Origin: Acidobacteriota bacterium
GTDB lineage: Bacteria; Acidobacteriota; Holophagae; Holophagales; Holophagaceae
DNA: 64,000 nucleotides
Reading direction: 5' to 3'
Assembly (NCBI GenBank): GCA_021794095.1
Contig: JAJYRN010000005.1
Location: 1-64,000 of the forward strand
Shown: in pieces, positions 1-64,000 of the stretch
Position numbering within the stretch: position 1 is the first letter of the stretch
Layout: every line of letters starts with the position of its first letter
Notes under the pieces: model-generated
What the model was told of the DNA's origin: nothing
Seen by the model: the letters and a program-made list of their open reading frames with translations, nothing else
Database searches by the model: none
Made by a program: the position numbers and the translations under genes

Positions 1-2
1 GC

Positions 3-323
3 GGCATGGGCGGCGGCATGACGGGCACCCTCGGCACCCTGACGGCCACCCAGATCAGCCTCGAGCAGCAGGCCCTGCATGGCACGGTGTCCAACTACAC
101 CGTCAATGGTTCGCAGGCCACCTTCACGCTCACCCTGCCTGCGGATTCGGCCTTCGCCACCCTGACCGGCACCACCAGCATCCTGGTCTACCAGCAGGGC
201 GCCACCCAGGTCTCCGGCACCGCCACCACCCTCGCGAATGGCGCGGATGTCCAGGCCCGGGGTCTGCTCTTCAACGACGGCGGGCTCTATAAGCTCGTCA
301 CAAGCTGGATCGTGATCCGCTAA
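3..323 (+). CDS. C-terminal part of a DUF5666-like protein (5' end outside window)
   Basis: The reading frame is open from the first bases to the TAA at 321-323, so this is the C-terminal ~106 residues of a longer protein. The visible part is rich in Thr, Ala, Gly and Leu with alternating beta-type residues (for example LHGTVSNYTV, VQARGLLFNDGGLYKLV). This resembles the small beta domains of DUF5666 proteins, and a clearer multi-domain relative lies at 33860-35065. There is no Cys or recognisable catalytic motif. The downstream hairpin suggests transcription ends here. The function is unknown; an exported or surface location is only inferred. Confidence 0.55.
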   Translation, partial: GMGGGMTGTLGTLTATQISLEQQALHGTVSNYTVNGSQATFTLTLPADSAFATLTGTTSILVYQQGATQVSGTATTLANGADVQARGLLFNDGGLYKLVTSWIVIR

Positions 324-340
324 TCCACCTCCGGCGCCAG

Positions 341-379
341 CGGGGAGGGTCCCAATCCAGAGGGTTGGGATCCTCCCCG
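341..379 (+). terminator. Probable terminator hairpin after the first gene
   Basis: Arms CGGGGAGGGTCCCAATCC and GGTTGGGATCCTCCCCG pair over about 16 bp with one mismatch and a small bulge, around a short AGAG loop. It begins 18 bp after the stop codon. The following T-run is weak, so termination strength is uncertain. Confidence 0.5.
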
Positions 380-479
380 TTGGCTGGTTCGACGACATCC
401 CAATCCCGCCTTCATCAGATGGGTGCCCATGGCTGGAGCCGCCGGGTTTGCCACGATTCGAATGGCCAAACAAAATCGA

Positions 480-537
480 GATTAAGACTCAAAATATGAT
501 ATAACTCGATTCCGCTCCGCAGCCGTTTCGAAGGAGG
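480..537 (+). promoter_or_regulatory. AT-rich upstream region and ribosome binding site of the cytochrome c gene
   Basis: A short AT-rich island (AAAATATGATATAACTCG, about 491-508) stands out from the GC-rich surroundings and contains TATGAT and TATAAC, both like -10 elements. No good -35 box lies at the usual distance. A clear AAGGAGG Shine-Dalgarno is at about 531-537, with a 4-5 base spacer to the ATG at 542. The rest of 380-480 shows nothing recognisable. Confidence 0.35.
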
Positions 538-541
538 CCCC

Positions 542-1141
542 ATGAAAGCCCAGGTCTGGACCATCGGGATCACCCTTGCGGTAGGTGCGATCGTCGCGGG
601 GCTGGCGGGGGTGGCGGTGGTCTATTCCGGCACCTTCAATGTCGCGGCGGATGTGCCCCATTCCTGGCCCGTGCTGGCGTTGATGAACACGGTGCGCGAG
701 CGCTCGATCGAAGTCCGCGCCCGCGGCATCCAGGTGCCGGGCCTCGAGGACCCGCAGCTCGTGCTCAAAGGCGCGGGGCAGTACGCGGCCATGTGCACGG
801 CCTGCCATCTGGCGCCCGGGATGGGGAACTCGGAGATCCGCCCAGGGCTCTACCCGCGGCCGCAGAACCTCTCCAAAGTCCGCGTCGCCCCCCGCAAGGC
901 CTTCTGGATCATCAAGCACGGCCTGAAGATGAGCGCCATGCCCGCGTGGGGCGGGAGCCATGACGATGCGACCATCTGGAGTATGGTGGCCTTCCTCCAG
1001 AAGCTGCCGGACATGACCCCCGAGCAGTACCGGGAAGTCGTCGCCAAGGCACCACCCGATGACGATATGGATATGGGTGCCAGCACCCGGCCTGAGGCTG
1101 GATCAAGCACGGATGCTGGCCGCAGGGGGACCGGGCGCTGA
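542..1141 (+). CDS. Membrane-anchored mono-heme c-type cytochrome
   Basis: The 199-residue protein starts with one hydrophobic segment (about residues 7-28) that could be an uncleaved anchor. A single heme c site, C-T-A-C-H, is at residues 85-89. A Met in MSAMPAW near residue 133 is the likely distal heme ligand. The rest fits a class I cytochrome c fold in the periplasm. The tail after about residue 170 is Asp/Met/Gly-rich and probably disordered. A strong AAGGAGG site supports the start. It is probably an electron carrier; no oxidase or reductase subunit is next to it, so the partner is unknown. Confidence 0.85.
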   Translation: MKAQVWTIGITLAVGAIVAGLAGVAVVYSGTFNVAADVPHSWPVLALMNTVRERSIEVRARGIQVPGLEDPQLVLKGAGQYAAMCTACHLAPGMGNSEIRPGLYPRPQNLSKVRVAPRKAFWIIKHGLKMSAMPAWGGSHDDATIWSMVAFLQKLPDMTPEQYREVVAKAPPDDDMDMGASTRPEAGSSTDAGRRGTGR

Positions 1142-1189
1142 ATCGGGCGCCGTCCTCCGGCGGATCGGCCCAGGGCCCTGAACCCGTCC

Positions 1190-1615
1190 TCAGTCCACCG
1201 TTCCCCGCCGGTTCCGCTTGCGCTCGGCGTCGCGTTTCTTGCCCTCCAGGCGGCGTTCTTTCGAGGCCCGGGTGGGCCGGGTGGCAGTTCGTGTCCGCGG
1301 GCGCACGAGGGCCTTCCGGATGGCAGCGGCGGTTTTCTCCCGGGCATCCTCCAGGTTCTTGAGCTGGTCGCGGGTGAGGTCGCTGACAACGATCCAGAGA
1401 CCCTCGGCATCCAGGCGGTTCCGCTGGGCCTCCCGCAGGCGGGCCAGGGCGTCGTCGGGGAGGCCTTCGATCAGATCCAGGGCGATGCGCAGCTCCACCT
1501 TGGAGGCCACCTTGTTCACGTTCTGCCCGCCGGGGCCGCCGGCGCGCACGGCCTTGAACCGGATGGCGTCCCCGGGGATGCGGACCTGCGCGTTGATGAG
1601 GATGGGATCGGCCAT
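1190..1615 (-). CDS. arfB: Ribosome-rescue peptidyl-tRNA hydrolase ArfB (YaeJ family)
   Basis: The 141-residue protein has the length and layout of ArfB. An N-terminal catalytic domain carries the release-factor GGQ motif (RAGGPGGQNVNK, about residues 25-36), and the tail is strongly basic (RPRTRTATRPTRASKERR). The tail is known in this family to enter the empty mRNA channel of stalled ribosomes while GGQ hydrolyses the peptidyl-tRNA. There is no codon-recognition domain, which separates it from RF1/RF2. The gene starts 29 bp after the end of the ABC permease gene on the same strand and may be the last gene of that transcript. Confidence 0.93.
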   Translation of the reverse strand: MADPILINAQVRIPGDAIRFKAVRAGGPGGQNVNKVASKVELRIALDLIEGLPDDALARLREAQRNRLDAEGLWIVVSDLTRDQLKNLEDAREKTAAAIRKALVRPRTRTATRPTRASKERRLEGKKRDAERKRNRRGTVD

Positions 1616-1644
1616 CCGCCGAGCCTACCGCAGAAGCCGACGGG

Positions 1645-2958
1645 CTAGCGCATGGCCTCCATGGGCGACAGCCGGGACGCCCGCAGGGCGGGGTAGAGGC
1701 CGAACACCAGGGCGAGGGCCAGGGCCACGATCCAGGCCAGGAGCAGGCCCAGGGGGTTGACCACCAGGCCGTAGGGGAAGCTGGCGGAGAGCGCCTGGCA
1801 GAGCAGGGCACCGGTGACGGTCCCCAGCAGGGCCCCGATGGCGGCCAGCACCACGGCCTCCAGCAGGAACTGGATGAGGATCTCGTGATCGGAGGCCCCC
1901 AGGGCCTTGCGCAGGCCGATCTCGAAGCGCCGGTCGCTGAAGCTGATGAGCATCACCGAGAGCACGCCCACGCCGCCCACCAGGAGCACGGTGCCCGCCA
2001 GGCTGAGCAGCACCACGCGCCACCCGGTCATCTGCTGGAGAAAGTTCTGGTAGGCCCGGGCCGCCTCGGCGTCGAGGTCAACGATCTCCACATCCTCGAT
2101 GCCGTGGTGGGCCTGCCGGGTGCGCCCCAGGAGCATGGCCGAGACCTCGCCCAGGTCGCGGGTCCGGCGGAGCTTCACGGTCACCTGGGTCAGCTGGTGG
2201 GTCGGATCCATGCGATCCATGTAGGTCTCCAGCGGGATGAGGAGGCCGTTGGCGTCGTAGTAGTTCTCGTCGTTGAAGATCTGGCCGGGCGCCTGGACGC
2301 CCACGATGCGGAAGGGCACGCCCTCCACGACCAGGTCGCGGCCCACGGGATCGGCACCGCCGAAGAGCTTGGCGCCCAGGGAGGCGCCCACCACGGCCAC
2401 GGTGGACCGCCGTCGCTGATCGTCCTCGGTGAGGCCGCGCCCCAGGCCGATGGGCCGGTTCATCCAGGGGGCGTACTCGGAGGTCACCCCGATGACCCAG
2501 GTTCGCTCCGTGCCCCCGGTGACGCGCACGCTGACCTCCTTCTGGGCCCGGGGAAGGAACGCCAGCACCCGGGGATTGGGCGCCGTCAGGCGGCCCAGAT
2601 CCTCATAGCGCAGGCCGGGGCTCATGGCGAAGCGGTCCCGCTCCTCCGCGGTTTCGGGAGCCTTCGGCGCGATGCGGACCGTGCCGTCCCAGCTCATCCC
2701 CGCGAAGCCCGTGGTGACCTTGTCCATGACCCCGTCCAGCACGGAGGTCATCACCACCAGGGCGAAGACCCCCAGCATGAGCAGGGTCAAGGTGAGGATG
2801 CTGCGGAGCTTGTGGGCCCAGAGTTCCACCAGGCCGGTGCGAACCACTTCCCAGAGCATGCCGGCCGAGAAGCCCCGGGAGCGGGGGCGTGGGGCGGGGG
2901 CCTCGGTGTCCAGGAGGGAGGGCCCAGGGGCGCGGAGGATGGCGTCGGGGCTATTCAT
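1645..2958 (-). CDS. ABC exporter permease, MacB/FtsX type (second permease)
   Basis: The 437-residue protein has an N-terminal transmembrane segment (about residues 50-72, LRSILTLTLLMLGVFALVVM). A large MacB-type periplasmic core domain follows, then three C-terminal membrane segments of the FtsX domain, and it ends in the typical [13 protein letters not shown]. The gene overlaps the end of the previous permease gene by 8 bp, so the two are probably translationally coupled. Compared with that paralogue it carries about 35 extra N-terminal cytoplasmic residues. The two permeases probably pair as a heterodimer on the ATPase at 4201-4887. The substrate cannot be read from sequence. Confidence 0.88.
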   Translation of the reverse strand: MNSPDAILRAPGPSLLDTEAPAPRPRSRGFSAGMLWEVVRTGLVELWAHKLRSILTLTLLMLGVFALVVMTSVLDGVMDKVTTGFAGMSWDGTVRIAPKAPETAEERDRFAMSPGLRYEDLGRLTAPNPRVLAFLPRAQKEVSVRVTGGTERTWVIGVTSEYAPWMNRPIGLGRGLTEDDQRRRSTVAVVGASLGAKLFGGADPVGRDLVVEGVPFRIVGVQAPGQIFNDENYYDANGLLIPLETYMDRMDPTHQLTQVTVKLRRTRDLGEVSAMLLGRTRQAHHGIEDVEIVDLDAEAARAYQNFLQQMTGWRVVLLSLAGTVLLVGGVGVLSVMLISFSDRRFEIGLRKALGASDHEILIQFLLEAVVLAAIGALLGTVTGALLCQALSASFPYGLVVNPLGLLLAWIVALALALVFGLYPALRASRLSPMEAMR

Positions 2959-4201
2959 AGCGCAAGGCCTCCATTGGAGAAAGCCTTGAGGCCTTCCAGG
3001 CGGGGTAGAGCGCGAAGAGGAAGCCGAAGGCGGCGGCCAGGGCGTAGGCCCAGATGAAACTGGCGGGGGTCATGGCCAGGGGGATGCCGAGGCTGTGGGT
3101 GATGATCCAGGAGAAGCCCACGCCCAGCACCAGCCCCGCGAGGCTGCCGAGGGCCGTGAGCAGGAGCGCCTCGGTCATGAACCCCTTGAAGATCTCCCGG
3201 CCGGAGGCGCCGAGGGCCATCTTCACGCCGACTTCGCGCACCCGCTCCTTGAGAGAGGCCATCTGGATGTTCACGTTCACGATGCCGCCACCCACGAGGG
3301 CCAGCACACCCGACAGGAGGAAGACGATGTCGTACACGTCGCCCTGGCTGTTCTGGCGCCGGATCCGCGCCGCCACGTCATCCATGCGGAAATCGTCCTG
3401 CATCCGGTGGTTGGCCCGCAGGACGTTCTGGAGTTGCTTCGAGAAGGCCGCCATGACGTTCAGATCGGGAATGCGGAAGGTGATGCGGTCCACCCGGCGG
3501 TAGGCGTCGCCGTTCATGCGGCGCTGCACGAGGCTGGCCGGCACCGCGATGATCCGGTTGCGCCACCCGAACTGGTTGTGCTGGTCCTTGCGGAAGCGAA
3601 ACACCCGCTCCCGGAAGGTGCCGATGACGGTCACGGGCACATCGCCGATGCGGAGGGGCTGGCCCAGGGCGTCCCCCTTGGGGAAGAAGGCGGCGGCGGC
3701 CTCCGTGCCCAGGATGGCCACGGGGGAGCCCGCCTCCATTTCCTGGGAGGAGAAGCCGCGTCCCGTCTCCACCTCGTACCCGTTGGCGGGAATGTAGTCC
3801 CCGCCGATGCCCGAGATGGACCGGTCCTGGTCCGCGTAGGGCGACACCACCCTGGTGCGGGCGTTCTTCTGGCTGCTCACCCCCTGGATCGCCTGGGGGC
3901 GGAGGACCGCGCCATCCTCGGCGTCCTCGTCCCGCAGTCCGAGGTCGGCCTGCTGGAGGGCCGTCGGCTGGCCCTCCTGGACGGTGGCCCTGGGCTGGAC
4001 GTTCAGCTTGTCCAGGCCGCCCATCTTCACGTACATCTGTTCGGCCCGCTGGCGCTGGCTGTCGGAGATGGAGAACCCGCCTAGCACCGAGGCGACACCG
4101 AGCAGCACACCCAGTGCCTGCAGCGTGGCCCGGCCGAGGTTTTCCCGGATCTCCGTCCAGGCCTCGATCAGCCGCTCGCGGAAGGCGCCGGAGGAAGTCA
4201 T
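2951..4201 (-). CDS. ABC exporter permease, MacB/FtsX type (first permease)
   Basis: The 416-residue protein has one N-terminal membrane segment (around [19 protein letters not shown]), a large periplasmic MacB_PCD-like domain, and three C-terminal FtsX-type segments ending in [15 protein letters not shown]. Its ATG overlaps the ATPase stop codon by one base (TGATG), a tight coupling. Unlike MacB, which fuses ATPase and permease in one chain, the system here is split into separate genes, as in LolCDE or in Gram-positive peptide exporters. With the adaptor upstream the set most likely exports a compound or lipoprotein-like substrate across the envelope. Confidence 0.9.
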
Positions 4202-4887
4202 CAGGCGGCCCCTTCGGCTGAAGCGATCAGTCCATCTCTGATCTCCACCCGCCGTTCCGCCTGGGCGGCGATGGAGGGATCGTGGGTCACGAGGAGGAGG
4301 GTGTGGCCCTGGCCATGGAGTTCCCGGAAGAGGTCCAGCACCTCGGCCCCGGTGCGGGAATCCAGGGCGCCGGTGGGCTCGTCGGCCAGGAGGAGAGCCG
4401 GTTCGTTGGCCAGGGCCCGGGCCACGGCCACGCGCTGCTTCTGGCCGCCCGACAGCGCGGCGGGAAGCTTGTCCGCCTTGTCGGCGATGCCCACCTTCTC
4501 CAGCAGCGCCAGGGCCCGATCCCGGCGGTCCCTCCGGCCGAGGCCCGCGTAGAGCATGGGCAGCTCCACGTTCCGGAGGATGCTGGCCTTCGGAAGCAGG
4601 TTGTAGCTCTGGAAGACGAAGCCGATCTTCCCGTTCCGGATCCGCGCCAATTCGCCCCCGGAGAGGCCATGGACGGGATGGCCATCCAGCTCGTAGCTGC
4701 CGGCCGAGGGCGAATCCAGGCAGCCCAGGATGGCCATGAGCGTGGACTTGCCGGAGCCGGAGGGCCCGATGAGCGCCACGAACTCGCCCTTCTCCACGGC
4801 GAAGTCAATGCCGCGCAGGGCGTGGACCGCCGCGCCGTTGGCGCCGTAGATCTTGGTGATGCCCTGGGTTCGGATGATGGTGGACAT
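4201..4887 (-). CDS. ABC exporter ATP-binding protein (LolD/MacB type)
   Basis: The 228-residue nucleotide-binding protein has a complete motif set: Walker [10 protein letters not shown] (about 41-49), signature [14 protein letters not shown], Walker [13 protein letters not shown] and the switch His in LLVTHDPS. The length and LSGGQKQR wording are typical of the MacB/LolD/FtsE branch. The start at 4887 is chosen because GGGAGGAGCC precedes it and the ABC fold begins directly ([15 protein letters not shown]). A longer in-frame reading runs upstream to 5079, but it would only translate the repeat elements into Cys/Pro-rich low-complexity sequence. It is the third-last gene of the exporter operon. 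Confidence 0.93.
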
Positions 4888-4939
4888 GGAGGCTCCTCCC
4901 GGGGGCGCGGTGGCCATGAGGACGGGTTCAGGCTGGAGT

Positions 4940-4988
4940 GCGGGGGGACATCGCGAGCAAGGCGAGCAGGCGGTCCCCCCGTGGAGCA
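4940..4988 (+). repeat. Dispersed GGGGGGAC...GTCCCCCC hairpin element, copy 1
   Basis: This 49-bp element has arms GGGGGGAC and GTCCCCCC around a partly conserved interior (ATCGCGAGC...GAGCAGGCG). It is identical to the copy at 5030-5078, in the same orientation, 90 bp away. It lies in the leader between the adaptor and ATPase genes. The same core recurs at 25253-25502 and, inverted, at 56772-56868. Confidence 0.9.
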
Positions 4989-5029
4989 AGGGCCCTGAGG
5001 GAGGCGGAGGCCGACCGAAGGGCGGGGGA

Positions 5030-5078
5030 GCGGGGGGACATCGCGAGCAAGGCGAGCAGGCGGTCCCCCCGTGGAGCA
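5030..5078 (+). repeat. Dispersed GGGGGGAC...GTCCCCCC hairpin element, copy 2
   Basis: This is the second identical 49-bp copy. It ends at the base next to the adaptor gene's stop codon (stop at 5079-5081 on the minus strand). The 41 bp between the two copies (AGGGCCCTGAGGGAGGCGG...) are GC-rich and show no gene. Confidence 0.9.
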
Positions 5079-6299
5079 TCAGTTGTTCTCGTCGTCCTTC
5101 TCCACCTTCTTCCGGGTGGGATCCTCGAGACAGACCTGCTCGCCGGGCTTGAGGCCGGAGAGGATCTCCACCCGCTCGAGGGTGGCGATGCCGGTGGTTA
5201 CGGGCACGACATCGAAGTAGTCCTTCCAGTGGTCGGAGAGCCAGATGAACTTGGCGCGACCATTCAGGCCGTCCCGGGCCCGGGCCAGATCCTGGTTCGA
5301 GAGGTGCTCCTTCAACCGGTACACCACCGTCTGGCCGTCGCGGCGCTGGAGGGCCTCCAGCGGCACGCTGATGGCCTTGTCTCGCTTCTCGCCGAGGATC
5401 TCCACATTGGCGCTCATGCCGGTGCGGAAGGCCTCCGACAGCTGGTCCAGGGCCACCTCGACCTTGAAGACCTTGATCTTCTCGACCAGGTCGGCGGCGG
5501 GCGCCACGAACCGCACCCGCCCCGTGAAGGATTGCCCCGGATAGGCGTCGAGGGTGATGCGGACCGGCTGGCCCACCTTGACCTTGGCGATGTCCACCTC
5601 GTTGAGGTTCACCCTCACGATCAGGGACTTGAGGTCGGCCACCGTGAAGACCACGGTGCCGGCGTTGAAGCTGCTCACGCCGGAGGTGATGGTGTCGCCC
5701 AGTTCCACCCCCCGCTTGATGACCACGCCGTCCATGGGGGCGGTGATCCGCGCCAGCTGGGTGGAGGCATTGCCGCTGATGGGGATGCCGCGATCCTCCA
5801 CGATCTGGTAGCGGGTCTGGGCGGCCTTGTAGGTTTCATCGGCCAGATCGCGGGTGGTCTTCGCGTTGCGATAGACCTGCTCGGAGATGAGGCCGGCCTT
5901 GAAGAGTTCCGACTGCTGGGCGAAATCGCGCTCGGCGTTCTTGAAGCTCACCCGGGCCTGGGAGACGCTGCCCTGCACGTCGGAAAGGGTCTGCGCCTGA
6001 TTCACGTCGGGTTCGACCTCGGCCAGGACCTCGCCGCGGTGGACCACCGCGCCTTCGCGGACCTTGAGGGCCACGATGCGGCCGGAGACGGCCGACTTCA
6101 CATCCACCTTGGTCAGGGGATCCACGACGCCCACTTCCCGCACGCTCACCTGCAGGTTCTCGGCCTGCACCTTCCCCAGCCGGAAGGGGGTGCTGGCTCC
6201 GGCTTTCCGGTCGGAACCGTCTCCGCCGCGCAGGATGAAGAACATGCCGGCCGCCAGGGCGATGGCGCCTGCGGAGACGTACATCCAACGCTTCTGCAT
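5079..6299 (-). CDS. Periplasmic adaptor (membrane fusion protein) of the ABC exporter
   Basis: The 406-residue protein belongs to the HlyD/RND membrane-fusion family. An N-terminal membrane anchor (YVSAGAIALAAGMFFILRGG) is followed by a lipoyl-like half (VDVKSAVSGRIVALKVREG), a coiled-coil hairpin (about residues 100-170), the second lipoyl half (ITAPMDGVVIKRGVELGD) and beta-barrel and membrane-proximal domains. The C-terminus is charged (KKVEKDDENN). The start at 6299 gives the anchor directly. An upstream in-frame extension to 6500 lacks any such signal. It should bridge the inner-membrane permeases to a TolC channel; one TolC-like gene is 13 kb away at 19691-21199. Confidence 0.9.
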   Translation of the reverse strand: MQKRWMYVSAGAIALAAGMFFILRGGDGSDRKAGASTPFRLGKVQAENLQVSVREVGVVDPLTKVDVKSAVSGRIVALKVREGAVVHRGEVLAEVEPDVNQAQTLSDVQGSVSQARVSFKNAERDFAQQSELFKAGLISEQVYRNAKTTRDLADETYKAAQTRYQIVEDRGIPISGNASTQLARITAPMDGVVIKRGVELGDTITSGVSSFNAGTVVFTVADLKSLIVRVNLNEVDIAKVKVGQPVRITLDAYPGQSFTGRVRFVAPAADLVEKIKVFKVEVALDQLSEAFRTGMSANVEILGEKRDKAISVPLEALQRRDGQTVVYRLKEHLSNQDLARARDGLNGRAKFIWLSDHWKDYFDVVPVTTGIATLERVEILSGLKPGEQVCLEDPTRKKVEKDDENN

Positions 6300-6630
6300 G
6301 GGAAACCCCTGAATGGAAAAGATTCCGGATGGGCCGGGCGGATTGAACAGCCTACGCACGACAACATGGTCCCGTTTAGAGCGTGGCGGATCCGGATTCC
6401 GGCCTGCGACAGGGACGGACCGGTCAAGGCCCGCCTTTTGCCGGGGATTGGCGGGGAGCGCCGCCCTGATGGCCCAGGCGCCGGTGCCGTCCCCGCCCAC
6501 CGGACAGCAGGTGGAGCGTCGGAGCGAGCATCAGGAGCGCCAGGGGGAACGCCAGGGCGTGCGCAAGGAGCGCCCCCGCTTCGTGGCCTATCAGAGCGAT
6601 TTGCCTTCAATGAATAAGCAAAGCCTTTGA
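6300..6630. other. Region upstream of the exporter operon, possibly with a small ORF
   Basis: About 330 bp with no confident gene. An ATG-started plus-strand frame at 6469-6630 would encode 53 residues (MAQAPVPSPPTGQQVERRSE... ending SMNKQSL), rich in Gln, Arg and Glu. It stops just before the mirrored repeat at 6631, but it has no clear Shine-Dalgarno, so it may be chance or a gene remnant. The exporter promoter should lie in the part near 6300-6400, but no convincing box pair was found. Confidence 0.3.
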
Positions 6631-6716
6631 AGCACGAAGACGAAACGACCACGACGAGAAGCCATGAATGCTGTTTCTATTTCTGGATTCGTGGTCTTCC
6701 TGTCTTCGTGGTGAAT
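6631..6716. repeat. Mirrored CACGAAGAC-type repeat 3' of ymdB
   Basis: The left arm (CACGAAGACGAAACGACCACG, from 6633) and the right arm (ATTCGTGGTCTTCCTGTCTTCGTGGT, from about 6687) form a long imperfect inverted repeat of degenerate 9-base units around an AT-richer middle. It begins 25 bp after the ymdB stop codon and could act as a terminator or mRNA end. The same design occurs at 39601-39667. Confidence 0.7.
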
Positions 6717-6741
6717 CTTTAGTTTCGATTGTCCATGGGCA

Positions 6742-7512
6742 TCAAAGTGTCCGGACGAGGCGTTCGATCCGCGCGGCGCGCCGGCCCTGGGTTTCGACGA
6801 GGATGGCGTGCAGCTGGAGGTCGCCATCGGCCACCTCGTATTTGGCCCGCTGGACCTTCAGGAAGCGGGCGAGGCTGGCTTCCTTCTTCATGCCGATGAC
6901 GCCGCCGTAGGGCCCCGTCATGCCGATGTCGGTGACGTAGGCGGTGCCACCGGGCAGCACCTTGGCGTCGAGGGTGGGGACATGGGTGTGGGTGCCCAGC
7001 ACCGCCGCCACCCGGCCGTCCAGGTGGTGGCCCATGGCCTGCGCCTCGCTGGTGGCTTCCGCGTGCATGTCCACGATCACCACATCGGCCCGCTCCTTCT
7101 GGAGCAGGGTATCCGCGCATCGGAAGGGGCAGTCGCAGGCCGGCATGTGCACCCGGCCCATGAGGTTCATCACGAGCACCTCCTCGCCCGAGCGGGTGTG
7201 CAGCTTGATCCAGCCGTTGCCCGCCGTGTCGGGGGGATGGTTGGCGGGGCGCAGGAGGCGCGGTTCCAGACGGAACGTGGCCTCGATGCCCTTCACATCG
7301 AAGGCGTGGTTGCCGGTCGTGATGACATCCACCCCCAGGCGTTCGAACCATTCCCGGGCGATGCCTTCCGTGATGCCGTGGCCATGGGCGGCATTTTCGC
7401 CATTCACGATGACGAGATCCGCCCCGGTTTCCTCGCGCAATCTGGGGACATGGCCTTCCACGAGCCGTCGGCCCGGCTCGCCCACCACATCGCCCAGCAT
7501 GAGGATCCGCAT
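6742..7512 (-). CDS. ymdB: YmdB-family metallophosphoesterase (2',3'-cyclic-nucleotide phosphodiesterase)
   Basis: The 256-residue protein matches the whole length of the YmdB family (TIGR00282). Metal-site motifs are in order: GDVVGEPGR at the N-terminus, VNGENAAHG, TTGNHAFD, an internal D-M-H-A and GTHTHVPT near residue 170. These bind a dinuclear metal centre. Bacillus YmdB is a cytosolic phosphodiesterase affecting biofilm and motility switching; the cellular role here is unknown. The gene lies directly downstream of a strong terminator that isolates it from the receptor genes. Confidence 0.92.
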   Translation of the reverse strand: MRILMLGDVVGEPGRRLVEGHVPRLREETGADLVIVNGENAAHGHGITEGIAREWFERLGVDVITTGNHAFDVKGIEATFRLEPRLLRPANHPPDTAGNGWIKLHTRSGEEVLVMNLMGRVHMPACDCPFRCADTLLQKERADVVIVDMHAEATSEAQAMGHHLDGRVAAVLGTHTHVPTLDAKVLPGGTAYVTDIGMTGPYGGVIGMKKEASLARFLKVQRAKYEVADGDLQLHAILVETQGRRAARIERLVRTL

Positions 7513-7520
7513 GTCTCCAG

Positions 7521-7554
7521 GCTAAACGAAATGGCCCCGCCGGAGCGGGGCCAT
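7521..7554 (-). terminator. Intrinsic terminator of the first TonB-receptor gene
   Basis: A perfect 10-bp stem (ATGGCCCCGC / GCGGGGCCAT) with a 4-base loop is followed on the minus strand by TTTCGTTT. It lies 23 bp after the receptor stop codon and just upstream of the ymdB start. Confidence 0.85.
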
Positions 7555-7576
7555 GACGCTGCGCGGGTGGGGCTGT

Positions 7577-10500
7577 CTAGAACTTCAGGCGCAGGCTGAG
7601 CTGGACTTCGCGGGGGGCCCGGTCCGGCGTATCAATGGCGCCGAAGCTGGTGATCGGGGTGCCGGTCCGGTCGAGGGCCGTGGTCTGGCCCGTGGACTGG
7701 TTGGCCCAGTTGAAGACATTGAAGACCTGGACGCCGCCCTGGATCTGGATGCGGTTCACGAGCTTCCAGTCGCGCTTCAGCGCCAGGTCGAAGTAGCGCT
7801 GGGCGGGCTGGCGCCAGGCATTCCGGCCACCGTAGCCCGGGGCGTAGTCGTTGTAGGTGCCATCTCCATTCAGATCGGTGGAGGCCATGGCGGTGTAGGG
7901 GAGGCCGGTCTGGTACTGGTAGGTGACGGCGCCCTGGATGCCATAGACCACGGGGAAGTAGCCCGTGAAGATGCCCCGGAACCGGGCATCGCTGTCACTG
8001 GGGGCCAGGTTGGCGTAGGGATCAGCCGGGTTGTTGGTGACGCTGCCGCCGTAGCCGCCGTTGTTGGTGATGCGCTCGTTGCTGTTGATGTCCATGGCCT
8101 TCGACCAGGTCACGCTGCTCTGGAACCCGAAGCCCGTATCGGACGTGCGCGAGGCCGTGAACGTGAGGCCGCGGTAGGTGCCCGTGCCGTTGTTCTCGGA
8201 GAGGAACACATCGCCGTAGCCGGTGAGGTTCACCTGGCGTCCGCGGATCATGACGAAGGGCTGGCGGGCGGTGCTGAAGGTGTTCACCGGGGTGCCGTAG
8301 CCGTCGTTGTAGAAACCGCCGGAAGCCGGCGTGAGGTTCACATTCACGAAGTACTGCTGGTGCTGAAAGACAGAGTACTCAGCCCGCACGCCAAGGGTGA
8401 GCCCGTTGTCGTAACGGTGATCCACTCCGAGGGAGGTGCTGATCTTCCGGGGCATCTTGTTGGCGGGATCCCACAGCTGGCCGGTCCGGCTGACGCCCCC
8501 CAGGGACGCGAGGCTGGCGGGATCCAGGGCCGTGAGGGCGGTGCCGTTCTGGGTGCGGGTGGCATAGGAGAGCGCGCCGCTGTTCCAGGCGGCGAGGGCG
8601 GTGGCGCTGGCGGACGGAGCGATGCTGTAGACGGTGATGGTGTTGCCATTGGCCGTCATGGTGTTGGAGACGGTCAGACTCGGATCCGGGCTGGTGAAGG
8701 CGCCCCAGCCGCCCTTCACGACGGTCTTGCCATCCCCGAAGAGATCGAGGCTGAACCCGAAGCGGGGATCCACCGCAGAGTTGCTGTCGGCCTGGTCGGT
8801 GCCCATGAACTGGGGATTCGGCATGGGGTTGTTCGGTTCGTTCTCCCGGGTGGCGCGGAAGCCGCCGGTGAGGTTCAGGCGGTGGTTCATGAAGCCCTGG
8901 TACTGCAGCTGGAAGAAGCCGGCCAGCAGAGAGGAGCTGTAGTCAATCCAGCCGCCGGTGGGGCTGATGGCGCCCCGGTAGAGCACCCGCGATCCTGAGG
9001 TGAGGGTTCCCTTCGCCCACTGGTTGGCCGTGGCATAGTCCGGGAAGCTGAAGAAGCCGCCCATGTACTGGGGGAACTGGTTCTGGTAGCGGAACCACTG
9101 GAGATCCACGCCGCCCTTGACCAGCCAGTCGCCCTGGGTCCAGGTGAGGGTGTCCAGCAGCTCCTTGTTGTACTCATTGAGCTGGCTCGGGGCGTACCAG
9201 ATCTGCCCGGAGGTGAAGCCGCTGGCCACGGTGAATTCGGGTGCCGTGGAATTGGTCGTGCGGGGATGCCGCTCATCGGCGACCTGGAGGCGCGCCTCGT
9301 TGGTCATGTTGGCGCCGATGCTGCTCACCAGCTCGGCCACCCAGGAGATGCTGCTGACCTTGTCCACGCCGTTGGCGCTGAGTCCCGTCTGGCTGCCGAG
9401 GTTCGTGCCATTGGTATTGGTGAACTGCTGGGTGTTCACGCGCAGGCTGGCACGGTTGTTCTCGTTGATGTTCCAGTCGAGGCGGGCAAACACCGTGGTG
9501 TTCTTCTGGTCGTTGGTGATGGGGGTGCCGCTCTCGGAGGCGAGGGTATGGCCGTCATTGCCCACGGGGATGGCGCCGAAGTTGGTCAGGAAGGTGTTCA
9601 GGTTGGCGACGGAATTGCCACCGCTGGAACTCACGCCGAAGGCGGGCGTGAGGTTGGTGGAGTAGTGCTCCGACTCCACACCCACGAAATAGAACAGCTT
9701 GTCCGGGATGATCGGGCCGCCCACATTGGCGCTGAACTGCTGCTGGCTGAAGGCCAGGGTGCGGGCCTTGTCTGAATTCGTGGTGCCGCGGGGATCGTAG
9801 GGCACCGGCCGGATCTTGGCCACGAGGTTCTGGCTGCGGAACTGATCCTGGATGTCGCCCGAGAAGGTGTTGGTGCCCTGCTTGGTCACAGCGTTGACCA
9901 CGGCGCCGGCCCCGGCGTACTGGGGATCGTAGGCGTCCGTGATGATCTGGAGTTCCTTCACCGTATCCAGGCCGAAGGAGAAGGGGATGGCCGTCCCGCC
10001 GCGGGGATCCCCGAAGAAGGTGGAATTGAAGCTGGTGCCGTCAATGGTGAGGTTGTTCATGATGCCGCGGGAACCTTCCACCACCTGACGGCCCGTGGCG
10101 CCGGTCACGGCGCCGGGGGTGAGCTTCATCAGGTCGGTGAAGTTCCGGCCCTTGAGCGGCACGTTCTGGACCAGCTTCTGGTCAATGGACACCATGGTGT
10201 TCACCTGAGTGGTATCCAGGGTCTGGGAGGAATCCACCACCTCGACGGTGGCCGCCGCCTCGACGGTGTCGAGCTTGAAGTTCGCCACCGTGCTCTGGCC
10301 GAGGGAAACCTGGAGGTTCGCATCCCGCACCGCCCGCATGCCGTGGGCAGTGACGGTCAGTACGTAAGAGCCCACGGGCAGCAGGCCGATCTGGTACTCG
10401 CCCTGGCCATTGGTGGCGGTGGTCCGGACCAGGCCCGTATCCGTATTGCGCAGGGTGATGGAGGCACCTGGCAGCTTCTTTCCGGAGGTGTCCTTGATGA

Positions 10501-10597
10501 CGCCCCGCACGGCGCCTGCGGTGGAAGATGTCTGGGCCTGGGCCACGGTGGCGCAGGCCAGGCCTGTCAGAAGGACGAGGGTGAAACGGCGGTTCAT
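7577..10597 (-). CDS. TonB-dependent outer-membrane receptor with N-terminal carboxypeptidase-regulatory domain (1)
   Basis: The 1006-residue protein has a clear signal peptide (MNRRFTLVLLTGLACATVAQAQ). A carboxypeptidase-regulatory beta-sandwich follows (about residues 27-110, GVIKDTSGKKLPGASITLRN), then a plug region (VPLKGRNFTDLMKLTPG, TIDGTSFNSTFFGDPRGG), and a long beta-barrel ending in aromatic Phe (LSLRLKF), as outer-membrane barrels do. AGGAG precedes the ATG at 10597. This architecture is abundant in Acidobacteriota and Bacteroidota and is usually linked to glycan or peptide uptake, but the ligand cannot be read here. Same orientation as the next receptor, with a terminator between them. 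Confidence 0.9.
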   Translation of the reverse strand: MNRRFTLVLLTGLACATVAQAQTSSTAGAVRGVIKDTSGKKLPGASITLRNTDTGLVRTTATNGQGEYQIGLLPVGSYVLTVTAHGMRAVRDANLQVSLGQSTVANFKLDTVEAAATVEVVDSSQTLDTTQVNTMVSIDQKLVQNVPLKGRNFTDLMKLTPGAVTGATGRQVVEGSRGIMNNLTIDGTSFNSTFFGDPRGGTAIPFSFGLDTVKELQIITDAYDPQYAGAGAVVNAVTKQGTNTFSGDIQDQFRSQNLVAKIRPVPYDPRGTTNSDKARTLAFSQQQFSANVGGPIIPDKLFYFVGVESEHYSTNLTPAFGVSSSGGNSVANLNTFLTNFGAIPVGNDGHTLASESGTPITNDQKNTTVFARLDWNINENNRASLRVNTQQFTNTNGTNLGSQTGLSANGVDKVSSISWVAELVSSIGANMTNEARLQVADERHPRTTNSTAPEFTVASGFTSGQIWYAPSQLNEYNKELLDTLTWTQGDWLVKGGVDLQWFRYQNQFPQYMGGFFSFPDYATANQWAKGTLTSGSRVLYRGAISPTGGWIDYSSSLLAGFFQLQYQGFMNHRLNLTGGFRATRENEPNNPMPNPQFMGTDQADSNSAVDPRFGFSLDLFGDGKTVVKGGWGAFTSPDPSLTVSNTMTANGNTITVYSIAPSASATALAAWNSGALSYATRTQNGTALTALDPASLASLGGVSRTGQLWDPANKMPRKISTSLGVDHRYDNGLTLGVRAEYSVFQHQQYFVNVNLTPASGGFYNDGYGTPVNTFSTARQPFVMIRGRQVNLTGYGDVFLSENNGTGTYRGLTFTASRTSDTGFGFQSSVTWSKAMDINSNERITNNGGYGGSVTNNPADPYANLAPSDSDARFRGIFTGYFPVVYGIQGAVTYQYQTGLPYTAMASTDLNGDGTYNDYAPGYGGRNAWRQPAQRYFDLALKRDWKLVNRIQIQGGVQVFNVFNWANQSTGQTTALDRTGTPITSFGAIDTPDRAPREVQLSLRLKF

Positions 10598-10800
10598 GCA
10601 GGGCTCCTGTGCCAGGGGCGTGGCGGTTAAAAGAACAGAAGGGCCCGTGAAACAGGCCCATCCAGGGGGTTCTCCAAGGATGACGGGATCAAGACCGCAA
10701 CTCAATCCTTGCAACCCGCTCCGCTGCAAAGTGGCCGGGGCGTGATGCGAAAGTCACATCGTGTCACCCAGCCGTTCGCGTACGCCCCGGCACCTCGGGC

Positions 10801-10833
10801 CAAACGAAAGGGCGGCGCGAACGCCGCCCTTTC
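10801..10833 (-). terminator. Intrinsic terminator of the second TonB-receptor gene
   Basis: A perfect 11-bp stem (AAAGGGCGGCG / CGCCGCCCTTT) with a CGAA loop is followed on the minus strand by CGTTTGG. It starts 18 bp after the receptor stop codon. The rest of 10598-10800 holds the leader of the first receptor and no visible gene. Confidence 0.88.
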
Positions 10834-10850
10834 TCGTCATTCACGCCCGA

Positions 10851-13760
10851 TCAGAAGGAAAGGCGGGCGCCCCACTGGACCTGCCGGGGGTTGTAGATCC
10901 AGCTGTAGGCCTGGTTGAGCTGGGGGTTGGTATCCGAGCTGGAACTGGCCACCTGCTGGGAGAGGTAGGTGTCCTGGCGGTTCAGGAGGTTGAACACATC
11001 CACCGACAGGGTGAGCTTGACCTTGCGCACGATGGGGATATCCCGCCGCAGGCCCAGGTCCAGGGAGGTCAGGGAACCGGCTCGCTGGGTGTTGCGGCCC
11101 GTGTCCTGGCCGTTCACGAAATAGCGGTCGTTGTTGTTGTTGCCGTCCTTGTTCATGTCCCTGTAGCTGTAGAGCAGGGTGTAGGGGGTTCCGCTCTGGT
11201 AGCGCAGGGAGAGGGAGGCCAGGATCCCCGTGAAGCGCTTGTCGAGGTAGCTCACGTAGCCAGTGATCACGTTCCGGCGATCCGTGTCGGCGTAGCCCCA
11301 CTGGGCCGCCAGGTTGTTGTAGTCCTGGATGGAGATGCCGGAGTAGTTGCGTTCGTTGGAGTCGCTGTCCTTGTTGATGGCGTAGGTGTAGTAGAGCTGG
11401 GCATCCAGGTTGCTGCCGTCCTTGTGGTACTTCAGGCTGAAGGTGTAGGCGTGGTAGAGGCTGGTGGCATCCGAGGAATACATGCCCTCGGTGTAGTAGG
11501 ACGAGTTGGGACGCGGACCGTAGAGAATGCGGCCCTGGGCGCTGGTGCCTGTGGGAGCGCCGATGTTCAGGTCGCCGGTGCGCTCCAGACGGTTGCCCTT
11601 CGCGTAGGTGGCGGACAGGCCGAGCACCAGGTCGCGGAAGAAGGGGCGCTCAACGCCGATGTTCACCCGGTCGGTATAGGGGTTCTTGAAGTCAGGATTG
11701 AACGTCCAGATGCTGGCCTTGGGGGGGGTGCCGCCGAGGCCATTGAGGGTGGAATTGAGATAGTAGGGATTGCTGGCGTTGAAGGAGGAGCCGATGGGGA
11801 TGCCATAGGTGGCCGCCTGGGCCGGCTTGAAGTCCACCGAGCCAGTGCGGATGGCGTTGGCCGCGTACACCTGGTAGAAGAACACCGACGGGGTGGTGCT
11901 CACATAGCGGCCCGCGCTGCCACGGACGACGGTCCGGTCCTTGTCGAAGGAGGGGGTCCAGGTGAAGGAGAAGCGGGGCGAAAACTCGCTGTCGCTGGGG
12001 ATCTTGCCCGTGAGGGGCATGGGGGTGGCCAGCGGGTTGCTCATGTTGAGGATGGGGTAGTCCGGGTTCTCCTGGCGGTCCCAGCGCAGGCCCAGGCCCA
12101 GCTTCACGGTATCCACCGGGCGCCAGTCCGCCTGCACGAAGGCGGCTTCCTGCTTGTAGCTGGTGCTGAAGAGGCCGGCCTGGTGGACATCCTGGGTGAT
12201 GCCGAAGTTCTGACGGTAGGTGGACCACTTCCCCGCCCTGAAATCATTCAGGCTGTTGAAGAAGTACACGCCCTGCCAGTTGCCGGCGAAGAACTCGGAC
12301 ACATCAATGCTGTTGTAGTCAATGCCGCCCTTCACCTGCAGGGTGGGCGTCACGTAGCTGAGGTTTTCCTGGAACTCCGTGCGCTTGGTGTTGTATTGCC
12401 GGTCGTAGGGGTAGGCGCCGTAGTAGCCCACATGGGAGATGCTGACTTCCGGGGTGGTGACATAGGTGGAGCGGGGCATGCCGTCCTTGTTCAGGCTGAT
12501 CCGGGCTTCGTTGAGCCAGTTGGCATTGATCACCCAGTTCCACTGGAGCAGGTAGCTGTCGGTGGTGACATCATCCGAAGCCCGGTTCTCCGAAGCCGCC
12601 GTCGTGCCCGAACCGGTGTCGCCGGTGTATTTCGAGTGGTTGATGCGGAACTGCAGGGTGTGGTCGGTGTTGATGTTCCAGTCGAAGCGGGCGAACACCG
12701 TATCCGAATCCCCTTTGCTGGTGTAGTCGCCGCCCTTGGCGGCAAGCACGGCATCGTTGGAATAGGTTGCTGGATCGAGGGTCACTGGGTAGAGCCCGCC
12801 CCAGACCTGGTGGATCGGATTGGTCTGGCGCTGGGCATCGTAGGCGACGAAGTAGAACAGCTTGTCCGGGATGATCGGGCCGCCGGCGCTGAAACCGAAC
12901 TGCTCCAGCTTGTAGCTGCCCACGGGATTGGTGGTGACCTTGCCATTCGGCTGGATGATGGTGGGGCCGGCCGCCTGCATGCTTGAGGGGCGCTTGTAGT
13001 AGAAGAGGCTGCCGGTGAAGTCGTTGGTGCCGTTCTTGGTGATGGCGTTCACATAACCGCCGCCCATGCGGCCGAATTCCGCCGAGGCGCCGTCGGTGAC
13101 GACCTGGTACTCACGGATGGCCTCGATGGAGATGGTGAAGGGGGTCTTGCCCTCCGCCGCGCCCTGGGCGCCACCGAAGAAGGGTTCGTTGTCATCGGCG
13201 CCATCAATGTTGATGGAGGTGTTCACACCGCGCTGGCCAGCGATGGCCAGGTTGCCGCGGCTGCTGTCCACCACCACCTGGGGGGCCAGGGTGGCGAGGT
13301 TGGTGAAGTTGCGGCCCAGAACGGGCAGGTTGTCGAGGTTATCCGGGGAGATGAAGGCGGCGGCGCTGGCCCGATCCGAATCCACCTTGGAGGTGTCGGC
13401 GACCACTTCCACCACCGCGCTGGCTTCTGGAGCGAGGCGGATGGTCAAAGGGGCGGCGTCGCCCAAGTTCAGGGTGACCTTGACATTGCTGGCGGCCTGG
13501 AAGCCGGCTTTGGTAACGGTCACGGCGTAGGGGCCCACGGGCAGGGCGGTGGCGACGTAGCGGCCGCCGGCATCCGTCAGTACGGTGCGCAGGAAGCCCG
13601 TCTCCTGGTTGCGGATGACCACCGTGGCGCCGGCGACCGGGGCGCTCTGCTTGTCGAGCACTCGGCCCGCCAGCTGGGTGCTGACCCCTTGGGCGCACAG
13701 GGGTGCAGCCGCCACGATCAGGGTCAGAAGGGAAAGACCGCTTATATGCCTGAATTTCAT
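10851..13760 (-). CDS. TonB-dependent outer-membrane receptor with N-terminal carboxypeptidase-regulatory domain (2)
   Basis: The 969-residue protein has a signal peptide (MKFRHISGLSLLTLIVAAAPLCAQG), a carboxypeptidase-regulatory domain (VLDKQSAPVAGATVVIRNQE), a plug (LPVLGRNFTNLATLAP, INIDGADDNEPFFGG) and a beta-barrel ending ARLSF. GGAGGAACC gives a good ribosome site for the ATG at 13760. It shares motifs with its downstream paralogue (IPDKLFYFV, ARFDWNIN) but is clearly diverged, so they probably bind different ligands. The S55 peptidase gene is divergent, leaving a 178-bp shared promoter region. Confidence 0.9.
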   Translation of the reverse strand: MKFRHISGLSLLTLIVAAAPLCAQGVSTQLAGRVLDKQSAPVAGATVVIRNQETGFLRTVLTDAGGRYVATALPVGPYAVTVTKAGFQAASNVKVTLNLGDAAPLTIRLAPEASAVVEVVADTSKVDSDRASAAAFISPDNLDNLPVLGRNFTNLATLAPQVVVDSSRGNLAIAGQRGVNTSINIDGADDNEPFFGGAQGAAEGKTPFTISIEAIREYQVVTDGASAEFGRMGGGYVNAITKNGTNDFTGSLFYYKRPSSMQAAGPTIIQPNGKVTTNPVGSYKLEQFGFSAGGPIIPDKLFYFVAYDAQRQTNPIHQVWGGLYPVTLDPATYSNDAVLAAKGGDYTSKGDSDTVFARFDWNINTDHTLQFRINHSKYTGDTGSGTTAASENRASDDVTTDSYLLQWNWVINANWLNEARISLNKDGMPRSTYVTTPEVSISHVGYYGAYPYDRQYNTKRTEFQENLSYVTPTLQVKGGIDYNSIDVSEFFAGNWQGVYFFNSLNDFRAGKWSTYRQNFGITQDVHQAGLFSTSYKQEAAFVQADWRPVDTVKLGLGLRWDRQENPDYPILNMSNPLATPMPLTGKIPSDSEFSPRFSFTWTPSFDKDRTVVRGSAGRYVSTTPSVFFYQVYAANAIRTGSVDFKPAQAATYGIPIGSSFNASNPYYLNSTLNGLGGTPPKASIWTFNPDFKNPYTDRVNIGVERPFFRDLVLGLSATYAKGNRLERTGDLNIGAPTGTSAQGRILYGPRPNSSYYTEGMYSSDATSLYHAYTFSLKYHKDGSNLDAQLYYTYAINKDSDSNERNYSGISIQDYNNLAAQWGYADTDRRNVITGYVSYLDKRFTGILASLSLRYQSGTPYTLLYSYRDMNKDGNNNNDRYFVNGQDTGRNTQRAGSLTSLDLGLRRDIPIVRKVKLTLSVDVFNLLNRQDTYLSQQVASSSSDTNPQLNQAYSWIYNPRQVQWGARLSF

Positions 13761-13938
13761 AAAAGGTTCCTCCATGCCCCCTAGGCTAACGGAACCGGGA
13801 GGAATGCAAAAGGGACTCGGAGGTGAAGGAACGAAAAGGTTACCCGGGACATCCAGAAGTCACGCAAGCGGCCAAGGACAGGTATGCGCTCTCCCCCGCG
13901 TGGAACCTGCTAGGCTTCATTCTTCCAGAGGGTTCCGC

Positions 13939-15690
13939 ATGAGATTGGCCGTACTCGCCCTGGCACTTTTTCTCCCACTTCATGCCCAGCCCACCCCCCC
14001 CGCGACCATGCCCCTGTCCGACATCCAGCCCGGCATGAAGGGGTACGGGAAAACCGTATTCCACGGAGGCAAGATCGAGCGCTTCCAGTTCGAGGTGGTG
14101 GGCATTCAGCGCAATGCCTACCCAGGCCGGGGCCGCATCATGATCAAGGCCAGCGGCGGTCCGCTTGCCCAGACGGGCATCCTGGAAGGCATGAGCGGCA
14201 GCCCCTGTTACATAGATGGGAAGCTCATCGGGGCCCTCAGCACGGGCATCCAATTCGAGAAGGATGCCGCCATCGGTGGCGTCACACCCATCGGCGAGAT
14301 GCTGGAGCAGCTGCGGGACCTTCCGGATACCCCTTCCAGCCGCACGCCGTTGATCCTGCCCAAGCTGGAGCCCCCCAAGGTGCTCAAGGCGGCCCTTGAA
14401 GGCCGGATGGTTCCCTTGAACGAACTCATGGAAGGTGCCGACCAGGGAGGCCCCCCCCTCGATCTCATCAGCACGCCCCTCTCGCCCGAGACCCGGAAGC
14501 TCTGGGAGGGCCTTCCGGTGCGCTTCACCTCGGTGCCAGCCCTGGCGCCCGCCAGCGGAGGCAACCTGGAGGCCAGTCCCCTGGAACCCGGCGGCATGGC
14601 CTCCATCCAGTTGATGCAGGGCGACCTGGACATGGGCGCTTCCGGCACCATCACCTATGTCTCGGGCAAGCGGGTGTTTCTGTTCGGCCATCCCCTGCTC
14701 AATATGGGGGCGGTGGACCTGCCCCTCTGGTCGGCCACGGTGGCGACCCTGGTGCCCAGTTATTCCAGTTCCTTCAAGCTGGCCATGCCCGTGGCCCAGG
14801 TGGGTGCCCTGCGTCTGGACCGCAATTCGGGCGTGGCGGGCGTGCTGGGAGCCGTGGCCCACATGGTGCCGCTGCGGGTGGGGCTGAACCTGGGAGGGCG
14901 GCGCACCCTGAATTTCCGTTTTGAACTCATGGACAATCCCCTGCTCACGCCCCAGCTGGCCGCGACCGCCGTGGCGCAGGTGCTTTCAGCCAACATCCGG
15001 GGGGCTGGTTTCCAGAGCCTCTCCATGCAGGGGAACATCAAACTGGCAGGTCAGACCCCCATCCAGGTGGAGAATGTCATCGCCGACCTGAATGCGGGGC
15101 GCATGGCCCAGTACATCGGAGGCATGCTCCAGGCGGTGACCCTCAACCCATTCGAGCGCCCGGTGATCGAGGGTATTTCGCTCAACATCAAGGCCGAGGA
15201 ACGGCTGGACTTGGTGGCCATCGCCGGCATCCGGCTTCTCAAGGCCCGGGCCAAACGGGGCGAAGTGTTGCCGGTGCTGGTGACGCTCCAGAACATCCAG
15301 GGGGTCCGGGAAACGGCCACCTTCGATATTCAAGTGCCCTCCTCCGCTGCCAAGGGGAAGGCCATCCTGATGGTGGGCGACGGCTTCAGCCTGATGGCGG
15401 CCGATCCCGACCAGCGGGCGGTGCAGACGGCCAGTCTGGGCGATGTGGTGCGGGTTCTGAACAACGCGCTCCGGAACAACCATGCCTATGCCCTCATCGT
15501 CCAGGCCCAGCCGGGTGCGGGTCTGCGGGGGAGCCGCATCGAGGGCATCCCGCCGACCATCGCTTCCCTGGTGGGCGGCGACGGTTCCAGCAGCGGCAAT
15601 CAATTGAAGCGGCACATCATCGGCCGGGCCGTGCTGCCCCTGGACCGCGAGGTGCGCGGCTTCAGCCAGATGGCCATTGATATCGAATAG
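13939..15690 (+). CDS. Exported SpoIVB-type (S55) serine peptidase-domain protein
   Basis: The 583-residue protein has a signal peptide (MRLAVLALALFLPLHAQP), then an S55-like domain: MPLSDIQPGMKGYGKTVFHG at about 28-47 and the nucleophile motif EGMSGSPCYIDGKLIGALS at about 88-106, with Ser in GMSGSP. S55 is the family of the sporulation peptidase SpoIVB. Here there are no other sporulation genes, and long exported S55 proteins occur in non-sporulating Acidobacteriota. The C-terminal ~350 residues are unassigned beta-rich sequence. The gene is followed after 37 bp by the propeller gene, so the two probably form an operon. Confidence 0.75.
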   Translation: MRLAVLALALFLPLHAQPTPPATMPLSDIQPGMKGYGKTVFHGGKIERFQFEVVGIQRNAYPGRGRIMIKASGGPLAQTGILEGMSGSPCYIDGKLIGALSTGIQFEKDAAIGGVTPIGEMLEQLRDLPDTPSSRTPLILPKLEPPKVLKAALEGRMVPLNELMEGADQGGPPLDLISTPLSPETRKLWEGLPVRFTSVPALAPASGGNLEASPLEPGGMASIQLMQGDLDMGASGTITYVSGKRVFLFGHPLLNMGAVDLPLWSATVATLVPSYSSSFKLAMPVAQVGALRLDRNSGVAGVLGAVAHMVPLRVGLNLGGRRTLNFRFELMDNPLLTPQLAATAVAQVLSANIRGAGFQSLSMQGNIKLAGQTPIQVENVIADLNAGRMAQYIGGMLQAVTLNPFERPVIEGISLNIKAEERLDLVAIAGIRLLKARAKRGEVLPVLVTLQNIQGVRETATFDIQVPSSAAKGKAILMVGDGFSLMAADPDQRAVQTASLGDVVRVLNNALRNNHAYALIVQAQPGAGLRGSRIEGIPPTIASLVGGDGSSSGNQLKRHIIGRAVLPLDREVRGFSQMAIDIE

Positions 15691-15727
15691 GGCTGCGCCC
15701 ATGAACCCGCCTTCACGAAAGGGAACC

Positions 15728-17827
15728 ATGCGCTGGATGACGATGCTCCTCACCGCGAGCCTGGGCGTGGCGTTGGCCGCGAGCCAGCCCCACGCGGTTT
15801 TCAGTTCCTTCAATGACTGGCTGGGCGCGGAGACCCACGGCGTGCGGATTGACGCGGACGGCCAGCTCGAACTGGCGCCCAGCCTGCGCCGGGTGGCCCA
15901 GTTGCCCGAAGGCGTCATCTGGGCCGCCGTGCCGGATGGAACGGGTGGGGCCTACCTGTCCGCGGGCACCGCCGGAAAGATCTTCCACTACAGCGGCGGC
16001 CAGGTGACGCCCGTGGGCCAGGTGAAGGGCGGCATCGTGTTCGCGATGGTCCGCCTCGGGCAGGATCTGGTGGTGGCGCCCACCGGGGAGGGAAAGCTCT
16101 ACCGCATGACCCCCACCGGGGACATCAAACCCTTCGCCGATATCGAGGCCCGGGTGGTCTGGGCCATGGCGGTGGATGGCGACCGGGTGCTTGCGGCGGG
16201 CGGGGCTGAGCGGGGGGCGGTGCTGGTCCAGGCGAGCGCCGGTTCCAGCCGCGTGCTGGCCAGCCTGCCGGATGAGACCGCCTTCACGGCGTTGGCTCCG
16301 GATGGGCAGGGGGGCTGGTACCTCGGCAGCCACGGCCGGGGGCTCGTGCTTCGTTACAATCGGGTGGGCGACCGTCTGGAAACCCTGATGGACACGCCCT
16401 TCGAGGAGGTCCGGGCCCTCGTCGCAACGGGTGGCCAGCTCTACATCGGCGCCGACAATGGCCTCACGCCCAAGTTCAGCACCGGCCAACTAGAGCCTCG
16501 GGAGGGCTACCTCCAGGCCGCAGAAGCGGGCACGGCCACCCGCTCGGCGGTGATCCGCCTGGATGCGAACCTGGTACCCCAGACCCTCTGGCAGAGCGCC
16601 CAGAGCCAGGTCTATGCCCTCATGCCCTGGAAGGGGCAGCTGCTTGTGGGCACCGGCAACCGGTCGCGGATCTTCGGGATCCCCCTCGGCCCCGAGCGGA
16701 AGACGGAGCCCTTCGCCTCCATCCAGGAACTGGGCACCGCCCAGGCCACGGCCTTTCTGCCCTCCGGCGGGGACATGCTGGTGGTGGGCTCCAATCCCGC
16801 TGAACTCCACCTGCTCAGTGAGGCGCAAGCCACCGAAGGCACCCTCGAATCCCGGATCATCTCGGGGGCGCCCCTGTCAGATTGGGGCCGCGCCTATCTG
16901 ATGGCCGACACGCCCTCCGGCACCGGCGTGGCCCTCCAGTTCCGCACGGGCAGCACGGAGACGCCGGATGCCACCTGGAGCCCCTGGACGCCGCCCCTCC
17001 GCAGCGGGGAACGCCCGGCCCTGCCTCCCGCCCGTTTCGCCCAGTTCCGGCTCCGGCTCACCAGCACCCGCGGCGGCGCCACGCCCGTGGTGCAGAGCGT
17101 CACCCTCTACTGGGCGCCCCGCAACCTGCCACCGGTGTGGGGTGGGGTGGACATCCTGCCGCCGGGCGTGGTGGTCACCCGGAACGCCCCTTCGGACGTA
17201 CTCGGCATCGAACGCATTCCCCTGGACGTCCAGAAACTCATCCCGACCCTGTCCCTTGCCGGCGTGGAAAAGCGCCTCTTCCGGCGCGGCAGCCAGAGTT
17301 TCATCTTCCATGTGGGCGATCCCAACAGCGACACCTTGAGCTACGATCTCCGCCTCCTGCCGCAGCAGGGCGCGCCCCTTCCGCTGGTGAAGGGGTGGCG
17401 GGATCCCTTCTTCAGCTTCGACACCCTGCCGGTGCCGGATGGCCGCTACCGCTTGGAGATCACCGCCTCCGACGCGCCCACGGAGCCCTTCAACGCGGCC
17501 CTCAGCAGCGTGTGGATCACCCCGCCCTTCGTGATTGACCACACGCCGCCCGTGATCAGCGCCCTGACTGCGACGACGGATGCCAGCGGGATTCGGATCC
17601 AGTTCACGGGCCATGACGACACTTCCGTGCTGAAGAACGCCGCGGTCAGCGTGGATGGGGAGCATTGGCTCCAGATCGTGCCGGAGGACCGGGTGTTCGA
17701 TCAGCAGGATGAACTGTTCGATGTGCGCGTGCCCCAGGACCAGGCGCGGGGCGATCGCGTCCTCGTCAAGCTGGTGGATCAGAGCAACAACGAGCAGACG
17801 GCCTCGGTGACCATCGGCGCCAAGTGA
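15728..17827 (+). CDS. Exported beta-propeller protein with C-terminal Ig-like modules
   Basis: The 699-residue protein starts with a signal peptide (MTMLLTASLGVALAASQ). The first ~350 residues contain repeated short blades (VIWAAVPDGTGGAYLSAG, VFAMVRLGQDLVVAPTGEG, VVWAMAVDGDRVLAAGGAE), typical of a WD40/YVTN-like propeller. The C-terminal half has Ig/fibronectin-like wording (SNNEQTASVTIGAK at the end; IDHTPPVISALTAT). ATG at 15728 is preferred because GAAAGGGA precedes it; ATG 15701 is possible. It probably acts in the periplasm or at the cell surface with the upstream S55 protein. No catalytic motif was recognised. Confidence 0.7.
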   Translation: MRWMTMLLTASLGVALAASQPHAVFSSFNDWLGAETHGVRIDADGQLELAPSLRRVAQLPEGVIWAAVPDGTGGAYLSAGTAGKIFHYSGGQVTPVGQVKGGIVFAMVRLGQDLVVAPTGEGKLYRMTPTGDIKPFADIEARVVWAMAVDGDRVLAAGGAERGAVLVQASAGSSRVLASLPDETAFTALAPDGQGGWYLGSHGRGLVLRYNRVGDRLETLMDTPFEEVRALVATGGQLYIGADNGLTPKFSTGQLEPREGYLQAAEAGTATRSAVIRLDANLVPQTLWQSAQSQVYALMPWKGQLLVGTGNRSRIFGIPLGPERKTEPFASIQELGTAQATAFLPSGGDMLVVGSNPAELHLLSEAQATEGTLESRIISGAPLSDWGRAYLMADTPSGTGVALQFRTGSTETPDATWSPWTPPLRSGERPALPPARFAQFRLRLTSTRGGATPVVQSVTLYWAPRNLPPVWGGVDILPPGVVVTRNAPSDVLGIERIPLDVQKLIPTLSLAGVEKRLFRRGSQSFIFHVGDPNSDTLSYDLRLLPQQGAPLPLVKGWRDPFFSFDTLPVPDGRYRLEITASDAPTEPFNAALSSVWITPPFVIDHTPPVISALTATTDASGIRIQFTGHDDTSVLKNAAVSVDGEHWLQIVPEDRVFDQQDELFDVRVPQDQARGDRVLVKLVDQSNNEQTASVTIGAK

Positions 17828-17846
17828 CCACGGTTCCAGGTATCAA

Positions 17847-17874
17847 AAAGACGGGGCCCGGGGGCCCCGTCTTT
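17847..17874. terminator. Bidirectional terminator between convergent genes
   Basis: A perfect 13-bp stem (AAAGACGGGGCCC / GGGCCCCGTCTTT) with a 2-base loop, with A residues on one side and T residues on the other. It lies between the convergent propeller and enoyl-CoA hydratase genes and can serve both. Confidence 0.88.
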
Positions 17875-17890
17875 CACGCAGGGAAGGGGG

Positions 17891-18667
<777 letters not shown>

Positions 18668-18771
18668 GGGAACTCCTGGGAAAACCCCAGTGTAGTCCCG
18701 GAGAACCTGGACGTCCCGTATGCTGGAGGTTCCGATCCGTGCCATCCCCTGCTCTTCCCGGAGGGCCCCCC

Positions 18772-19620
18772 ATGTTCCATCCGCCCCATCCCGAGCTCTA
18801 CCGCGACCAGCTCCGCGCCTTCCTGCGGGAGGACTGGGGCACCCAGGACTGGACGACGGCCACGGTGCCGGATCACCCCATGACGGCTCGGGTGGTGGCC
18901 AAGGCGGATCTGGTGGTGGCGGGCCTCCCCATGGCGATGGAGGTGCTGGCGCTTGTCTGCGGGGGGCTCCGCACGGATCTGCCCGTGGTGGAAGGCCAGC
19001 GGGTGCCGGTCGGCACGGAGGTGATGCGGATCCGGGGCTCTGCCCACGGTCTTCTGCAGGCCGAGCGAGTGATGCTGAACCTGCTGCAACGGTTGTCCGG
19101 CACCGCCACACTGACGCGGAAATTCGTGGATGCCGTGGCGGGCACGGGGGCGCGCATTCTGGATACCCGGAAGACCACGCCCGGGCTCAAGCTGCTGGAG
19201 AAGTACGCCGTCCGCTGTGGCGGGGGCCTGAACCACCGCCTCACCCTGGGCGATGGGGTGCTCCTGAAAGAGAACCACCTGGCCGCCGCCGGGAGCATCC
19301 GCGCAGCGGTGGAGGCCGCGCGCCGCGTGGCGCCGAACCTGGTGAAGATCGAAGTGGAGGTCGAAACCCTGGGCCAGCTCAAGGCCTGCCTCGACCTGCC
19401 GGATGTGGATGGCGTGCTGCTGGACAATATGCCGCTGGAACAGATGCGTGAAGCCGTGGCCCTGCGGGATCGCAGCGGCCGGCGGCTGTTCCTGGAGGCC
19501 AGCGGCAACATCACGCTGGAGCGGGCCCGGGATGTGGCCGAAACCGGCGTGGATTTCCTGAGCGTGGGCGCCCTCACCCACAGCGCTCCGGCGGTGGACT
19601 TGAGCCTGCGGATGGACTGA
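18772..19620 (+). CDS. nadC: Nicotinate-nucleotide pyrophosphorylase (quinolinate phosphoribosyltransferase)
   Basis: The 282-residue protein matches NadC over its full length. It converts quinolinate and PRPP to nicotinate mononucleotide, CO2 and PPi in NAD synthesis. Motifs seen: ERVMLNLLQRLSGTAT, ILDTRKTTPGLKLLEKYAV, CGGGLNHR (quinolinate-binding Arg/His), KENHL and a VDGVLLDNM barrel segment with SGNIT near the phosphate site. GGAGG precedes the ATG at 18772. nadA and nadB are not in the window. A perfect 17-bp terminator follows the stop. Confidence 0.94.
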   Translation: MFHPPHPELYRDQLRAFLREDWGTQDWTTATVPDHPMTARVVAKADLVVAGLPMAMEVLALVCGGLRTDLPVVEGQRVPVGTEVMRIRGSAHGLLQAERVMLNLLQRLSGTATLTRKFVDAVAGTGARILDTRKTTPGLKLLEKYAVRCGGGLNHRLTLGDGVLLKENHLAAAGSIRAAVEAARRVAPNLVKIEVEVETLGQLKACLDLPDVDGVLLDNMPLEQMREAVALRDRSGRRLFLEASGNITLERARDVAETGVDFLSVGALTHSAPAVDLSLRMD

Positions 19621-19635
19621 ATCGCAGCAGGGTTC

Positions 19636-19673
19636 ACTGCACATCGGGCCCCGTTCGGGGCCCGATGTGCAGT
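19636..19673. terminator. Strong bidirectional terminator after nadC
   Basis: A perfect 17-bp stem (ACTGCACATCGGGCCCC / GGGGCCCGATGTGCAGT) with a GTTC loop sits between the convergent nadC and TolC-like genes. There is no long T-run on either side, so termination may rely on stem strength. Confidence 0.8.
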
Positions 19674-19690
19674 AGGAAGAAAGGTCAGGA

Positions 19691-21199
19691 CTACTTCACG
19701 TCCAGATGCCGGGCCTGGAGCAGGCGCCCCAGGGCCTGGTCCAGCGCAGTCACGGCCTTCGCGTAGGTGATCTGGGCCTGGAGTTCGGCGCCCTTGGCGG
19801 CATCGAGCGTATTGAGCTTGGACAGAACCAGGAAGTTGGTGCTCATGCCGTTCTCGAACTTCTTGCGCTCGGCATCCAGATCCTGCTGGTCATAGATCCG
19901 GGTCTTCTGGGCGGCGGTCACCCCCTTGGAGGCGGCATCCAGGTTCCGGAAGGCCTGGCGGACCTGCAGGGTGATGCTCAGCTTCAGGTCGTCGAGGGAG
20001 AGTTCGCTGCTCCGCAGATTGGCGCGGGCGATGGCCTGGTTTCCCTTGGCCGCCCGGTTCTCGATGGGCAGGGAGAACTGGAGGCCGACGGAATAGCCCG
20101 GGTTCTTGGCCTGGAAGAGGTCCGTGTTCACGGGGCTGTAGGTGGCGTAGTTGGAAGCGGTGCCGTTGTAGGCCACGGTCAAGTCCAGCTGGGGGCGGAC
20201 ATGGTTGATGGCGGCCCGCTCGAGCACCTTCTTGGAGGCGAGATCCAGCTCGGCGTTCTTGAGTTCGACCCGGTTGGCCAGGGCCGTCTTGATGGCCGTG
20301 TCCTCGTTCATCTCCAGGGGCTTCAGGCTGGGGAGATCCACGGTTTCGAGATCCTTGGGCCGCTCCGCATTGGGATAGATGGTCCGGATCAGGGTGTCCT
20401 TGGCGTTGAGGTACTGGGCCTCGGCCGCGATGATGTTCTGCTGCGCCTGGGCGACGGCCGCTTCGGCGGAGGTCACCTCCAAAGGCGCCAGGGTGCCTAC
20501 CTTGACCTGGATCTGGTTCTCCCGGAGCTGCTCTTGGGCCACGGCCAGCGCCTGCTGCTGGTTGGCGAGGTTCAGCTTGCCGTAGACCACGTCCCAGTAG
20601 GCGGATTCGGTGGCGGCCACCTGGTTGATGAGGGCCAGTTGGAAGGTGTAGTCGGCGGCCTTCGAACCATACTGCGCCACGATCAGAGCGCTGGCCGAGG
20701 CCTCGCGCCCGAAGTTCCGCAGCAGGCTCTGGGTGTAGGACGCGGAAAAGGAGCCCGTGTAGGGTGTGCTCGTGGATATCGTGCCCAACCCGGCCAGGCT
20801 GCTCTCGATATGGCTGTAGGTTGGGTTGTAGTCCAGCTGGAAGGATCCACCCCACTGGAAGGGTTTGCTGAGGCCCACCGTCCAGTTCCGGTAGTCGCTG
20901 GTGCTGCTGCCACTGATCGGCGCGCTGCCGGCATTGAACTGCTTGTTCTCGAACACCGACTTGGCATGATTCACAGTGAGGCCGCTGGTGAGCAGCCAAT
21001 CGAAGGTGCCCTGGCTGAACTGGAGGTTCGCCTTGGCGGCCTGCCGGGTCTGTTCGGAGATCTGCACCTGGAGGTTGTTCTGCAGGGAGGCTTCGATGGC
21101 CTCCTGCAGGGTCAGATGGGAGGCATCCGTCTTCGGCGCACCCTGGGCCACCAGGGTGAAGGCCACGCACAGGGCCGGAATGAGCTTGGGACGAAGCAT
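19691..21199 (-). CDS. TolC-family outer-membrane efflux channel
   Basis: The 502-residue protein has a signal peptide (MLRPKLIPALCVAFTLVAQGAP), then the duplicated TolC/OEP pattern of long alpha-helical and short beta segments. Typical words include LTLQEAIEASLQNNLQVQI at the N-terminus, the first hairpin ATESAYWDVVYGKLNLANQQ and the second LQVRQAFRNLDAASKG. GGAG precedes the ATG at 21199. It forms the outer-membrane exit duct of tripartite exporters. No adaptor or pump gene is adjacent; the exporter at 1645-6299 is one possible partner (inference). Confidence 0.9.
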   Translation of the reverse strand: MLRPKLIPALCVAFTLVAQGAPKTDASHLTLQEAIEASLQNNLQVQISEQTRQAAKANLQFSQGTFDWLLTSGLTVNHAKSVFENKQFNAGSAPISGSSTSDYRNWTVGLSKPFQWGGSFQLDYNPTYSHIESSLAGLGTISTSTPYTGSFSASYTQSLLRNFGREASASALIVAQYGSKAADYTFQLALINQVAATESAYWDVVYGKLNLANQQQALAVAQEQLRENQIQVKVGTLAPLEVTSAEAAVAQAQQNIIAAEAQYLNAKDTLIRTIYPNAERPKDLETVDLPSLKPLEMNEDTAIKTALANRVELKNAELDLASKKVLERAAINHVRPQLDLTVAYNGTASNYATYSPVNTDLFQAKNPGYSVGLQFSLPIENRAAKGNQAIARANLRSSELSLDDLKLSITLQVRQAFRNLDAASKGVTAAQKTRIYDQQDLDAERKKFENGMSTNFLVLSKLNTLDAAKGAELQAQITYAKAVTALDQALGRLLQARHLDVK

Positions 21200-21362
21200 C
21201 ACCACTCCTTGGGAATCAAAATGAGCCGCCACTGGGACAGGGAGCCTACGGCTGAATCCGGGGCCTGGTTTAGGTCCGTCCCGGGAAGCAGCATGCCTCC
21301 CTCGCAAGGTGAGGGCAAGGGGTATTTCATCGAGTGTTGAATAATGCCAGATCGGGTGGTGG

Positions 21363-22502
21363 TCATGCCATCAGGGCCCGGGCGATGACGATGCGCTGGA
21401 TTTCGCTGGTGCCCTCGTAGATGCTCGTGACCCGCACATCCCGGTAGAGCCGCTCCACGACGTACTCCCGGGAATAGCCGTAGCCGCCGTGGATCTGGAC
21501 GGCGCGGTCGCACACCCATTTGGCGCTCTCGGTGGTGAACAGCTTGGCGGTGGCGGCTTCAAGGGTGCAGGGCTGGCCGGCCTCCTTGAGGCTGGCCGCC
21601 TGATAGACCAGCAGGCGAGAGGCCTGGACCTTCGCGTTCATTTCCGCCAGATAGGTCTGGATGGCTTGGTGCTCGCCGATGGGCTTGCCAAAGGTCTTGC
21701 GGGTCTTCGCGTAGGCGATGCTCTCATCCAGGGCCCGCTGGGCGATGCCCAGGGCCTGGGCCGCGATGCCGATGCGGCCGCCGTCAAGCCCGTGGAACGC
21801 GATCTTGAGTCCGTCACAGCCCTCGCCCAGCAGGGCGGAATCCGGCACAAAGGCATCTTCCAGGGCGACCATCACGGTTTTGCTGGAGCGCAGGCCCATC
21901 TTCTCCTCGGGCTTGCCCATGTGGACGCCGGGCGTGTCCGCGTCCAGCACGAAGGCGCTGATGCCATGCTTGCCTTTCTCGGGATGGCTGATGGCCATGC
22001 AGACGAAGTACTTCCCCACGCCGCCGTTCGTGATCCAGGCCTTCGAGCCGCTCAGCTTCCAGCCGCCTTCCACTTTGACCGCCTTGGTCTTCAGGGCGGC
22101 GGCGTCCGAGCCCGCGTCCGGCTCGGTAAGCATGAACCCGCCAATGACCTCGCCGCTGGCCAGGGGCTTCAGGTAGGCCTGCTTCTGCGCCTCGGTGCCG
22201 AACTGGAGGATGGGGGCGCAGGCGACGGAGTTGTTGACGCTCATGGTCACGGCCACGGAGGCATCGGCGTAGGCGATCTGCTCCAGCGCCAGGATGTAGC
22301 TGAGGTAGTCCACACCCGCGCCGCCGTACTGCTCCGGCACGCTCATGCCCATGAAGCCCATGTCACCCAACTGCCGGATGATGTCCTTCGCGAAGGCTCC
22401 GCTGGCGTCACGGGCCATGGCACCAGGTTCGATCTCCGCCTGGGCGAATGCGCGGGCCGCCTCTCGGATGGCGATCTGATCTTCAGTGAACTCGGCGAAC
22501 AT
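21363..22502 (-). CDS. Acyl-CoA dehydrogenase, short-chain (butyryl-CoA type)
   Basis: The 379-residue FAD enzyme has the family signatures: QYGGAGVDYLSYILALEQIA, MLTEPDAGSDAA (flavin contact), GSKAWITNGG, and the C-terminal YGYSREYVVERLYRDVRV with the catalytic-base segment IYEGTSEIQR (Glu). That Glu position is typical of short/medium-chain enzymes. It oxidises acyl-CoA to enoyl-CoA and hands electrons to an electron-transfer flavoprotein (not in the window). GGAG precedes the ATG at 22502; a longer in-frame start at 22553 adds non-conserved residues. It is probably linked with the crotonase at 17891. Confidence 0.92.
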   Translation of the reverse strand: MFAEFTEDQIAIREAARAFAQAEIEPGAMARDASGAFAKDIIRQLGDMGFMGMSVPEQYGGAGVDYLSYILALEQIAYADASVAVTMSVNNSVACAPILQFGTEAQKQAYLKPLASGEVIGGFMLTEPDAGSDAAALKTKAVKVEGGWKLSGSKAWITNGGVGKYFVCMAISHPEKGKHGISAFVLDADTPGVHMGKPEEKMGLRSSKTVMVALEDAFVPDSALLGEGCDGLKIAFHGLDGGRIGIAAQALGIAQRALDESIAYAKTRKTFGKPIGEHQAIQTYLAEMNAKVQASRLLVYQAASLKEAGQPCTLEAATAKLFTTESAKWVCDRAVQIHGGYGYSREYVVERLYRDVRVTSIYEGTSEIQRIVIARALMA

Positions 22503-22600
22503 GGCGACTCCAAGCCAAAAGCCCAGGGTAGCAAGGGCTCCCGCAGGGCCCAAGGGTGGCCTGACGGGTTCAGATGGGGATCACAGACCCCTGCGGACGT

Positions 22601-23734
22601 TCAGGGGGCAAAGGCCGTTCTGAATAACGCCAGCGCCGCTTTGCTGCCCTCCCATTTCATGAGGGCGTGGGCTTCATCGAGGCCACACCACTTGAACTCC
22701 GTGTGCTCCGAGGGCTCCAGGGCGACGGCCGCATCGGAGGCGACCTCCATGGTGAAGCAGGTCTCCGTGTTGAACCGGGGCTCGGGATCCGGGAACCGGA
22801 CGATGGCGGGATCCACCCAGAAACTGTGTGAGAGGCCCAGGGGACGGAGGATTCCGGTCAGACCGGTCTCCTCCTGCAACTCGCGGTGGGCCGTTTCTTC
22901 GGGCGTTTCGCCGGGCTCCATCATGCCGGTGACGCTCTGCCACCAGAAGCCGTGCTCGGGACGCCGCAGCATCATGAGGATCTCGGGGCCTCCGGGGCCA
23001 CGCCGCCAGGTCAGGGCGGAGACGCTGCGGCTGGGGTCGCGGCTGGGCTGGAGGTCCAGGACCAGGCATTCCGCCAGATGGGCCTGAAGGCGGTCGGCGG
23101 CGGTTTCCCAGGTGGGAGCGTCCGTCTCGCCCAGCAGGGAGGCCAGGCTGCACACGCCCTTGTCCGTGAAGCCGCAGGGTGTGATCCATTGGAAATGGGC
23201 CAGGTTCGGCCGCACGTTGAACGCGATGCCGTGGGTGGTGATCCAGCGGCTGAGGTGGAGGCCGATGGCGCCCAGTTTTTCGAGGCCCCGGGGGGTCTCG
23301 ACCCAGATGCCGGGCGCCCCCTTCAGCCGGTCCGCCACGACGCCGAAATCCGCAGCCGTGCGGATCATGGCTTCTTCAAGCCCGCGTACGAGCCGACCCA
23401 CGTCTTCACGGCCGCCGCGGAGGTTGCAGATGGGATAGGCCACGATCTGGCCCGGGCCATGGTAGGTGACTTCGCCGCCCCGGTCCGTGCGGTGGACACT
23501 CACGCCCTGGGTGGCCAGGAACGCGTCGCTCACATGGATGTCGGCGGGGGTGGCATTGCGGCCCAGGGTGAACACCGGATCGTGCTCCAGGATCACCAGC
23601 TGGTCCGGCCGTCCCGCGTCTTCGGAGATGTAGGCCGCGAGGGCCTTCTGGAGCCGCAGTCCCGCCGGGTAGAACACCCGGCCGAAACGGCGGAGCTGGG
23701 CAGGGCGGTGGGTGCTGAAACCAGGTTCGGCCAT
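22601..23734 (-). CDS. lipB: Lipoyl(octanoyl) transferase LipB fused to a C-terminal Nudix hydrolase
   Basis: A 377-residue two-domain protein. Residues ~1-225 are LipB: RGGEVTYHGPGQIVAYP at about 85-101, the KLGAIG lysine at 153, and catalytic Cys187 in TPCGFTDKGV, so octanoyl transfer from ACP to lipoyl domains should work. Residues ~235-377 are a Nudix domain with a complete box: G270-x5-E-x7-RELQEETGL, ending about 292. The box matches GX5EX7REUXEEXGU exactly. ATG 23734 is chosen, although its ribosome site is weak and 23785 is an alternative. The Nudix substrate is unknown. Divergent from the kinase gene; lipA is not seen. Confidence 0.92.
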   Translation of the reverse strand: MAEPGFSTHRPAQLRRFGRVFYPAGLRLQKALAAYISEDAGRPDQLVILEHDPVFTLGRNATPADIHVSDAFLATQGVSVHRTDRGGEVTYHGPGQIVAYPICNLRGGREDVGRLVRGLEEAMIRTAADFGVVADRLKGAPGIWVETPRGLEKLGAIGLHLSRWITTHGIAFNVRPNLAHFQWITPCGFTDKGVCSLASLLGETDAPTWETAADRLQAHLAECLVLDLQPSRDPSRSVSALTWRRGPGGPEILMMLRRPEHGFWWQSVTGMMEPGETPEETAHRELQEETGLTGILRPLGLSHSFWVDPAIVRFPDPEPRFNTETCFTMEVASDAAVALEPSEHTEFKWCGLDEAHALMKWEGSKAALALFRTAFAP

Positions 23735-23797
23735 GCCCCGAGTGTAGCCCAGCGCTGTGACCCACCCGAGAGCGAGACCTGCCATGATTTGGCTGGA

Positions 23798-25243
23798 ATG
23801 AGCCTGGATCCTTCCACCATCGGCCGGTACAAGGTCCTCGGAACCCTTGGCGCGGGAGCCATGGGTACGGTGTATCTGGCCGAAGATCCGCTACTCAAGC
23901 GGGGACTCGCCATCAAGGTGGTTCGTGAAGGGACTGGGACCGCGGAGATCCTCGAACGCTTCAAACGCGAGGCCGAGATCTCCGCCCGCTTGAACCACCC
24001 GAACGCCATCACCGTCTTTGATGTGGGCGAGGAACCCGGCCTGGGGCCCTACCTGGTCATGGAACACGTGGACGGCCAGTCTCTATCAGACCTTCTGCGC
24101 CGCGGGCGGCTTCCGGCCGAGGCCGCCCTGGACCTCCTATTGCAGGCCGCCAGTGCTCTGGAAGCGGTGCATGGTCTGGGGATTCTCCACCGCGACATCA
24201 AGCCCGGGAACTTCCTGGTCACCCAGGAGGGTCGCCTCAAGTTGATGGATTTCGGCATCGCGCGGGGGGACCAGGGACGCCTCACCAGCACCGCTGTCTT
24301 CCTGGGCACGCCGGCCTATGCGGCGCCGGAACTCCTCGCGGGTGCACGGGCGAGTGAAGCCACGGACCGCTGGGCTTTCACCATGACCGCCTACGAGATG
24401 CTGGCCGGCGACCTCCCCTTCGCGGGCGACAGCGTGGGCGCCATCCTCTACCGCATTGCCCACGAAGCGCCGGTGCTCTCGCCGGACCTTCCTCCGGCCG
24501 TGGCCGCTGTTTTCCTGCGCGCCCTTGAGAAGGATCCCGCGGCCCGGTTCCCGGATCTGCGCACCTTCCTGATCGCCCTCCTGGAGGCCCTGCCGCTGAG
24601 CGAGGGGGTCCGTGAGGCCTTCCGGGGCCAGGTGGCCAACCTGGCGCGAACCACCGGAACCCTGCGCCTGGCTCGTTCCGCACCCTCCTGGACCCGGAGT
24701 CCCTGGGCCTGGGGCGGGGGCGTGCTCGTGGCTGGTCTGCTCGGTGGGCTCCTCCTGTTCCGCCCCCAGGCGAGCCGGACCCTATCCATCGAATCGCGTC
24801 CCGGCGGTGCCCAGGTGACCCTCGATGGCACTCCCCTCGGGCGCACACCCCTGCGCCAGGTGGTGGTGAAGGGCAAGGCGGAATGGCTCCGGCTGGAGAA
24901 ACCGGATTATCAGCCCCTGGAATACCGCCTCCAGCCCTCGGATCGGGACATCGCCCTGCGCCTGGTGCCCGCGCCCTTCGAGGTCCACGTGGTGACGGAA
25001 CCTGCTGGGGCGGAGATCCTCCTTGATGGTTCAGCCAAGGGCACCACGCCCCAGGTGCTGCAGGTTCCGGGAGATGGCCCCCACGTCCTCCACCTGAAGC
25101 TGGAGGGCTATCTGCCTTGGAACACCACCCTGGAGCGCCACAAGCCCCTGCCGGATCCCATCCGACTGCAGAAGACGCGGGGCCGGAAGCTGTCCGAAGA
25201 GGGCAAGCTCAAGAAGTTCTTCAAAGGAATCTTCGCGAAATAG
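23798..25243 (+). CDS. Membrane Ser/Thr protein kinase with two C-terminal PEGA domains
   Basis: The 481-residue protein begins with a complete Hanks-type kinase domain: GAGAMGTVYLAED glycine loop, ATP Lys40 (AIKVV), catalytic HRDIKPGN (Asp133), DFG at 151-153, GTPAYAAPE activation segment and RWAFTMTAYEML. One membrane segment follows (about 303-321). Outside it are two PEGA repeats (IESRPGGAQVTLDGTPLG; VVTEPAGAEILLDGSAKG) and a basic tail (KKFFKGIFAK). PEGA domains commonly bind surface or periplasmic material, so this looks like an envelope sensor kinase. No cognate phosphatase or substrate is adjacent. Only 63 bp separate it from divergent lipB. Confidence 0.92.
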   Translation: MSLDPSTIGRYKVLGTLGAGAMGTVYLAEDPLLKRGLAIKVVREGTGTAEILERFKREAEISARLNHPNAITVFDVGEEPGLGPYLVMEHVDGQSLSDLLRRGRLPAEAALDLLLQAASALEAVHGLGILHRDIKPGNFLVTQEGRLKLMDFGIARGDQGRLTSTAVFLGTPAYAAPELLAGARASEATDRWAFTMTAYEMLAGDLPFAGDSVGAILYRIAHEAPVLSPDLPPAVAAVFLRALEKDPAARFPDLRTFLIALLEALPLSEGVREAFRGQVANLARTTGTLRLARSAPSWTRSPWAWGGGVLVAGLLGGLLLFRPQASRTLSIESRPGGAQVTLDGTPLGRTPLRQVVVKGKAEWLRLEKPDYQPLEYRLQPSDRDIALRLVPAPFEVHVVTEPAGAEILLDGSAKGTTPQVLQVPGDGPHVLHLKLEGYLPWNTTLERHKPLPDPIRLQKTRGRKLSEEGKLKKFFKGIFAK

Positions 25244-25252
25244 CCAAGTCCG

Positions 25253-25502
25253 ACGAGGGGGGACATCGCGAGGCGTAGACAAGCAGGCGGTCCCCCCTCG
25301 TTGATGCCAGACGCGGTGTCCCGGCTTGGCCGGGATAGCGCGTGAGGGTGCACGAGGGGGGACATCGCGAGGCGTAGACGAGCAGGCGGTCCCCCCTCGT
25401 TGATGCCAGACGCGGTGTCCCGGCTTGGCCGGGATAGCGCGTGAGGGTGCACGAGGGGGGACATCGCGAGGCGTAGACGAGCAGGCGGTCCCCCCTCGTT
25501 GA
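25253..25502 (+). repeat. Tandem array of the dispersed hairpin element (99-bp period, 2.5 units)
   Basis: Hairpins start at 25253, 25352 and 25451, each 99 bp apart and nearly identical; the first differs by one base in the loop. Each has ACGAGGGGGGAC and GTCCCCCCTCGT as a perfect 12-bp stem around ATCGCGAGG...GAGCAGGCG. The 49-bp linkers carry a second hairpin, TCCCGGCTTGGCCGGGA. The array fills the gap from 9 bp after the kinase stop to 2 bp before the purE stop codon, and may end both transcripts. It is not a CRISPR: there are no unique spacers. Confidence 0.93.
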
Positions 25503-25504
25503 TA

Positions 25505-25996
25505 TCAGGGCAGCCGGTCGTTGAGCAGCACCTTCTGGGTCTGGGCCTCCCGGTAGGCCCGCAGGCGGGCGCGGAGGGTCTCGTCGTTGCCAGCGAGAAT
25601 AGCCGCGGCGAGGAGCGCGGCGTTCACCGCGCCCGCCTTGCCGATGGCGAGGGTGCCGACCGGGATGCCCGCCGGCATCTGCACGATGGACAGCAGCGAA
25701 TCCAACCCGCTCAGGGCCTTGCTCTGCACGGGCACCCCCAGAACCGGCAGAAGCGTCTTGGCGGCGGCCATGCCCGGAAGATGCGCGGCCCCGCCGGCGC
25801 CCGCGACGATCACACGCAAGCCGCGGCCTTCCGCCTGCTCGCAGTACTTGAACAGCTTGTCCGGCGTGCGGTGGGCGCTCACAACCTCAGCCTCGAAGGG
25901 GATGCCGAGTTCCCGCAGCGTCTCCGCCGCGTGCTCCATCGTTTCCCAGTCTGAGCGGCTGCCCATAATGAGGCCCACCAGCGGGCGATCAGGCAT
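25505..25996 (-). CDS. purE: N5-carboxyaminoimidazole ribonucleotide mutase PurE
   Basis: The 163-residue protein is full-length PurE, which converts N5-CAIR to CAIR in purine synthesis and acts as an octamer in the cytosol. Key motifs: [26 protein letters not shown] (catalytic His), [12 protein letters not shown] and [24 protein letters not shown] with [13 protein letters not shown]. The start at 25996 gives [16 protein letters not shown], the expected N-terminus, and GGGAGG is 7 bases upstream. Two extra copies of this start lie upstream in a tandem duplication. purK is not next to it; purF is at 43886. Confidence 0.95.
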
Positions 25997-26099
25997 CGAG
26001 TACCTCCCATGAGAGGCCGTTCGCCGGCATCTCAAACCTGCCGTCTGAGCCAGCGAAGTCGGCGAAGAAGATGAGGCCCACCAGCGGGCGATCAGGCAT
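25989..26099 (-). CDS. Mini-ORF 2 upstream of purE (36 codons, from the tandem duplication)
   Basis: The copied purE start reads [10 protein letters not shown], then runs into [14 protein letters not shown]...WEVLDA and stops. The stop overlaps the true purE ATG in ATGCCTGA. It has the same ribosome site as purE (GGGAGG). If translated, it could couple to purE by re-initiation. Whether the peptide itself matters is unknown. Confidence 0.35.
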
Positions 26100-26202
26100 C
26101 GAGTACCTCCCATGAGAGGCCGTTCGCCGGCATCTCAAACCTGCCGTCTGAGCCAGCGAAGTCGGCGAAGAAGATGAGGCCCACCAGCGGGCGATCAGGC
26201 AT
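26092..26202 (-). CDS. Mini-ORF 1 upstream of purE (36 codons, from the tandem duplication)
   Basis: Identical peptide to mini-ORF 2, but preceded by GGGAGGTGACCC, a good Shine-Dalgarno that may be the original purE signal. Its TGA overlaps the ATG of mini-ORF 2 in ATGCCTGA, so ribosomes could pass along a chain of three starts. Confidence 0.35.
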
Positions 26203-26296
26203 GGGTCACCTCCCGGGAAAAGTCGAACAAAAACAAGGATGCCCCCTAACGTCCTGCTCCGCACCTTCCGATTCACTCTCTACCCAAGGAGGTCTC

Positions 26297-26773
26297 ATGA
26301 GTTCCCATCCCGGATTTCCTGGTTCTTCCCTCTTCTTCGATGGACTCCCCGATGCAGTGGTCGTCCATCAGCTCCTGATCAACGGGGGGGTGGTCAGCAT
26401 TGACCAATGGCACAGCCCGAGCCTCTTCTCAGTGGGCGCCGGGAAGGGGGATTTCCCTCCATTCATCATCGAACAGGTTCTGAAGCCCATGCATGCCAAG
26501 GGGCGGATCCTGGCCTGGGTGGCGGATTTCAGTGGCGCGCGGAACGGTGCGGTCTATCAGCAGGACACCCTGGACAAGATCCACCATGTCGTGTTCCCTG
26601 CCTTTGCCAAGCATGTGAAGCATTTCGTCGTGGTGTACCCGGTGACCACGCTGAAGAGCATGTTGTGGAAACAGGTGGATGGATTCCGTGCGGGATTGGA
26701 GAAGGTGGGCATCACGCCCCACTTCGCCAACTCCCCCGAGGAAGCGATGGCGATCATCCGCAGCCTGAAATGA
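26297..26773 (+). CDS. Conserved-looking hypothetical protein, 158 residues
   Basis: Start supported by a strong AAGGAGG with a 6-base spacer. The protein is soluble and has alternating beta-alpha wording (AWVADFSGARNGAVYQQDTL, KHVKHFVVVYPVTTLKSML, GLEKVGITPHFANSPEEAMA). The C-terminal 80 residues resemble STAS/SpoIIAA-like alpha-beta folds with a final 'SPEEAMAIIRSL' helix, but this is only a fold impression. No signal peptide or catalytic motif is seen. It lies between divergent purE and the flavoprotein gene and may share a transcript with the latter (51 bp gap). Confidence 0.7.
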   Translation: MSSHPGFPGSSLFFDGLPDAVVVHQLLINGGVVSIDQWHSPSLFSVGAGKGDFPPFIIEQVLKPMHAKGRILAWVADFSGARNGAVYQQDTLDKIHHVVFPAFAKHVKHFVVVYPVTTLKSMLWKQVDGFRAGLEKVGITPHFANSPEEAMAIIRSLK

Positions 26774-26824
26774 TCCCAACCTCGCAGAGGGCCGCCGGTC
26801 CTCTCAATGGGGCATGATGGGTCC

Positions 26825-28057
26825 ATGGCGGATGTGATCGTGGTGGGCGGTGGTGCGGCGGGGCTGGTGGCAGCCTGGCGGGCCGCCTCCCTCGGGCATC
26901 GGGTCACCCTGCTGGAGGCCAATGGGCACCTGGGCGTGAAGCTCCGCATCAGCGGGGGCGGCAAGTGCAATGTCACCCACGAGGGATCGCCCCAGGTGGT
27001 GCTGGCGGCCTTTGCAAAGGAGCAGGCCCGCTTCCTCCGCGCTTCTCTCCATGCTTTCGACAGCGCGGCGGTGGTGGACTTGCTCCGGCGCGAAGGGGTG
27101 CCCACCTATGTCCGCGAGAACGGCCGCGTGTTTCCCCTGGACCGCCCCGGGAGTGCCGCGGCGGTGGTGGGCGCCTTCGAGGCGCTGGTGCGGCGGGCGG
27201 GGGTGGAGATTCGAACTGGGGTGCGGGTGACGGGCCTGCGGGGCGGGGCGCCCCAGATCGAAGGGGTGGATACCGAGGCCGGCCCACTGTGGGCGGCGCA
27301 GATCATCCTCGCCACGGGAGGCGCCAGTTATCCCGAAACGGGCACCCGGGGCGAGGTGCTGGAGTGGCTCCGGGCCCTGGGCGTACCCGCGCGGGCCTGG
27401 TTTCCGGCTCTGGCGCCCATTCCGCTGGAACACCCTCGCCCTGCCTGGGAGGGGGTGGCCCTCCGGGGCGGCGAACTGCGTCTTTCCGCGGGGCGGGAGG
27501 GCCGCCGTTTGGCCGTATTCGCGGGGGATGTCCTGTTCACACGAACCGGTGTGACCGGGCCCGCGGCGCTGGAACTCAGCCAGGCCGTGGAGCGGGCTCG
27601 CCGGGCGGGGCCCGCCTGGCTGACCTACGCCGTCCTGTCCGGGCCTCCCGAGGCCGTGGAGGGGGCTCTCCAGCATGAAGCCACTGCCCATCCCCGGCTC
27701 CAGGCTGCGACCTGGCTGGGCCGCTACCTTCCCGAACGCCTGGTGGTACCGCTCCTGGAAGAAGCGGGCGTGGACCCGGCGCTGCGCATGAACGGGCTGG
27801 CCCGAGACGCCCGCCGTAGGCTGGCCGGTCTTGCCACCGCACTGCCCCTGGGCGCGCCGCGTCCGGTGCCGTTGGCCCGGGGCGAAGTGGCTGCGGGCGG
27901 GGTGGCTCTGGAGGCCGTGGAGCCGCGGACCATGGTGCTGCGTGGCTGGGAGAACCTGCGGGTCTGTGGGGAACTGCTGGATCTGGATGGCCCCGTGGGG
28001 GGCTACAACCTGCAGGCGGCCTTCAGTACGGGCTATGCCGCGGGGAGCCTCTCCTGA
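26825..28057 (+). CDS. BaiN/HI0933-type FAD-dependent oxidoreductase
   Basis: The 410-residue flavoprotein begins with an N-terminal Rossmann dinucleotide site (VIVVGGGAAGLVAAWRAA) and the family-specific RISGGGKCNVTHE. Further on are ILATGGASYPETGTRGEV, FTRTGVTGPAALELSQ and the C-terminal VCGELLDLDGPVGGYNLQAAFSTG that closes the FAD site. The family (YhiN/HI0933/BaiN) is widespread, but its substrates are mostly undefined. ATG 26825 starts right at the Rossmann strand; ATG 26807 in the same frame is possible. The stop lies 5 bp from the end of the convergent GAPDH-like gene. Confidence 0.88.
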   Translation: MADVIVVGGGAAGLVAAWRAASLGHRVTLLEANGHLGVKLRISGGGKCNVTHEGSPQVVLAAFAKEQARFLRASLHAFDSAAVVDLLRREGVPTYVRENGRVFPLDRPGSAAAVVGAFEALVRRAGVEIRTGVRVTGLRGGAPQIEGVDTEAGPLWAAQIILATGGASYPETGTRGEVLEWLRALGVPARAWFPALAPIPLEHPRPAWEGVALRGGELRLSAGREGRRLAVFAGDVLFTRTGVTGPAALELSQAVERARRAGPAWLTYAVLSGPPEAVEGALQHEATAHPRLQAATWLGRYLPERLVVPLLEEAGVDPALRMNGLARDARRRLAGLATALPLGAPRPVPLARGEVAAGGVALEAVEPRTMVLRGWENLRVCGELLDLDGPVGGYNLQAAFSTGYAAGSLS

Positions 28058-28062
28058 ACGCT

Positions 28063-29073
28063 TCAGATCCGTCCGGCCAGATCGCCCACTAGATCGCACA
28101 GGCGGGCGGCGTAGCCGGTCTCGTTGTCGTGCCAGCCGAAGATCTTCACGAAGCGTGAGCCGAGGGTCTTGGTCAGGTCCAGGTCCATGACCACGCTCTC
28201 GGTGCGACCCGTGAAATCGCGGCTGACGAGGTCCGGTTCCGCGAGGCCCACCAGGCTAGACCAGGGGCCCATGGCGGCGGACCGGAAGGCGTCGCGAATG
28301 GCGGGGACGGTGGCATCCCGCCGCAGGGTGGCTGTCACATCCACCAGATTGACGTTCAGGGTGGGCACGCGGATGGCCACGCCTCCGAAGCCCTCGGGCA
28401 GGCCTGGCATCACCTTGCGCAGGGCGCCGAAGGCGCTGGAGGTGGTGGGGATGATGCTGCCGAAGGCTGTGCGGGCCCGCCGGAGGTCCCCGTGCGGCGC
28501 ATCCAGGAGGCGCTGGTCGTTGGTCACGACGTGGATGGTGCTCATGCCCACGTGCTCCAGGCCGAAGGCTGCGTCGAGGATGGCGAGCATGGGCGCCGTG
28601 GCGTGGGCGGTACAACTGGCGTTAGAGATGATCCGGTGGCGGCCGGGATCTAGGTCCTTGCCGTTCACGGGGGCGATGACCGTGATATCCGCATCCGGAC
28701 TGGGGGCGCTGATGACCACGTGGGACACGGCGCCCTTCAGATGCCGGGCCGCATCGGCCCGGCGGGTGAAGCGACCGCTGGCCTCCACCACGAGGCGTGT
28801 GCCGGCCGGGAAGGAGATGGCCGCCGGGTCCGTGGCGTGGAACAGGGGGATTCTGCGCCCGTCGAGCAGAAGGTAGTCTTGGCCGCGCTCCTGGAGCCCT
28901 TGGATGGCGCAGGATGCGGGGCCGTGGACCGAGTCGTGGCGGAGGAGGTGGACCACCTGGTCCAGGGGGGCGGGGTCGTTCAGGGCGCAGAGCAGGTCCG
29001 GCTGCCGGGCGGCGAGAAGGCGGATGGCCACACGGCCGATGCGGCCGAGGCCGCTGAGGGCGATCCGGTTCAT
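28063..29073 (-). CDS. Glyceraldehyde-3-phosphate dehydrogenase homologue (catalytic Cys present)
   Basis: The 336-residue protein spans both GAPDH domains. NAD site GLGRIGR is at the N-terminus with Asp of LNDP (NAD-type). The catalytic Cys is residue 154 (SNASCTAHATAP), the His lies in TIHVVTNDQ, the phosphate-site Arg in IRVPTLNVNLVDVT, and the end has HDNETGY. The second conserved Cys of SNASCTTNC is replaced by Ala, and overall it is divergent from standard GapA. Its ATG overlaps the stop of the upstream paralogue (ATGA), so the two are co-translated. Probably oxidises glyceraldehyde-3-phosphate or a related aldehyde; erythrose-4-phosphate remains possible. Confidence 0.85.
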   Translation of the reverse strand: MNRIALSGLGRIGRVAIRLLAARQPDLLCALNDPAPLDQVVHLLRHDSVHGPASCAIQGLQERGQDYLLLDGRRIPLFHATDPAAISFPAGTRLVVEASGRFTRRADAARHLKGAVSHVVISAPSPDADITVIAPVNGKDLDPGRHRIISNASCTAHATAPMLAILDAAFGLEHVGMSTIHVVTNDQRLLDAPHGDLRRARTAFGSIIPTTSSAFGALRKVMPGLPEGFGGVAIRVPTLNVNLVDVTATLRRDATVPAIRDAFRSAAMGPWSSLVGLAEPDLVSRDFTGRTESVVMDLDLTKTLGSRFVKIFGWHDNETGYAARLCDLVGDLAGRI

Positions 29074-30080
29074 GGCTCGGTGTGCTCCAGGATGTGAAGG
29101 CAGAGATCCTTCAGGCGGGCCGCATAGCCCCACTCGTTGTCGTACCAGGCGAAGACCTTCACCATGCGGGGACCGAGCACCTTGGTAAGGAAGGGATCAT
29201 AGATGGCGCTGGCGGGAGATCCGACCAGATCCGCGCTCACCAGTTCGGCGGGAAGGATGTCGAGGTAGGGAGCCAGTGGACCTTCTGCCGCGGCCGACCG
29301 GAAGGCGGTGTGAAGGGTTTCGAGGGAGATGTCGGAGCGCAGTGTGGCGGTGAGATCCACCAGACTCACATCGGGCGTGGGCACGCGCACCGCGAGGCCA
29401 TCCAGGCGGCCGGCGAGATGGGGCAGCACGCGAGCCAGGGCTGTGACGGCGCTCGTGGGGGTGGGAATCATGCTCTCAGCGGCGGCGCGGGCCCTGCGAA
29501 GATCCGCGTGGGGCAGGTCCAGGATCCTCTGATCGCTGGTGTAGCTGTGGACCGCGGTGGCGAAGCCGTACTCCAGCCCGAAGGCGTCATCCAGGACTTT
29601 CACCAGGGGGGCCAGGCCATGGGAGGTGCCGCTGGCGTTGGATATGACGCGGGCCGCCGCAAGATCCAAGGACGGTTCGTTCACGCCCATCACCACCGTG
29701 TGATCGGCATCCTCAGACGCTGCGCTGATGAGCACGTGGCTCACGCCCTCCCGCAGGTGGGCCGCGGCCTGGGCCCGCCGCGTGAAGCGGCCGGTGCATT
29801 CCAACACCACCTGGGCGCCGGCGGCACCGAAGGGAATGCGCGTGGGGTCGGGCTCGGAGAAGAGGGGGATGCGACGGCCCCCCAGCACCAGCGCCGCGCC
29901 CTCAGCGGCCACGGTGAAAGCAGCCGGGCCATGCGCCGAATCGTGCCGCACGAGGTGGGCCAGCAGGGCCGGATCGGCCAGATCGTTCAGAGCGACGACC
30001 TCCGCCTCGGGGGTCTGCAGCAGATGCCGGAGCACCATCCGGCCGATGCGCCCCAGACCGTTGATTGCCACCCGTCGCAT
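29070..30080 (-). CDS. GAPDH homologue lacking the catalytic cysteine (SNASG)
   Basis: The 336-residue full-length GAPDH fold has intact GLGRIGR, LNDL, ECTGRFTRR, the His in AVHSYTSDQ, VRVPTPDVSLVDLT and WYDNEWGY. At the catalytic position the sequence reads SNASGTSHG: residue 151 is Gly (codon GGC at 29628-29630) where nearly all GAPDHs have Cys, one base from TGC. Without the thiol, normal acyl-enzyme chemistry is not expected. The frame is otherwise clean and well conserved, so it is not a decaying pseudogene. It may be a structural or regulatory partner of the 4-bp-overlapping paralogue downstream. Confidence 0.85.
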   Translation of the reverse strand: MRRVAINGLGRIGRMVLRHLLQTPEAEVVALNDLADPALLAHLVRHDSAHGPAAFTVAAEGAALVLGGRRIPLFSEPDPTRIPFGAAGAQVVLECTGRFTRRAQAAAHLREGVSHVLISAASEDADHTVVMGVNEPSLDLAAARVISNASGTSHGLAPLVKVLDDAFGLEYGFATAVHSYTSDQRILDLPHADLRRARAAAESMIPTPTSAVTALARVLPHLAGRLDGLAVRVPTPDVSLVDLTATLRSDISLETLHTAFRSAAAEGPLAPYLDILPAELVSADLVGSPASAIYDPFLTKVLGPRMVKVFAWYDNEWGYAARLKDLCLHILEHTEP

Positions 30081-30147
30081 CCGCGCCCCCTTGTCCTGTT
30101 GTAGCGGCCGGTGATCTTCCTGTCGAACCGGGACGTCGGCCGTACGG

Positions 30148-30176
30148 CTGGAAGCCCGGATGAACCGGGCTTCCAG
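30148..30176 (-). terminator. Hairpin downstream of the Fis-like gene
   Basis: A perfect 12-bp stem (CTGGAAGCCCGG / CCGGGCTTCCAG) with an ATGAA loop lies between the Fis-like gene and the GAPDH pair on the same strand. There is no clear T-run, so it may terminate weakly or stabilise mRNA. Confidence 0.5.
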
Positions 30177-30215
30177 GACAGGTGGAACGGGAATCGGCCG
30201 CTCCTATCCAGACAC

Positions 30216-30440
30216 TCAGCTGGCGAGGCTGACCCGCCGGAGCCGACTGGGGGGCTCCTCCAGTTTCTTGGACAGGGTGTTCCGGTGGATGCCCAGCTCC
30301 CGGGCCGCGGCACTGTGATTGCCGTCATGCGTGGCCAGAACCTCCTCGATGAAGGTCCGCTCGAACTCCCGGCAGGCCATGTCCAGGGGCACACCACCAC
30401 GCACCATCTCGGCCACGAGGCTTCGCAGCTTCTCGCGCAT
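30216..30440 (-). CDS. Small Fis-type helix-turn-helix protein
   Basis: The 74-residue protein ends in a Fis/NtrC C-terminal helix-turn-helix (FIEEVLATHDGNHSAAAREL, GIHRNTLSKKLEE). The N-terminal ~25 residues are a helical dimer-like segment, and there is no ATPase domain. TGGAG precedes the ATG at 30440. By family it should bind DNA as a dimer, either as a nucleoid-type protein or a local regulator. It is divergent from pyruvate kinase (135-bp gap) and upstream of the GAPDH pair, so control of these glycolytic genes is plausible but unproven. Confidence 0.85.
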   Translation of the reverse strand: MREKLRSLVAEMVRGGVPLDMACREFERTFIEEVLATHDGNHSAAARELGIHRNTLSKKLEEPPSRLRRVSLAS

Positions 30441-30575
30441 TCCATCTGCTCCAGTCAACGAATCGGGATCCCGAAGGTAGCACTCTGATGACCCGCTGCA
30501 AACCCCTGTGCGATCATGGAGGGCCGGCCCCGCTGTGGAAAACAGTGTGGAAAGCCTGCGGATGTGGAGTGCGCT

Positions 30576-32000
30576 GTGACTCGCAAGACCAAAATCGTGA
30601 TGACCTTGGGGCCTGCGATGATGCAGGGCGACCGGCTGCGGGAAGCCCTTCGCGAAGCGGATGCGGTTCGGCTGAACGCCAGCCATGGCGATCCCGAGAC
30701 CCGTTCCGAGAGCCTTCGTCAGGTGCGCGCCATGGCCCTTGAGCTGGGCCGCTACATTCCCGTCTTCCTGGATCTCCAGGGGCCGAAATGGCGCATCGGA
30801 GAATTGGCCGAGCCCCTCGCGTTGGAGCCGGACAGCGAGGGTGGTTTCTTCCGGACCGGCACATTGGCCCCGGCGGGCTTCGCCTGGGCGGCGCCGCTTC
30901 CCCACCCGGAACTGTTCGACGGCGCCGAGGTGGGCCAGCACTGGCTCCTGGATGATGGCGCCATCGAAGTGGAGATCACGGCCGTCTCCCCAGATGCCCT
31001 CCGGGCCAAGGTGCTCGTCGGGGGGCCTCTCAAAGGCCGCAAGGGCATCCACCCCATCGGCATGTCCCTGAACATGGACCCCCTCACCGAGAAGGACCAC
31101 ACGGACATCCGCTGGGGCGTGGAACACCAGGTGGATCTGTTCGCACAGAGCTTCGTGCGCCGGGCCTCGGATGTTCAGCAATTGCTGGCCATCATCCAGC
31201 ATCTGGGCGGTACCCAGTCCGTCATCGCCAAGATCGAGCATCCGGCCGCACTGGCCTGCCTGGGGGAGATCCTGGAGGTCTCCTGGGGCGTCATGGTGGC
31301 GCGGGGCGACCTGGGTGTGGAGCTCGGCGTGGAGCGGGTTCCGGGCCTCCAGAAGCAGATCATCAAGGCTGCCCGCCGTGCCCTCAAGCCCGTCATCACG
31401 GCGACCCAGATGCTGGAGAGCATGATCGAGCACCCCCAACCCACCCGCGCGGAGGCCAGCGACGTGGCCAACGCCATCTGGGATGGCACGGACGCGGTGA
31501 TGCTCAGCGCCGAGAGCGCCACGGGGAAGTACCCCGTCGAGGCGGTCCATTGGCTGGCTCGCATCGCGGAGGAAGCCGACGCGAATTTCAAGCAGCGGGC
31601 CAAGACCTTGCCGGAGGAATTCGCGGAGCAGGTGCTGTCCCGCACCAACATCTCCGTGGCCTTCGCCGCGTGCCGGACCGCCGAGGAGATTGGCGCCCGC
31701 TGGATCGTGGCCTTCACCGAGGGGGGCGGGACCGCCCGGATGGTGAGCCGTCTTGCGGGCCGGACCCCGGTGCTGGGCGCCACGGTGGATGAGGGTACGG
31801 CGCGCCGGATGGGGCTGTTGCGCGGTGTGACGGCCCTCATCATCCCGCGGGTCAGCAGCACGGATGAGATGGTGGAAGTGGTCCGGCAGCTCCTGCTGGA
31901 GAAGCACCAGCTCCAGAGCCTCGACCGCGTCGTCATGACCATGGGCCTACCCCTCTGGAAGAGCGGCACCACGAACACCATGAAGGTGATGACCTTCTAG
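30576..32000 (+). CDS. pyk: Pyruvate kinase (GTG start)
   Basis: The 474-residue enzyme makes pyruvate and ATP from PEP and ADP. It has the full family layout: TKIVMTLGPAM, RLNASHGDPETR (active-site Arg/Asn), VFLDLQGPKWRIG, the B domain at about 70-165, AKIEHPAAL (catalytic Lys), ARGDLGVELG, ATQMLESMIEHPQPTRAEASD and DAVMLSAESATGKYP, then the C-terminal regulatory domain. The first ATG in frame (30516) would add residues unlike the family. GTG 30576 with GTGGAG upstream fits TRKTKIVMT. The last 4 bp overlap the convergent small gene. Confidence 0.93.
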   Translation: MTRKTKIVMTLGPAMMQGDRLREALREADAVRLNASHGDPETRSESLRQVRAMALELGRYIPVFLDLQGPKWRIGELAEPLALEPDSEGGFFRTGTLAPAGFAWAAPLPHPELFDGAEVGQHWLLDDGAIEVEITAVSPDALRAKVLVGGPLKGRKGIHPIGMSLNMDPLTEKDHTDIRWGVEHQVDLFAQSFVRRASDVQQLLAIIQHLGGTQSVIAKIEHPAALACLGEILEVSWGVMVARGDLGVELGVERVPGLQKQIIKAARRALKPVITATQMLESMIEHPQPTRAEASDVANAIWDGTDAVMLSAESATGKYPVEAVHWLARIAEEADANFKQRAKTLPEEFAEQVLSRTNISVAFAACRTAEEIGARWIVAFTEGGGTARMVSRLAGRTPVLGATVDEGTARRMGLLRGVTALIIPRVSSTDEMVEVVRQLLLEKHQLQSLDRVVMTMGLPLWKSGTTNTMKVMTF

Positions 32001-32281
32001 GCCCCGAGGCCCCAGTCCTTCAGGGCGGCCAAGAGCTGGTCGAGCTGCGCCAGCTCCGTGGTGTGGAACCGGCTGACCAGCTTCCAGCCCTGGGCCACTT
32101 TCTGGTAGCGGTGCAGCCAGAGGAAGGGCCCCTGCCAGGGGCCATCCAGATCACCGCGGGTCTTGACCAGGAAGGCCACGGTGGTCCAGGGGCCGCGGGA
32201 CAGGAAGCGCCGTCCCAGCTCCTGGAGGCCGGACTCCTCGTCAGATTCCAGCACCAGATCGTCGAGATCGGGAATGATCAC
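31997..32281 (-). CDS. Small acidic/aromatic hypothetical protein, 94 residues
   Basis: The protein starts MIIPDLDDLVLESDEESG, then has a beta-type middle rich in Trp and Phe (RGPWTTVAFLVKTRGD, PFLWLHRYQKVAQGWKLV). It overlaps the end of pyk tail to tail by 4 bp. There is no signal peptide or known motif. Composition looks like a real soluble protein rather than an antisense shadow. A role cannot be assigned. Confidence 0.6.
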   Translation of the reverse strand: MIIPDLDDLVLESDEESGLQELGRRFLSRGPWTTVAFLVKTRGDLDGPWQGPFLWLHRYQKVAQGWKLVSRFHTTELAQLDQLLAALKDWGLGA

Positions 32282-32328
32282 GGGAACGCCTTTCAGGGTG
32301 AGAACATCCTAGGCGGAGGAGGGCCATC

Positions 32329-32490
32329 TTGGAAAAGGCCATGGGCTTCGTCGGGGCCACGGTGGGCAGCTCGCTGGGCTGGTGGCTGGGCATGTACGTG
32401 GGCATCGGCACGGCCATCGCCCTCAGCGTTGTGGGATCGGTCGTTGGCATCTGGGCAGGCCTCTGGGCCCTTCGCCGCTGGATGGAGTAG
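32329..32490 (+). CDS. Small glycine-rich membrane protein (53 residues, TTG start)
   Basis: The TTG at 32329 follows GGAGGAGGG with good spacing and gives MEKAMGFVGATVGSSLGWWL... ending ALRRWME. An ATG at 32341 is a shorter alternative. The protein has one long hydrophobic stretch with Gly every 3-4 residues (GATVGSSLGWWLGMYVG, GIGTAIALSVVGSVVGIWAG), the glycine-zipper style of small membrane proteins, and a basic end. The stop is 23 bp before cinA, so it may be co-transcribed. Confidence 0.6.
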   Translation: MEKAMGFVGATVGSSLGWWLGMYVGIGTAIALSVVGSVVGIWAGLWALRRWME

Positions 32491-32513
32491 CGCGCCTGTG
32501 GTTCGATGGATCC

Positions 32514-33749
32514 ATGCGGATCGAATGCATCGCCATCGGGACTGAACTCCTCACGACGCGCCGTCTGGACACCAACTCCGTGTGGCTGGCCGAGCAGCTG
32601 GCCATGCTGGGCCTCGGCCTGAACCTGAAGACCGCCGTGGGCGACCGCCGGGAGGATCTGGCGCGGGTCGTCCGGGAGGCCCTGGACCGCTCGGACCTGA
32701 TCCTTGTGACCGGCGGCCTGGGGCCCACCTTCGATGATTTCACCAAGGAGGTCTTCGCGGGGATTCTGAGTGCGCGGCTGGTGGAGGACGCCGCCAGCCG
32801 GGCGGATATCCAGGCGTTCTACGACGCGCGGAACCGGGTTCCACCCCCCGCCAACTTCAAGCAGGCCCTCATCCCCGAGGGTGCGGAAGCCCTGCGCAAT
32901 CCCCTGGGCACGGCACCTGGTGTGTTCTGGCAGGATCCGCCAGGCCATGCCGGCACGCGCATCATCCTGTTCCCGGGCGTACCCCGCGAGATGAAACGCA
33001 TGTGGACGGAGCACGCCCTGCCGCGCCTGCGCTCCCTCGCCGGGCGTCCGGTCCACACCCTTCGCATGGTCGTGGCGGGCGTGCCGGAGAGCACCCTCGA
33101 CCAGCGGATCCGGGAGGTCCGCGAACGGCATGGGCACTTGGATTGGACCATCCTGGCCAGCCTCACCCAGGTCGAGCTGCTGGCGCGGGGGGAGGATCCG
33201 GCCAGCCTGGACCGAGCCTATGCCGACTTCAAGCCCCTGCTGGGCGAGGATCTCGTCTGTACCGGCGAGGGCAATCTCGAAGACGCGGTGCTGGACCTGC
33301 TCAAACGCAGGGGGGAAACCTTGGCGCTGGCTGAGAGCATGACCGGCGGCCTGCTGGCGGCGCGGCTGACGGCCATCCCGGGCGCCAGCGAGGCCTTTCT
33401 CGGTGGGGCGACGGTCTATTCGGCGCGGGCCAAGGCGGTGCTGCTGGGGCTGGACCCGGCCACCCTGGCGGCGGAGGGCACGGTCTCGGAGGCCACCAGC
33501 CGCCGGTTGGCGGAGGCCGTGCGGGCCAAGGTGGGCGCCACCTGGGGCCTGGCGGTGACGGGCAACGCTGGGCCCGGAACCGAGGGGGATGCGTCCCTGG
33601 GCGCGGTGTTCATCGCGGTGGCGGGGCCCACTGGCACCGAGTCGCGCAGCCTGAACCTGCCGGGTGACCGGGCAGATGTCCAAGTGCGGGCAACCGCGGG
33701 GGCGTTGGATTTGCTGAGGCGAGGACTCAATCTAGATCAAAAGTATTAA
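32514..33749 (+). CDS. cinA: CinA-family nicotinamide-nucleotide amidase
   Basis: The 411-residue protein has the CinA two-domain plan. The N-terminal molybdopterin-binding-like (COG1058) domain shows AIGTELLTTRRLDTNS, LVTGGLGPTFDD and FPGVPREMK. The C-terminal PncC-type deamidase domain shows LALAESMTGGLLAARLTA, FLGGATVYSARAK and VTGNAGPGTEGD. CinA proteins recycle NMN to nicotinate mononucleotide, which links to nadC. The usual Cys in AESCTGG is Met here, a substitution at that site that need not remove activity. ATG 32514 begins right at the first strand. Confidence 0.92.
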   Translation: MRIECIAIGTELLTTRRLDTNSVWLAEQLAMLGLGLNLKTAVGDRREDLARVVREALDRSDLILVTGGLGPTFDDFTKEVFAGILSARLVEDAASRADIQAFYDARNRVPPPANFKQALIPEGAEALRNPLGTAPGVFWQDPPGHAGTRIILFPGVPREMKRMWTEHALPRLRSLAGRPVHTLRMVVAGVPESTLDQRIREVRERHGHLDWTILASLTQVELLARGEDPASLDRAYADFKPLLGEDLVCTGEGNLEDAVLDLLKRRGETLALAESMTGGLLAARLTAIPGASEAFLGGATVYSARAKAVLLGLDPATLAAEGTVSEATSRRLAEAVRAKVGATWGLAVTGNAGPGTEGDASLGAVFIAVAGPTGTESRSLNLPGDRADVQVRATAGALDLLRRGLNLDQKY

Positions 33750-33795
33750 TTTAATAATAACAATAGTTGAATAAAAAATTTACACCATTGTTACG
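33730..33795 (+). promoter_or_regulatory. AT-rich island with an inverted repeat upstream of the DUF5666 lipoprotein gene
   Basis: This is the most AT-rich stretch of the window (AGTATTAATTTAATAATAAC followed by AATAAAAAATTTACACC). It includes TAACAAT at 33758-33764 and its complement ATTGTTA at 33787-33793, a 7-bp inverted repeat with a 22-bp spacer that could bind a dimeric regulator. TTGCTG (33711) with TAGATC (33733) is a weak box pair. The gene start with AAGGAGG lies at 33860. Confidence 0.4.
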
Positions 33796-33859
33796 ACAGA
33801 TGAAAGGAACGGTCGCCATCCTTGGAACGAACGGGGTTTCCCGGCCAAGGAGGAATGCC

Positions 33860-35065
33860 ATGTCTTCCATCAAACAGGCCCTGATCGCAGGGCTCGGCCT
33901 CCTGCTTCTCACTGCCTGCGGTGGCGCAGGCTCAGCGTCTCCGTCCTCGACGGCCGCCTCCCAGGCGCCTCCGGTGAAGCTGTCCGGCACGGTGTCCGGA
34001 ACCTCCACCGCGCCGACGTTCAATGGCCAGGCCTTGCTGACCACGGGTGCGGTGGTCACGGTGGATGGCGCTCCGGGCACCAGCGCCCAGGTCCAACCGG
34101 GTGTCGTGGTCCAGGGCACTGCCCAGGCCACATCCCAGGGGCTCCAGTTGGAGTCCGCGGATTTGACCCACGAACTGGAAGGCCCGATTGCCAGCCTCGA
34201 TCTGACCGCCTCCAGCTTCGTGGTCCTCGGCAAGACGGTCCATGTGGATGCGTTGACCCAGATCCTGGCGGAGGCTCCCGGGGACGTCCAGACCCCTCTG
34301 ACCCTGGGGGATCTCAAGGTGGGAGATTTCGTCGAGGTCTATGGGGCGGAGAATGCCGATGGCACCGTGCAGGCCAGTCGCGTGGAACGGCCCGTTCCCG
34401 AAGCCAACCAGCAGGACGCCTTCCATGGCACCGTGAGCGCGCTCGATCCGGTGGCGATGACCTTCCAGGCGGGCGGGTTCCTGGTGTCCTACGGCACCGC
34501 CACGGTTCAAGGCACCCTTGCGGATGGCGCCTGGGTGGAGGTTCGTGGCACTGCGTCCGGGACGGCCTTTACGGCGACCGCGGTTACCGTCGAGACACCC
34601 GATGCGGGTGACTCGGAGATGGAACTCTCTGGCCCGATCAGCGGGCTGGATACGGCGGCCAAGACCTTCCTGCTGATGTCCTACAAGGTGGATTACAGCA
34701 CCGCGACGGTGGAGGGAACCCTGGCGGACGGGGCGCAGGTCGAGGTCGAGGGGACGTCGGGACCGGCGGGTTCCCTGACGCTGACGGCCCGGGAGGTCAA
34801 GGTTCAGTTCCCGGAGGCAGGCAGCGGCGACAGCAACCTTGACGTGAGCGGTGTCGTCTCCGCCGTGGATGCCACCGGTGGCACGTTTACCGTCGGCAGC
34901 ACCACCTTCTGGACCGATGCCTCCACCCTCTTCGTGAAGGCGGATGCCCCGGTCACCTTCAGCGCCGTGACCGTGGGTGAAACCGTCGAAGTCCATGCGC
35001 TGAGCAGCCAGACCAATGCCGCGGGACAGGCCTACGCCACGGTGGTGACGGTGGAGGGGAATTGA
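33860..35065 (+). CDS. Lipoprotein with repeated DUF5666 beta domains
   Basis: The 401-residue protein has a lipoprotein signal (ALIAGLGLLLLTACGG; lipobox LTAC, Cys at about 20). A Ser/Thr/Ala linker follows, then at least four tandem DUF5666-type domains: LSGTVSGTSTAP, LEGPIASLDLTASSFVVLG, FHGTVSALDPVAMTFQAGG, LSGPISGLDTAAKTFLLMS and VSGVVSAVDATGGTFTVG. The units repeat a 'xGTLADGAxVEVxGT' motif. AAGGAGGAATGCC gives a strong start. Probably anchored in the outer or inner membrane facing the periplasm; function unknown. The first gene of the window appears to be a relative. Confidence 0.82.
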   Translation: MSSIKQALIAGLGLLLLTACGGAGSASPSSTAASQAPPVKLSGTVSGTSTAPTFNGQALLTTGAVVTVDGAPGTSAQVQPGVVVQGTAQATSQGLQLESADLTHELEGPIASLDLTASSFVVLGKTVHVDALTQILAEAPGDVQTPLTLGDLKVGDFVEVYGAENADGTVQASRVERPVPEANQQDAFHGTVSALDPVAMTFQAGGFLVSYGTATVQGTLADGAWVEVRGTASGTAFTATAVTVETPDAGDSEMELSGPISGLDTAAKTFLLMSYKVDYSTATVEGTLADGAQVEVEGTSGPAGSLTLTAREVKVQFPEAGSGDSNLDVSGVVSAVDATGGTFTVGSTTFWTDASTLFVKADAPVTFSAVTVGETVEVHALSSQTNAAGQAYATVVTVEGN

Positions 35066-35137
35066 GCGGTGGCCTCCACCGGGAGGCTGGAGCTTCCTGC
35101 ATTCCGGTGGGGGCATCACTGCTGATAGCCTGAGTGG

Positions 35138-35824
35138 ATGCCTTTGATCCAGTCATCCGACCTGATCCTTGGGTGCGTCGCAGCCTTTCTCTGCGGCAGC
35201 ATCCCCTTCGGCCTCCTGCTGGTGAAACTCGCCGGCAAGGGGGATGTCCGGGCCCATGGCAGCGGCAACATCGGCGCCACCAATGTCAGCCGCGTGGGCG
35301 GCAAGGGTCTGGGGATCCTCACCCTCCTGCTCGACATCGGCAAGGGTTTCCTGCCGGTATTCCTGGCCCGGCGGGCCGATCTGCCCGTGGATGCGCAGGC
35401 GGCCCTGGCCCTCTGCGCATCCGCGGGCCATATCTTCACGCCCTGGCTGAACTTCAAGGGCGGGAAGGGCGTCGCCACCGCCCTCGGTGCCGCACTGGCC
35501 TTCCGGGCGATGGCGGTGCTGCCCAGCCTGGGTGCCTTCATCCTGCTGCTGGCGGTGTTCCGTTACGTGAGCCTGGGCAGCATCGTCGGCGCTTTGCTGC
35601 TGCCCGTTTCCATGGGCTGGGTTCATGAAACAGTCCATTCCGCAAATTGGTTCGGGGTGCAGATCCAGGCCAGTCTCCGTGAGCAGGATCCCTGGCAGGC
35701 CACCTTCTTCTGGGTGCTCATCGCCCTCGTGGTGGTGGCCAAACACCACGAGAACATCACCCGCTTGTTGAAGGGCACCGAATCGCCGCTCTGGGGCGCC
35801 AAGAAGGGAGAGCCCCGTGGCTAG
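35138..35824 (+). CDS. plsY: Glycerol-3-phosphate acyltransferase PlsY (acyl-phosphate dependent)
   Basis: The 228-residue inner-membrane enzyme transfers acyl from acyl-phosphate to glycerol-3-phosphate. Family motifs: FLCGSIPFGLLLVKLAGKGDVRAHGSGNIGATNVSRVGGKG (short pieces PFGLLL, GSGNIGATN), AGHIFTPWLNFKGGKGVAT, and the C-terminal VVVAKHHENITRLLKGTE. Several hydrophobic segments are present. There is an extra hydrophilic insert near residues 160-190 (HETVHSANWFGVQIQ) compared with a minimal PlsY. The end overlaps the gpsA start by 8 bp: the two enzymes act on the same metabolite. Confidence 0.95.
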   Translation: MPLIQSSDLILGCVAAFLCGSIPFGLLLVKLAGKGDVRAHGSGNIGATNVSRVGGKGLGILTLLLDIGKGFLPVFLARRADLPVDAQAALALCASAGHIFTPWLNFKGGKGVATALGAALAFRAMAVLPSLGAFILLLAVFRYVSLGSIVGALLLPVSMGWVHETVHSANWFGVQIQASLREQDPWQATFFWVLIALVVVAKHHENITRLLKGTESPLWGAKKGEPRG

Positions 35825-36818
35825 GCGTCCCGACATCGGCATCTTCGGCTCCGGCGCCTGGGGCACGGCGCTGGGCCTCACCTGGGCCCGGGCTGGGGCG
35901 GATGTGGTGCTGTGGAGCGCCTTCTCCGAGGAGGTGGCCCAGCTCACCGCAGGGCGCTGCCACCCCCGCCTGAAGGATGCGCCATTCCCCGATTCCCTGA
36001 TGGTGACGGACGATCCGAGCCGTGCCTTCCTGGCGCCACTCTGGATCTCCGCCATGCCCACCCAGGCCACGCCGGAAGCTTGGCGAGGCTTACGGAAGGC
36101 TGCGCCGGCGCCGCCGGAGCTGGTCATTCATGTGAGCAAAGGGATCCTCCAGACCACCCACCAGACGCTGTCCCAGGCACTGGCCGGCGTGCTGGACGTG
36201 CCCGTGGGCGCCCTCTCCGGGCCCACCTTCGCGGACGAAGTGGCCCGGGGGGTGCCGTCCGCCATCGTGCTGGCGCTGCCCCCCGCCGTGCCCGACGTCC
36301 GCGCCCTGGAACTGCAGGCCCAGCTGGCCTCGGAGCGCCTCCGCATCTACCTCAGCCGCGACGTGGTGGGCACGGAGCTGTGTGGCGCGCTCAAGAATGT
36401 GCTGGCCATCGCCGCGGGTCTGGTGGACGGCCTGAAGCTGGGCTACAACGCCCGGGCGGCCCTGATCACCCGGGGGCTGGCCGAGATGGCCCGGCTGGTG
36501 GAAGCCCTCGGCGGGCAAGCCGCCACGGTGATGGGTCTGGCGGGCATGGGCGACCTGTTGCTCACCGCTACGGGGCCCCAGAGCCGCAACCGCACGTTCG
36601 GCGAACGGGTGGGGAAGGGGCAGAGCATCGAGGCCGCCCGGGATGCCCTCGGCGGCCAGGTCATCGAGGGTATGTTCACCACCCAGGCCGCCCTGGCGCT
36701 GGCGGCGGAGGTGGGCGTGGAACTGCCCATCGCCACCGAGGTCCAGCGGCTGCTGAACGGCGAGGCGCCCCAGGAAGCCGTGCGCCGCCTCATGACCCGT
36801 TCCCTGAAGTCCGAGTAG
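35817..36818 (+). CDS. gpsA: NAD(P)-dependent glycerol-3-phosphate dehydrogenase (GTG start)
   Basis: The 333-residue enzyme reduces dihydroxyacetone phosphate to glycerol-3-phosphate for phospholipids. It has GSGAWGTALGLTWARAG for the dinucleotide, MPTQATPEAWRG, ISKGI-like HVSKGILQTT, LSGPTFADEVARGVPSA, the catalytic Lys in LCGALKNVLAIAAG, and GLAGMGDLLLTATGPQSRNR. The GTG at 35817 lies inside plsY and follows AAGGGAGAGCCCC, which supports translational coupling. An in-frame ATG start upstream is not available. Confidence 0.95.
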   Translation: MARRPDIGIFGSGAWGTALGLTWARAGADVVLWSAFSEEVAQLTAGRCHPRLKDAPFPDSLMVTDDPSRAFLAPLWISAMPTQATPEAWRGLRKAAPAPPELVIHVSKGILQTTHQTLSQALAGVLDVPVGALSGPTFADEVARGVPSAIVLALPPAVPDVRALELQAQLASERLRIYLSRDVVGTELCGALKNVLAIAAGLVDGLKLGYNARAALITRGLAEMARLVEALGGQAATVMGLAGMGDLLLTATGPQSRNRTFGERVGKGQSIEAARDALGGQVIEGMFTTQAALALAAEVGVELPIATEVQRLLNGEAPQEAVRRLMTRSLKSE

Positions 36819-36876
36819 CGGCATGCGCCCCGTGGCCCGTGCCGCCCCGGCCCGCTGGTTCCCCTGAGGGCGAGTC

Positions 36877-38484
36877 GTGCGCCGCCGCTGGGCGCTTGCC
36901 GCCGTTCTCGTTGCCAGCCGTCTGACGGCGGCGCCCACCTGGGAGGCCCTCGAAGCCCGGGGCGCGCGACTCAGCGCGGTCGAGATCCGCATCCAGAACG
37001 TCTTCAATCTGGCGGATCCCGTCCAGGACACCTGGGTGGGCCGGCTGGCCAATGCCCTGCACATCCGCACCCGCGAAGGCGTCATCCGGCGGATGATCCC
37101 CTTCAAACCCGGCGACCGGGTGGATGCGCGGCGCATCCATGAAGTGGAACGGGAACTCCGCTCCTATCGCTTCATCAAGGACGCCCACATTGATCCCGTC
37201 CAGCGGCCCGATGGCACCGTGGCCGCAGTGGTGAATGTGCGGGATGCCTGGACCCTCAAGGCGAGCGCGGGCTACAGCCGGGTAGGGGGGCAGGATTCCT
37301 GGGGCTTCGGCCTCCAGGACCGGAATCTGCTCGGCTCCGGCAAATTCCTGAGCCTGCACCACGACCGGAATCCCCTTCAGCAGAGCACCACTTTCCGCTA
37401 CGAGGATCCGCAGCTTCTCGGCAGCCATTGGACCCTGGCGGCCGGGTACCGCAGCCTTTCCGACGGCAAGGCCCGGAGCCTGGATATCGGCCGGCCATTC
37501 TATCTGCTGGACACCCCCTGGTCCGCATCGCTGTCCGTCGCGGACAGTCAATCCACCCTCCGCATCTACGACCGCCAGGGCCTCATCTTTTCCGCCCCGA
37601 GTGACACCTCGCAGGGCTCCGTGGGCATGGCCTGGCTCGTGCGTCTGCGAGAGGCGTCCGCCCTGCGCCTGGGCTTCCAGGTGGAGGCCTCCGACCAGCG
37701 GTACGGAGCGCTGCTGACGGGCACTCCGGCGCCCGGAACGCGTGTACCGGATCTTTCGCCGCGCCGCCTGCGCGGGCCCTCGCTCACCGTGTCCTGGATC
37801 CAGGACCAGTTCCGCACCTTCCGGGATCTCCAGGGCATGGACACGCCCGAGGATTACGATCTGGGGTGGTCCGGCTCAGGCGCGCTTGGCCTCTACAGCC
37901 GGGCCTGGGGTTCCACGGGCACGGGCCCCTTCGGCCGGTTGTTCCTGGCCAAGGGCTGGGCCTTCAGCCCGAAGACCCTCCTGCTGGGCCAGGCCAGCGC
38001 CTCCGGGCGGTACCTGGATGGCCGTCTGGCCAATGCCCTGGGGAACCTCACCTTGTCAGGCTATGCCTGGAACTGGCCCCACCAAGTGCTCGCCGGGAAC
38101 CTCATGGTGGATGTCGCGGCACGGGCCGATCCGGAAAACCTCTTGAATCTCGGTGGCCAGGAGGGGCTGCGCGGCTATCCCAACTTCATGGATCTGGGCG
38201 ACCGCCGCTGGATCGCCAGCATCGAGGACCGGATCCTCACGGAGTGGCGCTGGCTGGGCATGCTCCGGGCCGGGTTTGTGGTGTACGCAGATGCGGGGGC
38301 CATCCGGCGTCTGGATGGCACGGGCTGGACGCGCACCCGCTCGGACGTGGGCGCCGGGTTGCGCTTCGGTGATCTCAAGAGCAGCCTCGGCCGCGTGGTG
38401 CTTCTCACTGTGTCAGTGCCCCTGGCGCGGGAACCCGGCCAGGACCGCTACCAGGTGCTGGTGGGCAACACCGTGAGGTTCTGA
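36877..38484 (+). CDS. POTRA / BamA-TamA-like outer-membrane barrel protein (GTG start)
   Basis: The 535-residue protein has a short signal peptide (RRRWALAAVLVASRLTAAP). One POTRA-like domain spans about residues 35-120 (FKPGDRVDARRIHEVERELR, SYRFIKDAHIDPVQRPDGTV, NVRDAWTL). A long beta-barrel follows and ends in Phe (LVGNTVRF). Barrel words such as GFGLQDRNLLGSGKF and GGQEGLRGYPN (like the BamA/TamA/ShlB family RGY motif) support an outer-membrane role in protein or lipid insertion. It is much shorter than BamA (5 POTRA). It follows gpsA by 58 bp, starting with GAGGGCGAGTC. Confidence 0.8.
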   Translation: MRRRWALAAVLVASRLTAAPTWEALEARGARLSAVEIRIQNVFNLADPVQDTWVGRLANALHIRTREGVIRRMIPFKPGDRVDARRIHEVERELRSYRFIKDAHIDPVQRPDGTVAAVVNVRDAWTLKASAGYSRVGGQDSWGFGLQDRNLLGSGKFLSLHHDRNPLQQSTTFRYEDPQLLGSHWTLAAGYRSLSDGKARSLDIGRPFYLLDTPWSASLSVADSQSTLRIYDRQGLIFSAPSDTSQGSVGMAWLVRLREASALRLGFQVEASDQRYGALLTGTPAPGTRVPDLSPRRLRGPSLTVSWIQDQFRTFRDLQGMDTPEDYDLGWSGSGALGLYSRAWGSTGTGPFGRLFLAKGWAFSPKTLLLGQASASGRYLDGRLANALGNLTLSGYAWNWPHQVLAGNLMVDVAARADPENLLNLGGQEGLRGYPNFMDLGDRRWIASIEDRILTEWRWLGMLRAGFVVYADAGAIRRLDGTGWTRTRSDVGAGLRFGDLKSSLGRVVLLTVSVPLAREPGQDRYQVLVGNTVRF

Positions 38485-38531
38485 AGGGGGGCCTCCGCCT
38501 GATAGACTGTCCGTTCTGCATTGGAGACCCC

Positions 38532-39584
38532 ATGAAGGTCCTGATCCTTGGCGTCAATGGCTTCATCGGCTCCCACCTGGTGGGCCGCATCCTCCGCGAT
38601 ACGGACTGGGAGGTCTTCGGGCTGGACCTGGGCACGAACAAGGTGGAGGAGCACCTCGGAAACCCCCGGTTCCACTTCGTCGAGGGCGACGTCACCATCT
38701 CCAAGGAGTGGATCGAGTACCACATCAAGAAGTGCGATGTGGTGCTGCCTCTGGTGGCCATCGCCACGCCCAAGGTCTATGTCACGGACCCGCTGCGCGT
38801 CTTCGAGCTGGACTTCGAGGAGAACCTCCGCGTCGTCCGTCAGTGCGTGAAATACAAGAAGCGGGTGGTCTTCCCCAGCACTTCCGAGGTCTACGGCATG
38901 TGCCCGGACGCGGAGTTCGACGAGCACGAGTCGCCCCTGGTGACGGGCCCGATCCCCATGAACCGCTGGATCTACAGCACCAGCAAGCAGCTGCTGGACC
39001 GCGTGATCTGGGCCTACGGCTTCCAGCACGGCCTGAAGTTCACCCTCTTCCGCCCCTTCAACTGGATGGGCCCCAAGCTGGACAGCCTGAACACCGCCAA
39101 GGAGGGCAGCTCCCGCCTCGTCACCCAGTTCAGCTGGAACCTGTTCAACGGCGAGCCCCTGCACCTGGTGGACGGCGGCACGGCCCGCCGCTGTTTCATT
39201 GATGTGGAAGACGCCATGGATGGGCTCATGTCCGTCCTGCGCAACGAAGGCGGCAAGGCCGACGGCCAGATCTTCAACATCGGGAACCCCGCCAACGACT
39301 ACAGCGTCCGCGAGATCGCCGAGATGATGATCGCCATCTGGAAGGATCATCCCTTCCGCAAGGAGCGCGGCATCCCCGAAGGCCGCATGGTGGAGACCGG
39401 CAGCGGCGAGTTCTACGGCAAGGGCTACCAGGACGTCGCCCGCCGCACCCCCAGCATCAAGCGCATGCAGGCCACCTTCGGCTTCGAGCCCAAGGTGTCC
39501 ATGACGGATTCGCTGCGGAAGGCCATTGATTTCTTCGTCGAGGAGCACAAGGCCCTCGAGAAGGTGGTCGAGACCGAGGGCTGA
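38532..39584 (+). CDS. NAD-dependent UDP-sugar decarboxylase/epimerase, ArnA C-terminal-domain type
   Basis: The 350-residue SDR enzyme resembles the dehydrogenase half of ArnA, which turns UDP-glucuronate into UDP-4-keto-pentose. Seen: LGVNGFIGSHLVGRIL, the acceptor-sensing FPSTSEVYGMCPD, catalytic YSTSKQLLDR (Tyr-x-x-x-Lys), FRPFNWMGPKLD and the late RTPSIKRMQATFGFEP. The ArnA-type Ser/Glu site residues were not checked one by one. The formyltransferase half of ArnA is absent, so it may be a stand-alone UDP-4-keto-pentose/UDP-xylose synthase. Downstream ArnT-like and ArnE-like genes support an envelope-sugar role. Confidence 0.88.
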   Translation: MKVLILGVNGFIGSHLVGRILRDTDWEVFGLDLGTNKVEEHLGNPRFHFVEGDVTISKEWIEYHIKKCDVVLPLVAIATPKVYVTDPLRVFELDFEENLRVVRQCVKYKKRVVFPSTSEVYGMCPDAEFDEHESPLVTGPIPMNRWIYSTSKQLLDRVIWAYGFQHGLKFTLFRPFNWMGPKLDSLNTAKEGSSRLVTQFSWNLFNGEPLHLVDGGTARRCFIDVEDAMDGLMSVLRNEGGKADGQIFNIGNPANDYSVREIAEMMIAIWKDHPFRKERGIPEGRMVETGSGEFYGKGYQDVARRTPSIKRMQATFGFEPKVSMTDSLRKAIDFFVEEHKALEKVVETEG

Positions 39585-39600
39585 GCAACCGGGGCGCTTG

Positions 39601-39667
39601 AACCAGGAAGACCACGAAGACCACGACATGGATCGGATGGCTTCGTGGTCTTCCCGTCTTCGCGGTT
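39601..39667. repeat. Mirrored CACGAAGAC-type repeat 3' of the ArnA-like gene
   Basis: The left arm (AACCAGGAAGACCACGAAGA from 39601) and the right arm (CTTCGTGGTCTTCCCGTCTT to 39667) form an imperfect inverted repeat with about 13 bp between the arms. It begins 16 bp after the stop codon and ends about 20 bp before the next start, inside an otherwise co-directional set. Confidence 0.75.
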
Positions 39668-39688
39668 GATGTTTTCAAGGTGGCACGC

Positions 39689-41386
39689 ATGACACGACGC
39701 GAACGCTGGACCCTGATCCTGATCTGGCTGGGGCTGGGTCTGCTTCCGCTCTTCGTGCGGCCCCTGTGGGAGCCGGACGAGGCGCGCTACGCGGAGATCC
39801 CGCGCGAGATGCTGGCCACGGGCGACTGGCTGACGCCGCACCTGAACGGGGTGCTCTACTTCGAGAAGCCCGCCTTCCAGTACTGGCTGTCGGCCATCAG
39901 CATGAAGCTGTTCGGCGTGCATGCCTGGGCGGCGCGCCTGCCCCTGGCGTTGGCTGCAGCCGTGATGCTCTGGGCGGCCTGGCGGCTGGCGAAGCGACTT
40001 GGGGCCCGGCGTCCCGTCTGGGCTGCCTTCATGGCCGCGACCTGTCTGCTGGGGTTCCTGGTGGGCCAGATCCTCACGCTGGATGCGCTCTTCAGCGCCC
40101 TGGTGGTCGCCTCCCTGGTGGCCACGCTGGAGGCGGTGGCCGCCCGGATGGAGGAACGTCCCGCCCTGGCCTGGACCCTGGGCGCGTTCACCCTGATGGC
40201 CGCGGCCTTCCTGACCAAGGGGGTGGCGGCCCTGGCGCTCCTCGGCCCCGCGCTGGTGGGCTCGCTCGCCTTCGTGAAAGGCCGTCCCGCATTGAAGAAG
40301 GCTGTGCTCGCCACCGCCTTCAATCCCTGGGGCTGGCTGCTGGGGACGCTTTTGACGGCGCCCTGGTTCGTGGCGGTGGATCGCGCCAATCCTGGTTACG
40401 CCTGGTTCTTCTTCATCCACGAACACATCGCGCGGTTCGCCACCACGGAGGCCCAACGGCAGGGGGCCCACAACTGGATCCTGGACAAGCTCTACTTCGT
40501 GGGCATTCTCGGCATCGGCCTGCTGCCCTGGCTGTCCGCCTCCGTGCTGGGGCTCCGCCGCGCCTGGACCTTCCTGGGGCGGCGCGGGCCCCAGGCGGAG
40601 GATGGCGGCTACGCCCGCTGGGCCGTGGGCGCCACCCTGCTGACCATCCTTTGGACGTTCTTCTTCTTCAGCATCTCTCACTCCAAATTGCCCCCCTACA
40701 TCCTGCCGGTAGTGATCCCCCTCGCCGCCCTGGCCTGCGTGTTCGAGCGTGAAGGCCAGGAGGGCAGGGCCCTCGCCCGCATGGGCAAGGAACTGGGCGT
40801 GCTGGCCCTGCTCCTGCTGGGGGCAGGCTTGGCCTTCTCCCGGAACCCGGCGGGCGGGTTTGGCTGGATTCTCGCCCTGGCGGCGGCCTTCGCCCTGCTG
40901 GCGCTCTGGGCCCATCGGCCGGGCACGTTGACGGGTTCGGGCTGGAAGGTGCTCACGGGGCCCCGCCTGATGCTGGGCCTGAGCGCGGCGCTCTGGCTGC
41001 TGGTCCTCGCGGCCCAGGCCACGGCGGGCCCCGGGAAATCCGTGGCGGATCTGGTGCGCAGCGCGCCACCCGATGCCCAGTGGATCAGTCTGGGCAGCTA
41101 CCACCAGGGCATCCCCTTCTATGCCCGCACCCGTTGTGTGGTGGTGGCGGGCACGGGGGAACTGGCCTATGGCCGCGATCATCTCGGGGCAGCCGCCGGG
41201 CGCTGGTTCAACGACGATCCCGCCGCCCTGAACGGCCTCGCGGACCAGCTGCGGGCGGAGGATCCCCGCCGCCCCGTGCTGGTGTTGGCCACCCCGGGCG
41301 CTTGGAAGCATCTGCCCGAGTCCATCCGGGCGGGCTGGATTGAAGTCCGGCGCAGCCCCGCAGGCGTGCTGGCGCAGCGGAAGTAG
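39689..41386 (+). CDS. ArnT-like membrane glycosyltransferase (1)
   Basis: The 565-residue polytopic membrane protein of the ArnT/PMT family (GT83-like) begins with the periplasmic first-loop motif LWEPDEARYAEIPREMLATG, where the Asp-Glu pair is catalytic in ArnT, and the following WLTPHLNGVLYFEKPAFQYW. About 11-12 hydrophobic helices and a C-terminal soluble domain (RTRCVVVAGTGELAYGRDHL) follow. It should move a sugar from an undecaprenyl-phosphate carrier to lipid A or another lipid/protein acceptor. ATG 39689 follows AAGGTGG; a GTG at 39680 in frame is an alternative. Confidence 0.88.
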   Translation: MTRRERWTLILIWLGLGLLPLFVRPLWEPDEARYAEIPREMLATGDWLTPHLNGVLYFEKPAFQYWLSAISMKLFGVHAWAARLPLALAAAVMLWAAWRLAKRLGARRPVWAAFMAATCLLGFLVGQILTLDALFSALVVASLVATLEAVAARMEERPALAWTLGAFTLMAAAFLTKGVAALALLGPALVGSLAFVKGRPALKKAVLATAFNPWGWLLGTLLTAPWFVAVDRANPGYAWFFFIHEHIARFATTEAQRQGAHNWILDKLYFVGILGIGLLPWLSASVLGLRRAWTFLGRRGPQAEDGGYARWAVGATLLTILWTFFFFSISHSKLPPYILPVVIPLAALACVFEREGQEGRALARMGKELGVLALLLLGAGLAFSRNPAGGFGWILALAAAFALLALWAHRPGTLTGSGWKVLTGPRLMLGLSAALWLLVLAAQATAGPGKSVADLVRSAPPDAQWISLGSYHQGIPFYARTRCVVVAGTGELAYGRDHLGAAAGRWFNDDPAALNGLADQLRAEDPRRPVLVLATPGAWKHLPESIRAGWIEVRRSPAGVLAQRK

Positions 41387-41392
41387 GCTCGA

Positions 41393-41668
41393 CTACTTCT
41401 TGAAGGCCTTTTTGATGCCGTGGCCGGCTTCCTTGGCGCCCTTGGCAATGCCTTTGCCGGCCGTCTTGGCGCCCTTGCCGATGGCCTTCCCGCCTTCCTT
41501 GGCCACATGCCCGATGGCCTCGCCACCTTCCTTGGCCGCATGGCCGATGGCTTTACCGGCCTTCTTCACATCCTGCCCAACTTCGTGGGCCGCCTGCTTG
41601 ATGTCCTGCTTCACGTGGGCCTCCCCGGGGGAGGCGAGCAGGGCGAGGGAAAGGAGGGCACCGACCAT
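41393..41668 (-). CDS. Small exported protein of five 11-residue repeats
   Basis: The 91-residue protein starts with a signal peptide (MVGALLSLALLASPGEA). Near the C-terminus it consists of five exact 11-mers in a row: KKAGKAIGHAA, KEGGEAIGHVA, KEGGKAIGKGA, KTAGKGIAKGA, KEAGHGIKKAF. The consensus is K-x-x-G-x-[AG]-I-x-x-[GA]-[AF]. Such hendecads form amphipathic helices in LEA-3 and apolipoprotein-like proteins. It is very basic and glycine-rich. The gene lies antisense between two ArnT-like genes and has TAGAAT close to its ATG, so the message may be nearly leaderless. Function unknown. Confidence 0.72.
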   Translation of the reverse strand: MVGALLSLALLASPGEAHVKQDIKQAAHEVGQDVKKAGKAIGHAAKEGGEAIGHVAKEGGKAIGKGAKTAGKGIAKGAKEAGHGIKKAFKK

Positions 41669-41720
41669 GCTTCCATTCTAGGCCCTTTGGGAAACGGCGC
41701 TCCCCGGTGAAGATGGGGGC

Positions 41721-43403
41721 ATGGAAGATCAGCAGGATTCCACCGCTCCAGGCGGATCCGTGGGCCGGTGGGTCCGCGCGAACCTGCCCGTGTTGCTGTT
41801 CGCCCTGCTGCTCTTGGCCGTACTGCCCATGCGCGATCTGTGGGCGCCGGACGAGCCGGATTTCGCCCAGTGCGTCAAGGAGATGCGGCACATGGGTTCC
41901 TGGCTGCTCCCCTACCTGAACGGTCAGCCGTACAGCGAGAAGCCGATCCTCTACTACTGGGTGATGAAGGCTTCGGCAATTGTGCTCGACCGGGTGACAG
42001 GCGGCCTCGGCTTCACCCAGGGGGTGGCGGCCTGGGCCCTGCGGCTGCCTTCGGTGGTCGCCTCCGTGGCCTTCATGGTGGCCTTCCAGCGCTGGATGCG
42101 GCGGTTCATGCCCGGCCGCGCGGAGTTGGCGCTGATGATCCTCGCCACCACCCCCATCTGGTTCTGGCAGTCCCAGTTCATCCAGATTGACCTGCTCTTC
42201 GCGGCCCTGCTGGCCTGGAGCTGGTTCTGCTGGCTGGCGGGCTACCTGCTGCTGGGGCAGGGCGCAGCGGACGAATCCCGCCGCTGGTTCCTCCAGGCAT
42301 ACCTGTGGCTGGCCCTGGCCTTCCTGGCCAAGGGGCCGCTGGCACCGGTGCTGTCGTTCCTCCTGGTGGGGGCTTTCCTGCTCTGGCAGCGGGATCTGAA
42401 AGCCCTGCGGCGCACCAGCATCGGGGCCGGACTGCTCATCACCCTGGTGCTCGTCGCGCCTTGGTACGTGGCCGCGGGCCTGAAGGGCGGGCCGCACTAC
42501 GCCTACCAGATGATCATCTACCAGAACTTCGACCGGGCCACCCACGCGTGGGATCACATCCAACCCTGGTGGGAATATGGCCGCTACATGCTTGGCGACT
42601 TCTTCCCATGGGTGCTCTTCCTGCCGGCGTTGGTCCTCCACCTCCGCAGGGACGGGGCCTTCCGCGATCCCCTCCGGCGCTTTCTCCTTCTGGCCTTCGT
42701 GGTGCCGTTCCTCTTCCTGAGCGCCGTGGAGAGCAAACAGGGCAAGTACCTGCTCATGGCCTACCCCTTCCTGGCCCTGCTGCTGGCGGATTTCTGGCAC
42801 GCCCTGGCCGAGCGTGAATCTGGAACCCGCGTCCGGCGTCTGGGCGGGCTGCTCGCGGCGGGGCTGGCCCTGCCGGCGGGCGCCCTCCTGGCGGTGGCCC
42901 TGGGTGCGGGCGGCGCGAAGCTCCAAGGCCAGGTAGGGCCCTACCTCGGCCCCATCCGCCTTATGGCCCTGGTGATGGTGGCCGGCACGGCCGCGACGTT
43001 GGTTTTGGCGCTCCGGGGCCGGGGACGCCATCTGGTTGCCGCCGCCTCCCTCAGCCTGGGCCTGCTGTACCTGGTGGGAGGCACCTGGGGCTTCTACCGG
43101 CTGGATTCGGCCAAGAGCTACCGGAGATGGACAGCCGCTGTCCAGCCGCTGATCGCTGGGCGGAAGGTCTACTACTGGCAGACCATCCGCAGCGGCGTGA
43201 TGGTCTACACCGACCACCTGATGCCCGAGATCCGGGATGCCAGCGGCCTGGCGCGCCTTGGGGCCGGTGACCGGCTGGTGGCCCAGCGCAACGAATGGGA
43301 GATGGACGCCTGGGGCATGACGCCCGCCCTGCGGGACCGGTTCGAGGTGCTGCTGTCCGTCCCCACCGGTGGCGGGCACATCCTGCTGCTGAAGAAGAAG
43401 TGA
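41721..43403 (+). CDS. ArnT-like membrane glycosyltransferase (2)
   Basis: The 560-residue polytopic protein is a paralogue of the one at 39689. It has the same first-loop motif (LWAPDEPDFAQCVKEMRHMG, then LLPYLNGQPYSEKPILYYW), about 11 membrane segments and a C-terminal domain ending in HILLLKKK. In place of EARYAEIPRE it reads EPDFAQCVKE, keeping the Asp-Glu pair, so acceptor or sugar specificity may differ. The SMR-type gene starts 13 bp after its stop, and they probably share a transcript with it. Confidence 0.88.
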   Translation: MEDQQDSTAPGGSVGRWVRANLPVLLFALLLLAVLPMRDLWAPDEPDFAQCVKEMRHMGSWLLPYLNGQPYSEKPILYYWVMKASAIVLDRVTGGLGFTQGVAAWALRLPSVVASVAFMVAFQRWMRRFMPGRAELALMILATTPIWFWQSQFIQIDLLFAALLAWSWFCWLAGYLLLGQGAADESRRWFLQAYLWLALAFLAKGPLAPVLSFLLVGAFLLWQRDLKALRRTSIGAGLLITLVLVAPWYVAAGLKGGPHYAYQMIIYQNFDRATHAWDHIQPWWEYGRYMLGDFFPWVLFLPALVLHLRRDGAFRDPLRRFLLLAFVVPFLFLSAVESKQGKYLLMAYPFLALLLADFWHALAERESGTRVRRLGGLLAAGLALPAGALLAVALGAGGAKLQGQVGPYLGPIRLMALVMVAGTAATLVLALRGRGRHLVAAASLSLGLLYLVGGTWGFYRLDSAKSYRRWTAAVQPLIAGRKVYYWQTIRSGVMVYTDHLMPEIRDASGLARLGAGDRLVAQRNEWEMDAWGMTPALRDRFEVLLSVPTGGGHILLLKKK

Positions 43404-43416
43404 CCTGGAGATCTGC

Positions 43417-43794
43417 ATGAGCCCCAACCTGAAGGCCATCCCCCTCATCGTCGTGGGTGTGCTGCTGAATGCCATCGCCCAAATCTGCCTCAAGAAGGGC
43501 CTCCAGGCCGCCGGAGGGATGCAACTCGCCTTTGGACCGATCATTCGATTGATGCTGGAACCATGGGTGCTGGCGGGATTGGCTTGCTACGTCGTGAGCG
43601 TGGTGGTGTGGCTGGGTGCCCTCAGCCTGGTGCAGGTGAATTTCGCCTACCCCTTCATCGCCCTGGGGTTCATTGCGAATGCCTTCCTGGCGAGGGCCTT
43701 CCTCGGCGAAGCCATGACGCCCCTGCGCTGGGTGGCCCTCGGCATCATCGTCGTGGGCGTCAGCCTCCAGGCCTTGAGCGGGGGGGGGCACTGA
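43417..43794 (+). CDS. SMR/EamA-type small membrane transporter, ArnE/ArnF-like
   Basis: The 125-residue protein has four hydrophobic segments, the size and style of ArnE/ArnF and EmrE: IPLIVVGVLLNAIAQICLKKG, WVLAGLACYVVSVVVWLGAL, VNFAYPFIALGFIANAFLAR, and WVALGIIVVGVSLQAL. The NAIAQxxLKKG wording matches the undecaprenyl-phosphate-aminoarabinose flippase family. With the ArnA-like and ArnT-like genes upstream, it probably flips the lipid-linked sugar across the inner membrane as a dimer. A partner ArnF is not seen, so a homodimer is inferred. Confidence 0.85.
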   Translation: MSPNLKAIPLIVVGVLLNAIAQICLKKGLQAAGGMQLAFGPIIRLMLEPWVLAGLACYVVSVVVWLGALSLVQVNFAYPFIALGFIANAFLARAFLGEAMTPLRWVALGIIVVGVSLQALSGGGH

Positions 43795-43885
43795 AGGCGG
43801 AATGCCGTCCAGCTTGGTATCCTGATGGTTCCGTCGTGGGCCGGATCCGAAGGCGCCGCGACGGTCCGTTTCCGGGAGGCCGAAC

Positions 43886-45316
43886 GTGTGTGGCATTGCA
43901 GGCGTATTTGAAGCCGAGGGCGCCTCGTCGCTGGTCTCGTCCATCCTCTTCGCCATCCAGCATCGGGGCCAGGAGAGCTGCGGGGCCGCCGCCCGGGATA
44001 GCGCCGGCCGCATCGTGGCCCACAAGGGTATGGGGCTCGTGAAGCAGGTGCTCGACGAGGAGACCCAGGCCCGGCTGTCGGGCACGACGGCCATCGGCCA
44101 CGTCCGTTATCCCACCGCGGGTTGCAGCGATGTGGTGAATGCCCAGCCCCATGCCATCGAACTGGCCGAGGGGCCGGTCATGGCCATCGCCTCCAACGGC
44201 GACCTCATCAACTATGGCGAAGTCCGGGCCCGCATGGAGGGCGAGGGCGTGGTCTTCAAGAGCGACAACGACGCCGAGCTGATTGGCCGGCTCATCGCCC
44301 TGTACCACGTGCGGGATGGCCTCACGATCGAGCAGGCCATCGCCCGGGTGCAGACGGAGCTGAAGGGCGCGTTCTCCACGGTGCTGATGCACAAGGACCG
44401 ACTCTTCGCCTTCCGGGATCCCCACGGCTTCCGGCCCTTCGTGATGGGGCATCTGAGCCACGAAGGCGAGGGTGATCCGGCCAGCGAGGGCACCGTCTTC
44501 GCCTCGGAGTGCTGCGGCTTTGGCATCATCGGCGCCCGCCGCCTCCGGGAAGTGAAACCCGGCGAGATCCTTCGGCTCGAAAAAGGGAAGCCCGTGGTTT
44601 CCGTGGCCGTGGCACCCCTCCAACCGCGGCACTGCGTGTTCGAGCTCATCTACTTCTCGCGGCCCGACAGCATCCTCTTCGACGAATCGGTCTACCGCTT
44701 CCGGGAGCGCCTCGGCGCCACCATGGCGGCCAAGGATCTCGACCTGCCACCGGGCGATGACCTGGTGGTGATGCCCGTGCCCGATTCCTCCAACTTCATC
44801 GCCCTCGGCTACGCGAAGGCCTCCAAGGCCGAGTTCGGGATGGGCCTGCTGCGCAACCACTACGTGGGGCGCACCTTCATCAAGCCCACCCAGGCCAGCC
44901 GGGACGAAGGCGTGAAGCAGAAGTTCAACCCTCTGCCGGATTTCTTCCCGGGCAAGCGGGTGGTGCTCATTGACGATTCCATCGTGCGCGGCACCAGCCT
45001 GCGCAAGCTCGTGCGCATGCTGCGCGGCGCCGGGGCCAAGGAGATCCATGTCCGCATCGGCTCGCCCAAGGTGATCGGCCCCTGCTACTACGGCATTGAC
45101 ACTCCCACGCGCGAAGAGCTGATCGCCAATCGCATGTCCGAGGCGGAGATCCGCGAGTACCTGGGCGCGGACAGCCTGCGCTGGCTGGAGGTGAGCGACT
45201 TCGAAAAACTGCTTCCCGGTCGTCGCCAGGACTTCTGCACCGCCTGCTTCGACCTGGACTACATCTATCCCCCCGAGGGCTACGCCACCAAGACGAACAC
45301 CCCGACGGCTCGCTAG
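43886..45316 (+). CDS. purF: Amidophosphoribosyltransferase PurF (GTG start)
   Basis: The 476-residue enzyme makes phosphoribosylamine from PRPP and glutamine, the first step of purine synthesis. Met-Cys at the start gives the N-terminal nucleophile Cys (MCGIAGVFE) with no propeptide. The glutaminase half shows HRGQES, GHVRYPTAG, NGDLINY and FRDPHGFRPF. The PRT half shows VVMPVPDSS, the PRPP loop VVLIDDSIVRGTS and IGSPKVIGPCYYGID. The GTG at 43886 follows GGGAGGC. It stands alone, convergent with mtnA; purE is 18 kb away. Confidence 0.95.
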   Translation: MCGIAGVFEAEGASSLVSSILFAIQHRGQESCGAAARDSAGRIVAHKGMGLVKQVLDEETQARLSGTTAIGHVRYPTAGCSDVVNAQPHAIELAEGPVMAIASNGDLINYGEVRARMEGEGVVFKSDNDAELIGRLIALYHVRDGLTIEQAIARVQTELKGAFSTVLMHKDRLFAFRDPHGFRPFVMGHLSHEGEGDPASEGTVFASECCGFGIIGARRLREVKPGEILRLEKGKPVVSVAVAPLQPRHCVFELIYFSRPDSILFDESVYRFRERLGATMAAKDLDLPPGDDLVVMPVPDSSNFIALGYAKASKAEFGMGLLRNHYVGRTFIKPTQASRDEGVKQKFNPLPDFFPGKRVVLIDDSIVRGTSLRKLVRMLRGAGAKEIHVRIGSPKVIGPCYYGIDTPTREELIANRMSEAEIREYLGADSLRWLEVSDFEKLLPGRRQDFCTACFDLDYIYPPEGYATKTNTPTAR

Positions 45317-45377
45317 AGGAACCGCTCACTACGCAGAAAGCGCATCAGGCTTTTCCCTGTGGGGGAGGGCATTCACG

Positions 45378-46373
45378 TTACTTGCACCCTTTCGCCAGGG
45401 CGCCCGAGCGCAGCGCTTCGCGCGTCAGGACACCGCGGTCGAGCACCAGGCTGGTGACGAGCTCCACGGGGGTGACGTCGAAGGCGGGATTCCAGGCGGG
45501 CATGCCTTCCGGGGCCCAGCGCCACGCGCCGTACCCGCGTACTTCGCCCGGATCCCGCAGCTCGATGGGGATGGCCGCACCATCCGGACAAGCCAGGTCC
45601 ACGGTGGAGACGGGGGCCACCGGATGGAAGGGGATGCCATGGAACCGGGCCTGCACGGCCAAGCCGTAGGTGCCCACCTTGTTGGCGAAGTCGCCGTTGG
45701 CGGCCACGCGGTCCGAGCCCACCAGCACGCGCTGGACCTTCCCATCGCGCAGCAGCAGGGCGGCCATGCTGTCGGTGACCAGCGTGGACGGGATGCCCAG
45801 CTTCCGCAGCTCCCAGGCCGTGAGGCGGCCGCCCTGGAGCAGGGGGCGCGTCTCGTCGGCGTAGACGTGGATGCGCTTGCCCTGCTCGTGCGCGCGGCGG
45901 ATGACGCCCAGGGCCGTGCCGATGCCCGCCGTGGCCAGGCCGCCGGTGTTGCAGTGGGTGAGCAGTCCTTCCCCATCCTGGATGAGGGCCGCGCCGTGCC
46001 GGGCCATGCCCTCGCAGAGCCGCACATCCTCTTCGAAGATGGCCTGGGCCTCTGCCACCGGATCCGTTGCGTCCTTCATCCGGTCCATGGCCCACATGAG
46101 GTTGACGGCGGTGGGCCGGGCCGCGCGGAGGGCCGCGCAGGCGGAGGCGTAGTCGGGCGCGGAGGCCCCCCGTTCCGCGAAGGTGGCCAGACAGGCCGCC
46201 GCCGCCACGCCGAGGAGCGGCGCCCCGCGCACAGCGAGCCGCTGGATCAGCGCCACCATCGTCGCCGGGGCGCTGCCGTCCAGCCACACCTCCGCATCCG
46301 GAAGCTGCGCCTGGTCCAGCACCCAGAGGGTGCGGCCATCGTGTCTGAGACCGAGGGATTCAAAGGGCTGCAT
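45378..46373 (-). CDS. mtnA: S-methyl-5-thioribose-1-phosphate isomerase
   Basis: The 331-residue aldose-ketose isomerase of methionine salvage converts methylthioribose-1-phosphate to methylthioribulose-1-phosphate. Conserved pieces: RGAPLLGVAAA, LTHCNTGGLATAG with catalytic Cys141, YADETRPLLQG, and VGSDRVAANGDFANKVGTY with catalytic Asp221. These distinguish it from the eIF2B-like subfamily. Its ATG shares one base with the upstream aldolase stop (TGATG), so the two genes are coupled. No mtnK, mtnC, mtnD or mtnN is next to it. Confidence 0.93.
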   Translation of the reverse strand: MQPFESLGLRHDGRTLWVLDQAQLPDAEVWLDGSAPATMVALIQRLAVRGAPLLGVAAAACLATFAERGASAPDYASACAALRAARPTAVNLMWAMDRMKDATDPVAEAQAIFEEDVRLCEGMARHGAALIQDGEGLLTHCNTGGLATAGIGTALGVIRRAHEQGKRIHVYADETRPLLQGGRLTAWELRKLGIPSTLVTDSMAALLLRDGKVQRVLVGSDRVAANGDFANKVGTYGLAVQARFHGIPFHPVAPVSTVDLACPDGAAIPIELRDPGEVRGYGAWRWAPEGMPAWNPAFDVTPVELVTSLVLDRGVLTREALRSGALAKGCK

Positions 46374-47023
46374 CAGATAATCCTCGGTCCAAGCCGCGCG
46401 CGCAGGGCCCGCAACTCCGTCAGATCGGAGGGCGTCAGCGGTTTCGCACCGCCCAGGGTCTCGGCCTTCCAGAGGATCTCGGCGACCTGTTCCAGGCGCT
46501 CCATCCCGCCAGCGGCTTCCTGCACCGATTCGCCCCAGGCGAGGCCGCCGTGGCGGGCGAGGAGCAGGAGCCGGTGGGCGGGCAGGAAGGGCAGGAGGAC
46601 CGTGCCCATGGCTTCGGTGCCGGGGATGGCCATGGGCACGATGGGGATGCGGCCCGCGGCGAGGATCACCTCGGGCAGGCTGTCCGAGGGCAATTCTGCG
46701 AGATCGGGCCGGGCCAGGGTCCAGGCGATGGCCGTGGGCGGATGGGCGTGGATCACGGCCCGCGCTTCCGGCACGGCGCGATAGACCGCCAGGTGCATGG
46801 CCCGCTCGCTGCTGGGGTTGCCTGAAACCACGGTGCCGTCGAAGTCGAGGAGGGCCAGATCCTCGAGGCGCACCTGGGCCTTGGGCACGCCCCGGGGCGT
46901 CATCGCGATGCGGCCATCCTCGAGCCGCACGGACAGGTTGCCGTCCCCCGCCGCCAGCAGCCCCCGGGCGTGGAGGCGCTTCGCGGCGTCGAGGAGGGCC
47001 AGGAGCGTGGAGTCGGGCGACAT
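46373..47023 (-). CDS. Class II aldolase (likely methylthioribulose-1-phosphate aldolase or MtnB)
   Basis: The 216-residue zinc aldolase/adducin-family protein has Glu73 in PSSERAMHLAVYRA, zinc His92 and His94 in IHAHPP, and a third His158 in LLLLARHGGLAWG, the same layout as fuculose-1-phosphate aldolase. The one-base coupling with mtnA points to methylthioribulose-1-phosphate as substrate. It could be the aldolase of the DHAP shunt (to DHAP plus methylthioacetaldehyde), or MtnB dehydratase. The absence of mtnC/mtnD and the generic aldolase look slightly favour the shunt; this is inference. Confidence 0.8.
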   Translation of the reverse strand: MSPDSTLLALLDAAKRLHARGLLAAGDGNLSVRLEDGRIAMTPRGVPKAQVRLEDLALLDFDGTVVSGNPSSERAMHLAVYRAVPEARAVIHAHPPTAIAWTLARPDLAELPSDSLPEVILAAGRIPIVPMAIPGTEAMGTVLLPFLPAHRLLLLARHGGLAWGESVQEAAGGMERLEQVAEILWKAETLGGAKPLTPSDLTELRALRARLGPRII

Positions 47024-47077
47024 GGGGCTAGTGTACGGTGCCTGTGGCCGGGTCTGGCCAATCCCCCGGCTGGGCTC

Positions 47078-49111
47078 CTACTTCTCCAGATCCTTCCGCA
47101 GGGCGGCCTTCAGGGCCTCGGTCTCGGCATTCGGTTGGGTGCTGACGGCCACACCGGCGAGCTGGCCGGCCTTCTCGCTCAGGAGGAGGCCCAGCAGGTT
47201 CTCGATCAGGCTGCCGCCCCCCTGGTTTCCGGCCATCTGGATCTTGGGGACCACATCCACCTGGGATCTCTCGATGGCCTCGGCAAACCGGTTCATGACC
47301 TGCTGCACCAGCTGATACTGGGGTCCACCGTAGGCCTTGACCTGCTCCTCGATGGCCATGGCCTGGGCGATGCCCACGCGGGCGGCCTGCTCGGCCTGGG
47401 CCTCGGCCATCACCTTGATGCGCTTGGCCTCGCCCTCGCCCATGAGGCGCACCTTCTCGGCCTCGGCGCCGGCCAGGGTCTGGATCTGGGCGGCCTGCTG
47501 CTGGGCCTTGGCGTACTCGGCCTTGCCCTGGTTGCTCTGCACCTCGATGCCGATGGCGGATTCGGTGAGCAAGGTCTGCTGCTTGGCGCGGGCCTCGGCC
47601 TCGCGCAGCTCCCGCTCCTTCACGGCGGCGCTCTGCTGGCGGCCGTAGGTCTCCACCTGCTCGTCGGCGATCTGGCGGCTGCGGAGCTGGACGAGAATCT
47701 GCTCGATCTGCCCGCCGGGCGCCCCGCTGGTGGGCGTCCCGATGAGGACTTCCTGCAGCTCCAGGTTGTACTGAGCGAACTTCTCCTTCATCTGGGTGCC
47801 GCTCTGCTCCTGGATGGCGCTGCGGTCCTGGATGAGCTGGATGAGCGTGCGGGTCTGGCCGATGTTCTTGAAGTAGGCGCTGACCATGGGATCCAGCGTC
47901 TGCTCCACCAGCTTCTTGATGTCGCCGAAGCGCTGGATGACCAGGGGGGCCTTGCGGTAGTCAATGTGGACCACCACGGAGAGGGGCAGGCTGGGCTCGA
48001 AGGCGTCCTTGGTGATGAGGCTCACCTCGCTGAGGTGCTCGTCGTACATGTGGCTGCCCACTTCGCTCTTGTTCCACTTCAGGATGAAGTTCGTGGTGGG
48101 CACCATCAGCACCTTGCCGGCGAAGGTGTTGAAGGCGTACTTGCCGGGCAGCAGGGGATCCGACCACACGCCCCGCTGGCCGCTGGCGACCAGCTCGCCA
48201 TGCCGGTACTCCTGGCCGCTGATGTCGTCGCCCTTGGCGCCGGTGTAGCTCACCACCACACCCACGGTGCCCACTTCCACGATGGTCTTGGGAATCAGCT
48301 CCACGGTCGCGAAGAGGCGGTTGATGTAGTAGGTGCCTTCCACCAGCACCTGATGCTGGCGCCCGCGCTGGCCTCCGGCCGCGAGGAACTTGTCCGCGTC
48401 CTGGAAGTTGTTGTGGTACGTGGCCACATCGTTCGGATCGCCCCCCACCGTGGACGCGATGATCTCCCCGCTGCCGAGGCTGGGGCCATCCTGGATCGTG
48501 ACGATGCCCACGGCGTCATCCGCCCCGCGGATGATGACGGGCCGCCAGCCGCCGCGCTCGGCGATGATGGCGCTCATCTTCTGGAAGGTGTCCAACTCGC
48601 TCCGGTCCAGGGGCAGGTAGTAGAGCTGGTCCTCGGTGAGCACCACGAACTCGGCCAGGTTGATGGCGTACATGCCTTCGCGCAGGATCTGGCGCTGGGG
48701 GCCTTTCTGGCCGCCGCCCTGGAGGAAGCCCACCGCATCCTGGAAGTCCGCGCCGTGGATGTTGCTGGCCAGGGCCTGGGTGGACGGAAGATCCTTGCCG
48801 TCGCGGGCGAAGACGTACCCGATCTTGCCCTGGGGGATCGTCACCAGGGGCATCTTGTGGATGCGGTACTGGAAGGGCGTGAGGAAGTGCCAGCCGCCGC
48901 GCAGCAGGGCGGGCTGGAAGCCGGCCTCGCCGTTCAGGGCGATGAGGCCCGTCTTCACAGACCCCTTGCCGCTGATGAGCTTCTCGACGATGCCCACACG
49001 GTTGTTGGGGATGTAGCGAATCCACTTGCTGAGGATGGTCAGCACAAGGGCCGCGAGGAGCAGAATCGCCAGGGCGAGACCGGGGTTGTCGGTGAACCAG
49101 GTGGGATTCAT
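47078..49111 (-). CDS. Large SPFH/Band-7 (flotillin-like) membrane protein with repeated N-terminal modules
   Basis: The 677-residue protein starts with one membrane anchor (LALAILLLAALVLTILSKW). The N-terminal ~330 residues contain repeated modules: FQDAVGFLQGGGQKGPQRQI (about 123-142) is matched by FQDADKFLAAGGQRGRQHQV (about 236-255). Then come the SPFH core (FILKWNKSEVGSHMYDEHL, SLPLSVVVHIDYRKAPLVIQ) and a long Ala/Glu/Gln coiled coil with EAEARAKQQTLLTESA. The last ~50 residues include a Gly-rich hydrophobic stretch. Flotillin-type proteins form membrane microdomain scaffolds. No NfeD partner is adjacent. Confidence 0.85.
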   Translation of the reverse strand: MNPTWFTDNPGLALAILLLAALVLTILSKWIRYIPNNRVGIVEKLISGKGSVKTGLIALNGEAGFQPALLRGGWHFLTPFQYRIHKMPLVTIPQGKIGYVFARDGKDLPSTQALASNIHGADFQDAVGFLQGGGQKGPQRQILREGMYAINLAEFVVLTEDQLYYLPLDRSELDTFQKMSAIIAERGGWRPVIIRGADDAVGIVTIQDGPSLGSGEIIASTVGGDPNDVATYHNNFQDADKFLAAGGQRGRQHQVLVEGTYYINRLFATVELIPKTIVEVGTVGVVVSYTGAKGDDISGQEYRHGELVASGQRGVWSDPLLPGKYAFNTFAGKVLMVPTTNFILKWNKSEVGSHMYDEHLSEVSLITKDAFEPSLPLSVVVHIDYRKAPLVIQRFGDIKKLVEQTLDPMVSAYFKNIGQTRTLIQLIQDRSAIQEQSGTQMKEKFAQYNLELQEVLIGTPTSGAPGGQIEQILVQLRSRQIADEQVETYGRQQSAAVKERELREAEARAKQQTLLTESAIGIEVQSNQGKAEYAKAQQQAAQIQTLAGAEAEKVRLMGEGEAKRIKVMAEAQAEQAARVGIAQAMAIEEQVKAYGGPQYQLVQQVMNRFAEAIERSQVDVVPKIQMAGNQGGGSLIENLLGLLLSEKAGQLAGVAVSTQPNAETEALKAALRKDLEK

Positions 49112-49219
49112 GAAGGCTCCAGGGGACGTCGCCCGTGAGTGTATCGGAATGCGTCGCGGTTTCGAGACGCGGCCGGCTTTCCCTTCACCCCAGCGCTACT
49201 TTCGTCCATTCTGGGCCCC

Positions 49220-49843
49220 ATGGATGACTGGATGAGCTGGATCCGAGAACGGATGGGCCGGCTGGCGCTGGTGGCGATGGCCCTGGTCCTGGGCCTCTGG
49301 TGGTGGCAGGGGCGTCCGGTGACCCAGCCACCGGGTATCCTCGCCCCCGCGGATCCGGTGCAGACGGCTCCGGACGCCACCGCGCCCTGGGCTTTCCGCG
49401 GCTACCGCATGACGCCCCTGGCACGCTTCGAGATCCGCGCCCGGATCCTCAGCGCCGAGCGGTACCGGTTCGACCGCCCAGCCGACTTGTCGCCCGTGGA
49501 TTTCGCCCTGGGATGGGGCCCCATGTCGGATTCGCGGGTGCTCGATGCCGTCACCATCCGGCAGGATGGGCGCTGGTACTACTGGAATTCCTCGCGTCTC
49601 CCCATCGCGCCCGCCGAGATCATCAGCCACAGCGCCAACATGCACATGATTCCGGCGACCCGCTCCGTCGAGCATCGCCTCCTGGGCGCCCGGGTGGGGC
49701 AGATCGTGCACCTGGAAGGGGATCTGGTGCGGGCGGATGGCCAGGACGGCTGGCACTGGGTGAGCAGCCTCAGCCGCACCGACACCGGCGACGGTTCCTG
49801 CGAAGTGGTCTGGGTGGAGCGGGCCGAGGTGTCGGACCGCTGA
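49220..49843 (+). CDS. Membrane-anchored hypothetical protein, 207 residues
   Basis: The protein has one N-terminal membrane segment (LALVAMALVLGLWWWQG), then a periplasmic Pro/Ala linker (PPGILAPADPVQTAPDATA) and a beta-rich domain. Motifs include YRMTPLARFEIRARILSAER, WGPMSDSRVLDAVTIRQDGR, RWYYWNSSRLPIAPAEIISH and HLEGDLVRADGQDGWHWVSS. The pattern recalls conserved hypothetical proteins of other Gram-negatives whose role is unknown to me. ATG 49220 gives the anchor near the start; ATG 49139 is possible. Confidence 0.72.
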   Translation: MDDWMSWIRERMGRLALVAMALVLGLWWWQGRPVTQPPGILAPADPVQTAPDATAPWAFRGYRMTPLARFEIRARILSAERYRFDRPADLSPVDFALGWGPMSDSRVLDAVTIRQDGRWYYWNSSRLPIAPAEIISHSANMHMIPATRSVEHRLLGARVGQIVHLEGDLVRADGQDGWHWVSSLSRTDTGDGSCEVVWVERAEVSDR

Positions 49844-49890
49844 TCACCGGAAGCCTGTCCAAGGATGCGCGGGAGGGGCATGCCGATGCC

Positions 49891-49920
49891 TTGCTATAGG
49901 ATACCTATGGGTTCCAATAT
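49891..49920 (+). promoter_or_regulatory. Weak promoter candidate upstream of the Ptb-Buk gene
   Basis: TTGCTA at 49891-49896 and CAATAT at 49915-49920 with an 18-bp spacer look like -35/-10 boxes. An ATAGG/CCTAT small inverted repeat overlaps. The leader of about 140 bp to the ATG shows nothing else recognisable. Box quality is modest. Confidence 0.25.
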
Positions 49921-50063
49921 TCCAAATGTAAGTACCGCGCGGGTTCTACGCGAGTGTTTGTGATGACCATCATGGCCGGGCAGGCGGTGGACCCCTGCTA
50001 GACTGGCGCCCTGGAAGGCCCGCCGCTCCGCTGCCTGCGGACTCCCACGCCCCCCGGAGTCCC

Positions 50064-52271
50064 ATGTTTGACATCGAAGCTTCCCTCGACGCCCGGCTGC
50101 TGGCCGGCCCCCGGAACCGCCCCACGGTGGTGTTCCCGGAGGCGCTGGATCCCCGCACCCTTGAGGCGGTCTGCTTCCTGGGGCGCTTCGTCCGGCCGGT
50201 GTTTCTGGCCTCCGAAGCCGACGTGCGCGACAGGGCGAACCGGGAGGCGGATCGCCTGGGCCGCGACCGGGTGGAATACATCCTCTCCGAAAGCACCTTC
50301 GTGGATCCGGCCGCGCGCCCCGACCTCCGGGAGGAGTTCGCCCAGGCTTGCCTCGCCTTTGCCCGGGCGAAGGGCCGCGCCATGGACCTGGAGGAGGCCC
50401 GCCGCCTTGTCCTGGAACCCGGTCGTTTCGGCATCTGGGCGGTAAAACAGGGGCACGCCGACATGGTGGTGGGCGGCGCCACCCATGAGCCCAAGGACTT
50501 CTTCCGGCCGATGGTGGAACTTCTGACCCAGCGGAGCGTGGCCTGCGAGGCCGGGGTGTTCGTGCTGCCCGAATCGCATCCCGAGGATGTCTATCCACGG
50601 AACATCGTCGTCTTCGGCGATGTGGGCGTGAACGCCACCATGACGCCGCGCACCCTGGCAGAGGTGGCCGTGGGCACCTGCGCCGTGGCCCGCGACCTGA
50701 TTCCCGAGGACGTGCTGCCCGAGATCCGCTGCGCCATGGTGTCCTACTCGAACCGGGGCAGCGACGAGGGGCCTTCGCCGGAGCTGGTGCGGCAGGCCGC
50801 CGAACTGGTGCCGGAGATCCTGGCGGAGCGGATCCGCCATGCGGAGCGCTACGCCACCATCCACATCCGCGGCGAAGTCAAAGTGAGCGTGGCCCTCTCG
50901 CGGCGATCCGCCGGCCTCTACCATGCGGATGGCCTGCCCTGGGAGGGCGCTCCAAACGTGATCGTGTGCCCCAACCTGGACATGGGGAACCTGCTCTACC
51001 ACCTCTACGCCACACGGTTCCCAGAGGCCCGGAAGTTCCCGGTGATGTTCGGCCTGCTGTTCCAGGGGGTGGACCTGGCGATGGACTGCACGCCGGAGGA
51101 TATCCGGCTGGCGGTGAAGGCCTCGGTGATGCGCCTGCACGCCTACGGCCACTGGCAGCGGACCCCGAAGGACACCTTCTTCCGCCGTCATCGCGTGCTG
51201 GTGCTGAATCCCGGATCCACCTCCACCAAGACCTCGGTTTTCGAAGGGGACGAGGAGCGGTTCACCGAGGAACTCCAGCACGCCGCGGAGGATCTCAAGG
51301 CCTTCGAAGGCAGACCCATCACGGATCAGTTCGCCTTCCGCAAGGAGGCCGTGCTGAACTTCCTGGCGGGCAAGGGGCTCACCATGGCGGACATGGATGC
51401 CGTATCCGGCCGCGGCGGCCTGCTGCGGCCCATCGCCCACGGCACTTGGCGGGTGGGGCCCGCCATGCTGGAGGATCTCCGGGGCGGCGGGCGAGGCGAA
51501 CACGCCTCGAACCTCGGTGCGCTCATCGCGGCGGAGCTGGTCGCGGGCACCAGCAAGCCCGCCTACATCGTGGACCCAGTGGTGGTGGATGAGGCCGAGC
51601 CCAAGGTCAGGATTTCCGGCCTGAAGGAACTGCCGCGCCGCGTGATCAGCCATGCCCTCAACCAGATCGCCACGGCCCGGCGTTTCGCTGAGGAGCGGGA
51701 GACCTTCTACGAGCGGGTGAACGTCATCGTGGCGCACCTGGGCGGTGGCATCACCGTGGGCGCCCACCACCGGGGTCGCTACGTGGATGTGAACAACGGG
51801 CTGGATGGCGAAGGGCCCTTCTCCCCCCAGCGCACGGGCACCCTGCCGGCCGGCCAGCTCATCGAGCTGTGTTTCTCGGGCAAGTACACCAAGGCGGAAT
51901 TGAAAACCCTCAACAAGGGGCGCGGTGGTCTCCTCAACCTGCTCGGCACCTCGGACATGCGTGAGGTCGAACGCCGCATGGCCGACGGCGATGCCGAGGC
52001 CAAGCTGGTGTTCGATGCCATGGCCTACCAGATCGCCAAGGCCGTCGCCGCGCTGGTGCCCGCCTTCGAAGGCGAGGGCGTGGATGCCGTGCTCCTGACG
52101 GGTGGATTGGCCCGCTCCCAGAAGCTGGTCGCCGAGCTGCGCCGGCTCACCTCGGCCCTCGGCTGCCCCGTCCAGGTCTATCCCGGCGAAAACGAGATGG
52201 CCGCCCTCGCCAAGGGCGCCCTCCGCGTCCTCTCCAGTCGCGAAACCGCCAAGGACTACCCGCCGCAGTAG
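50064..52271 (+). CDS. Fused phosphate acyltransferase-acyl kinase (Ptb-Buk type)
   Basis: The 735-residue protein has two enzymes in one chain. Residues 1-~370 are a phosphate acetyl/butyryltransferase: FPEALDPRTLEAV, VVGGATHEP, VFGDVGVNATMTPRTL and the late SYSNRGSDEGPS. Residues ~375-735 are a butyrate/acetate-type ASKHA kinase: phosphate loop VLVLNPGSTSTKTSVF, VAHLGGGITVGAHHRGRYVD, and GVDAVLLTGGLARSQ. Together they would turn acyl-CoA plus ADP into acid plus ATP through an acyl phosphate. The wording of the kinase half is closest to Buk. A separate Ptb gene lies at 53135. Acyl-chain length is unproven. Confidence 0.88.
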   Translation: MFDIEASLDARLLAGPRNRPTVVFPEALDPRTLEAVCFLGRFVRPVFLASEADVRDRANREADRLGRDRVEYILSESTFVDPAARPDLREEFAQACLAFARAKGRAMDLEEARRLVLEPGRFGIWAVKQGHADMVVGGATHEPKDFFRPMVELLTQRSVACEAGVFVLPESHPEDVYPRNIVVFGDVGVNATMTPRTLAEVAVGTCAVARDLIPEDVLPEIRCAMVSYSNRGSDEGPSPELVRQAAELVPEILAERIRHAERYATIHIRGEVKVSVALSRRSAGLYHADGLPWEGAPNVIVCPNLDMGNLLYHLYATRFPEARKFPVMFGLLFQGVDLAMDCTPEDIRLAVKASVMRLHAYGHWQRTPKDTFFRRHRVLVLNPGSTSTKTSVFEGDEERFTEELQHAAEDLKAFEGRPITDQFAFRKEAVLNFLAGKGLTMADMDAVSGRGGLLRPIAHGTWRVGPAMLEDLRGGGRGEHASNLGALIAAELVAGTSKPAYIVDPVVVDEAEPKVRISGLKELPRRVISHALNQIATARRFAEERETFYERVNVIVAHLGGGITVGAHHRGRYVDVNNGLDGEGPFSPQRTGTLPAGQLIELCFSGKYTKAELKTLNKGRGGLLNLLGTSDMREVERRMADGDAEAKLVFDAMAYQIAKAVAALVPAFEGEGVDAVLLTGGLARSQKLVAELRRLTSALGCPVQVYPGENEMAALAKGALRVLSSRETAKDYPPQ

Positions 52272-52283
52272 GCAAAGGGAGCT

Positions 52284-52373
52284 GGACACGGAGGACACAG
52301 AGGGGCGCAGAAGACACGGAGAAGAGCCCGTTGTTTTCTGTGTCCTCTGTGCGCTTCCGTGTCCTCTGTGGCC
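52284..52373. repeat. Mirrored GGACACAGAGG-type repeat between convergent genes
   Basis: The left arm (GGACACGGAGGACACAGAGG from 52284 to about 52320) and the right arm (TCTGTGTCCTCTGTGCGCTT onward to 52373) form an imperfect inverted repeat around GAAGAGCCCGTTG. It lies 12 bp after the Ptb-Buk stop and 9 bp before the nitroreductase stop, and could terminate both. Confidence 0.75.
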
Positions 52374-52382
52374 CGACCTTCT

Positions 52383-53096
52383 TCAGTCCCCGTAGAACCG
52401 AGCGAACTCGGAGACCGGCGCCCGTTCGGTGATGAGTTGGTTTTCGGGGGCGCCAGGATCGGCGTAGCCGAGGGCCATGCCGCAGACGAGCATCTGGTCG
52501 GGACGGAAGGCCAGTTCCTCGGCGACGATCCGGTGGAACTGGGTGAAGGCCGCCTGGGGACAGGTGTGCAGCCCCCGGGCCCGGGCCGCGATCATGACGC
52601 TCTGGAGGAACATGCCGTAGTCCAGCCAGCTGCCGGTTTCCATCACCCGGGCGATGCTGAAGATCAGCCCCACCGGCGCGTCGAAGAAGCGGTAGTTCCG
52701 GCCATGCTGCTCGTGCATCCGCGCCTTGTCCTCCTTGGCGATGCCGAGGAGCCGGTAGAGATCCCAGCCCACCTTGCGGCGCCGCTCCAGGAAGGGGGAA
52801 GTCCATTCCTTCGGGTAGTAGGCGTACTCCTGTTGATGCTCGGCCAGCGCTTCGGGATCGTCATAGACGGCGAGGATCCGGTCGGAGAGGCGCTGCCGCG
52901 CCGCGCCCGTCAGCACATGGACCTGCCAGGGCTGCGTGTTGGTGCCGGAGGGCGCCCGGGAGGCCACCGCCAGAATCTCCTCCACGCATTCCCGGGGCAC
53001 GGGCGTGGGCAGAAAGGCACGCATGGAGTGGCGCGTGGCGATTGCCGCGTCCACGGCGGCCGTCTCGGTTGGGCTGGGCGGGGTGAACAGGTCCAC
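52383..53096 (-). CDS. Nitroreductase-family FMN oxidoreductase (GTG start likely)
   Basis: A ~237-residue FMN enzyme. N-terminal AIATRHSMRAFLPTPVP is the FMN phosphate-contact pattern. SRAPSGTNTQPWQVHVLTG follows, and the C-terminal part carries FLQSVMIAARARGLHTCPQA and LGYADPGAPENQL. The GTG at 53096 has GGAGG with a 6-base spacer, whereas ATG 53117 has none, so the shorter form is preferred. It would use NAD(P)H to reduce nitro- or quinone-like compounds; the natural substrate is not evident. Same strand and 38 bp downstream of ptb. Confidence 0.87.
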   Translation of the reverse strand: MDLFTPPSPTETAAVDAAIATRHSMRAFLPTPVPRECVEEILAVASRAPSGTNTQPWQVHVLTGAARQRLSDRILAVYDDPEALAEHQQEYAYYPKEWTSPFLERRRKVGWDLYRLLGIAKEDKARMHEQHGRNYRFFDAPVGLIFSIARVMETGSWLDYGMFLQSVMIAARARGLHTCPQAAFTQFHRIVAEELAFRPDQMLVCGMALGYADPGAPENQLITERAPVSEFARFYGD

Positions 53097-53134
53097 GGAA
53101 GATCCTCCGGTTCCCATTCTGCCCGACCCGCGCC

Positions 53135-54037
53135 TCAGGCCAGCAGGGCCGCCAGGGCGATGGAGCTGAGCTTGGTCTTGGCGGTGTCGCCGCGGCTGCT
53201 GAGGACGCAGGGCACCTTCGCGCCCGCCACCACCGCGGCGATCTCGGCGCCCCCCAGCTTGGTGCCGGCCTTGTAGAAGGTGTTGCCCGCCTCCAGATTG
53301 GGGAAGAGCAGGCAGTCGGCATCGCCGGCCACGGGGCCAGTCATGCCCTTGATGCGGGCGGATTCGGGATCAATGGCGCCATCCAGCGCCATGGGGCCGT
53401 CCACGAAGGCGCCCTTGATCTGGCCCCGGTCGGCCATCTTCGAGAGCAGCGCCGCCTCGGCGCTGGAGCGGAGCCTGGGCTGGACCGTCTCAGAGGCCGA
53501 CAGCACGGCCACCTTCGGCGTCTCCACGCCCAGAGCCCGCGCCGTCGCGACGAGATAGCCGAGAATGGCGACCTTCTCCTTCAGCTCGGGTTCGGGAATC
53601 ACGGCCACATCACCGGCCACGAGCAGCTTGGGATGGCCCGGGTGCTCCATGACCGTCACGTGGCTGAGGATGGCGCCGGGCTCCAGCAGGCCCTGGTCCT
53701 TGGCCAGGATGGCCTTCATGTACTTCTCGGTGCTGAGGAGGCCCTTCATCAGCAGGTCGGCCTCGCCGAACCGGACCATGGCCACGGCCTTGGCGGCGGC
53801 TTCTGTGTCTGTGGCCACGTGGACCATGCGGAACCGCTCCTTGGCCAGGCCGAGCTCCTGGAGAACCCGGTTCATCACGGGTTCATCGCCTACGAGGATG
53901 GCTTCCACCAGACCTGCCTCCACAGCGGCGTTCACGGCTTCGAGGGTGTGCGCGTCGTTGGCCCAGGCCACCACAAGGCGCTTGCGGGGGCGGTCCTGCA
54001 CGGCGCGGAGGAGGTCGTCGAGGGTGTTGATCCGCAT
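53135..54037 (-). CDS. ptb: Phosphate butyryltransferase
   Basis: The 300-residue enzyme converts butyryl-CoA and phosphate to butyryl phosphate and CoA. The length and motifs match Ptb rather than Pta: RPRKRLVVAWANDAHTLEAV, GEADLLMKGLLSTEKYMKAI, LSHVTVMEHPGHPKLLVAGD, SASETVQPRLRSSAEAALLS and DCLLFPNLEAGNTFYKAGTK. There is no N-terminal regulatory domain. With the convergent Ptb-Buk fusion it makes a second acyl-phosphate-forming activity in the same locus. Its ribosome site is weak (AGG only). Confidence 0.93.
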   Translation of the reverse strand: MRINTLDDLLRAVQDRPRKRLVVAWANDAHTLEAVNAAVEAGLVEAILVGDEPVMNRVLQELGLAKERFRMVHVATDTEAAAKAVAMVRFGEADLLMKGLLSTEKYMKAILAKDQGLLEPGAILSHVTVMEHPGHPKLLVAGDVAVIPEPELKEKVAILGYLVATARALGVETPKVAVLSASETVQPRLRSSAEAALLSKMADRGQIKGAFVDGPMALDGAIDPESARIKGMTGPVAGDADCLLFPNLEAGNTFYKAGTKLGGAEIAAVVAGAKVPCVLSSRGDTAKTKLSSIALAALLA

Positions 54038-54147
54038 GGCTGCTACCTGTCCAAGGCGCCGGCATCCCGGCGGGTCCGCGAGGAAGGTAGCATGGTCCCC
54101 ATGGCCACCTCTGTGAGCTTCCGCACGTTCGCGCCCGGGAACAGGCC

Positions 54148-54858
54148 GTGAACCTCGTGCTGCTTTGCCCCGAGGATCTGGTGGCCCCGGACCGGGCCCT
54201 GCTGACGGGCCGGCGCCTCGCGCACGTGCGGGAGGTCCACCGGGCCACCGTGGGCGATGACCTGGCCGTGGGGCTCCTGGGCGGAAAGATGGGCCGGGGG
54301 CGGCTGTTGCGCCTCGATGACGAGGCGCTGGAACTTACGTTGAGCCTCGACCAGGCGCCTCCTCCCAAGCTGCCCCTGACCCTGGTGATCGCCGTGCCCC
54401 GGCCCAAGGTGCTGAACCGCGTGGTGGCCGCGAGCGCCAGCCTGGGGGTGGCGCGGATCATTCTCGTGAATGCCTGGAAGGTGGAGAAGGCCTACTGGTC
54501 GAGCCCCCGCATGGCACCCGAGAACCTGCGCCAGCAGATGATCTTGGGCCTGGAGCAGGCCAAGGACACAGTGTTGCCCGAGCTTCGGCTGGCGCGCCTT
54601 TTCCGGCCCTTCGTGGAGGACGAATTGCCGGTTCTCGTGGCGCAGGGCACCGGCCTGGTGGCCCATCCCGCCTCCGGCGAATCTCTCCCGCGCATCCTGG
54701 TGGCCCCCGTGACGCTGGCCATCGGTCCCGAAGGCGGCTGGATCGAAGCGGAAATCCAGAGTCTCCTGCGTGCAGGGATGCGTCCCCTCGATCTGGGCCC
54801 CCGGATTCTCCGCACGGAAACGGCCCTGGCGGCCCTCGTGGGACGGCTGGCGTTCTGA
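54148..54858 (+). CDS. rsmE: 16S rRNA (uracil-1498-N3)-methyltransferase RsmE (GTG start)
   Basis: The 236-residue SPOUT methyltransferase uses SAM to methylate U1498 of 16S rRNA. An N-terminal PUA-like part (RRLAHVREVHRATVGDDLAV) precedes a C-terminal knot domain: VLNRVVAASASLGVARIILV, APENLRQQMILGLEQAKDTV, the SAM loop LAIGPEGGWIEAEI and LGPRILRTETALAALVG. GTG at 54148 is the only suitable start before the first strand (MNLVLLCPEDL). It is divergent from ptb. Confidence 0.94.
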   Translation: MNLVLLCPEDLVAPDRALLTGRRLAHVREVHRATVGDDLAVGLLGGKMGRGRLLRLDDEALELTLSLDQAPPPKLPLTLVIAVPRPKVLNRVVAASASLGVARIILVNAWKVEKAYWSSPRMAPENLRQQMILGLEQAKDTVLPELRLARLFRPFVEDELPVLVAQGTGLVAHPASGESLPRILVAPVTLAIGPEGGWIEAEIQSLLRAGMRPLDLGPRILRTETALAALVGRLAF

Positions 54859-54885
54859 AAGGGGGCGGGTCGCGCCTGCCTGCGG

Positions 54886-56736
54886 TCAGCTCCCGGCGGC
54901 CCGCGCCCAGGCCTTGGCGGCCTGCTGCACACGCGCCAGCTCATCCGGTGTCCAGGCCTGGGGTGGCCGTTTTTCGGCCAGGCACTCCTGGCTCAGGGCC
55001 GCCAGGGGGGCCCAGAGCGAGGGTGGCTCCAGGCGCAGGCCGTCGAGGGCGGTGACCAGTCGAAGCCGGATGGGCCAGGGATTGCGGTCGTTCCAGGCTG
55101 CCAGCAGGTGATCCTGGAGGCTCTGGAAGGTCTCCGCCTCCATGGGTGGAGCGGGTTCAGCATGGGCCAGCACCAGGGCTTCCACGGCGATGGTGTGGAG
55201 ATGGGGTTGTTTCAGGTCGGCCACCTTGTCTCCAAGGGCCTTGGCGATGCCAGGCTCCGCCATATTCCGCAGCGCCTCAGCCAGGGCAGTCTGGAGGGCC
55301 GAGGACTGTCCGCTGTGGAGCAGGTCCAGGAGCATCGGTGCCGTGTCCCGGGCCTGAAGCGTCCCCAGGGCCTCCAGTAACGCCAGATGCCACTCGATCC
55401 GCTCCGAGCGCTGGATCTCGGCGACCAGATCCGGGGCCAGGGCGCGGAGCTGGTGCAGGGCGATGAAGCGCAGGGCCAGTGCCCGTTCTTCAGGCTGGGA
55501 ACTGGCCAGCAGGTCAAGGGCCTGCCGCTCGGGATCCTCCAGGTGGCCAAGATGGAACAGGGCCCGCTGCGCATGATCCTGGATGGCGTCCCGGCAGGCC
55601 TTCAGCAGGGCAGGGCGGAGGGCCTCTTGACGGCGTTCGCCGAGGATCTCCAGGGCCGCCAGGCGGCAGACCGGATCCGAGTGATCCAGCAGAAGGTCCA
55701 GCCGTGCCTGGTCTTCGGGGGCGACCAGCCGTGCCAAGGCGCGGGCTGTGCCGTCCCGCCCCGTCAGCTCCTGGAGGGCATGTTCCAGATGGGGCAGTAC
55801 CGCCTCGACAGGGCAGCAGCCCTGGAGCGCCAGATCGCTGAGTCCCTCGGCGGCAGTGTCCACGGCATAGCTCAGGCGGCGGGCGCGCAGGTGGAGTTCG
55901 TCGCCAGCTTCCCGCAACTTGCCGGCCACTTTGGGGGCCTTTCCTTCCAGGGCGAGATCCTGCAATTCCAGCAGGAAGGCCCGGAGCGGGCCCTCCGGTT
56001 CCTCGTCCACCCGTGCCATGACTGCTTCGCGCATGGCCGGGACGGTGAGGAGCCGGAAGTCGCCCAGGAGTGCCTTGAGGCGCCGGTCCTCCAGAGCATC
56101 ACCATGGGCCTCGGCCAGGAAGTCGGTCAGGAAGGCCGCGGATTCCGGCGTGGTGATAAAGGTGATGAGGCGGAGCGCATGCCGGAAGATGAGCAGATCC
56201 GGATGCTGGAGGGCCATTTTCAAAGGCTCCAGGCTTGCGGGTTCCAGGAGACCGGCCAGCCGGTGGGCGGCTTCGTTGGCGGCGCTGGGGTTCTGGCTGC
56301 CTTCCAGCAGGCGTCCCATATGGAAACGGAACGCTTCGGCCGGATCGCTGCGGGCGAGCACCTCCGCCACTTGGTTCTGGTACTGGGGCGTCGCCCGGAT
56401 CACGGCCAGTTCCTGGAGGGACGCGAGGGCCGCTTGAGAGGGGATGCGGCCCAGGGCCTCGGTTCCGGAATAGAAGATCCCGGTATCCAGCTCGTGGCGA
56501 AGGAGGCGGTCCAGGACCGGGATCCATTCCGGCCAGGGGTGGTAGAAGGCCGCCTCGGCAGTCAGGAGGCGCAGGAATCGCGGTGCGGTGGGACGCAGAA
56601 CCCGGGAGGCGAGTTCCTCCACTGCGGGCGGCCCCAATTGCGAGATGTCCCGGAAAAAGGCCAGCAGGCTGGGCCTATCCGAGGCGTTGAAGTGGTCCAG
56701 CAGATTCCGGAATGAGTCGAGGGCGTCCACAGGCAT
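54886..56736 (-). CDS. HEAT-repeat protein, about 616 residues
   Basis: A soluble, alpha-helical, Leu/Ala-rich protein with no signal peptide or catalytic motif. Helical-pair repeats of 30-35 residues run throughout (LQELAVIRATPQYQNQVAEV, SDPVCRLAALEILGERRQEA, DHAQRALFHLGHLEDPERQA, SALQTALAEALRNMAEPGIA), as in HEAT/PBS-lyase repeat scaffolds. The start at 56736 (MPVDALDSFRNLLDHF) is preferred because the upstream ATG at 56769 abuts the hairpin repeat; neither has a strong ribosome site. Likely a protein-protein scaffold. The PilZ gene lies upstream on the same strand. Confidence 0.72.
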   Translation of the reverse strand: MPVDALDSFRNLLDHFNASDRPSLLAFFRDISQLGPPAVEELASRVLRPTAPRFLRLLTAEAAFYHPWPEWIPVLDRLLRHELDTGIFYSGTEALGRIPSQAALASLQELAVIRATPQYQNQVAEVLARSDPAEAFRFHMGRLLEGSQNPSAANEAAHRLAGLLEPASLEPLKMALQHPDLLIFRHALRLITFITTPESAAFLTDFLAEAHGDALEDRRLKALLGDFRLLTVPAMREAVMARVDEEPEGPLRAFLLELQDLALEGKAPKVAGKLREAGDELHLRARRLSYAVDTAAEGLSDLALQGCCPVEAVLPHLEHALQELTGRDGTARALARLVAPEDQARLDLLLDHSDPVCRLAALEILGERRQEALRPALLKACRDAIQDHAQRALFHLGHLEDPERQALDLLASSQPEERALALRFIALHQLRALAPDLVAEIQRSERIEWHLALLEALGTLQARDTAPMLLDLLHSGQSSALQTALAEALRNMAEPGIAKALGDKVADLKQPHLHTIAVEALVLAHAEPAPPMEAETFQSLQDHLLAAWNDRNPWPIRLRLVTALDGLRLEPPSLWAPLAALSQECLAEKRPPQAWTPDELARVQQAAKAWARAAGS

Positions 56737-56771
56737 ACCAGGCTCTTCGTCCTGCCACCGTCTCGACATAA

Positions 56772-56868
56772 ACGAGGGGGGACCGCCTGCTCACTTTCGT
56801 TCGCGATGTCCCCCCTCGCGCACCCCCATGGTGTGCCCCGGCCAGGCCGGGACACGCCATCTGGCATG
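56772..56868 (-). repeat. Dispersed hairpin element with its linker hairpin (inverted copy)
   Basis: On the minus strand this reads the same composite as the 25-kb array: TGTCCCGGCCTGGCCGGGGC linker hairpin, then CGAGGGGGGAC...GTCCCCCCTCG (56773-56818), with a variant loop (ATCGCGAACGAAAGTGAGCAGG). It lies 10 bp after the PilZ stop and directly upstream of the HEAT gene. Confidence 0.9.
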
Positions 56869-56878
56869 ACCCCTGCGA

Positions 56879-57250
56879 TTACTCCCCTGCCTGCTGAGCC
56901 AGGACATGCGTATTGATCAGATCCTGCACCAGGGGGGTGATGGCGGTGAATTCCACCCCGACAAGGACGTAGCCCGTGGTCTTGCCTGGCACTTTGCCGA
57001 GCACCCGCACCACCACCCCATCGAGGGGAACGGGCGGGAGGTCGGCGTGTTCCAGGCGGAGCGCCTGGAGCAAGGCGCCCGCCTCCAGATCGGCGGCATC
57101 TACCATCTGGACTTCCAGGCCGCACCCGCAGGCGCTCAGATTGGCGAGACGGGCCTTGAGATCCCTGTGGGCAAGGCGGAAGCAGACGCCATAGGCCTTG
57201 CCGGCGGTGCTCAGCCGGGGGAACCGTCGGCGGTCGGATTCATCGGGCAT
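56879..57250 (-). CDS. PilZ-domain protein (probable c-di-GMP binding)
   Basis: The 123-residue single-domain protein has PilZ motif 1 RRRFPR at residues 7-12 (RxxxR) and motif 2 [12 protein letters not shown] ((D/N)xSxxG, about 37-48), with a following beta-barrel ([20 protein letters not shown]). By family it should bind cyclic di-GMP and change conformation, linking to motility or envelope control. The effector is unknown. The adjacent HEAT-repeat gene on the same strand is a possible partner. mtgA is divergent. Confidence 0.88.
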
Positions 57251-57399
57251 GCAGCCTCCCGAGGCATTGTTCCATGGCCGAGGGCCGTTGCGGAGGTTCC
57301 GGAAGCCTGCGTCCGGGATGGCCGCACGCTATGCTCACCCATGGGAGCGACGGCTCGCCCAAGGAAATCAAGCTCTTCCACAGGACAGAAGGTGAAGGC

Positions 57400-58125
57400 A
57401 TGGCACAGAAGAGGGGCTGGAAACGGCGCCTGATGAAGGCGCTGGTCTGGGGCATGGGCGGATTTGTCGCGGTGACGGCCTTGTTGGTGCTGGTCTTCCG
57501 ATTCGTCCCGGTGGGGGTGTCGGCGCTCATGGTTGAACGCAAGGTGGAAGCCTGGCACAGCGGCCGGCCCTATGTCGCGCGCCACCGCTGGGTGCCCCTG
57601 GATGAAATCTCCCCCAACATGGGCGTCGCCGTCATCGCCGCGGAGGACCAGAACTTCCCCGACCATTTCGGGTTCGACTGGAAGGCCATCGAGAAGGCCT
57701 ACGTCCACAACGAGCACAGCCGGCGCAAGCGCGGCGCCTCCACGGTCTCCCAGCAGACCGCGAAGAACGTCTTCCTGTGGGGCTCCCGTTCCTGGGTCCG
57801 CAAGGGCTTCGAGGTGTGGTTCACCCTCCTGATGGAAACAGAGTGGCCCAAGCGGCGGATCCTGGAGGTCTACCTGAACAGCGTGGAATTCGGGGATGGC
57901 GTGTACGGCGTAGAGGCGGCGTCGCATATCTACTTCGGGAAATCCGCCAGCCGTCTCACCCCTTCGGAGGCGGCGCTGCTGGCCGCGGTGCTTCCCAACC
58001 CCCACAAATACCGGGTGAACGCGCCCAGCGACTACGTGCGCGGCCGGCAGGCCTGGATCCTCCGTCAGATGCGCCAGCTCGGAGGGCCCGAGGTCGTCAA
58101 GGAACTCGAAGGCGCATCACGTTGA
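57400..58125 (+). CDS. mtgA: Monofunctional biosynthetic peptidoglycan glycosyltransferase
   Basis: The 241-residue protein has one N-terminal membrane anchor ([20 protein letters not shown]) and a GT51 domain: catalytic Glu in [58 protein letters not shown] and [20 protein letters not shown]. There is no transpeptidase domain. It polymerises lipid II into glycan strands in the periplasm. ATG 57400 after AAGGTGAAGGC is chosen over longer in-frame starts, which only add non-conserved sequence. Divergent from the PilZ gene. Confidence 0.94.
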
Positions 58126-58186
58126 ATGCGGCAAGATTCCAGTCGGCTGCCGCCAGCTTCCAGATGCCTGATTGCTGACAAGAGGG

Positions 58187-58214
58187 TTGGCAGAGGTTGG
58201 CTGCGGGGTAGAAT
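58187..58214 (+). promoter_or_regulatory. Sigma-70-like promoter of mdh
   Basis: TTGGCA at 58187-58192 and TAGAAT at 58209-58214 with a 16-bp spacer. The predicted start would leave a leader of about 15-20 bases before GAGGAGACCCACC and the ATG at 58239. Confidence 0.5.
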
Positions 58215-58238
58215 GAGCCAGCCTTGAGGAGACCCACC

Positions 58239-59228
<990 letters not shown>

Positions 59229-59249
59229 TCCCGCACGCACCGCTCACGG

Positions 59250-59280
59250 AAAGGGCAGGGGGTTCGCCCCCTGCCCTTTT
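59250..59280 (+). terminator. Intrinsic terminator of mdh
   Basis: A perfect 13-bp stem (AAAGGGCAGGGGG / CCCCCTGCCCTTT) with a TTCG loop is followed by TTT. It starts 21 bp after the stop codon. Confidence 0.93.
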
Positions 59281-59543
59281 TGAATCCGGATCTTCCACCC
59301 TGCGCAGGAATTCCTGTTGCGGGGTGATCAGGTCATCCAGCATGCGCTTGAAGCGTCCCAGATCCAGCACACTCTGCGTCATCTTGAAGATCTGCGGATG
59401 CATCGCGGCTGGGCGTCAACGATGGCAACGATTATTCCGTTCCAGCTCCTGAGCAGGAGATCTCCCGGCTCGGCCGGGGGAAGTTTTACGCCGTTCCAGC
59501 TCTTCCTCCACTGCTAGCCTAGGATCCAGTCCCGGGCTCCTGC
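59281..59543. other. Intergenic region upstream of the histidine kinase
   Basis: About 260 bp without a convincing gene. A minus-strand frame at 59221-59403 (60 codons, MHPQIFKMTQSVLDLGRFKR...) crosses the mdh terminator and is probably a remnant or chance. A direct repeat CCGTTCCAGCTC occurs at 59437-59448 and 59491-59502, and could be paired regulatory sites for the kinase gene. TAGCCT near 59515 is a weak -10. Confidence 0.3.
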
Positions 59544-61214
59544 ATGGTTCGCATTTCCATCAAGACGAAGCTGAGCGCCGTCATCGGCATGCTTGTCCTC
59601 AGCTTTATCACGTTCAACCTGCTCTACTACCCGAGGTGGGTGGACCGTCAGATCCTCGTCCAGGCCGAACTGAGCGCCCGGCAGGTCGCCGAGACGGCCA
59701 GCTATGCCCTCAGCCCGGCGGTAAGCGCCGACAGTCCGCGGGATGTGGCCCGGGTGCTGCAGGGGGTCCAGAACCTCCCGGCCTTCCGGTTCAGCGCAGT
59801 CTTCGATGCCAGCGGGAACCTTCTCGATGGTACGCCGGCCACGCCTGCCTGGGCCGCGTCCTACGCTCAGCAGAGCGGCCTTTCCCACACCTTCACGCGG
59901 AGCGACGAGGGGGTGCTGGTGGCCGTGGTTCCTGTTTTCTATGAGGAACCCCACGCCGGCCTGGTTGGCACCCTGGTCATCGGCTTTACGACCGAGGGAA
60001 CCCGGCGGGCGGAACTGGACATCATCCACGCCAGCCTGCTGGTGGGCCTGATCACCCTCATCCTCGGCCTGGGAGCGGCGGTCCTCCTGTCGAATCGCTA
60101 CCTCCAGCCCGTGGTTCAACTCACTGAGGCGGCGCAAAAAGTGGCCCAGGGGCATCTGGAACCCGTCGTCGTGGCCACCCGCTCCCGAGATGAAATCCAG
60201 GATCTGAGCCAGTCGTTTGCGGTCATGACCGACCGGCTGCGGGCTTCCCGCGATGAGATCGAGCGACAGAACCGCCTCCTCGAATACCGGGTCCAGGAGC
60301 GTACCCGGCAGCTCATGGAGACCATCTGGGAGCTGGAAGAAATCCGCGCCAACCTCGAGCAACTGGTGCACGAGCGCACCCGGGGGCTGGAGCAGAGCCG
60401 CGGGGAATTGCGCGCCTGGGCCTCCACCCTGGAGGAGAAGGTGCAAGAGAAGACCCACGAGCTGCGGGAACTGAACGAGAGCCTGCTGGCCAGCTTCCAG
60501 AAGCTCAAGGAAGTGGATCAGCTCAAGGATGAGTTCCTGGCGAACATGAGCCATGAGCTGAGAACCCCGCTCAACGCGATCATCGGCTTCTCCGGCATGC
60601 TCATGCAGGATCCCACTGGCCGCCTGCATCCGGAGGCCCGGGAAGATCTCCAGATCATCTACCAGAACGGCAAGGCCCTGCTGGGGCTCATTGACTCGAT
60701 CCTGGACCTGTCCAAGATCGAGGCGGGGAAGATGGAGCTGGATCTGGAACCGGTGGATCCCGTGGCGCTCCTGGACGATGTCCGGGCGATGGCGGCGGGC
60801 CTGATCCAGGAGCGGCCGATCCGTCTGGAATTCCAGCGTCCGGAACAGTCCCTCCGGGTGATGGGCGACCGCGACCGCCTGCGCCAGGTCTTCATCAACC
60901 TCGTGTCCAATGCTGTGAAATTCACGGAGGCGGGCTCCGTCACCCTCGCAGCGGAAGCCATGGGTGGGTGCCTCCATGTCCAGATCACGGATACCGGCAT
61001 CGGCATGTCCGAGGAGGAGATGGGCCGCCTGTTCAAGCCGTTCCAGCAGGTGGACGGCAGCATCGCCCGCCGGTTCGGCGGCACCGGTCTGGGGCTGGCG
61101 ATCTCCCAGCGCTTCATGGGCCTGATGAACGGCCGAATCTGGGCCACCAGCCAGAAGGGCGAAGGCAGCTCGTTCGTGGTCGAGATGCCCATCCTGGAGG
61201 GGGAGACGGAATGA
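59544..61214 (+). CDS. Membrane sensor histidine kinase
   Basis: The 556-residue kinase has an N-terminal membrane segment (about 9-28), a periplasmic sensor of ~130 residues, a second membrane segment (about 160-183), HAMP (about 184-235), a long coiled coil, then HisKA with H337 (ANMSHELRTPLNAIIGF) and a full HATPase: N-box FINLVSNAVKFT, G1 DTGIG, F FKPFQQ and G2 GGTGLGLAIS. All catalytic residues are present. The sensor domain is not a type I can name. Its stop overlaps the next ATG by 4 bp (ATGA), so it is translated with the hybrid response regulator and should phosphorylate it. Confidence 0.92.
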   Translation: MVRISIKTKLSAVIGMLVLSFITFNLLYYPRWVDRQILVQAELSARQVAETASYALSPAVSADSPRDVARVLQGVQNLPAFRFSAVFDASGNLLDGTPATPAWAASYAQQSGLSHTFTRSDEGVLVAVVPVFYEEPHAGLVGTLVIGFTTEGTRRAELDIIHASLLVGLITLILGLGAAVLLSNRYLQPVVQLTEAAQKVAQGHLEPVVVATRSRDEIQDLSQSFAVMTDRLRASRDEIERQNRLLEYRVQERTRQLMETIWELEEIRANLEQLVHERTRGLEQSRGELRAWASTLEEKVQEKTHELRELNESLLASFQKLKEVDQLKDEFLANMSHELRTPLNAIIGFSGMLMQDPTGRLHPEAREDLQIIYQNGKALLGLIDSILDLSKIEAGKMELDLEPVDPVALLDDVRAMAAGLIQERPIRLEFQRPEQSLRVMGDRDRLRQVFINLVSNAVKFTEAGSVTLAAEAMGGCLHVQITDTGIGMSEEEMGRLFKPFQQVDGSIARRFGGTGLGLAISQRFMGLMNGRIWATSQKGEGSSFVVEMPILEGETE

Positions 61215-63022
61215 CTCCAGTGCGACGGATTCTTTGCATCGAGGACAACGCCATGAACTGGAGGCTTGTCCAGCGGCTGCTTTCCCAGGCAGGCTACGAA
61301 GTCCACTGGGCCGAGGACGGCATGACCGGCTTCGACATGGCCGTGGCCCTCACGCCCGATCTCATCCTCCTCGACATCAATCTGCCCGGCCTTTCGGGCT
61401 TCGAGGTCGCTACCAAGCTTCGCAAGCACCCTGGCTGTGCATCCAGTCTCATCATCGCCCTCACGGCCAGGACGATGCGCAGCGACCGCGAGACGGCCCT
61501 GGTGACCGGGTGTGATGGCTTCATCTCAAAGCCCATTGATCCGTTCCAGTTCGTGGGGCAGGTCGAGGCCTATCTGAGTGGCCAGCGGGACCACCTGGAA
61601 CAGGGCCGGGAAGGGGCCGCGTTGCGCCAGTTCAGCCAGCAGGTGGTGGAACGCCTCGAAGCCCAGCTCCGCCAGGCCCAGGGGGCCAACCAGAAGCTGC
61701 TGGAGGCCCAGTCCGCCCTCGAAGCCCGCAATCGCCTGCTATCCCGCCTGCTGGACCTCAGCCGGGATCTCATCCCCGTCCGAGACACTGTCGAGATGGT
61801 CCGCCGGTCCCTCCAGCAGCTCGGAGAGGATTTATCCCTCGACTGCCTGAGCATCTATACACTTCATCCCAGTGGCGGCTATTTCCAGGGGCAGCGCTGG
61901 TCCGGCGGTGTGTGCCAGGAGGCCCCGGTGCTGCCCCACGACCATGTATTGCCGCGCCGGCTGGCCGAGTCGCCCGGAGGCCGCCCCATATCCGGGGAAT
62001 CCCTCATCCAGTCGGCGCTCTGGGAGCCCGCGGCCGCCGCCGGTCTGTGGGATGCGCGCACCCATGGCCTGCTGCTGCCCCTGCAGGGGCACTCGCCTGC
62101 ATCCGGTGTGGCGATCTTCCTGGCAGCTGGACGGAAGACGCCGCCGTTCCATGCCTTCGAGCTGGAGTTGACCGCCCTCTATGCAGAACTGCTCAATGTC
62201 AGCCTGGAGAACGCAGACCTGATCCGGAACCTCGACGAGACCAGCCGCGCCCTGGGTGCCAGCTATGAGCGCATGGAAACTGCGTATCTTGATCTCCAGG
62301 CCGCCCAGAAAGCCCTCGGCGTCCAGGACCGCAAAGCCGCCCTGGGTGACCTCTTTCTCAGCATGGCCCATCGGCTGCAGGATCCGGTCAAGGCGCTCCA
62401 GTCAGAAGTCACGGCCCTGGAAGGGTTCATGGCCTTTCCCGCGATGCCGTCGCCGGGGGAACGGGGCGAGTGCCACCGCTCCTTGAACCAGATCCACCAG
62501 GCGATTGGGGAGGTCGAAGGACTCGTGAATGCCCTGCTGAGGCGGGCGGGACAGGGTGGACCCGACCTTCCCGAGTGGGTTTCGCTGCATGACCTCATTC
62601 AGCAGGAACTCGATCTGATGAGGGTGGAAGGCGGGCTGCCTGTCCACATCTCCCTCACACTGAACCTCCAGGCGGAGCAGGACCGGGCCTTCGGAGTGTA
62701 CCGGGATTTCGCGGACATTCTGGGCCATCTGGTCCAGCACGGCCTCGCGGGGGCCGCCACCCACCTCACCCTGCGCACCTGGGGCGGCGAAGGCACCTGT
62801 TGCCTTGAGGTGGAGGATGATGGCGGCCCCCTGGTACCGGAAGCGCTTGCCAACGCCTTTGAGCCCTTTCCTGGGCTCCGCTCGGTGCCTGATGCCGCCG
62901 GGCGGAAACCGGGCGCGGGGCTCCCGGCCTGCGCCCAGGTGGCCAGTGCCTACCGTGGAACCCTGACGCTGGAGAACACCGCCGGAGGCACCCGGAGCCG
63001 CCTCTGCCTGCCGCTGGAATGA
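61211..63022 (+). CDS. Hybrid response regulator with GAF and degenerate kinase domain
   Basis: The 603-residue protein starts with an intact receiver (phospho-Asp55 in LILLDINLPG, Thr85, Lys107 in GFISKPIDP). A coiled coil, a GAF-like domain (about 200-345, SLDCLSIYTLHPSGGYFQGQ) and a HisKA-like helix pair with LFLSMAHRLQDPVKAL follow. The C-terminal ATPase-like domain has lost key parts: the N-box reads HLVQHGLAGA without Asn, and G1/G2 are EVEDDGGP and KPGAGLPA. The kinase half is therefore probably inactive or altered. Likely receives phosphate from the upstream kinase. Confidence 0.85.
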   Translation: MTPVRRILCIEDNAMNWRLVQRLLSQAGYEVHWAEDGMTGFDMAVALTPDLILLDINLPGLSGFEVATKLRKHPGCASSLIIALTARTMRSDRETALVTGCDGFISKPIDPFQFVGQVEAYLSGQRDHLEQGREGAALRQFSQQVVERLEAQLRQAQGANQKLLEAQSALEARNRLLSRLLDLSRDLIPVRDTVEMVRRSLQQLGEDLSLDCLSIYTLHPSGGYFQGQRWSGGVCQEAPVLPHDHVLPRRLAESPGGRPISGESLIQSALWEPAAAAGLWDARTHGLLLPLQGHSPASGVAIFLAAGRKTPPFHAFELELTALYAELLNVSLENADLIRNLDETSRALGASYERMETAYLDLQAAQKALGVQDRKAALGDLFLSMAHRLQDPVKALQSEVTALEGFMAFPAMPSPGERGECHRSLNQIHQAIGEVEGLVNALLRRAGQGGPDLPEWVSLHDLIQQELDLMRVEGGLPVHISLTLNLQAEQDRAFGVYRDFADILGHLVQHGLAGAATHLTLRTWGGEGTCCLEVEDDGGPLVPEALANAFEPFPGLRSVPDAAGRKPGAGLPACAQVASAYRGTLTLENTAGGTRSRLCLPLE

Positions 63023-63066
63023 CCGGCGCATGCCAGACTGGAGGCGATCCGACCTGGAGGTCTTGC

Positions 63067-63618
63067 GTGAGACCCGCTGTCTTCCTCGACCGCGACGGCA
63101 CCCTGAATGAAGAGGTGGACTACCTCTCCGATCCTGACCAGCTTTTCCTCATTCCGGGCGCTGCGGCAGCGGTCGCGAAACTCAACGCCCGGGGCATTCC
63201 AGTGGTCGTGGTGACCAACCAGAGCGGCATCGGCCGCGGCCGTTACGGCTGGCGGGAATTCGAGGCTGTGATGAGCCGCATGGGAATCCTGCTGGCGCAG
63301 GAGAGGGCCCGCGTGGACGCCGTGTACGCTGCGCCCCATCACGCCAAGGGCCTGGGTGAGTACGCCGTGGCGGACCATCCTGACCGGAAGCCTAACCCCG
63401 GCATGCTGCTGAAGGCGGCCGAGGAACACGGCCTGGACCTTAGCCATTCCTGGATGGTCGGCGACAAGGCGCTGGATCTCGAGGCGGGCCGCCGGGCCGG
63501 CTGCCGCGTGGCCCTGGTCCGCACGGGTTACGGCCATTCGGTGGATCCCGAAGGGGCTGATCTCGTGGCTGCGGACTTGGCCGAAGCCGTGGACCGCATT
63601 CTGGCGGTCTGGCCGTGA
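63067..63618 (+). CDS. HAD-IIIA phosphatase, GmhB/histidinol-phosphatase type (GTG start)
   Basis: The 183-residue HAD protein has motif I FLDRDGTLNEE (nucleophile Asp), motif II VVVTNQSG, a Lys in DRKPNPGML and motif III SWMVGDKALDLEAGRRAG. It resembles GmhB (heptose-bisphosphate phosphatase) but lacks the zinc Cys cluster: the loop reads AAPHHAKGLGEYAVADHPDR. The substrate may thus differ. The GTG at 63067 follows TGGAGG, and its stop overlaps the sfsA start by 4 bp (GTGA). Confidence 0.82.
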   Translation: MRPAVFLDRDGTLNEEVDYLSDPDQLFLIPGAAAAVAKLNARGIPVVVVTNQSGIGRGRYGWREFEAVMSRMGILLAQERARVDAVYAAPHHAKGLGEYAVADHPDRKPNPGMLLKAAEEHGLDLSHSWMVGDKALDLEAGRRAGCRVALVRTGYGHSVDPEGADLVAADLAEAVDRILAVWP

Positions 63619-64000
63619 AGAGTCCTCCCCTCATCGAGAAGCGGGGCCTGATCCCGGGCACCCTCCTCCAGCGCTACAAGCGGTTCCTGGCGGATGTGCA
63701 GCTGGCGGATGGCCCAGTCATCACCGCCCATTGCACGAACACCGGCACCATGAAGACCTGCTGGGAACCCGGGGATCGGGTGCTGTTGGAACCTGCCGCC
63801 AACCCAGACAGGAAGTTGAAGTACACCTGGCTGGCCTGCGAGCGGGGAGCAGGCAACTGGATCGGGGTGGATACCGGCATGCCCAACCGCGTGGTGGCCG
63901 AGGCCGCGCGCCGGGATGTCCTGCCGGGGCTCCCCGGCCTTCACACCGTCCGCACGGAGGTGAAGTACGGGGCGGAGAACAGCCGCATTGACGTGCTGGC
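63615..64000 (+). CDS. sfsA: SfsA family protein (3' end outside window)
   Basis: Only the first ~128 residues are visible, starting at GTG 63615, which overlaps the upstream stop. Family motifs: IEKRGLIPGTLLQRYKRFLA, then THCTNTGTM-like AHCTNTGTMKTCWEPG, NPDRKLKYTWLA, VDTGMPNRVVAEAARR and RTEVKYGAENSRIDVL. SfsA proteins are small nuclease-like/DNA-associated proteins linked to sugar fermentation control; the biochemical role is uncertain. It is co-directional with the HAD gene. Confidence 0.88.
   Translation, partial: MKSPPLIEKRGLIPGTLLQRYKRFLADVQLADGPVITAHCTNTGTMKTCWEPGDRVLLEPAANPDRKLKYTWLACERGAGNWIGVDTGMPNRVVAEAARRDVLPGLPGLHTVRTEVKYGAENSRIDVL

Follow-up and report, generated by a model that had tools for sequence, protein, structure and literature searches.

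The closest described systems are the REP, BIME and REPIN sequences, short imperfect palindromes with a strand-asymmetric interior that occur in many intergenic copies, form clusters and lie downstream of genes (PMC3733652, PMC3116915). Their end motif overlaps stop codons: REPs of the GTAG type often supply the TAG stop to their neighbours, and REPs of the CGTC type have no transposase (PMC3733652). In E. coli, according to the summary in PMC12306157, a REP less than 16 nt away from a stop codon stalls ribosomes and reduces translation, and only about 11% of the predicted ones are so close to a stop. Insertion sequences of the IS200/IS605 type and their non-autonomous derivatives have subterminal hairpins near both ends, lack terminal inverted repeats, and insert at a fixed tetranucleotide that is repeated at the far end; palindromic elements of Rickettsia are found in frame within coding sequences (PMC10969869). 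The unit described here shares the traits of anatomy and placement just listed with the REPs and with the IS200/IS605 elements, its CTGA edge overlapping TGA stops as GTAG overlaps TAG, and one copy has the in-frame position of the Rickettsia elements. It works like a REP but is not a tagged REP, and is best called an orphan REP-like element.

The window, that is, the whole stretch of 64,000 nt analysed, belongs to a genome of 2.99 Mb (28 contigs, 99% complete; G000) whose genus is probably Geothrix, judging from the public Holophagaceae record closest to its purE. An earlier note on the window had described a palindrome of 46-50 bp with conserved arms at three loci. A pattern match confirmed six hairpins at three places, with arms starting at 4942, 5032, 25257, 25356, 25455 and 56776, where shuffled sequence gave a mean of 0.02 matches. 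All six share the pattern GGGGGGAC-ATCGCGA…GAGCAGGCG-GTCCCCCC; as had been claimed, arms and interior are fixed, the interior being asymmetric (ATCGCGA ... GAGCAGGCG), and the loop varies. The palindrome is real, but it is not the whole element: alignment of the flanks revealed a second, upstream hairpin in the former 'linker', and the hairpin first seen (hairpin 2) makes up half of a larger unit, about 99 bp long.

Read in gene sense, the unit opens with CTGA, which often includes the stop (TGA) of the gene before it. After a spacer of 6 nt comes hairpin 2, joined by some 15 nt of linker to hairpin 1, and a further CTGA closes the unit; the stop codon is about 6 nt from the stem foot and 9 nt from the G6 arm. 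In plus orientation the order is TCAG, hairpin 1 (ACGNGGTGTCCCGG-CTTGG-CCGGGACACCNCGT), GGGGGTGCACGAG, hairpin 2 (GGGGGGAC-AT-CGC-GA-GCC-GAA-GGC-GAGCAG-GCG-GTCCCCCC), then TCGTT(C/G)ATG and TCAG, with 99 bp from the left TCAG to the right one. Hairpin 2, which is asymmetric, carries an AT bulge and an internal loop. Its loops fall into two classes: in the short one, 3 nt close a top stem of 2 bp, and most congeners have 1-11 copies of it; the long one (GCC-GAA-GGC) has been amplified in the window genome and in a sister genome, G027. Tandem arrays run head to tail, and the period was exactly 99 bp in 12 of the 14 examined, the others having periods of 90 and 102 bp. The parts found in the window are as follows.

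4936..4986, plus strand: outer of two short-type hairpin 2 copies (3-nt loop), where the adaptor and ABC-ATPase genes meet (pattern match; covariance model, 70.8 bits)
4991..5024, plus strand: hairpin 1-like stem GCCCT...AGGGC between the two adaptor-locus copies (read from sequence; position analogous to hairpin 1 in relatives)
5026..5076, plus strand: hairpin 2, short type, inner copy, its core ending 10 nt from the adaptor stop codon (pattern match and covariance model)
5079..5082, minus strand: CTGA including the TGA stop of the HlyD/MacA-like adaptor
25251..25303, plus strand: hairpin 2, long type, array unit 1, without a complete hairpin 1 on its left side (pattern match and covariance model)
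25311..25343, plus strand: hairpin 1 between array units 1 and 2, ACGCGGTGTCCCGG-CTTGG-CCGGGATAGCGCGT (read from sequence)
25350..25402, plus strand: hairpin 2, array unit 2 (pattern match and covariance model)
25410..25442, plus strand: hairpin 1 between array units 2 and 3
25449..25501, plus strand: hairpin 2, array unit 3, its core ending 11 nt from the purE stop codon (pattern match and covariance model)
25505..25508, minus strand: CTGA including the TGA stop of purE
56770..56821, minus strand: hairpin 2 with a loop of intermediate length, PilZ/HEAT-repeat intergenic region, minority orientation (pattern match and covariance model)
56828..56860, minus strand: hairpin 1 of the PilZ copy

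The genes around the first locus encode the HlyD/MacA-like adaptor (stop at 5079) and a MacB-like ABC ATPase and permease; those at the other loci encode a PEGA-domain protein kinase (stop at 25243), PurE (stop at 25505) and a PilZ protein (56879). The neighbours named in the earlier note were thereby confirmed. Its placement of the element or its linker within 0-10 bp of a stop codon needs a correction: hairpin 2 follows the stops at 5079 and 25505 in gene sense at 10-11 nt, but the PilZ copy has the opposite orientation, and its hairpin 2 is about 65 nt from the stop. A hairpin copy is also found at the end of the adaptor gene in G008, G012, G028, G061 and G004, which makes six genomes with the window's own, and a three-unit array occupies the corresponding place at purE in G027 (L152). 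The loops of the purE array are nearly identical within the window genome and all different in G027, a pattern suggesting that one lineage underwent homogenisation recently. The purE gene itself has a tandemly repeated 5' end (25968-26225, two exact copies of 103 bp and a partial third), each copy carrying a ribosome-binding site, ATG and first codons; since the period is not divisible by three, the upstream copies enter short alternative frames.

Folded as RNA, hairpin 2 reaches -31 to -35 kcal/mol (z about -4 to -5), and it folds as single-stranded DNA too. Among 37 distinct hairpins, two adjacent pairs of its outer stem underwent 14 and 15 double-sided changes, and the inner stem changed from GC to AU in four; the covariation score was reached by none of 500 shuffles. 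For hairpin 1, pair 7-33 was CG in 15, GC in 10, TA in 6 and AT in 2 (33 of 36 distinct sequences). Both stems are thus maintained by compensatory change. Such changes would be expected from a function of the RNA or of the single-stranded DNA, and self-templated correction of imperfect palindromes during replication may be a third source. One decayed unit (L228, G027:C77:18335-18713) has kept both TCAG edges and hairpin 1 and lost hairpin 2, and shows how units erode.

The genome and its relatives were then searched with a covariance model of the hairpin. It gave 67 hits in the window genome, about 49 of which were inspected together with their flanks, and 119 in G027; the exact core alone matched 44 times in the window genome, compared to 0 for a reversed-pattern control. 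Within the genus, 45 of 47 genomes had at least one model hit (range 0 to 119, most congeners 1-11). Few other copies or random placement relative to genes, the outcomes that the earlier note had set against its own reading, were not what was found. Among the families of the class covered by the search, the hairpin occurred in one, Holophagaceae, and in none of the others. No exact match was present in IMG/VR (phage carriage), and none in PLSDB (plasmid carriage); Rfam 15 gave no window match at gathering score, and none at one locus at E up to 1. No description was found in the literature on Geothrix or Holophaga repeats. The unit is dispersed in genomes of Geothrix-like bacteria of soil and sediment, with a recent burst in two closely related ones, G000 and G027.

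Comparison of genomes at three loci gave both filled and empty sites. At the first (C8:186k), the unit is present in G000 and G027, and a single TCAG joins the same two genes in G020, G066, G022, G069 and G036. The second (C20:40k) is empty in seven relatives, some of which show just one TTCA(G) there, and the third (L263) is filled in G027 and empty, with a single TCAG, in the window genome. There is thus one CTGA before insertion and CTGA at both edges after it, although filled and empty sites do not fully separate a target duplication from a motif borne by the element. The left edge remains TCAG even at sites with TCAA, TTAG or ATTA on the right. Since these loci exist in both states, the unit is mobile. 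Its edges are CTGA, and the description of it as a dispersed, mobile, REP-like element with a conserved fold is borne out. The consensus of 99 bp is open in four of six frames. One copy in G027 (L258, about 558-656; G027:C155, hairpin 12789-12841) lies in frame within a coding sequence, read from its translation rather than by a family search as HypF-like, to which it adds 33 residues.

Placement relative to genes was determined with a home-made, simple gene finder based on codon usage. The 33 hairpin clusters of the window genome inspected with their flanks lay outside called genes, and two of the placements were divergent. At 24 of the 33 loci, a stop codon belonging to the right-hand gene, on the opposite strand, was found 9-17 nt from the hairpin core, most often at exactly 11 nt. 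A set of 41 loci, most of them from other genomes but including three of the window's own and a few duplicates, gave the same spacing in about 30. Between co-directional genes the sense orientation prevailed, 14 to 3. Only 1 of about 58 stops beside units was TAG, compared to 16 of 51 in window genes. One copy (L133, G006:C2, hairpin 1957-1991) ends about 10 nt upstream of an apparent tRNA-Ala gene, not at a stop codon.

The association with 3' gene ends that the earlier note proposed is therefore present, but it has to be set against the target itself. CTGA is the commonest stop context (19 of 51 window genes), and 15 of 40 intergenic CTGA sites in the window are stop codons (8 of 11 between convergent genes). 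Against this baseline, the excess at stops is about two-fold (Fisher p = 0.004, for a small baseline of 40 sites and with the home-made gene caller). A first baseline, in which 12-14% of 'noncoding' TGA or CTGA were stops (p about 5e-14), was dropped, as truncated genes at locus edges had swelled the noncoding pool. A function specific to RF2, which would concern TGA and TAA but not TAG stops, was also set aside, as the CTGA target accounts for the stop usage. We conclude that the association is mostly a by-product: the genome is compact, CTGA is the target, and harmful insertions are lost. A modest part of it is left unexplained.

A link with a RAYT transposase had been proposed as well. The family PF01797 (Y1_Tnp), which covers IS200 transposases and RAYTs, was found in the E. 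coli control but was absent from the window genome and from G027, where 87% completeness makes the absence weaker. It was present in 5 of 47 genomes of the genus and 13 of 77 of the family, and the family's Y1 genes that were examined had no hairpin within some 1.5 kb. The Y1 elements of G067 and G019 have ends unlike those of the unit; G067 holds five near-identical IS200-like elements (L141, L145, L147, L149, L151) with TTAC-type ends, and no hairpins. The RAYT link was accordingly rejected.

Placed beside the known systems, the unit matches REPs as an imperfect palindrome of 20-40 bp with numerous intergenic copies (the model gave 67 hits in 3.0 Mb) and in its downstream preference (24 of 33 loci adjoin a stop codon), and like the CGTC REPs it comes with no transposase. 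It differs from REPs in having neither the GTAG nor the CGTC tag (its stem feet are ...GCACGAG and CTCGTT(C/G)ATG..., its edge motif TCAG/CTGA), and in consisting of two different hairpins in a fixed order over 99 bp, with head-to-tail arrays of constant period and CTGA at both edges. The repeat-flanked RAYT gene that goes with GTAG REPs was not found, no RAYT being present in the burst genomes. A MITE derived from IS200/IS605 would call for a Y1 parent with the unit's ends, and those of G067 and G019 differ. Unlike the Rickettsia elements, nearly all copies are intergenic. The hairpin foot is at the same distance from the stop as in the stop-proximal REPs of E. coli, but in E. coli only about 11% of the predicted ones come so close (PMC12306157), whereas most copies of the unit do.

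We favour, as reasonably probable, a non-autonomous mobile element of Holophagaceae, orphan and REP-like, that targets CTGA and gathers after stop codons. A trans-acting enzyme of the HUH/Y1 type, now lost or not recognised, would cut at CTGA and copy the unit in the form of folded single-stranded DNA. The HUH type is suggested solely by the anatomy (hairpins close to both ends, a fixed tetranucleotide, no inverted termini), which suits such enzymes; since no transposase is tied to the unit, we infer this mechanism of copying. As many intergenic CTGA are TGA stops, and insertions in coding or 5' regions would be lost, copies would build up just after stops. Several orthologous positions are kept between species, which counts against this reading, as does the roughly two-fold excess at stops over the CTGA baseline, and fits a selected function as well. 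Such a function, unlikely in our view, would be that of a cis-acting 3'-UTR RNA element (ribosome pausing, protection of RNA 3' ends, or a terminator lacking U) selected at a fixed distance from the stop, its spread being incidental. The spacing of 9-12 nt fixed in most loci across species, the retention of loci such as the adaptor gene in six genomes, the compensatory changes, the 14 to 3 orientation bias and the stalling of ribosomes by E. coli REPs at most 15 nt from a stop (PMC12306157) all speak for it. It fits poorly with a recent burst limited to two genomes, polymorphic sites, tandem arrays, a copy inside a coding sequence and others far from any stop, and the near-absence of TAG stops (1 of about 58) suits the CTGA target better.

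The unit might also be a mobile 3'-UTR module that inserts preferentially at stop codons by an enzyme or route other than Y1/RAYT (for example, RNA-templated or coupled to translation) and sets a ribosome-pausing hairpin at a fixed distance; we regard this as distinctly unlikely. That the unit is a classical REP/REPIN driven by a RAYT that was missed seems highly improbable: asymmetrically bulged imperfect palindromes, paired hairpins and 3'-end placement are as in REPINs and BIMEs (PMC3733652, PMC8266576), but the profile that detects the E. coli control finds nothing in either burst genome, the examined Y1 genes of the family have no hairpin nearby, and the stem foot is untagged. We give hardly any credence to a MITE that derives from an insertion sequence of the DDE type and duplicates 4 bp of its target. 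The presence of TCAG on either side of the unit in filled sites and once in empty ones would agree with it; however, neither end is an inverted repeat of the other (TCAGACG... and CATGAACGAGG), the duplicated motif is identical at nearly every site, and the left edge is TCAG even where the right one reads TCAA, TTAG or ATTA.

As to the effect of the CTGA-targeted element on its hosts, the earlier note had argued that it is not simply a terminator, and this stands: at the 4940 and 25253 loci the stems have no T-run, hence no U-tract, behind them, and an intrinsic terminator was rejected for these GC-rich stems. This, together with copies between co-directional genes such as those for the adaptor and the ABC ATPase, makes simple termination unlikely. 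With its foot within about 10 nt of the stop, the hairpin would fall within the range at which E. coli REPs stall ribosomes, and by analogy stalling of terminating ribosomes is the most likely effect. Copies that are retained would probably reduce how strongly the upstream gene is expressed, or stabilise 3' ends within operons. The near-constant distance from the stop makes the copies a natural set for testing the effects of post-stop hairpins on translation. In Holophagaceae, a burst in two genomes with polymorphic sites, set against dozens of copy-poor relatives, makes feasible a comparative hunt for the mover of a REP-like repeat without a transposase, a question that the CGTC REPs raise too.

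Follow-up and report, generated by a model that had tools for sequence, protein, structure and literature searches.

The window, the whole analysed stretch of 64,000 nucleotides, contains a real gene for a conserved, single-copy and probably exported 3-11 helix protein built of eleven-residue repeats (hendecads), a finding somewhat more interesting than a lone oddity. The anatomy of the protein points, with about an even chance of being right, to a cationic 3-11 amphipathic helix of low hydrophobicity that resides in the periplasm and folds on anionic surfaces of membranes or LPS. The features of the locus are as follows, with positions in the window:

38532-39584, plus strand: UDP-4-keto-pentose/UDP-xylose synthase, decarboxylase half of ArnA (NF008872, 534.3 bits, cut-off 294)
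39680-41386, plus strand: transferase 1, ArnT-like membrane glycosyltransferase, convergent with the hendecad gene (profile and PDB matches)
41393-41668, minus strand: hendecad protein gene, 91 codons, ATG to stop (open reading frame, orthologues, pN/pS)
41396-41614, minus strand: six hendecads (residues 19-84) followed by a remnant of 7 residues (85-91), predicted 11/3 amphipathic helix (lag identity, moment, AlphaFold2)
41618-41668, minus strand: signal-peptide-like N-terminus, residues 1-17 (MVGALLSLALLASPGEA), n-region without K/R (sequence; hydrophobicity kept in members)
41675-41680, minus strand: TAGAAT, probable -10 element of a promoter, 6 bases ahead of the ATG (conserved in the Geothrix sequences)
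41721-43403, plus strand: transferase 2, ArnT-like/PMT_2 membrane glycosyltransferase, divergent from the hendecad gene (profile matches)
43417-43794, plus strand: ArnE/ArnF-like small EamA membrane protein (NF002816 35.1 bits, NF011625 32.4 bits, both under the cut-offs)

Coding capacity and selection

The open reading frame of the hendecad gene was found at exactly the coordinates given in the initial annotation, with an ATG start and 91 amino acids. Its description as antisense holds for the strand, but the gene overlaps neither neighbor: its stop lies 6 bases from the stop of the transferase gene upstream (41386), and the transferase gene downstream (41721) starts 52 bases away from its ATG.

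Open alternative frames can arise in GC-rich DNA, and three of the five other frames are likewise open, in 17, 23, and 22 of 24 Geothrix members. The chance that the hendecad frame is itself such an accident, from which no protein is made, is nevertheless practically nil. Among the 24 members, pN/pS was 0.36 in the gene's own frame and 1.24, 1.60, 1.42, 0.49, and 1.87 in the other five; the frame with 0.49 is low because it lies on the opposite strand, has its third codon positions in common with those of the hendecad gene, and mirrors its silent changes. By codon position, mismatches amounted to 0.18, 0.14, and 0.40, the third position being the most variable, and a promoter box is present at a fixed spot ahead of the ATG in all 34 Geothrix sequences. 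The reading frame at 41393-41668 is a genuine gene, conserved in Geothrix and relatives. Median dN/dS was 0.19 in the repeat part and 0.59 in the signal part, and purifying selection is stronger on the former. Homologues exist, and their absence, named earlier as a ground for refutation, therefore does not apply.

Hendecad repeats and helix periodicity

From residue 19, the protein consists of the units VKQDIKQAAHE, VGQDVKKAGKA, IGHAAKEGGEA, IGHVAKEGGKA, IGKGAKTAGKG, and IAKGAKEAGHG, followed by the remnant IKKAFKK. It had been described as having five exact repeats near the C-terminus. The eleven-residue repeat and its exact period were confirmed, but there are six full units plus the remnant, the copies are not identical, and they fill the whole mature protein. 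Adjacent units share 5, 4, 9, 6, and 8 of 11 residues, all six units differ, and KEGGKAIGKGA occurs only once. Identity at lag 11 was 0.56, and none of 20000 shuffles reached that value at any lag from 5 to 19. Downstream of the signal columns, 64-65 residues were found in 13 of 24 Geothrix members, 75-76 in six, and 86-87 in four, so that 23 members fall into three length classes 11 residues apart (L024, with 73 residues, is the exception); two aligned members from outside Geothrix have 84 residues. By these lengths, whole hendecad units are gained and lost in evolution.

The hendecad positions are occupied as follows: 1, V/I; 2, G/K/A; 3, mixed polar; 4, G/A; 5, A/V; 6, K (90%); 7, E/K/Q/T; 8, A/G; 9, G (83%); 10, K (73%); 11, A/G. 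Placed on an 11/3 helix, these counts would put one V/I line into a broad face of Gly and Ala, with lysines forming the opposite face. The protein is basic, as had been stated, with a charge of about +10 at pH 7 and a pI of 10.1 for residues 18-91, and net charges of +7 to +13 were obtained for all 34 Geothrix sequences (33 distinct proteins). Glycine makes up 20-23% and the large apolar residues (I+V+L+F+M+W+Y) 13.9%, and the mature part is free of Cys, Trp, and Tyr in the 34 sequences.

For the window protein, the mean-subtracted Eisenberg moment peaked, among the angles tried, at 98.2 degrees with a value of 0.571, which was reached by none of 5000 shuffles; an ideal 11/3 helix predicts 98.2 degrees per residue (360 x 3/11). 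The peak lay at 98.0-99.0 degrees in all 34 Geothrix sequences and at 98.0-99.4 degrees in all 15 sequences from outside the genus (moments 0.33-0.60); these sequences are mutually related, the distant ones were found via the repeat profile, and they are therefore not independent. Among 10200 composition-matched Geothrix shuffles, 2.8% peaked at 98-99 degrees. As the smallest Geothrix moment (0.456) is below the shuffle maximum (0.488), size alone is indecisive for single weak members; what decides is that all members agree in the angle. A repeat of 11 residues and a moment peak near 98.2 degrees, the marks of the 3-11 amphipathic helix class, are both present. AlphaFold2, run with five sequences, predicted a short helix (residues 3-10) and a long helix (residues 16-90) with a mean pLDDT of 63 and a pTM of 0.28. 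The helical hendecad protein that had been proposed is supported as a prediction.

Some coiled coils, too, typically show hendecad periodicity. With an apolar face as weak as this one, binding to membranes might be poor, and a coiled coil packed through small residues would be conceivable. Such a self-associating periplasmic coiled coil would form a tight hendecad bundle or fiber with the lysines outside and have no membrane role; its packing would bring together the V/I stripe and the flanking Gly/Ala stripes (positions 4, 8, 11 and 5, 9, 2). We regard both this assembly and this packing as unlikely. The two best PDB profile matches, a designed helical repeat protein (E 0.0045) and a designed coiled-coil peptide (E 0.0088), speak for it; these are, however, synthetic, low-complexity, and marginal, and the natural chains 2yv4 and 1klx matched the hendecad profile only at E 0.15-0.2. 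Moreover, the positive net charge would need neutralizing, and large core residues are few.

Translation start, promoter box, and export

In all 34 Geothrix sequences, TANNNT occurs once within the 60 bases before the ATG, starting 12 (28 sequences) or 11 (6 sequences) bases ahead, mostly as TAGAAT (23) or TACAAT (5). The ATG had been picked by its nearness to the profile start, independently of the box. Because the box lies at a fixed distance before the ATG, the mRNA is probably leaderless. The 15 sequences from outside Geothrix did not enter this count; on visual inspection, all lack a box at this position, and in L087, L089, and L090 a TA box is located further upstream, followed by a GGAG-like stretch. 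As a control, 337 early ATGs of 236 other long reading frames from the window and 20 loci were inspected: TANNNT was present at exactly 12 bases in 27 of them, many being orthologues of the same few genes, and at any other distance from 6 to 35 bases in 0-5. TANNNT at 12 bases thus seems to mark a set of probably leaderless Geothrix genes (window 41675-41680 and L036-L055). Transferase 1 of some genomes (L042, L046, L053) belongs to the genes with this arrangement, as does the window gene at 35138-35824, which we take to be plsY-like.

The excerpted text of Zheng et al. (2011, PMC3160421) uses TANNNT about 12 bp before the start as the criterion for leaderless genes, and the hendecad gene has such a TA-like signal at a fixed distance. 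Table 2 of the same source gives an average of 13.3% leaderless genes for three genomes of Acidobacteria, so that a leaderless start is expected biology, which also supports the ATG. The excerpt of PMC10783764 lists Holophagae among the classes using Shine-Dalgarno pairing, and the two modes can coexist. A scan of 41200-41900 for promoters and terminators found neither; as it recognized no sigma-70 promoter with a -35 box, the reading as a -10 box rests on conservation. An Rfam search around the gene returned one match only, far under the cut-off. An internal GTG start at residue 19, with the stretch GGGGGAGG just before it in the window, was rejected since this codon is not conserved while ATG and box are kept: among 29 Geothrix sequences, a set that enters two genomes twice, it is GTC in two (L015, L026) and CTG in two (L007, L024).

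The N-terminus resembles a signal peptide, its hydrophobicity is kept in 26 aligned members (by eye), and GEA|H is a plausible cleavage site in the window protein; the protein is probably exported, as had been assumed. An n-region without K/R is unusual for a signal peptide: K/R was found within residues 2-7 in 2 of 34 Geothrix sequences and in 10 of 15 sequences from outside the genus.

Relation to known protein families

LEA-3 proteins have an eleven-residue period, and a typical one is less cationic than the hendecad protein. The initial annotation had pointed to the LEA-3 periodicity; membership of LEA was not borne out: a genome search with LEA_4 (PF02987) at E up to 10 came out empty, and no LEA family matched any of the 26 aligned members at E up to 0.1. 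A disordered, hydrophilic, LEA-like protectant would have no specific partner and would shield membranes or proteins of the envelope during drying or freezing. The period, the predicted helix, the richness in Gly, Lys, Ala, and Glu, and the lack of Cys, Trp, and Tyr agree with this, and according to the excerpt of PMC6164224, brine shrimp LEA proteins carry long predicted amphipathic helices. We nevertheless consider it quite unlikely, as the hendecad protein differs from LEA group 3 in being cationic and probably exported and in giving no profile match.

At E up to 1, the window protein had a single match in Pfam, Entericidin (PF08085), with 17.1 bits over residues 30-45, about one and a half hendecads; this score, like the 19.2 bits of the genome search, is below the cut-off of 23.3 bits. 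Over the 26 members, at E up to 0.1, Entericidin matched three, Clavanin two (best E 0.016), and the suprabasin repeat, DUF7503, and Moricin (best E 0.036) one each, the best E overall being 0.0031. Clavanin and Moricin are families of membrane-active peptides. Entericidins have a lipoprotein signal with Cys, while the window protein has no Cys anywhere. One hendecad-like stretch resembles the EcnA/B profile, which would fit a small Entericidin-type envelope peptide with a toxin or antidote-like function; with a match of 16 residues against six and a half units, and in only 3 of 26 members, this is very improbable. In NCBIfam, an Ag473 lipoprotein match remained sub-threshold (20.6 bits, cut-off 100). 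By these profiles, no Pfam or NCBIfam family appears to cover this kind of small exported protein. Literature searches yielded no paper about such a protein by title or start of the abstract, which does not prove its absence from print.

In synuclein, lysines are located on the polar side, as in the hendecad protein. The Synuclein profile (PF01387) retrieved nothing from the genome (E up to 10), and no sequence homology to it was found. According to the excerpt of PMC6164224, 3-11 helices occur in apolipoproteins, synucleins, and perilipins, and the perilipin-4 helix is poorly hydrophobic. The hendecad protein shares with synuclein, perilipin-4, and exchangeable apolipoproteins the strict 11-residue period, one long predicted helix, and a weak apolar face (PMC6164224, in part). 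In contrast to them, it is bacterial, has a signal-peptide-like start and an even weaker Gly/Ala face, and is strongly cationic throughout.

Proposed mode of action

The interaction with LPS or membranes that had been suggested is still the best reading, although derived from anatomy only. The small protein would be made from a leaderless mRNA and exported, and its signal would be cleaved. The mature protein of about 74 residues would be one uninterrupted 11/3 amphipathic helix about 11 nm long, with one V/I per hendecad down the center of an apolar face otherwise formed by Gly and Ala, and with lysine (positions 6, 10) and mixed polar residues (positions 3, 7) on the opposite face. In solution, it would probably be mostly disordered, given a Gly content of 20-23% and a share of large apolar residues of only about 14%. 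Folding could be triggered by contact of the lysine face with an anionic surface, for which the head groups of phospholipids or the phosphates of lipid A are the likeliest candidates. By analogy to synuclein, perilipin-4, and membrane-stabilizing LEA helices, the protein may then lie flat as a weak, long, reversible membrane coat and thereby have a protective or coating role. Against this membrane-helix reading stand the low AlphaFold2 confidence, the high content of glycine, which disfavors helices, the n-region without K/R in 32 of 34 sequences, the loss of the gene in the genome G070, and the weakness of the relatives outside the family. More specifically, the protein might be a bacterial periplasmic counterpart of synuclein and perilipin-4, i.e. 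a single-copy cationic 3-11 helix reversibly coating the inner face of the outer membrane or LPS, with its length tuned by whole hendecads; this we put forward tentatively, as rather doubtful.

If membrane binding holds true, the protein would be a clean natural bacterial example of a design known from eukaryotic lipid-binding and stress proteins, and a kind of small exported protein outside the Pfam and NCBIfam families would gain a role. The 33 distinct Geothrix variants, many differing by whole units, are a ready series for relating helix length to membrane affinity.

Distribution among genomes

A protein search of 60 genomes (own included) detected the hendecad gene in 35, all of the same genus. 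With a profile from 26 members (alignment A1), 60 of 93 genomes of the class matched at E up to 0.01. The gene was present in 43 of 47 Geothrix genomes (own included) and in 16 of 30 other genomes of the family (weakest match G074, E 1.2e-5), and this profile matched none of 16 genomes from two other families of the class; not counted were the match of G070, which reached only E 0.002 and lies in a frame of 573 residues, and the additional weak matches that some genomes showed in long frames. Three of the four Geothrix genomes without the gene are 58-80% complete. The fourth, G070, is complete and has truly lost the gene, which is thus dispensable there. Where the gene would stand between the two transferase genes, G070 has about 120 bases (L097:3200-3330) that contain an inverted repeat, GGCCTGTCTTCAA...TTGAAGACAGGCC, and may represent a small mobile element.

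The own genome has no second copy, the best candidate being a match with E 0.096 and 29% identity. Plasmid and phage collections searched by protein gave no match, and of 600 pattern stretches found in viral contigs with alignment A1, none was confirmed. Outside the family, 11 of about 357 genomes (count by subtraction) matched the profile at E up to 1e-4. Nine of these were inspected; G153 and G164 were left out, the match of G164 being located in a 1052-residue frame. Elsewhere in the phylum, the matches are weak, and several are exported-looking proteins of the same 11-residue style. Those at L077-L083 from other Acidobacteriota (E 3.4e-9 to 3.8e-5) have a hydrophobic N-terminus followed by GK..GK/GH..KK units, and the three measured (L077, L078, L079) have moment peaks at 98.0-98.2 degrees; in contrast to the hendecad protein, L077, L078, and L081 carry another C-terminal stretch. 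They may reflect homology or convergence, which look alike in such biased sequence.

The Arn-like neighborhood

The two flanking genes had been called ArnT-like. Transferase 1 matches PDB 5ezm (E 6.5e-34), but both are below the NCBIfam ArnT cut-off of 567 bits, with 200.7 bits for transferase 1 and weaker 107.6 bits for transferase 2. By profile scores, the synthase assignment is firm, while the transferases and the EamA protein are sub-threshold and would be termed ArnT- and ArnE/F-like. An ArnB-like aminotransferase is encoded on another contig (391 bits, cut-off 631).

We compared 24 loci from 22 genomes, with L032 and L053 as well as L033 and L036 representing the same contigs and two loci (L034, L035) not being Geothrix. 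The order synthase (+), transferase 1 (+), hendecad gene (-) was found in all 24. Transferase 2 (+) comes next in 22; in L051 and L052 it is missing and the hendecad gene is kept. The EamA gene was seen in 23 loci, the exception being L035, which is truncated where its contig ends. In L098 (G064), the hendecad gene stands directly before the EamA gene, and the only transferase 2 match of the genome is about 225 kb away. In other genera of the family, 7 of 11 loci keep at least one Arn-like neighbor (L094 repeats the contig of L035), and no such neighbor lies within about 8 kb in the other four (L088, L089, L090, L095). For L088, L089, and L090, the respective genomes (G088, G089, G093) have synthase and transferase 2 located elsewhere, and among the genes flanking the displaced loci are those for an acetyltransferase, an acyltransferase, a YdjM-like protein, and an alpha/beta hydrolase, with no common theme. 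Conversely, genomes without the hendecad gene can still carry the UDP-4-keto-pentose synthase (e.g. G070, G073, G084).

The synteny is close in Geothrix, yet it is not needed. The constant gene order would suit a protein serving the Arn-like pathway, e.g. by holding or regulating the ArnT-like enzymes or by binding modified lipid A. Such a role is improbable, given the persistence of the gene without a local transferase 2 (L051, L052, L098), its displacement in 4 of 11 loci of other genera, and its opposite orientation with a promoter box of its own. The functional tie to lipid A modification that had been suggested thus finds no backing; the link to these genes looks like one of location only, and several loci speak against a partnership.

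Some further variation was observed. In L052, a glycosyltransferase family 9 (heptosyltransferase-like) gene (8231-9232) lies between the hendecad and EamA genes, where transferase 2 is missing, and in L037 an additional frame separates transferase 2 from the EamA gene. L053, the closest relative, carries between synthase and transferase 1 a gene (5829-7688) whose product has an aspartyl protease domain and weakly matches PDZ; the window lacks this gene at that place. Elsewhere in the window, two near-perfect tandem arrays with periods of 99 and 103 bases and about 2.5 copies each are located at 25253-25503 and 25968-26214.
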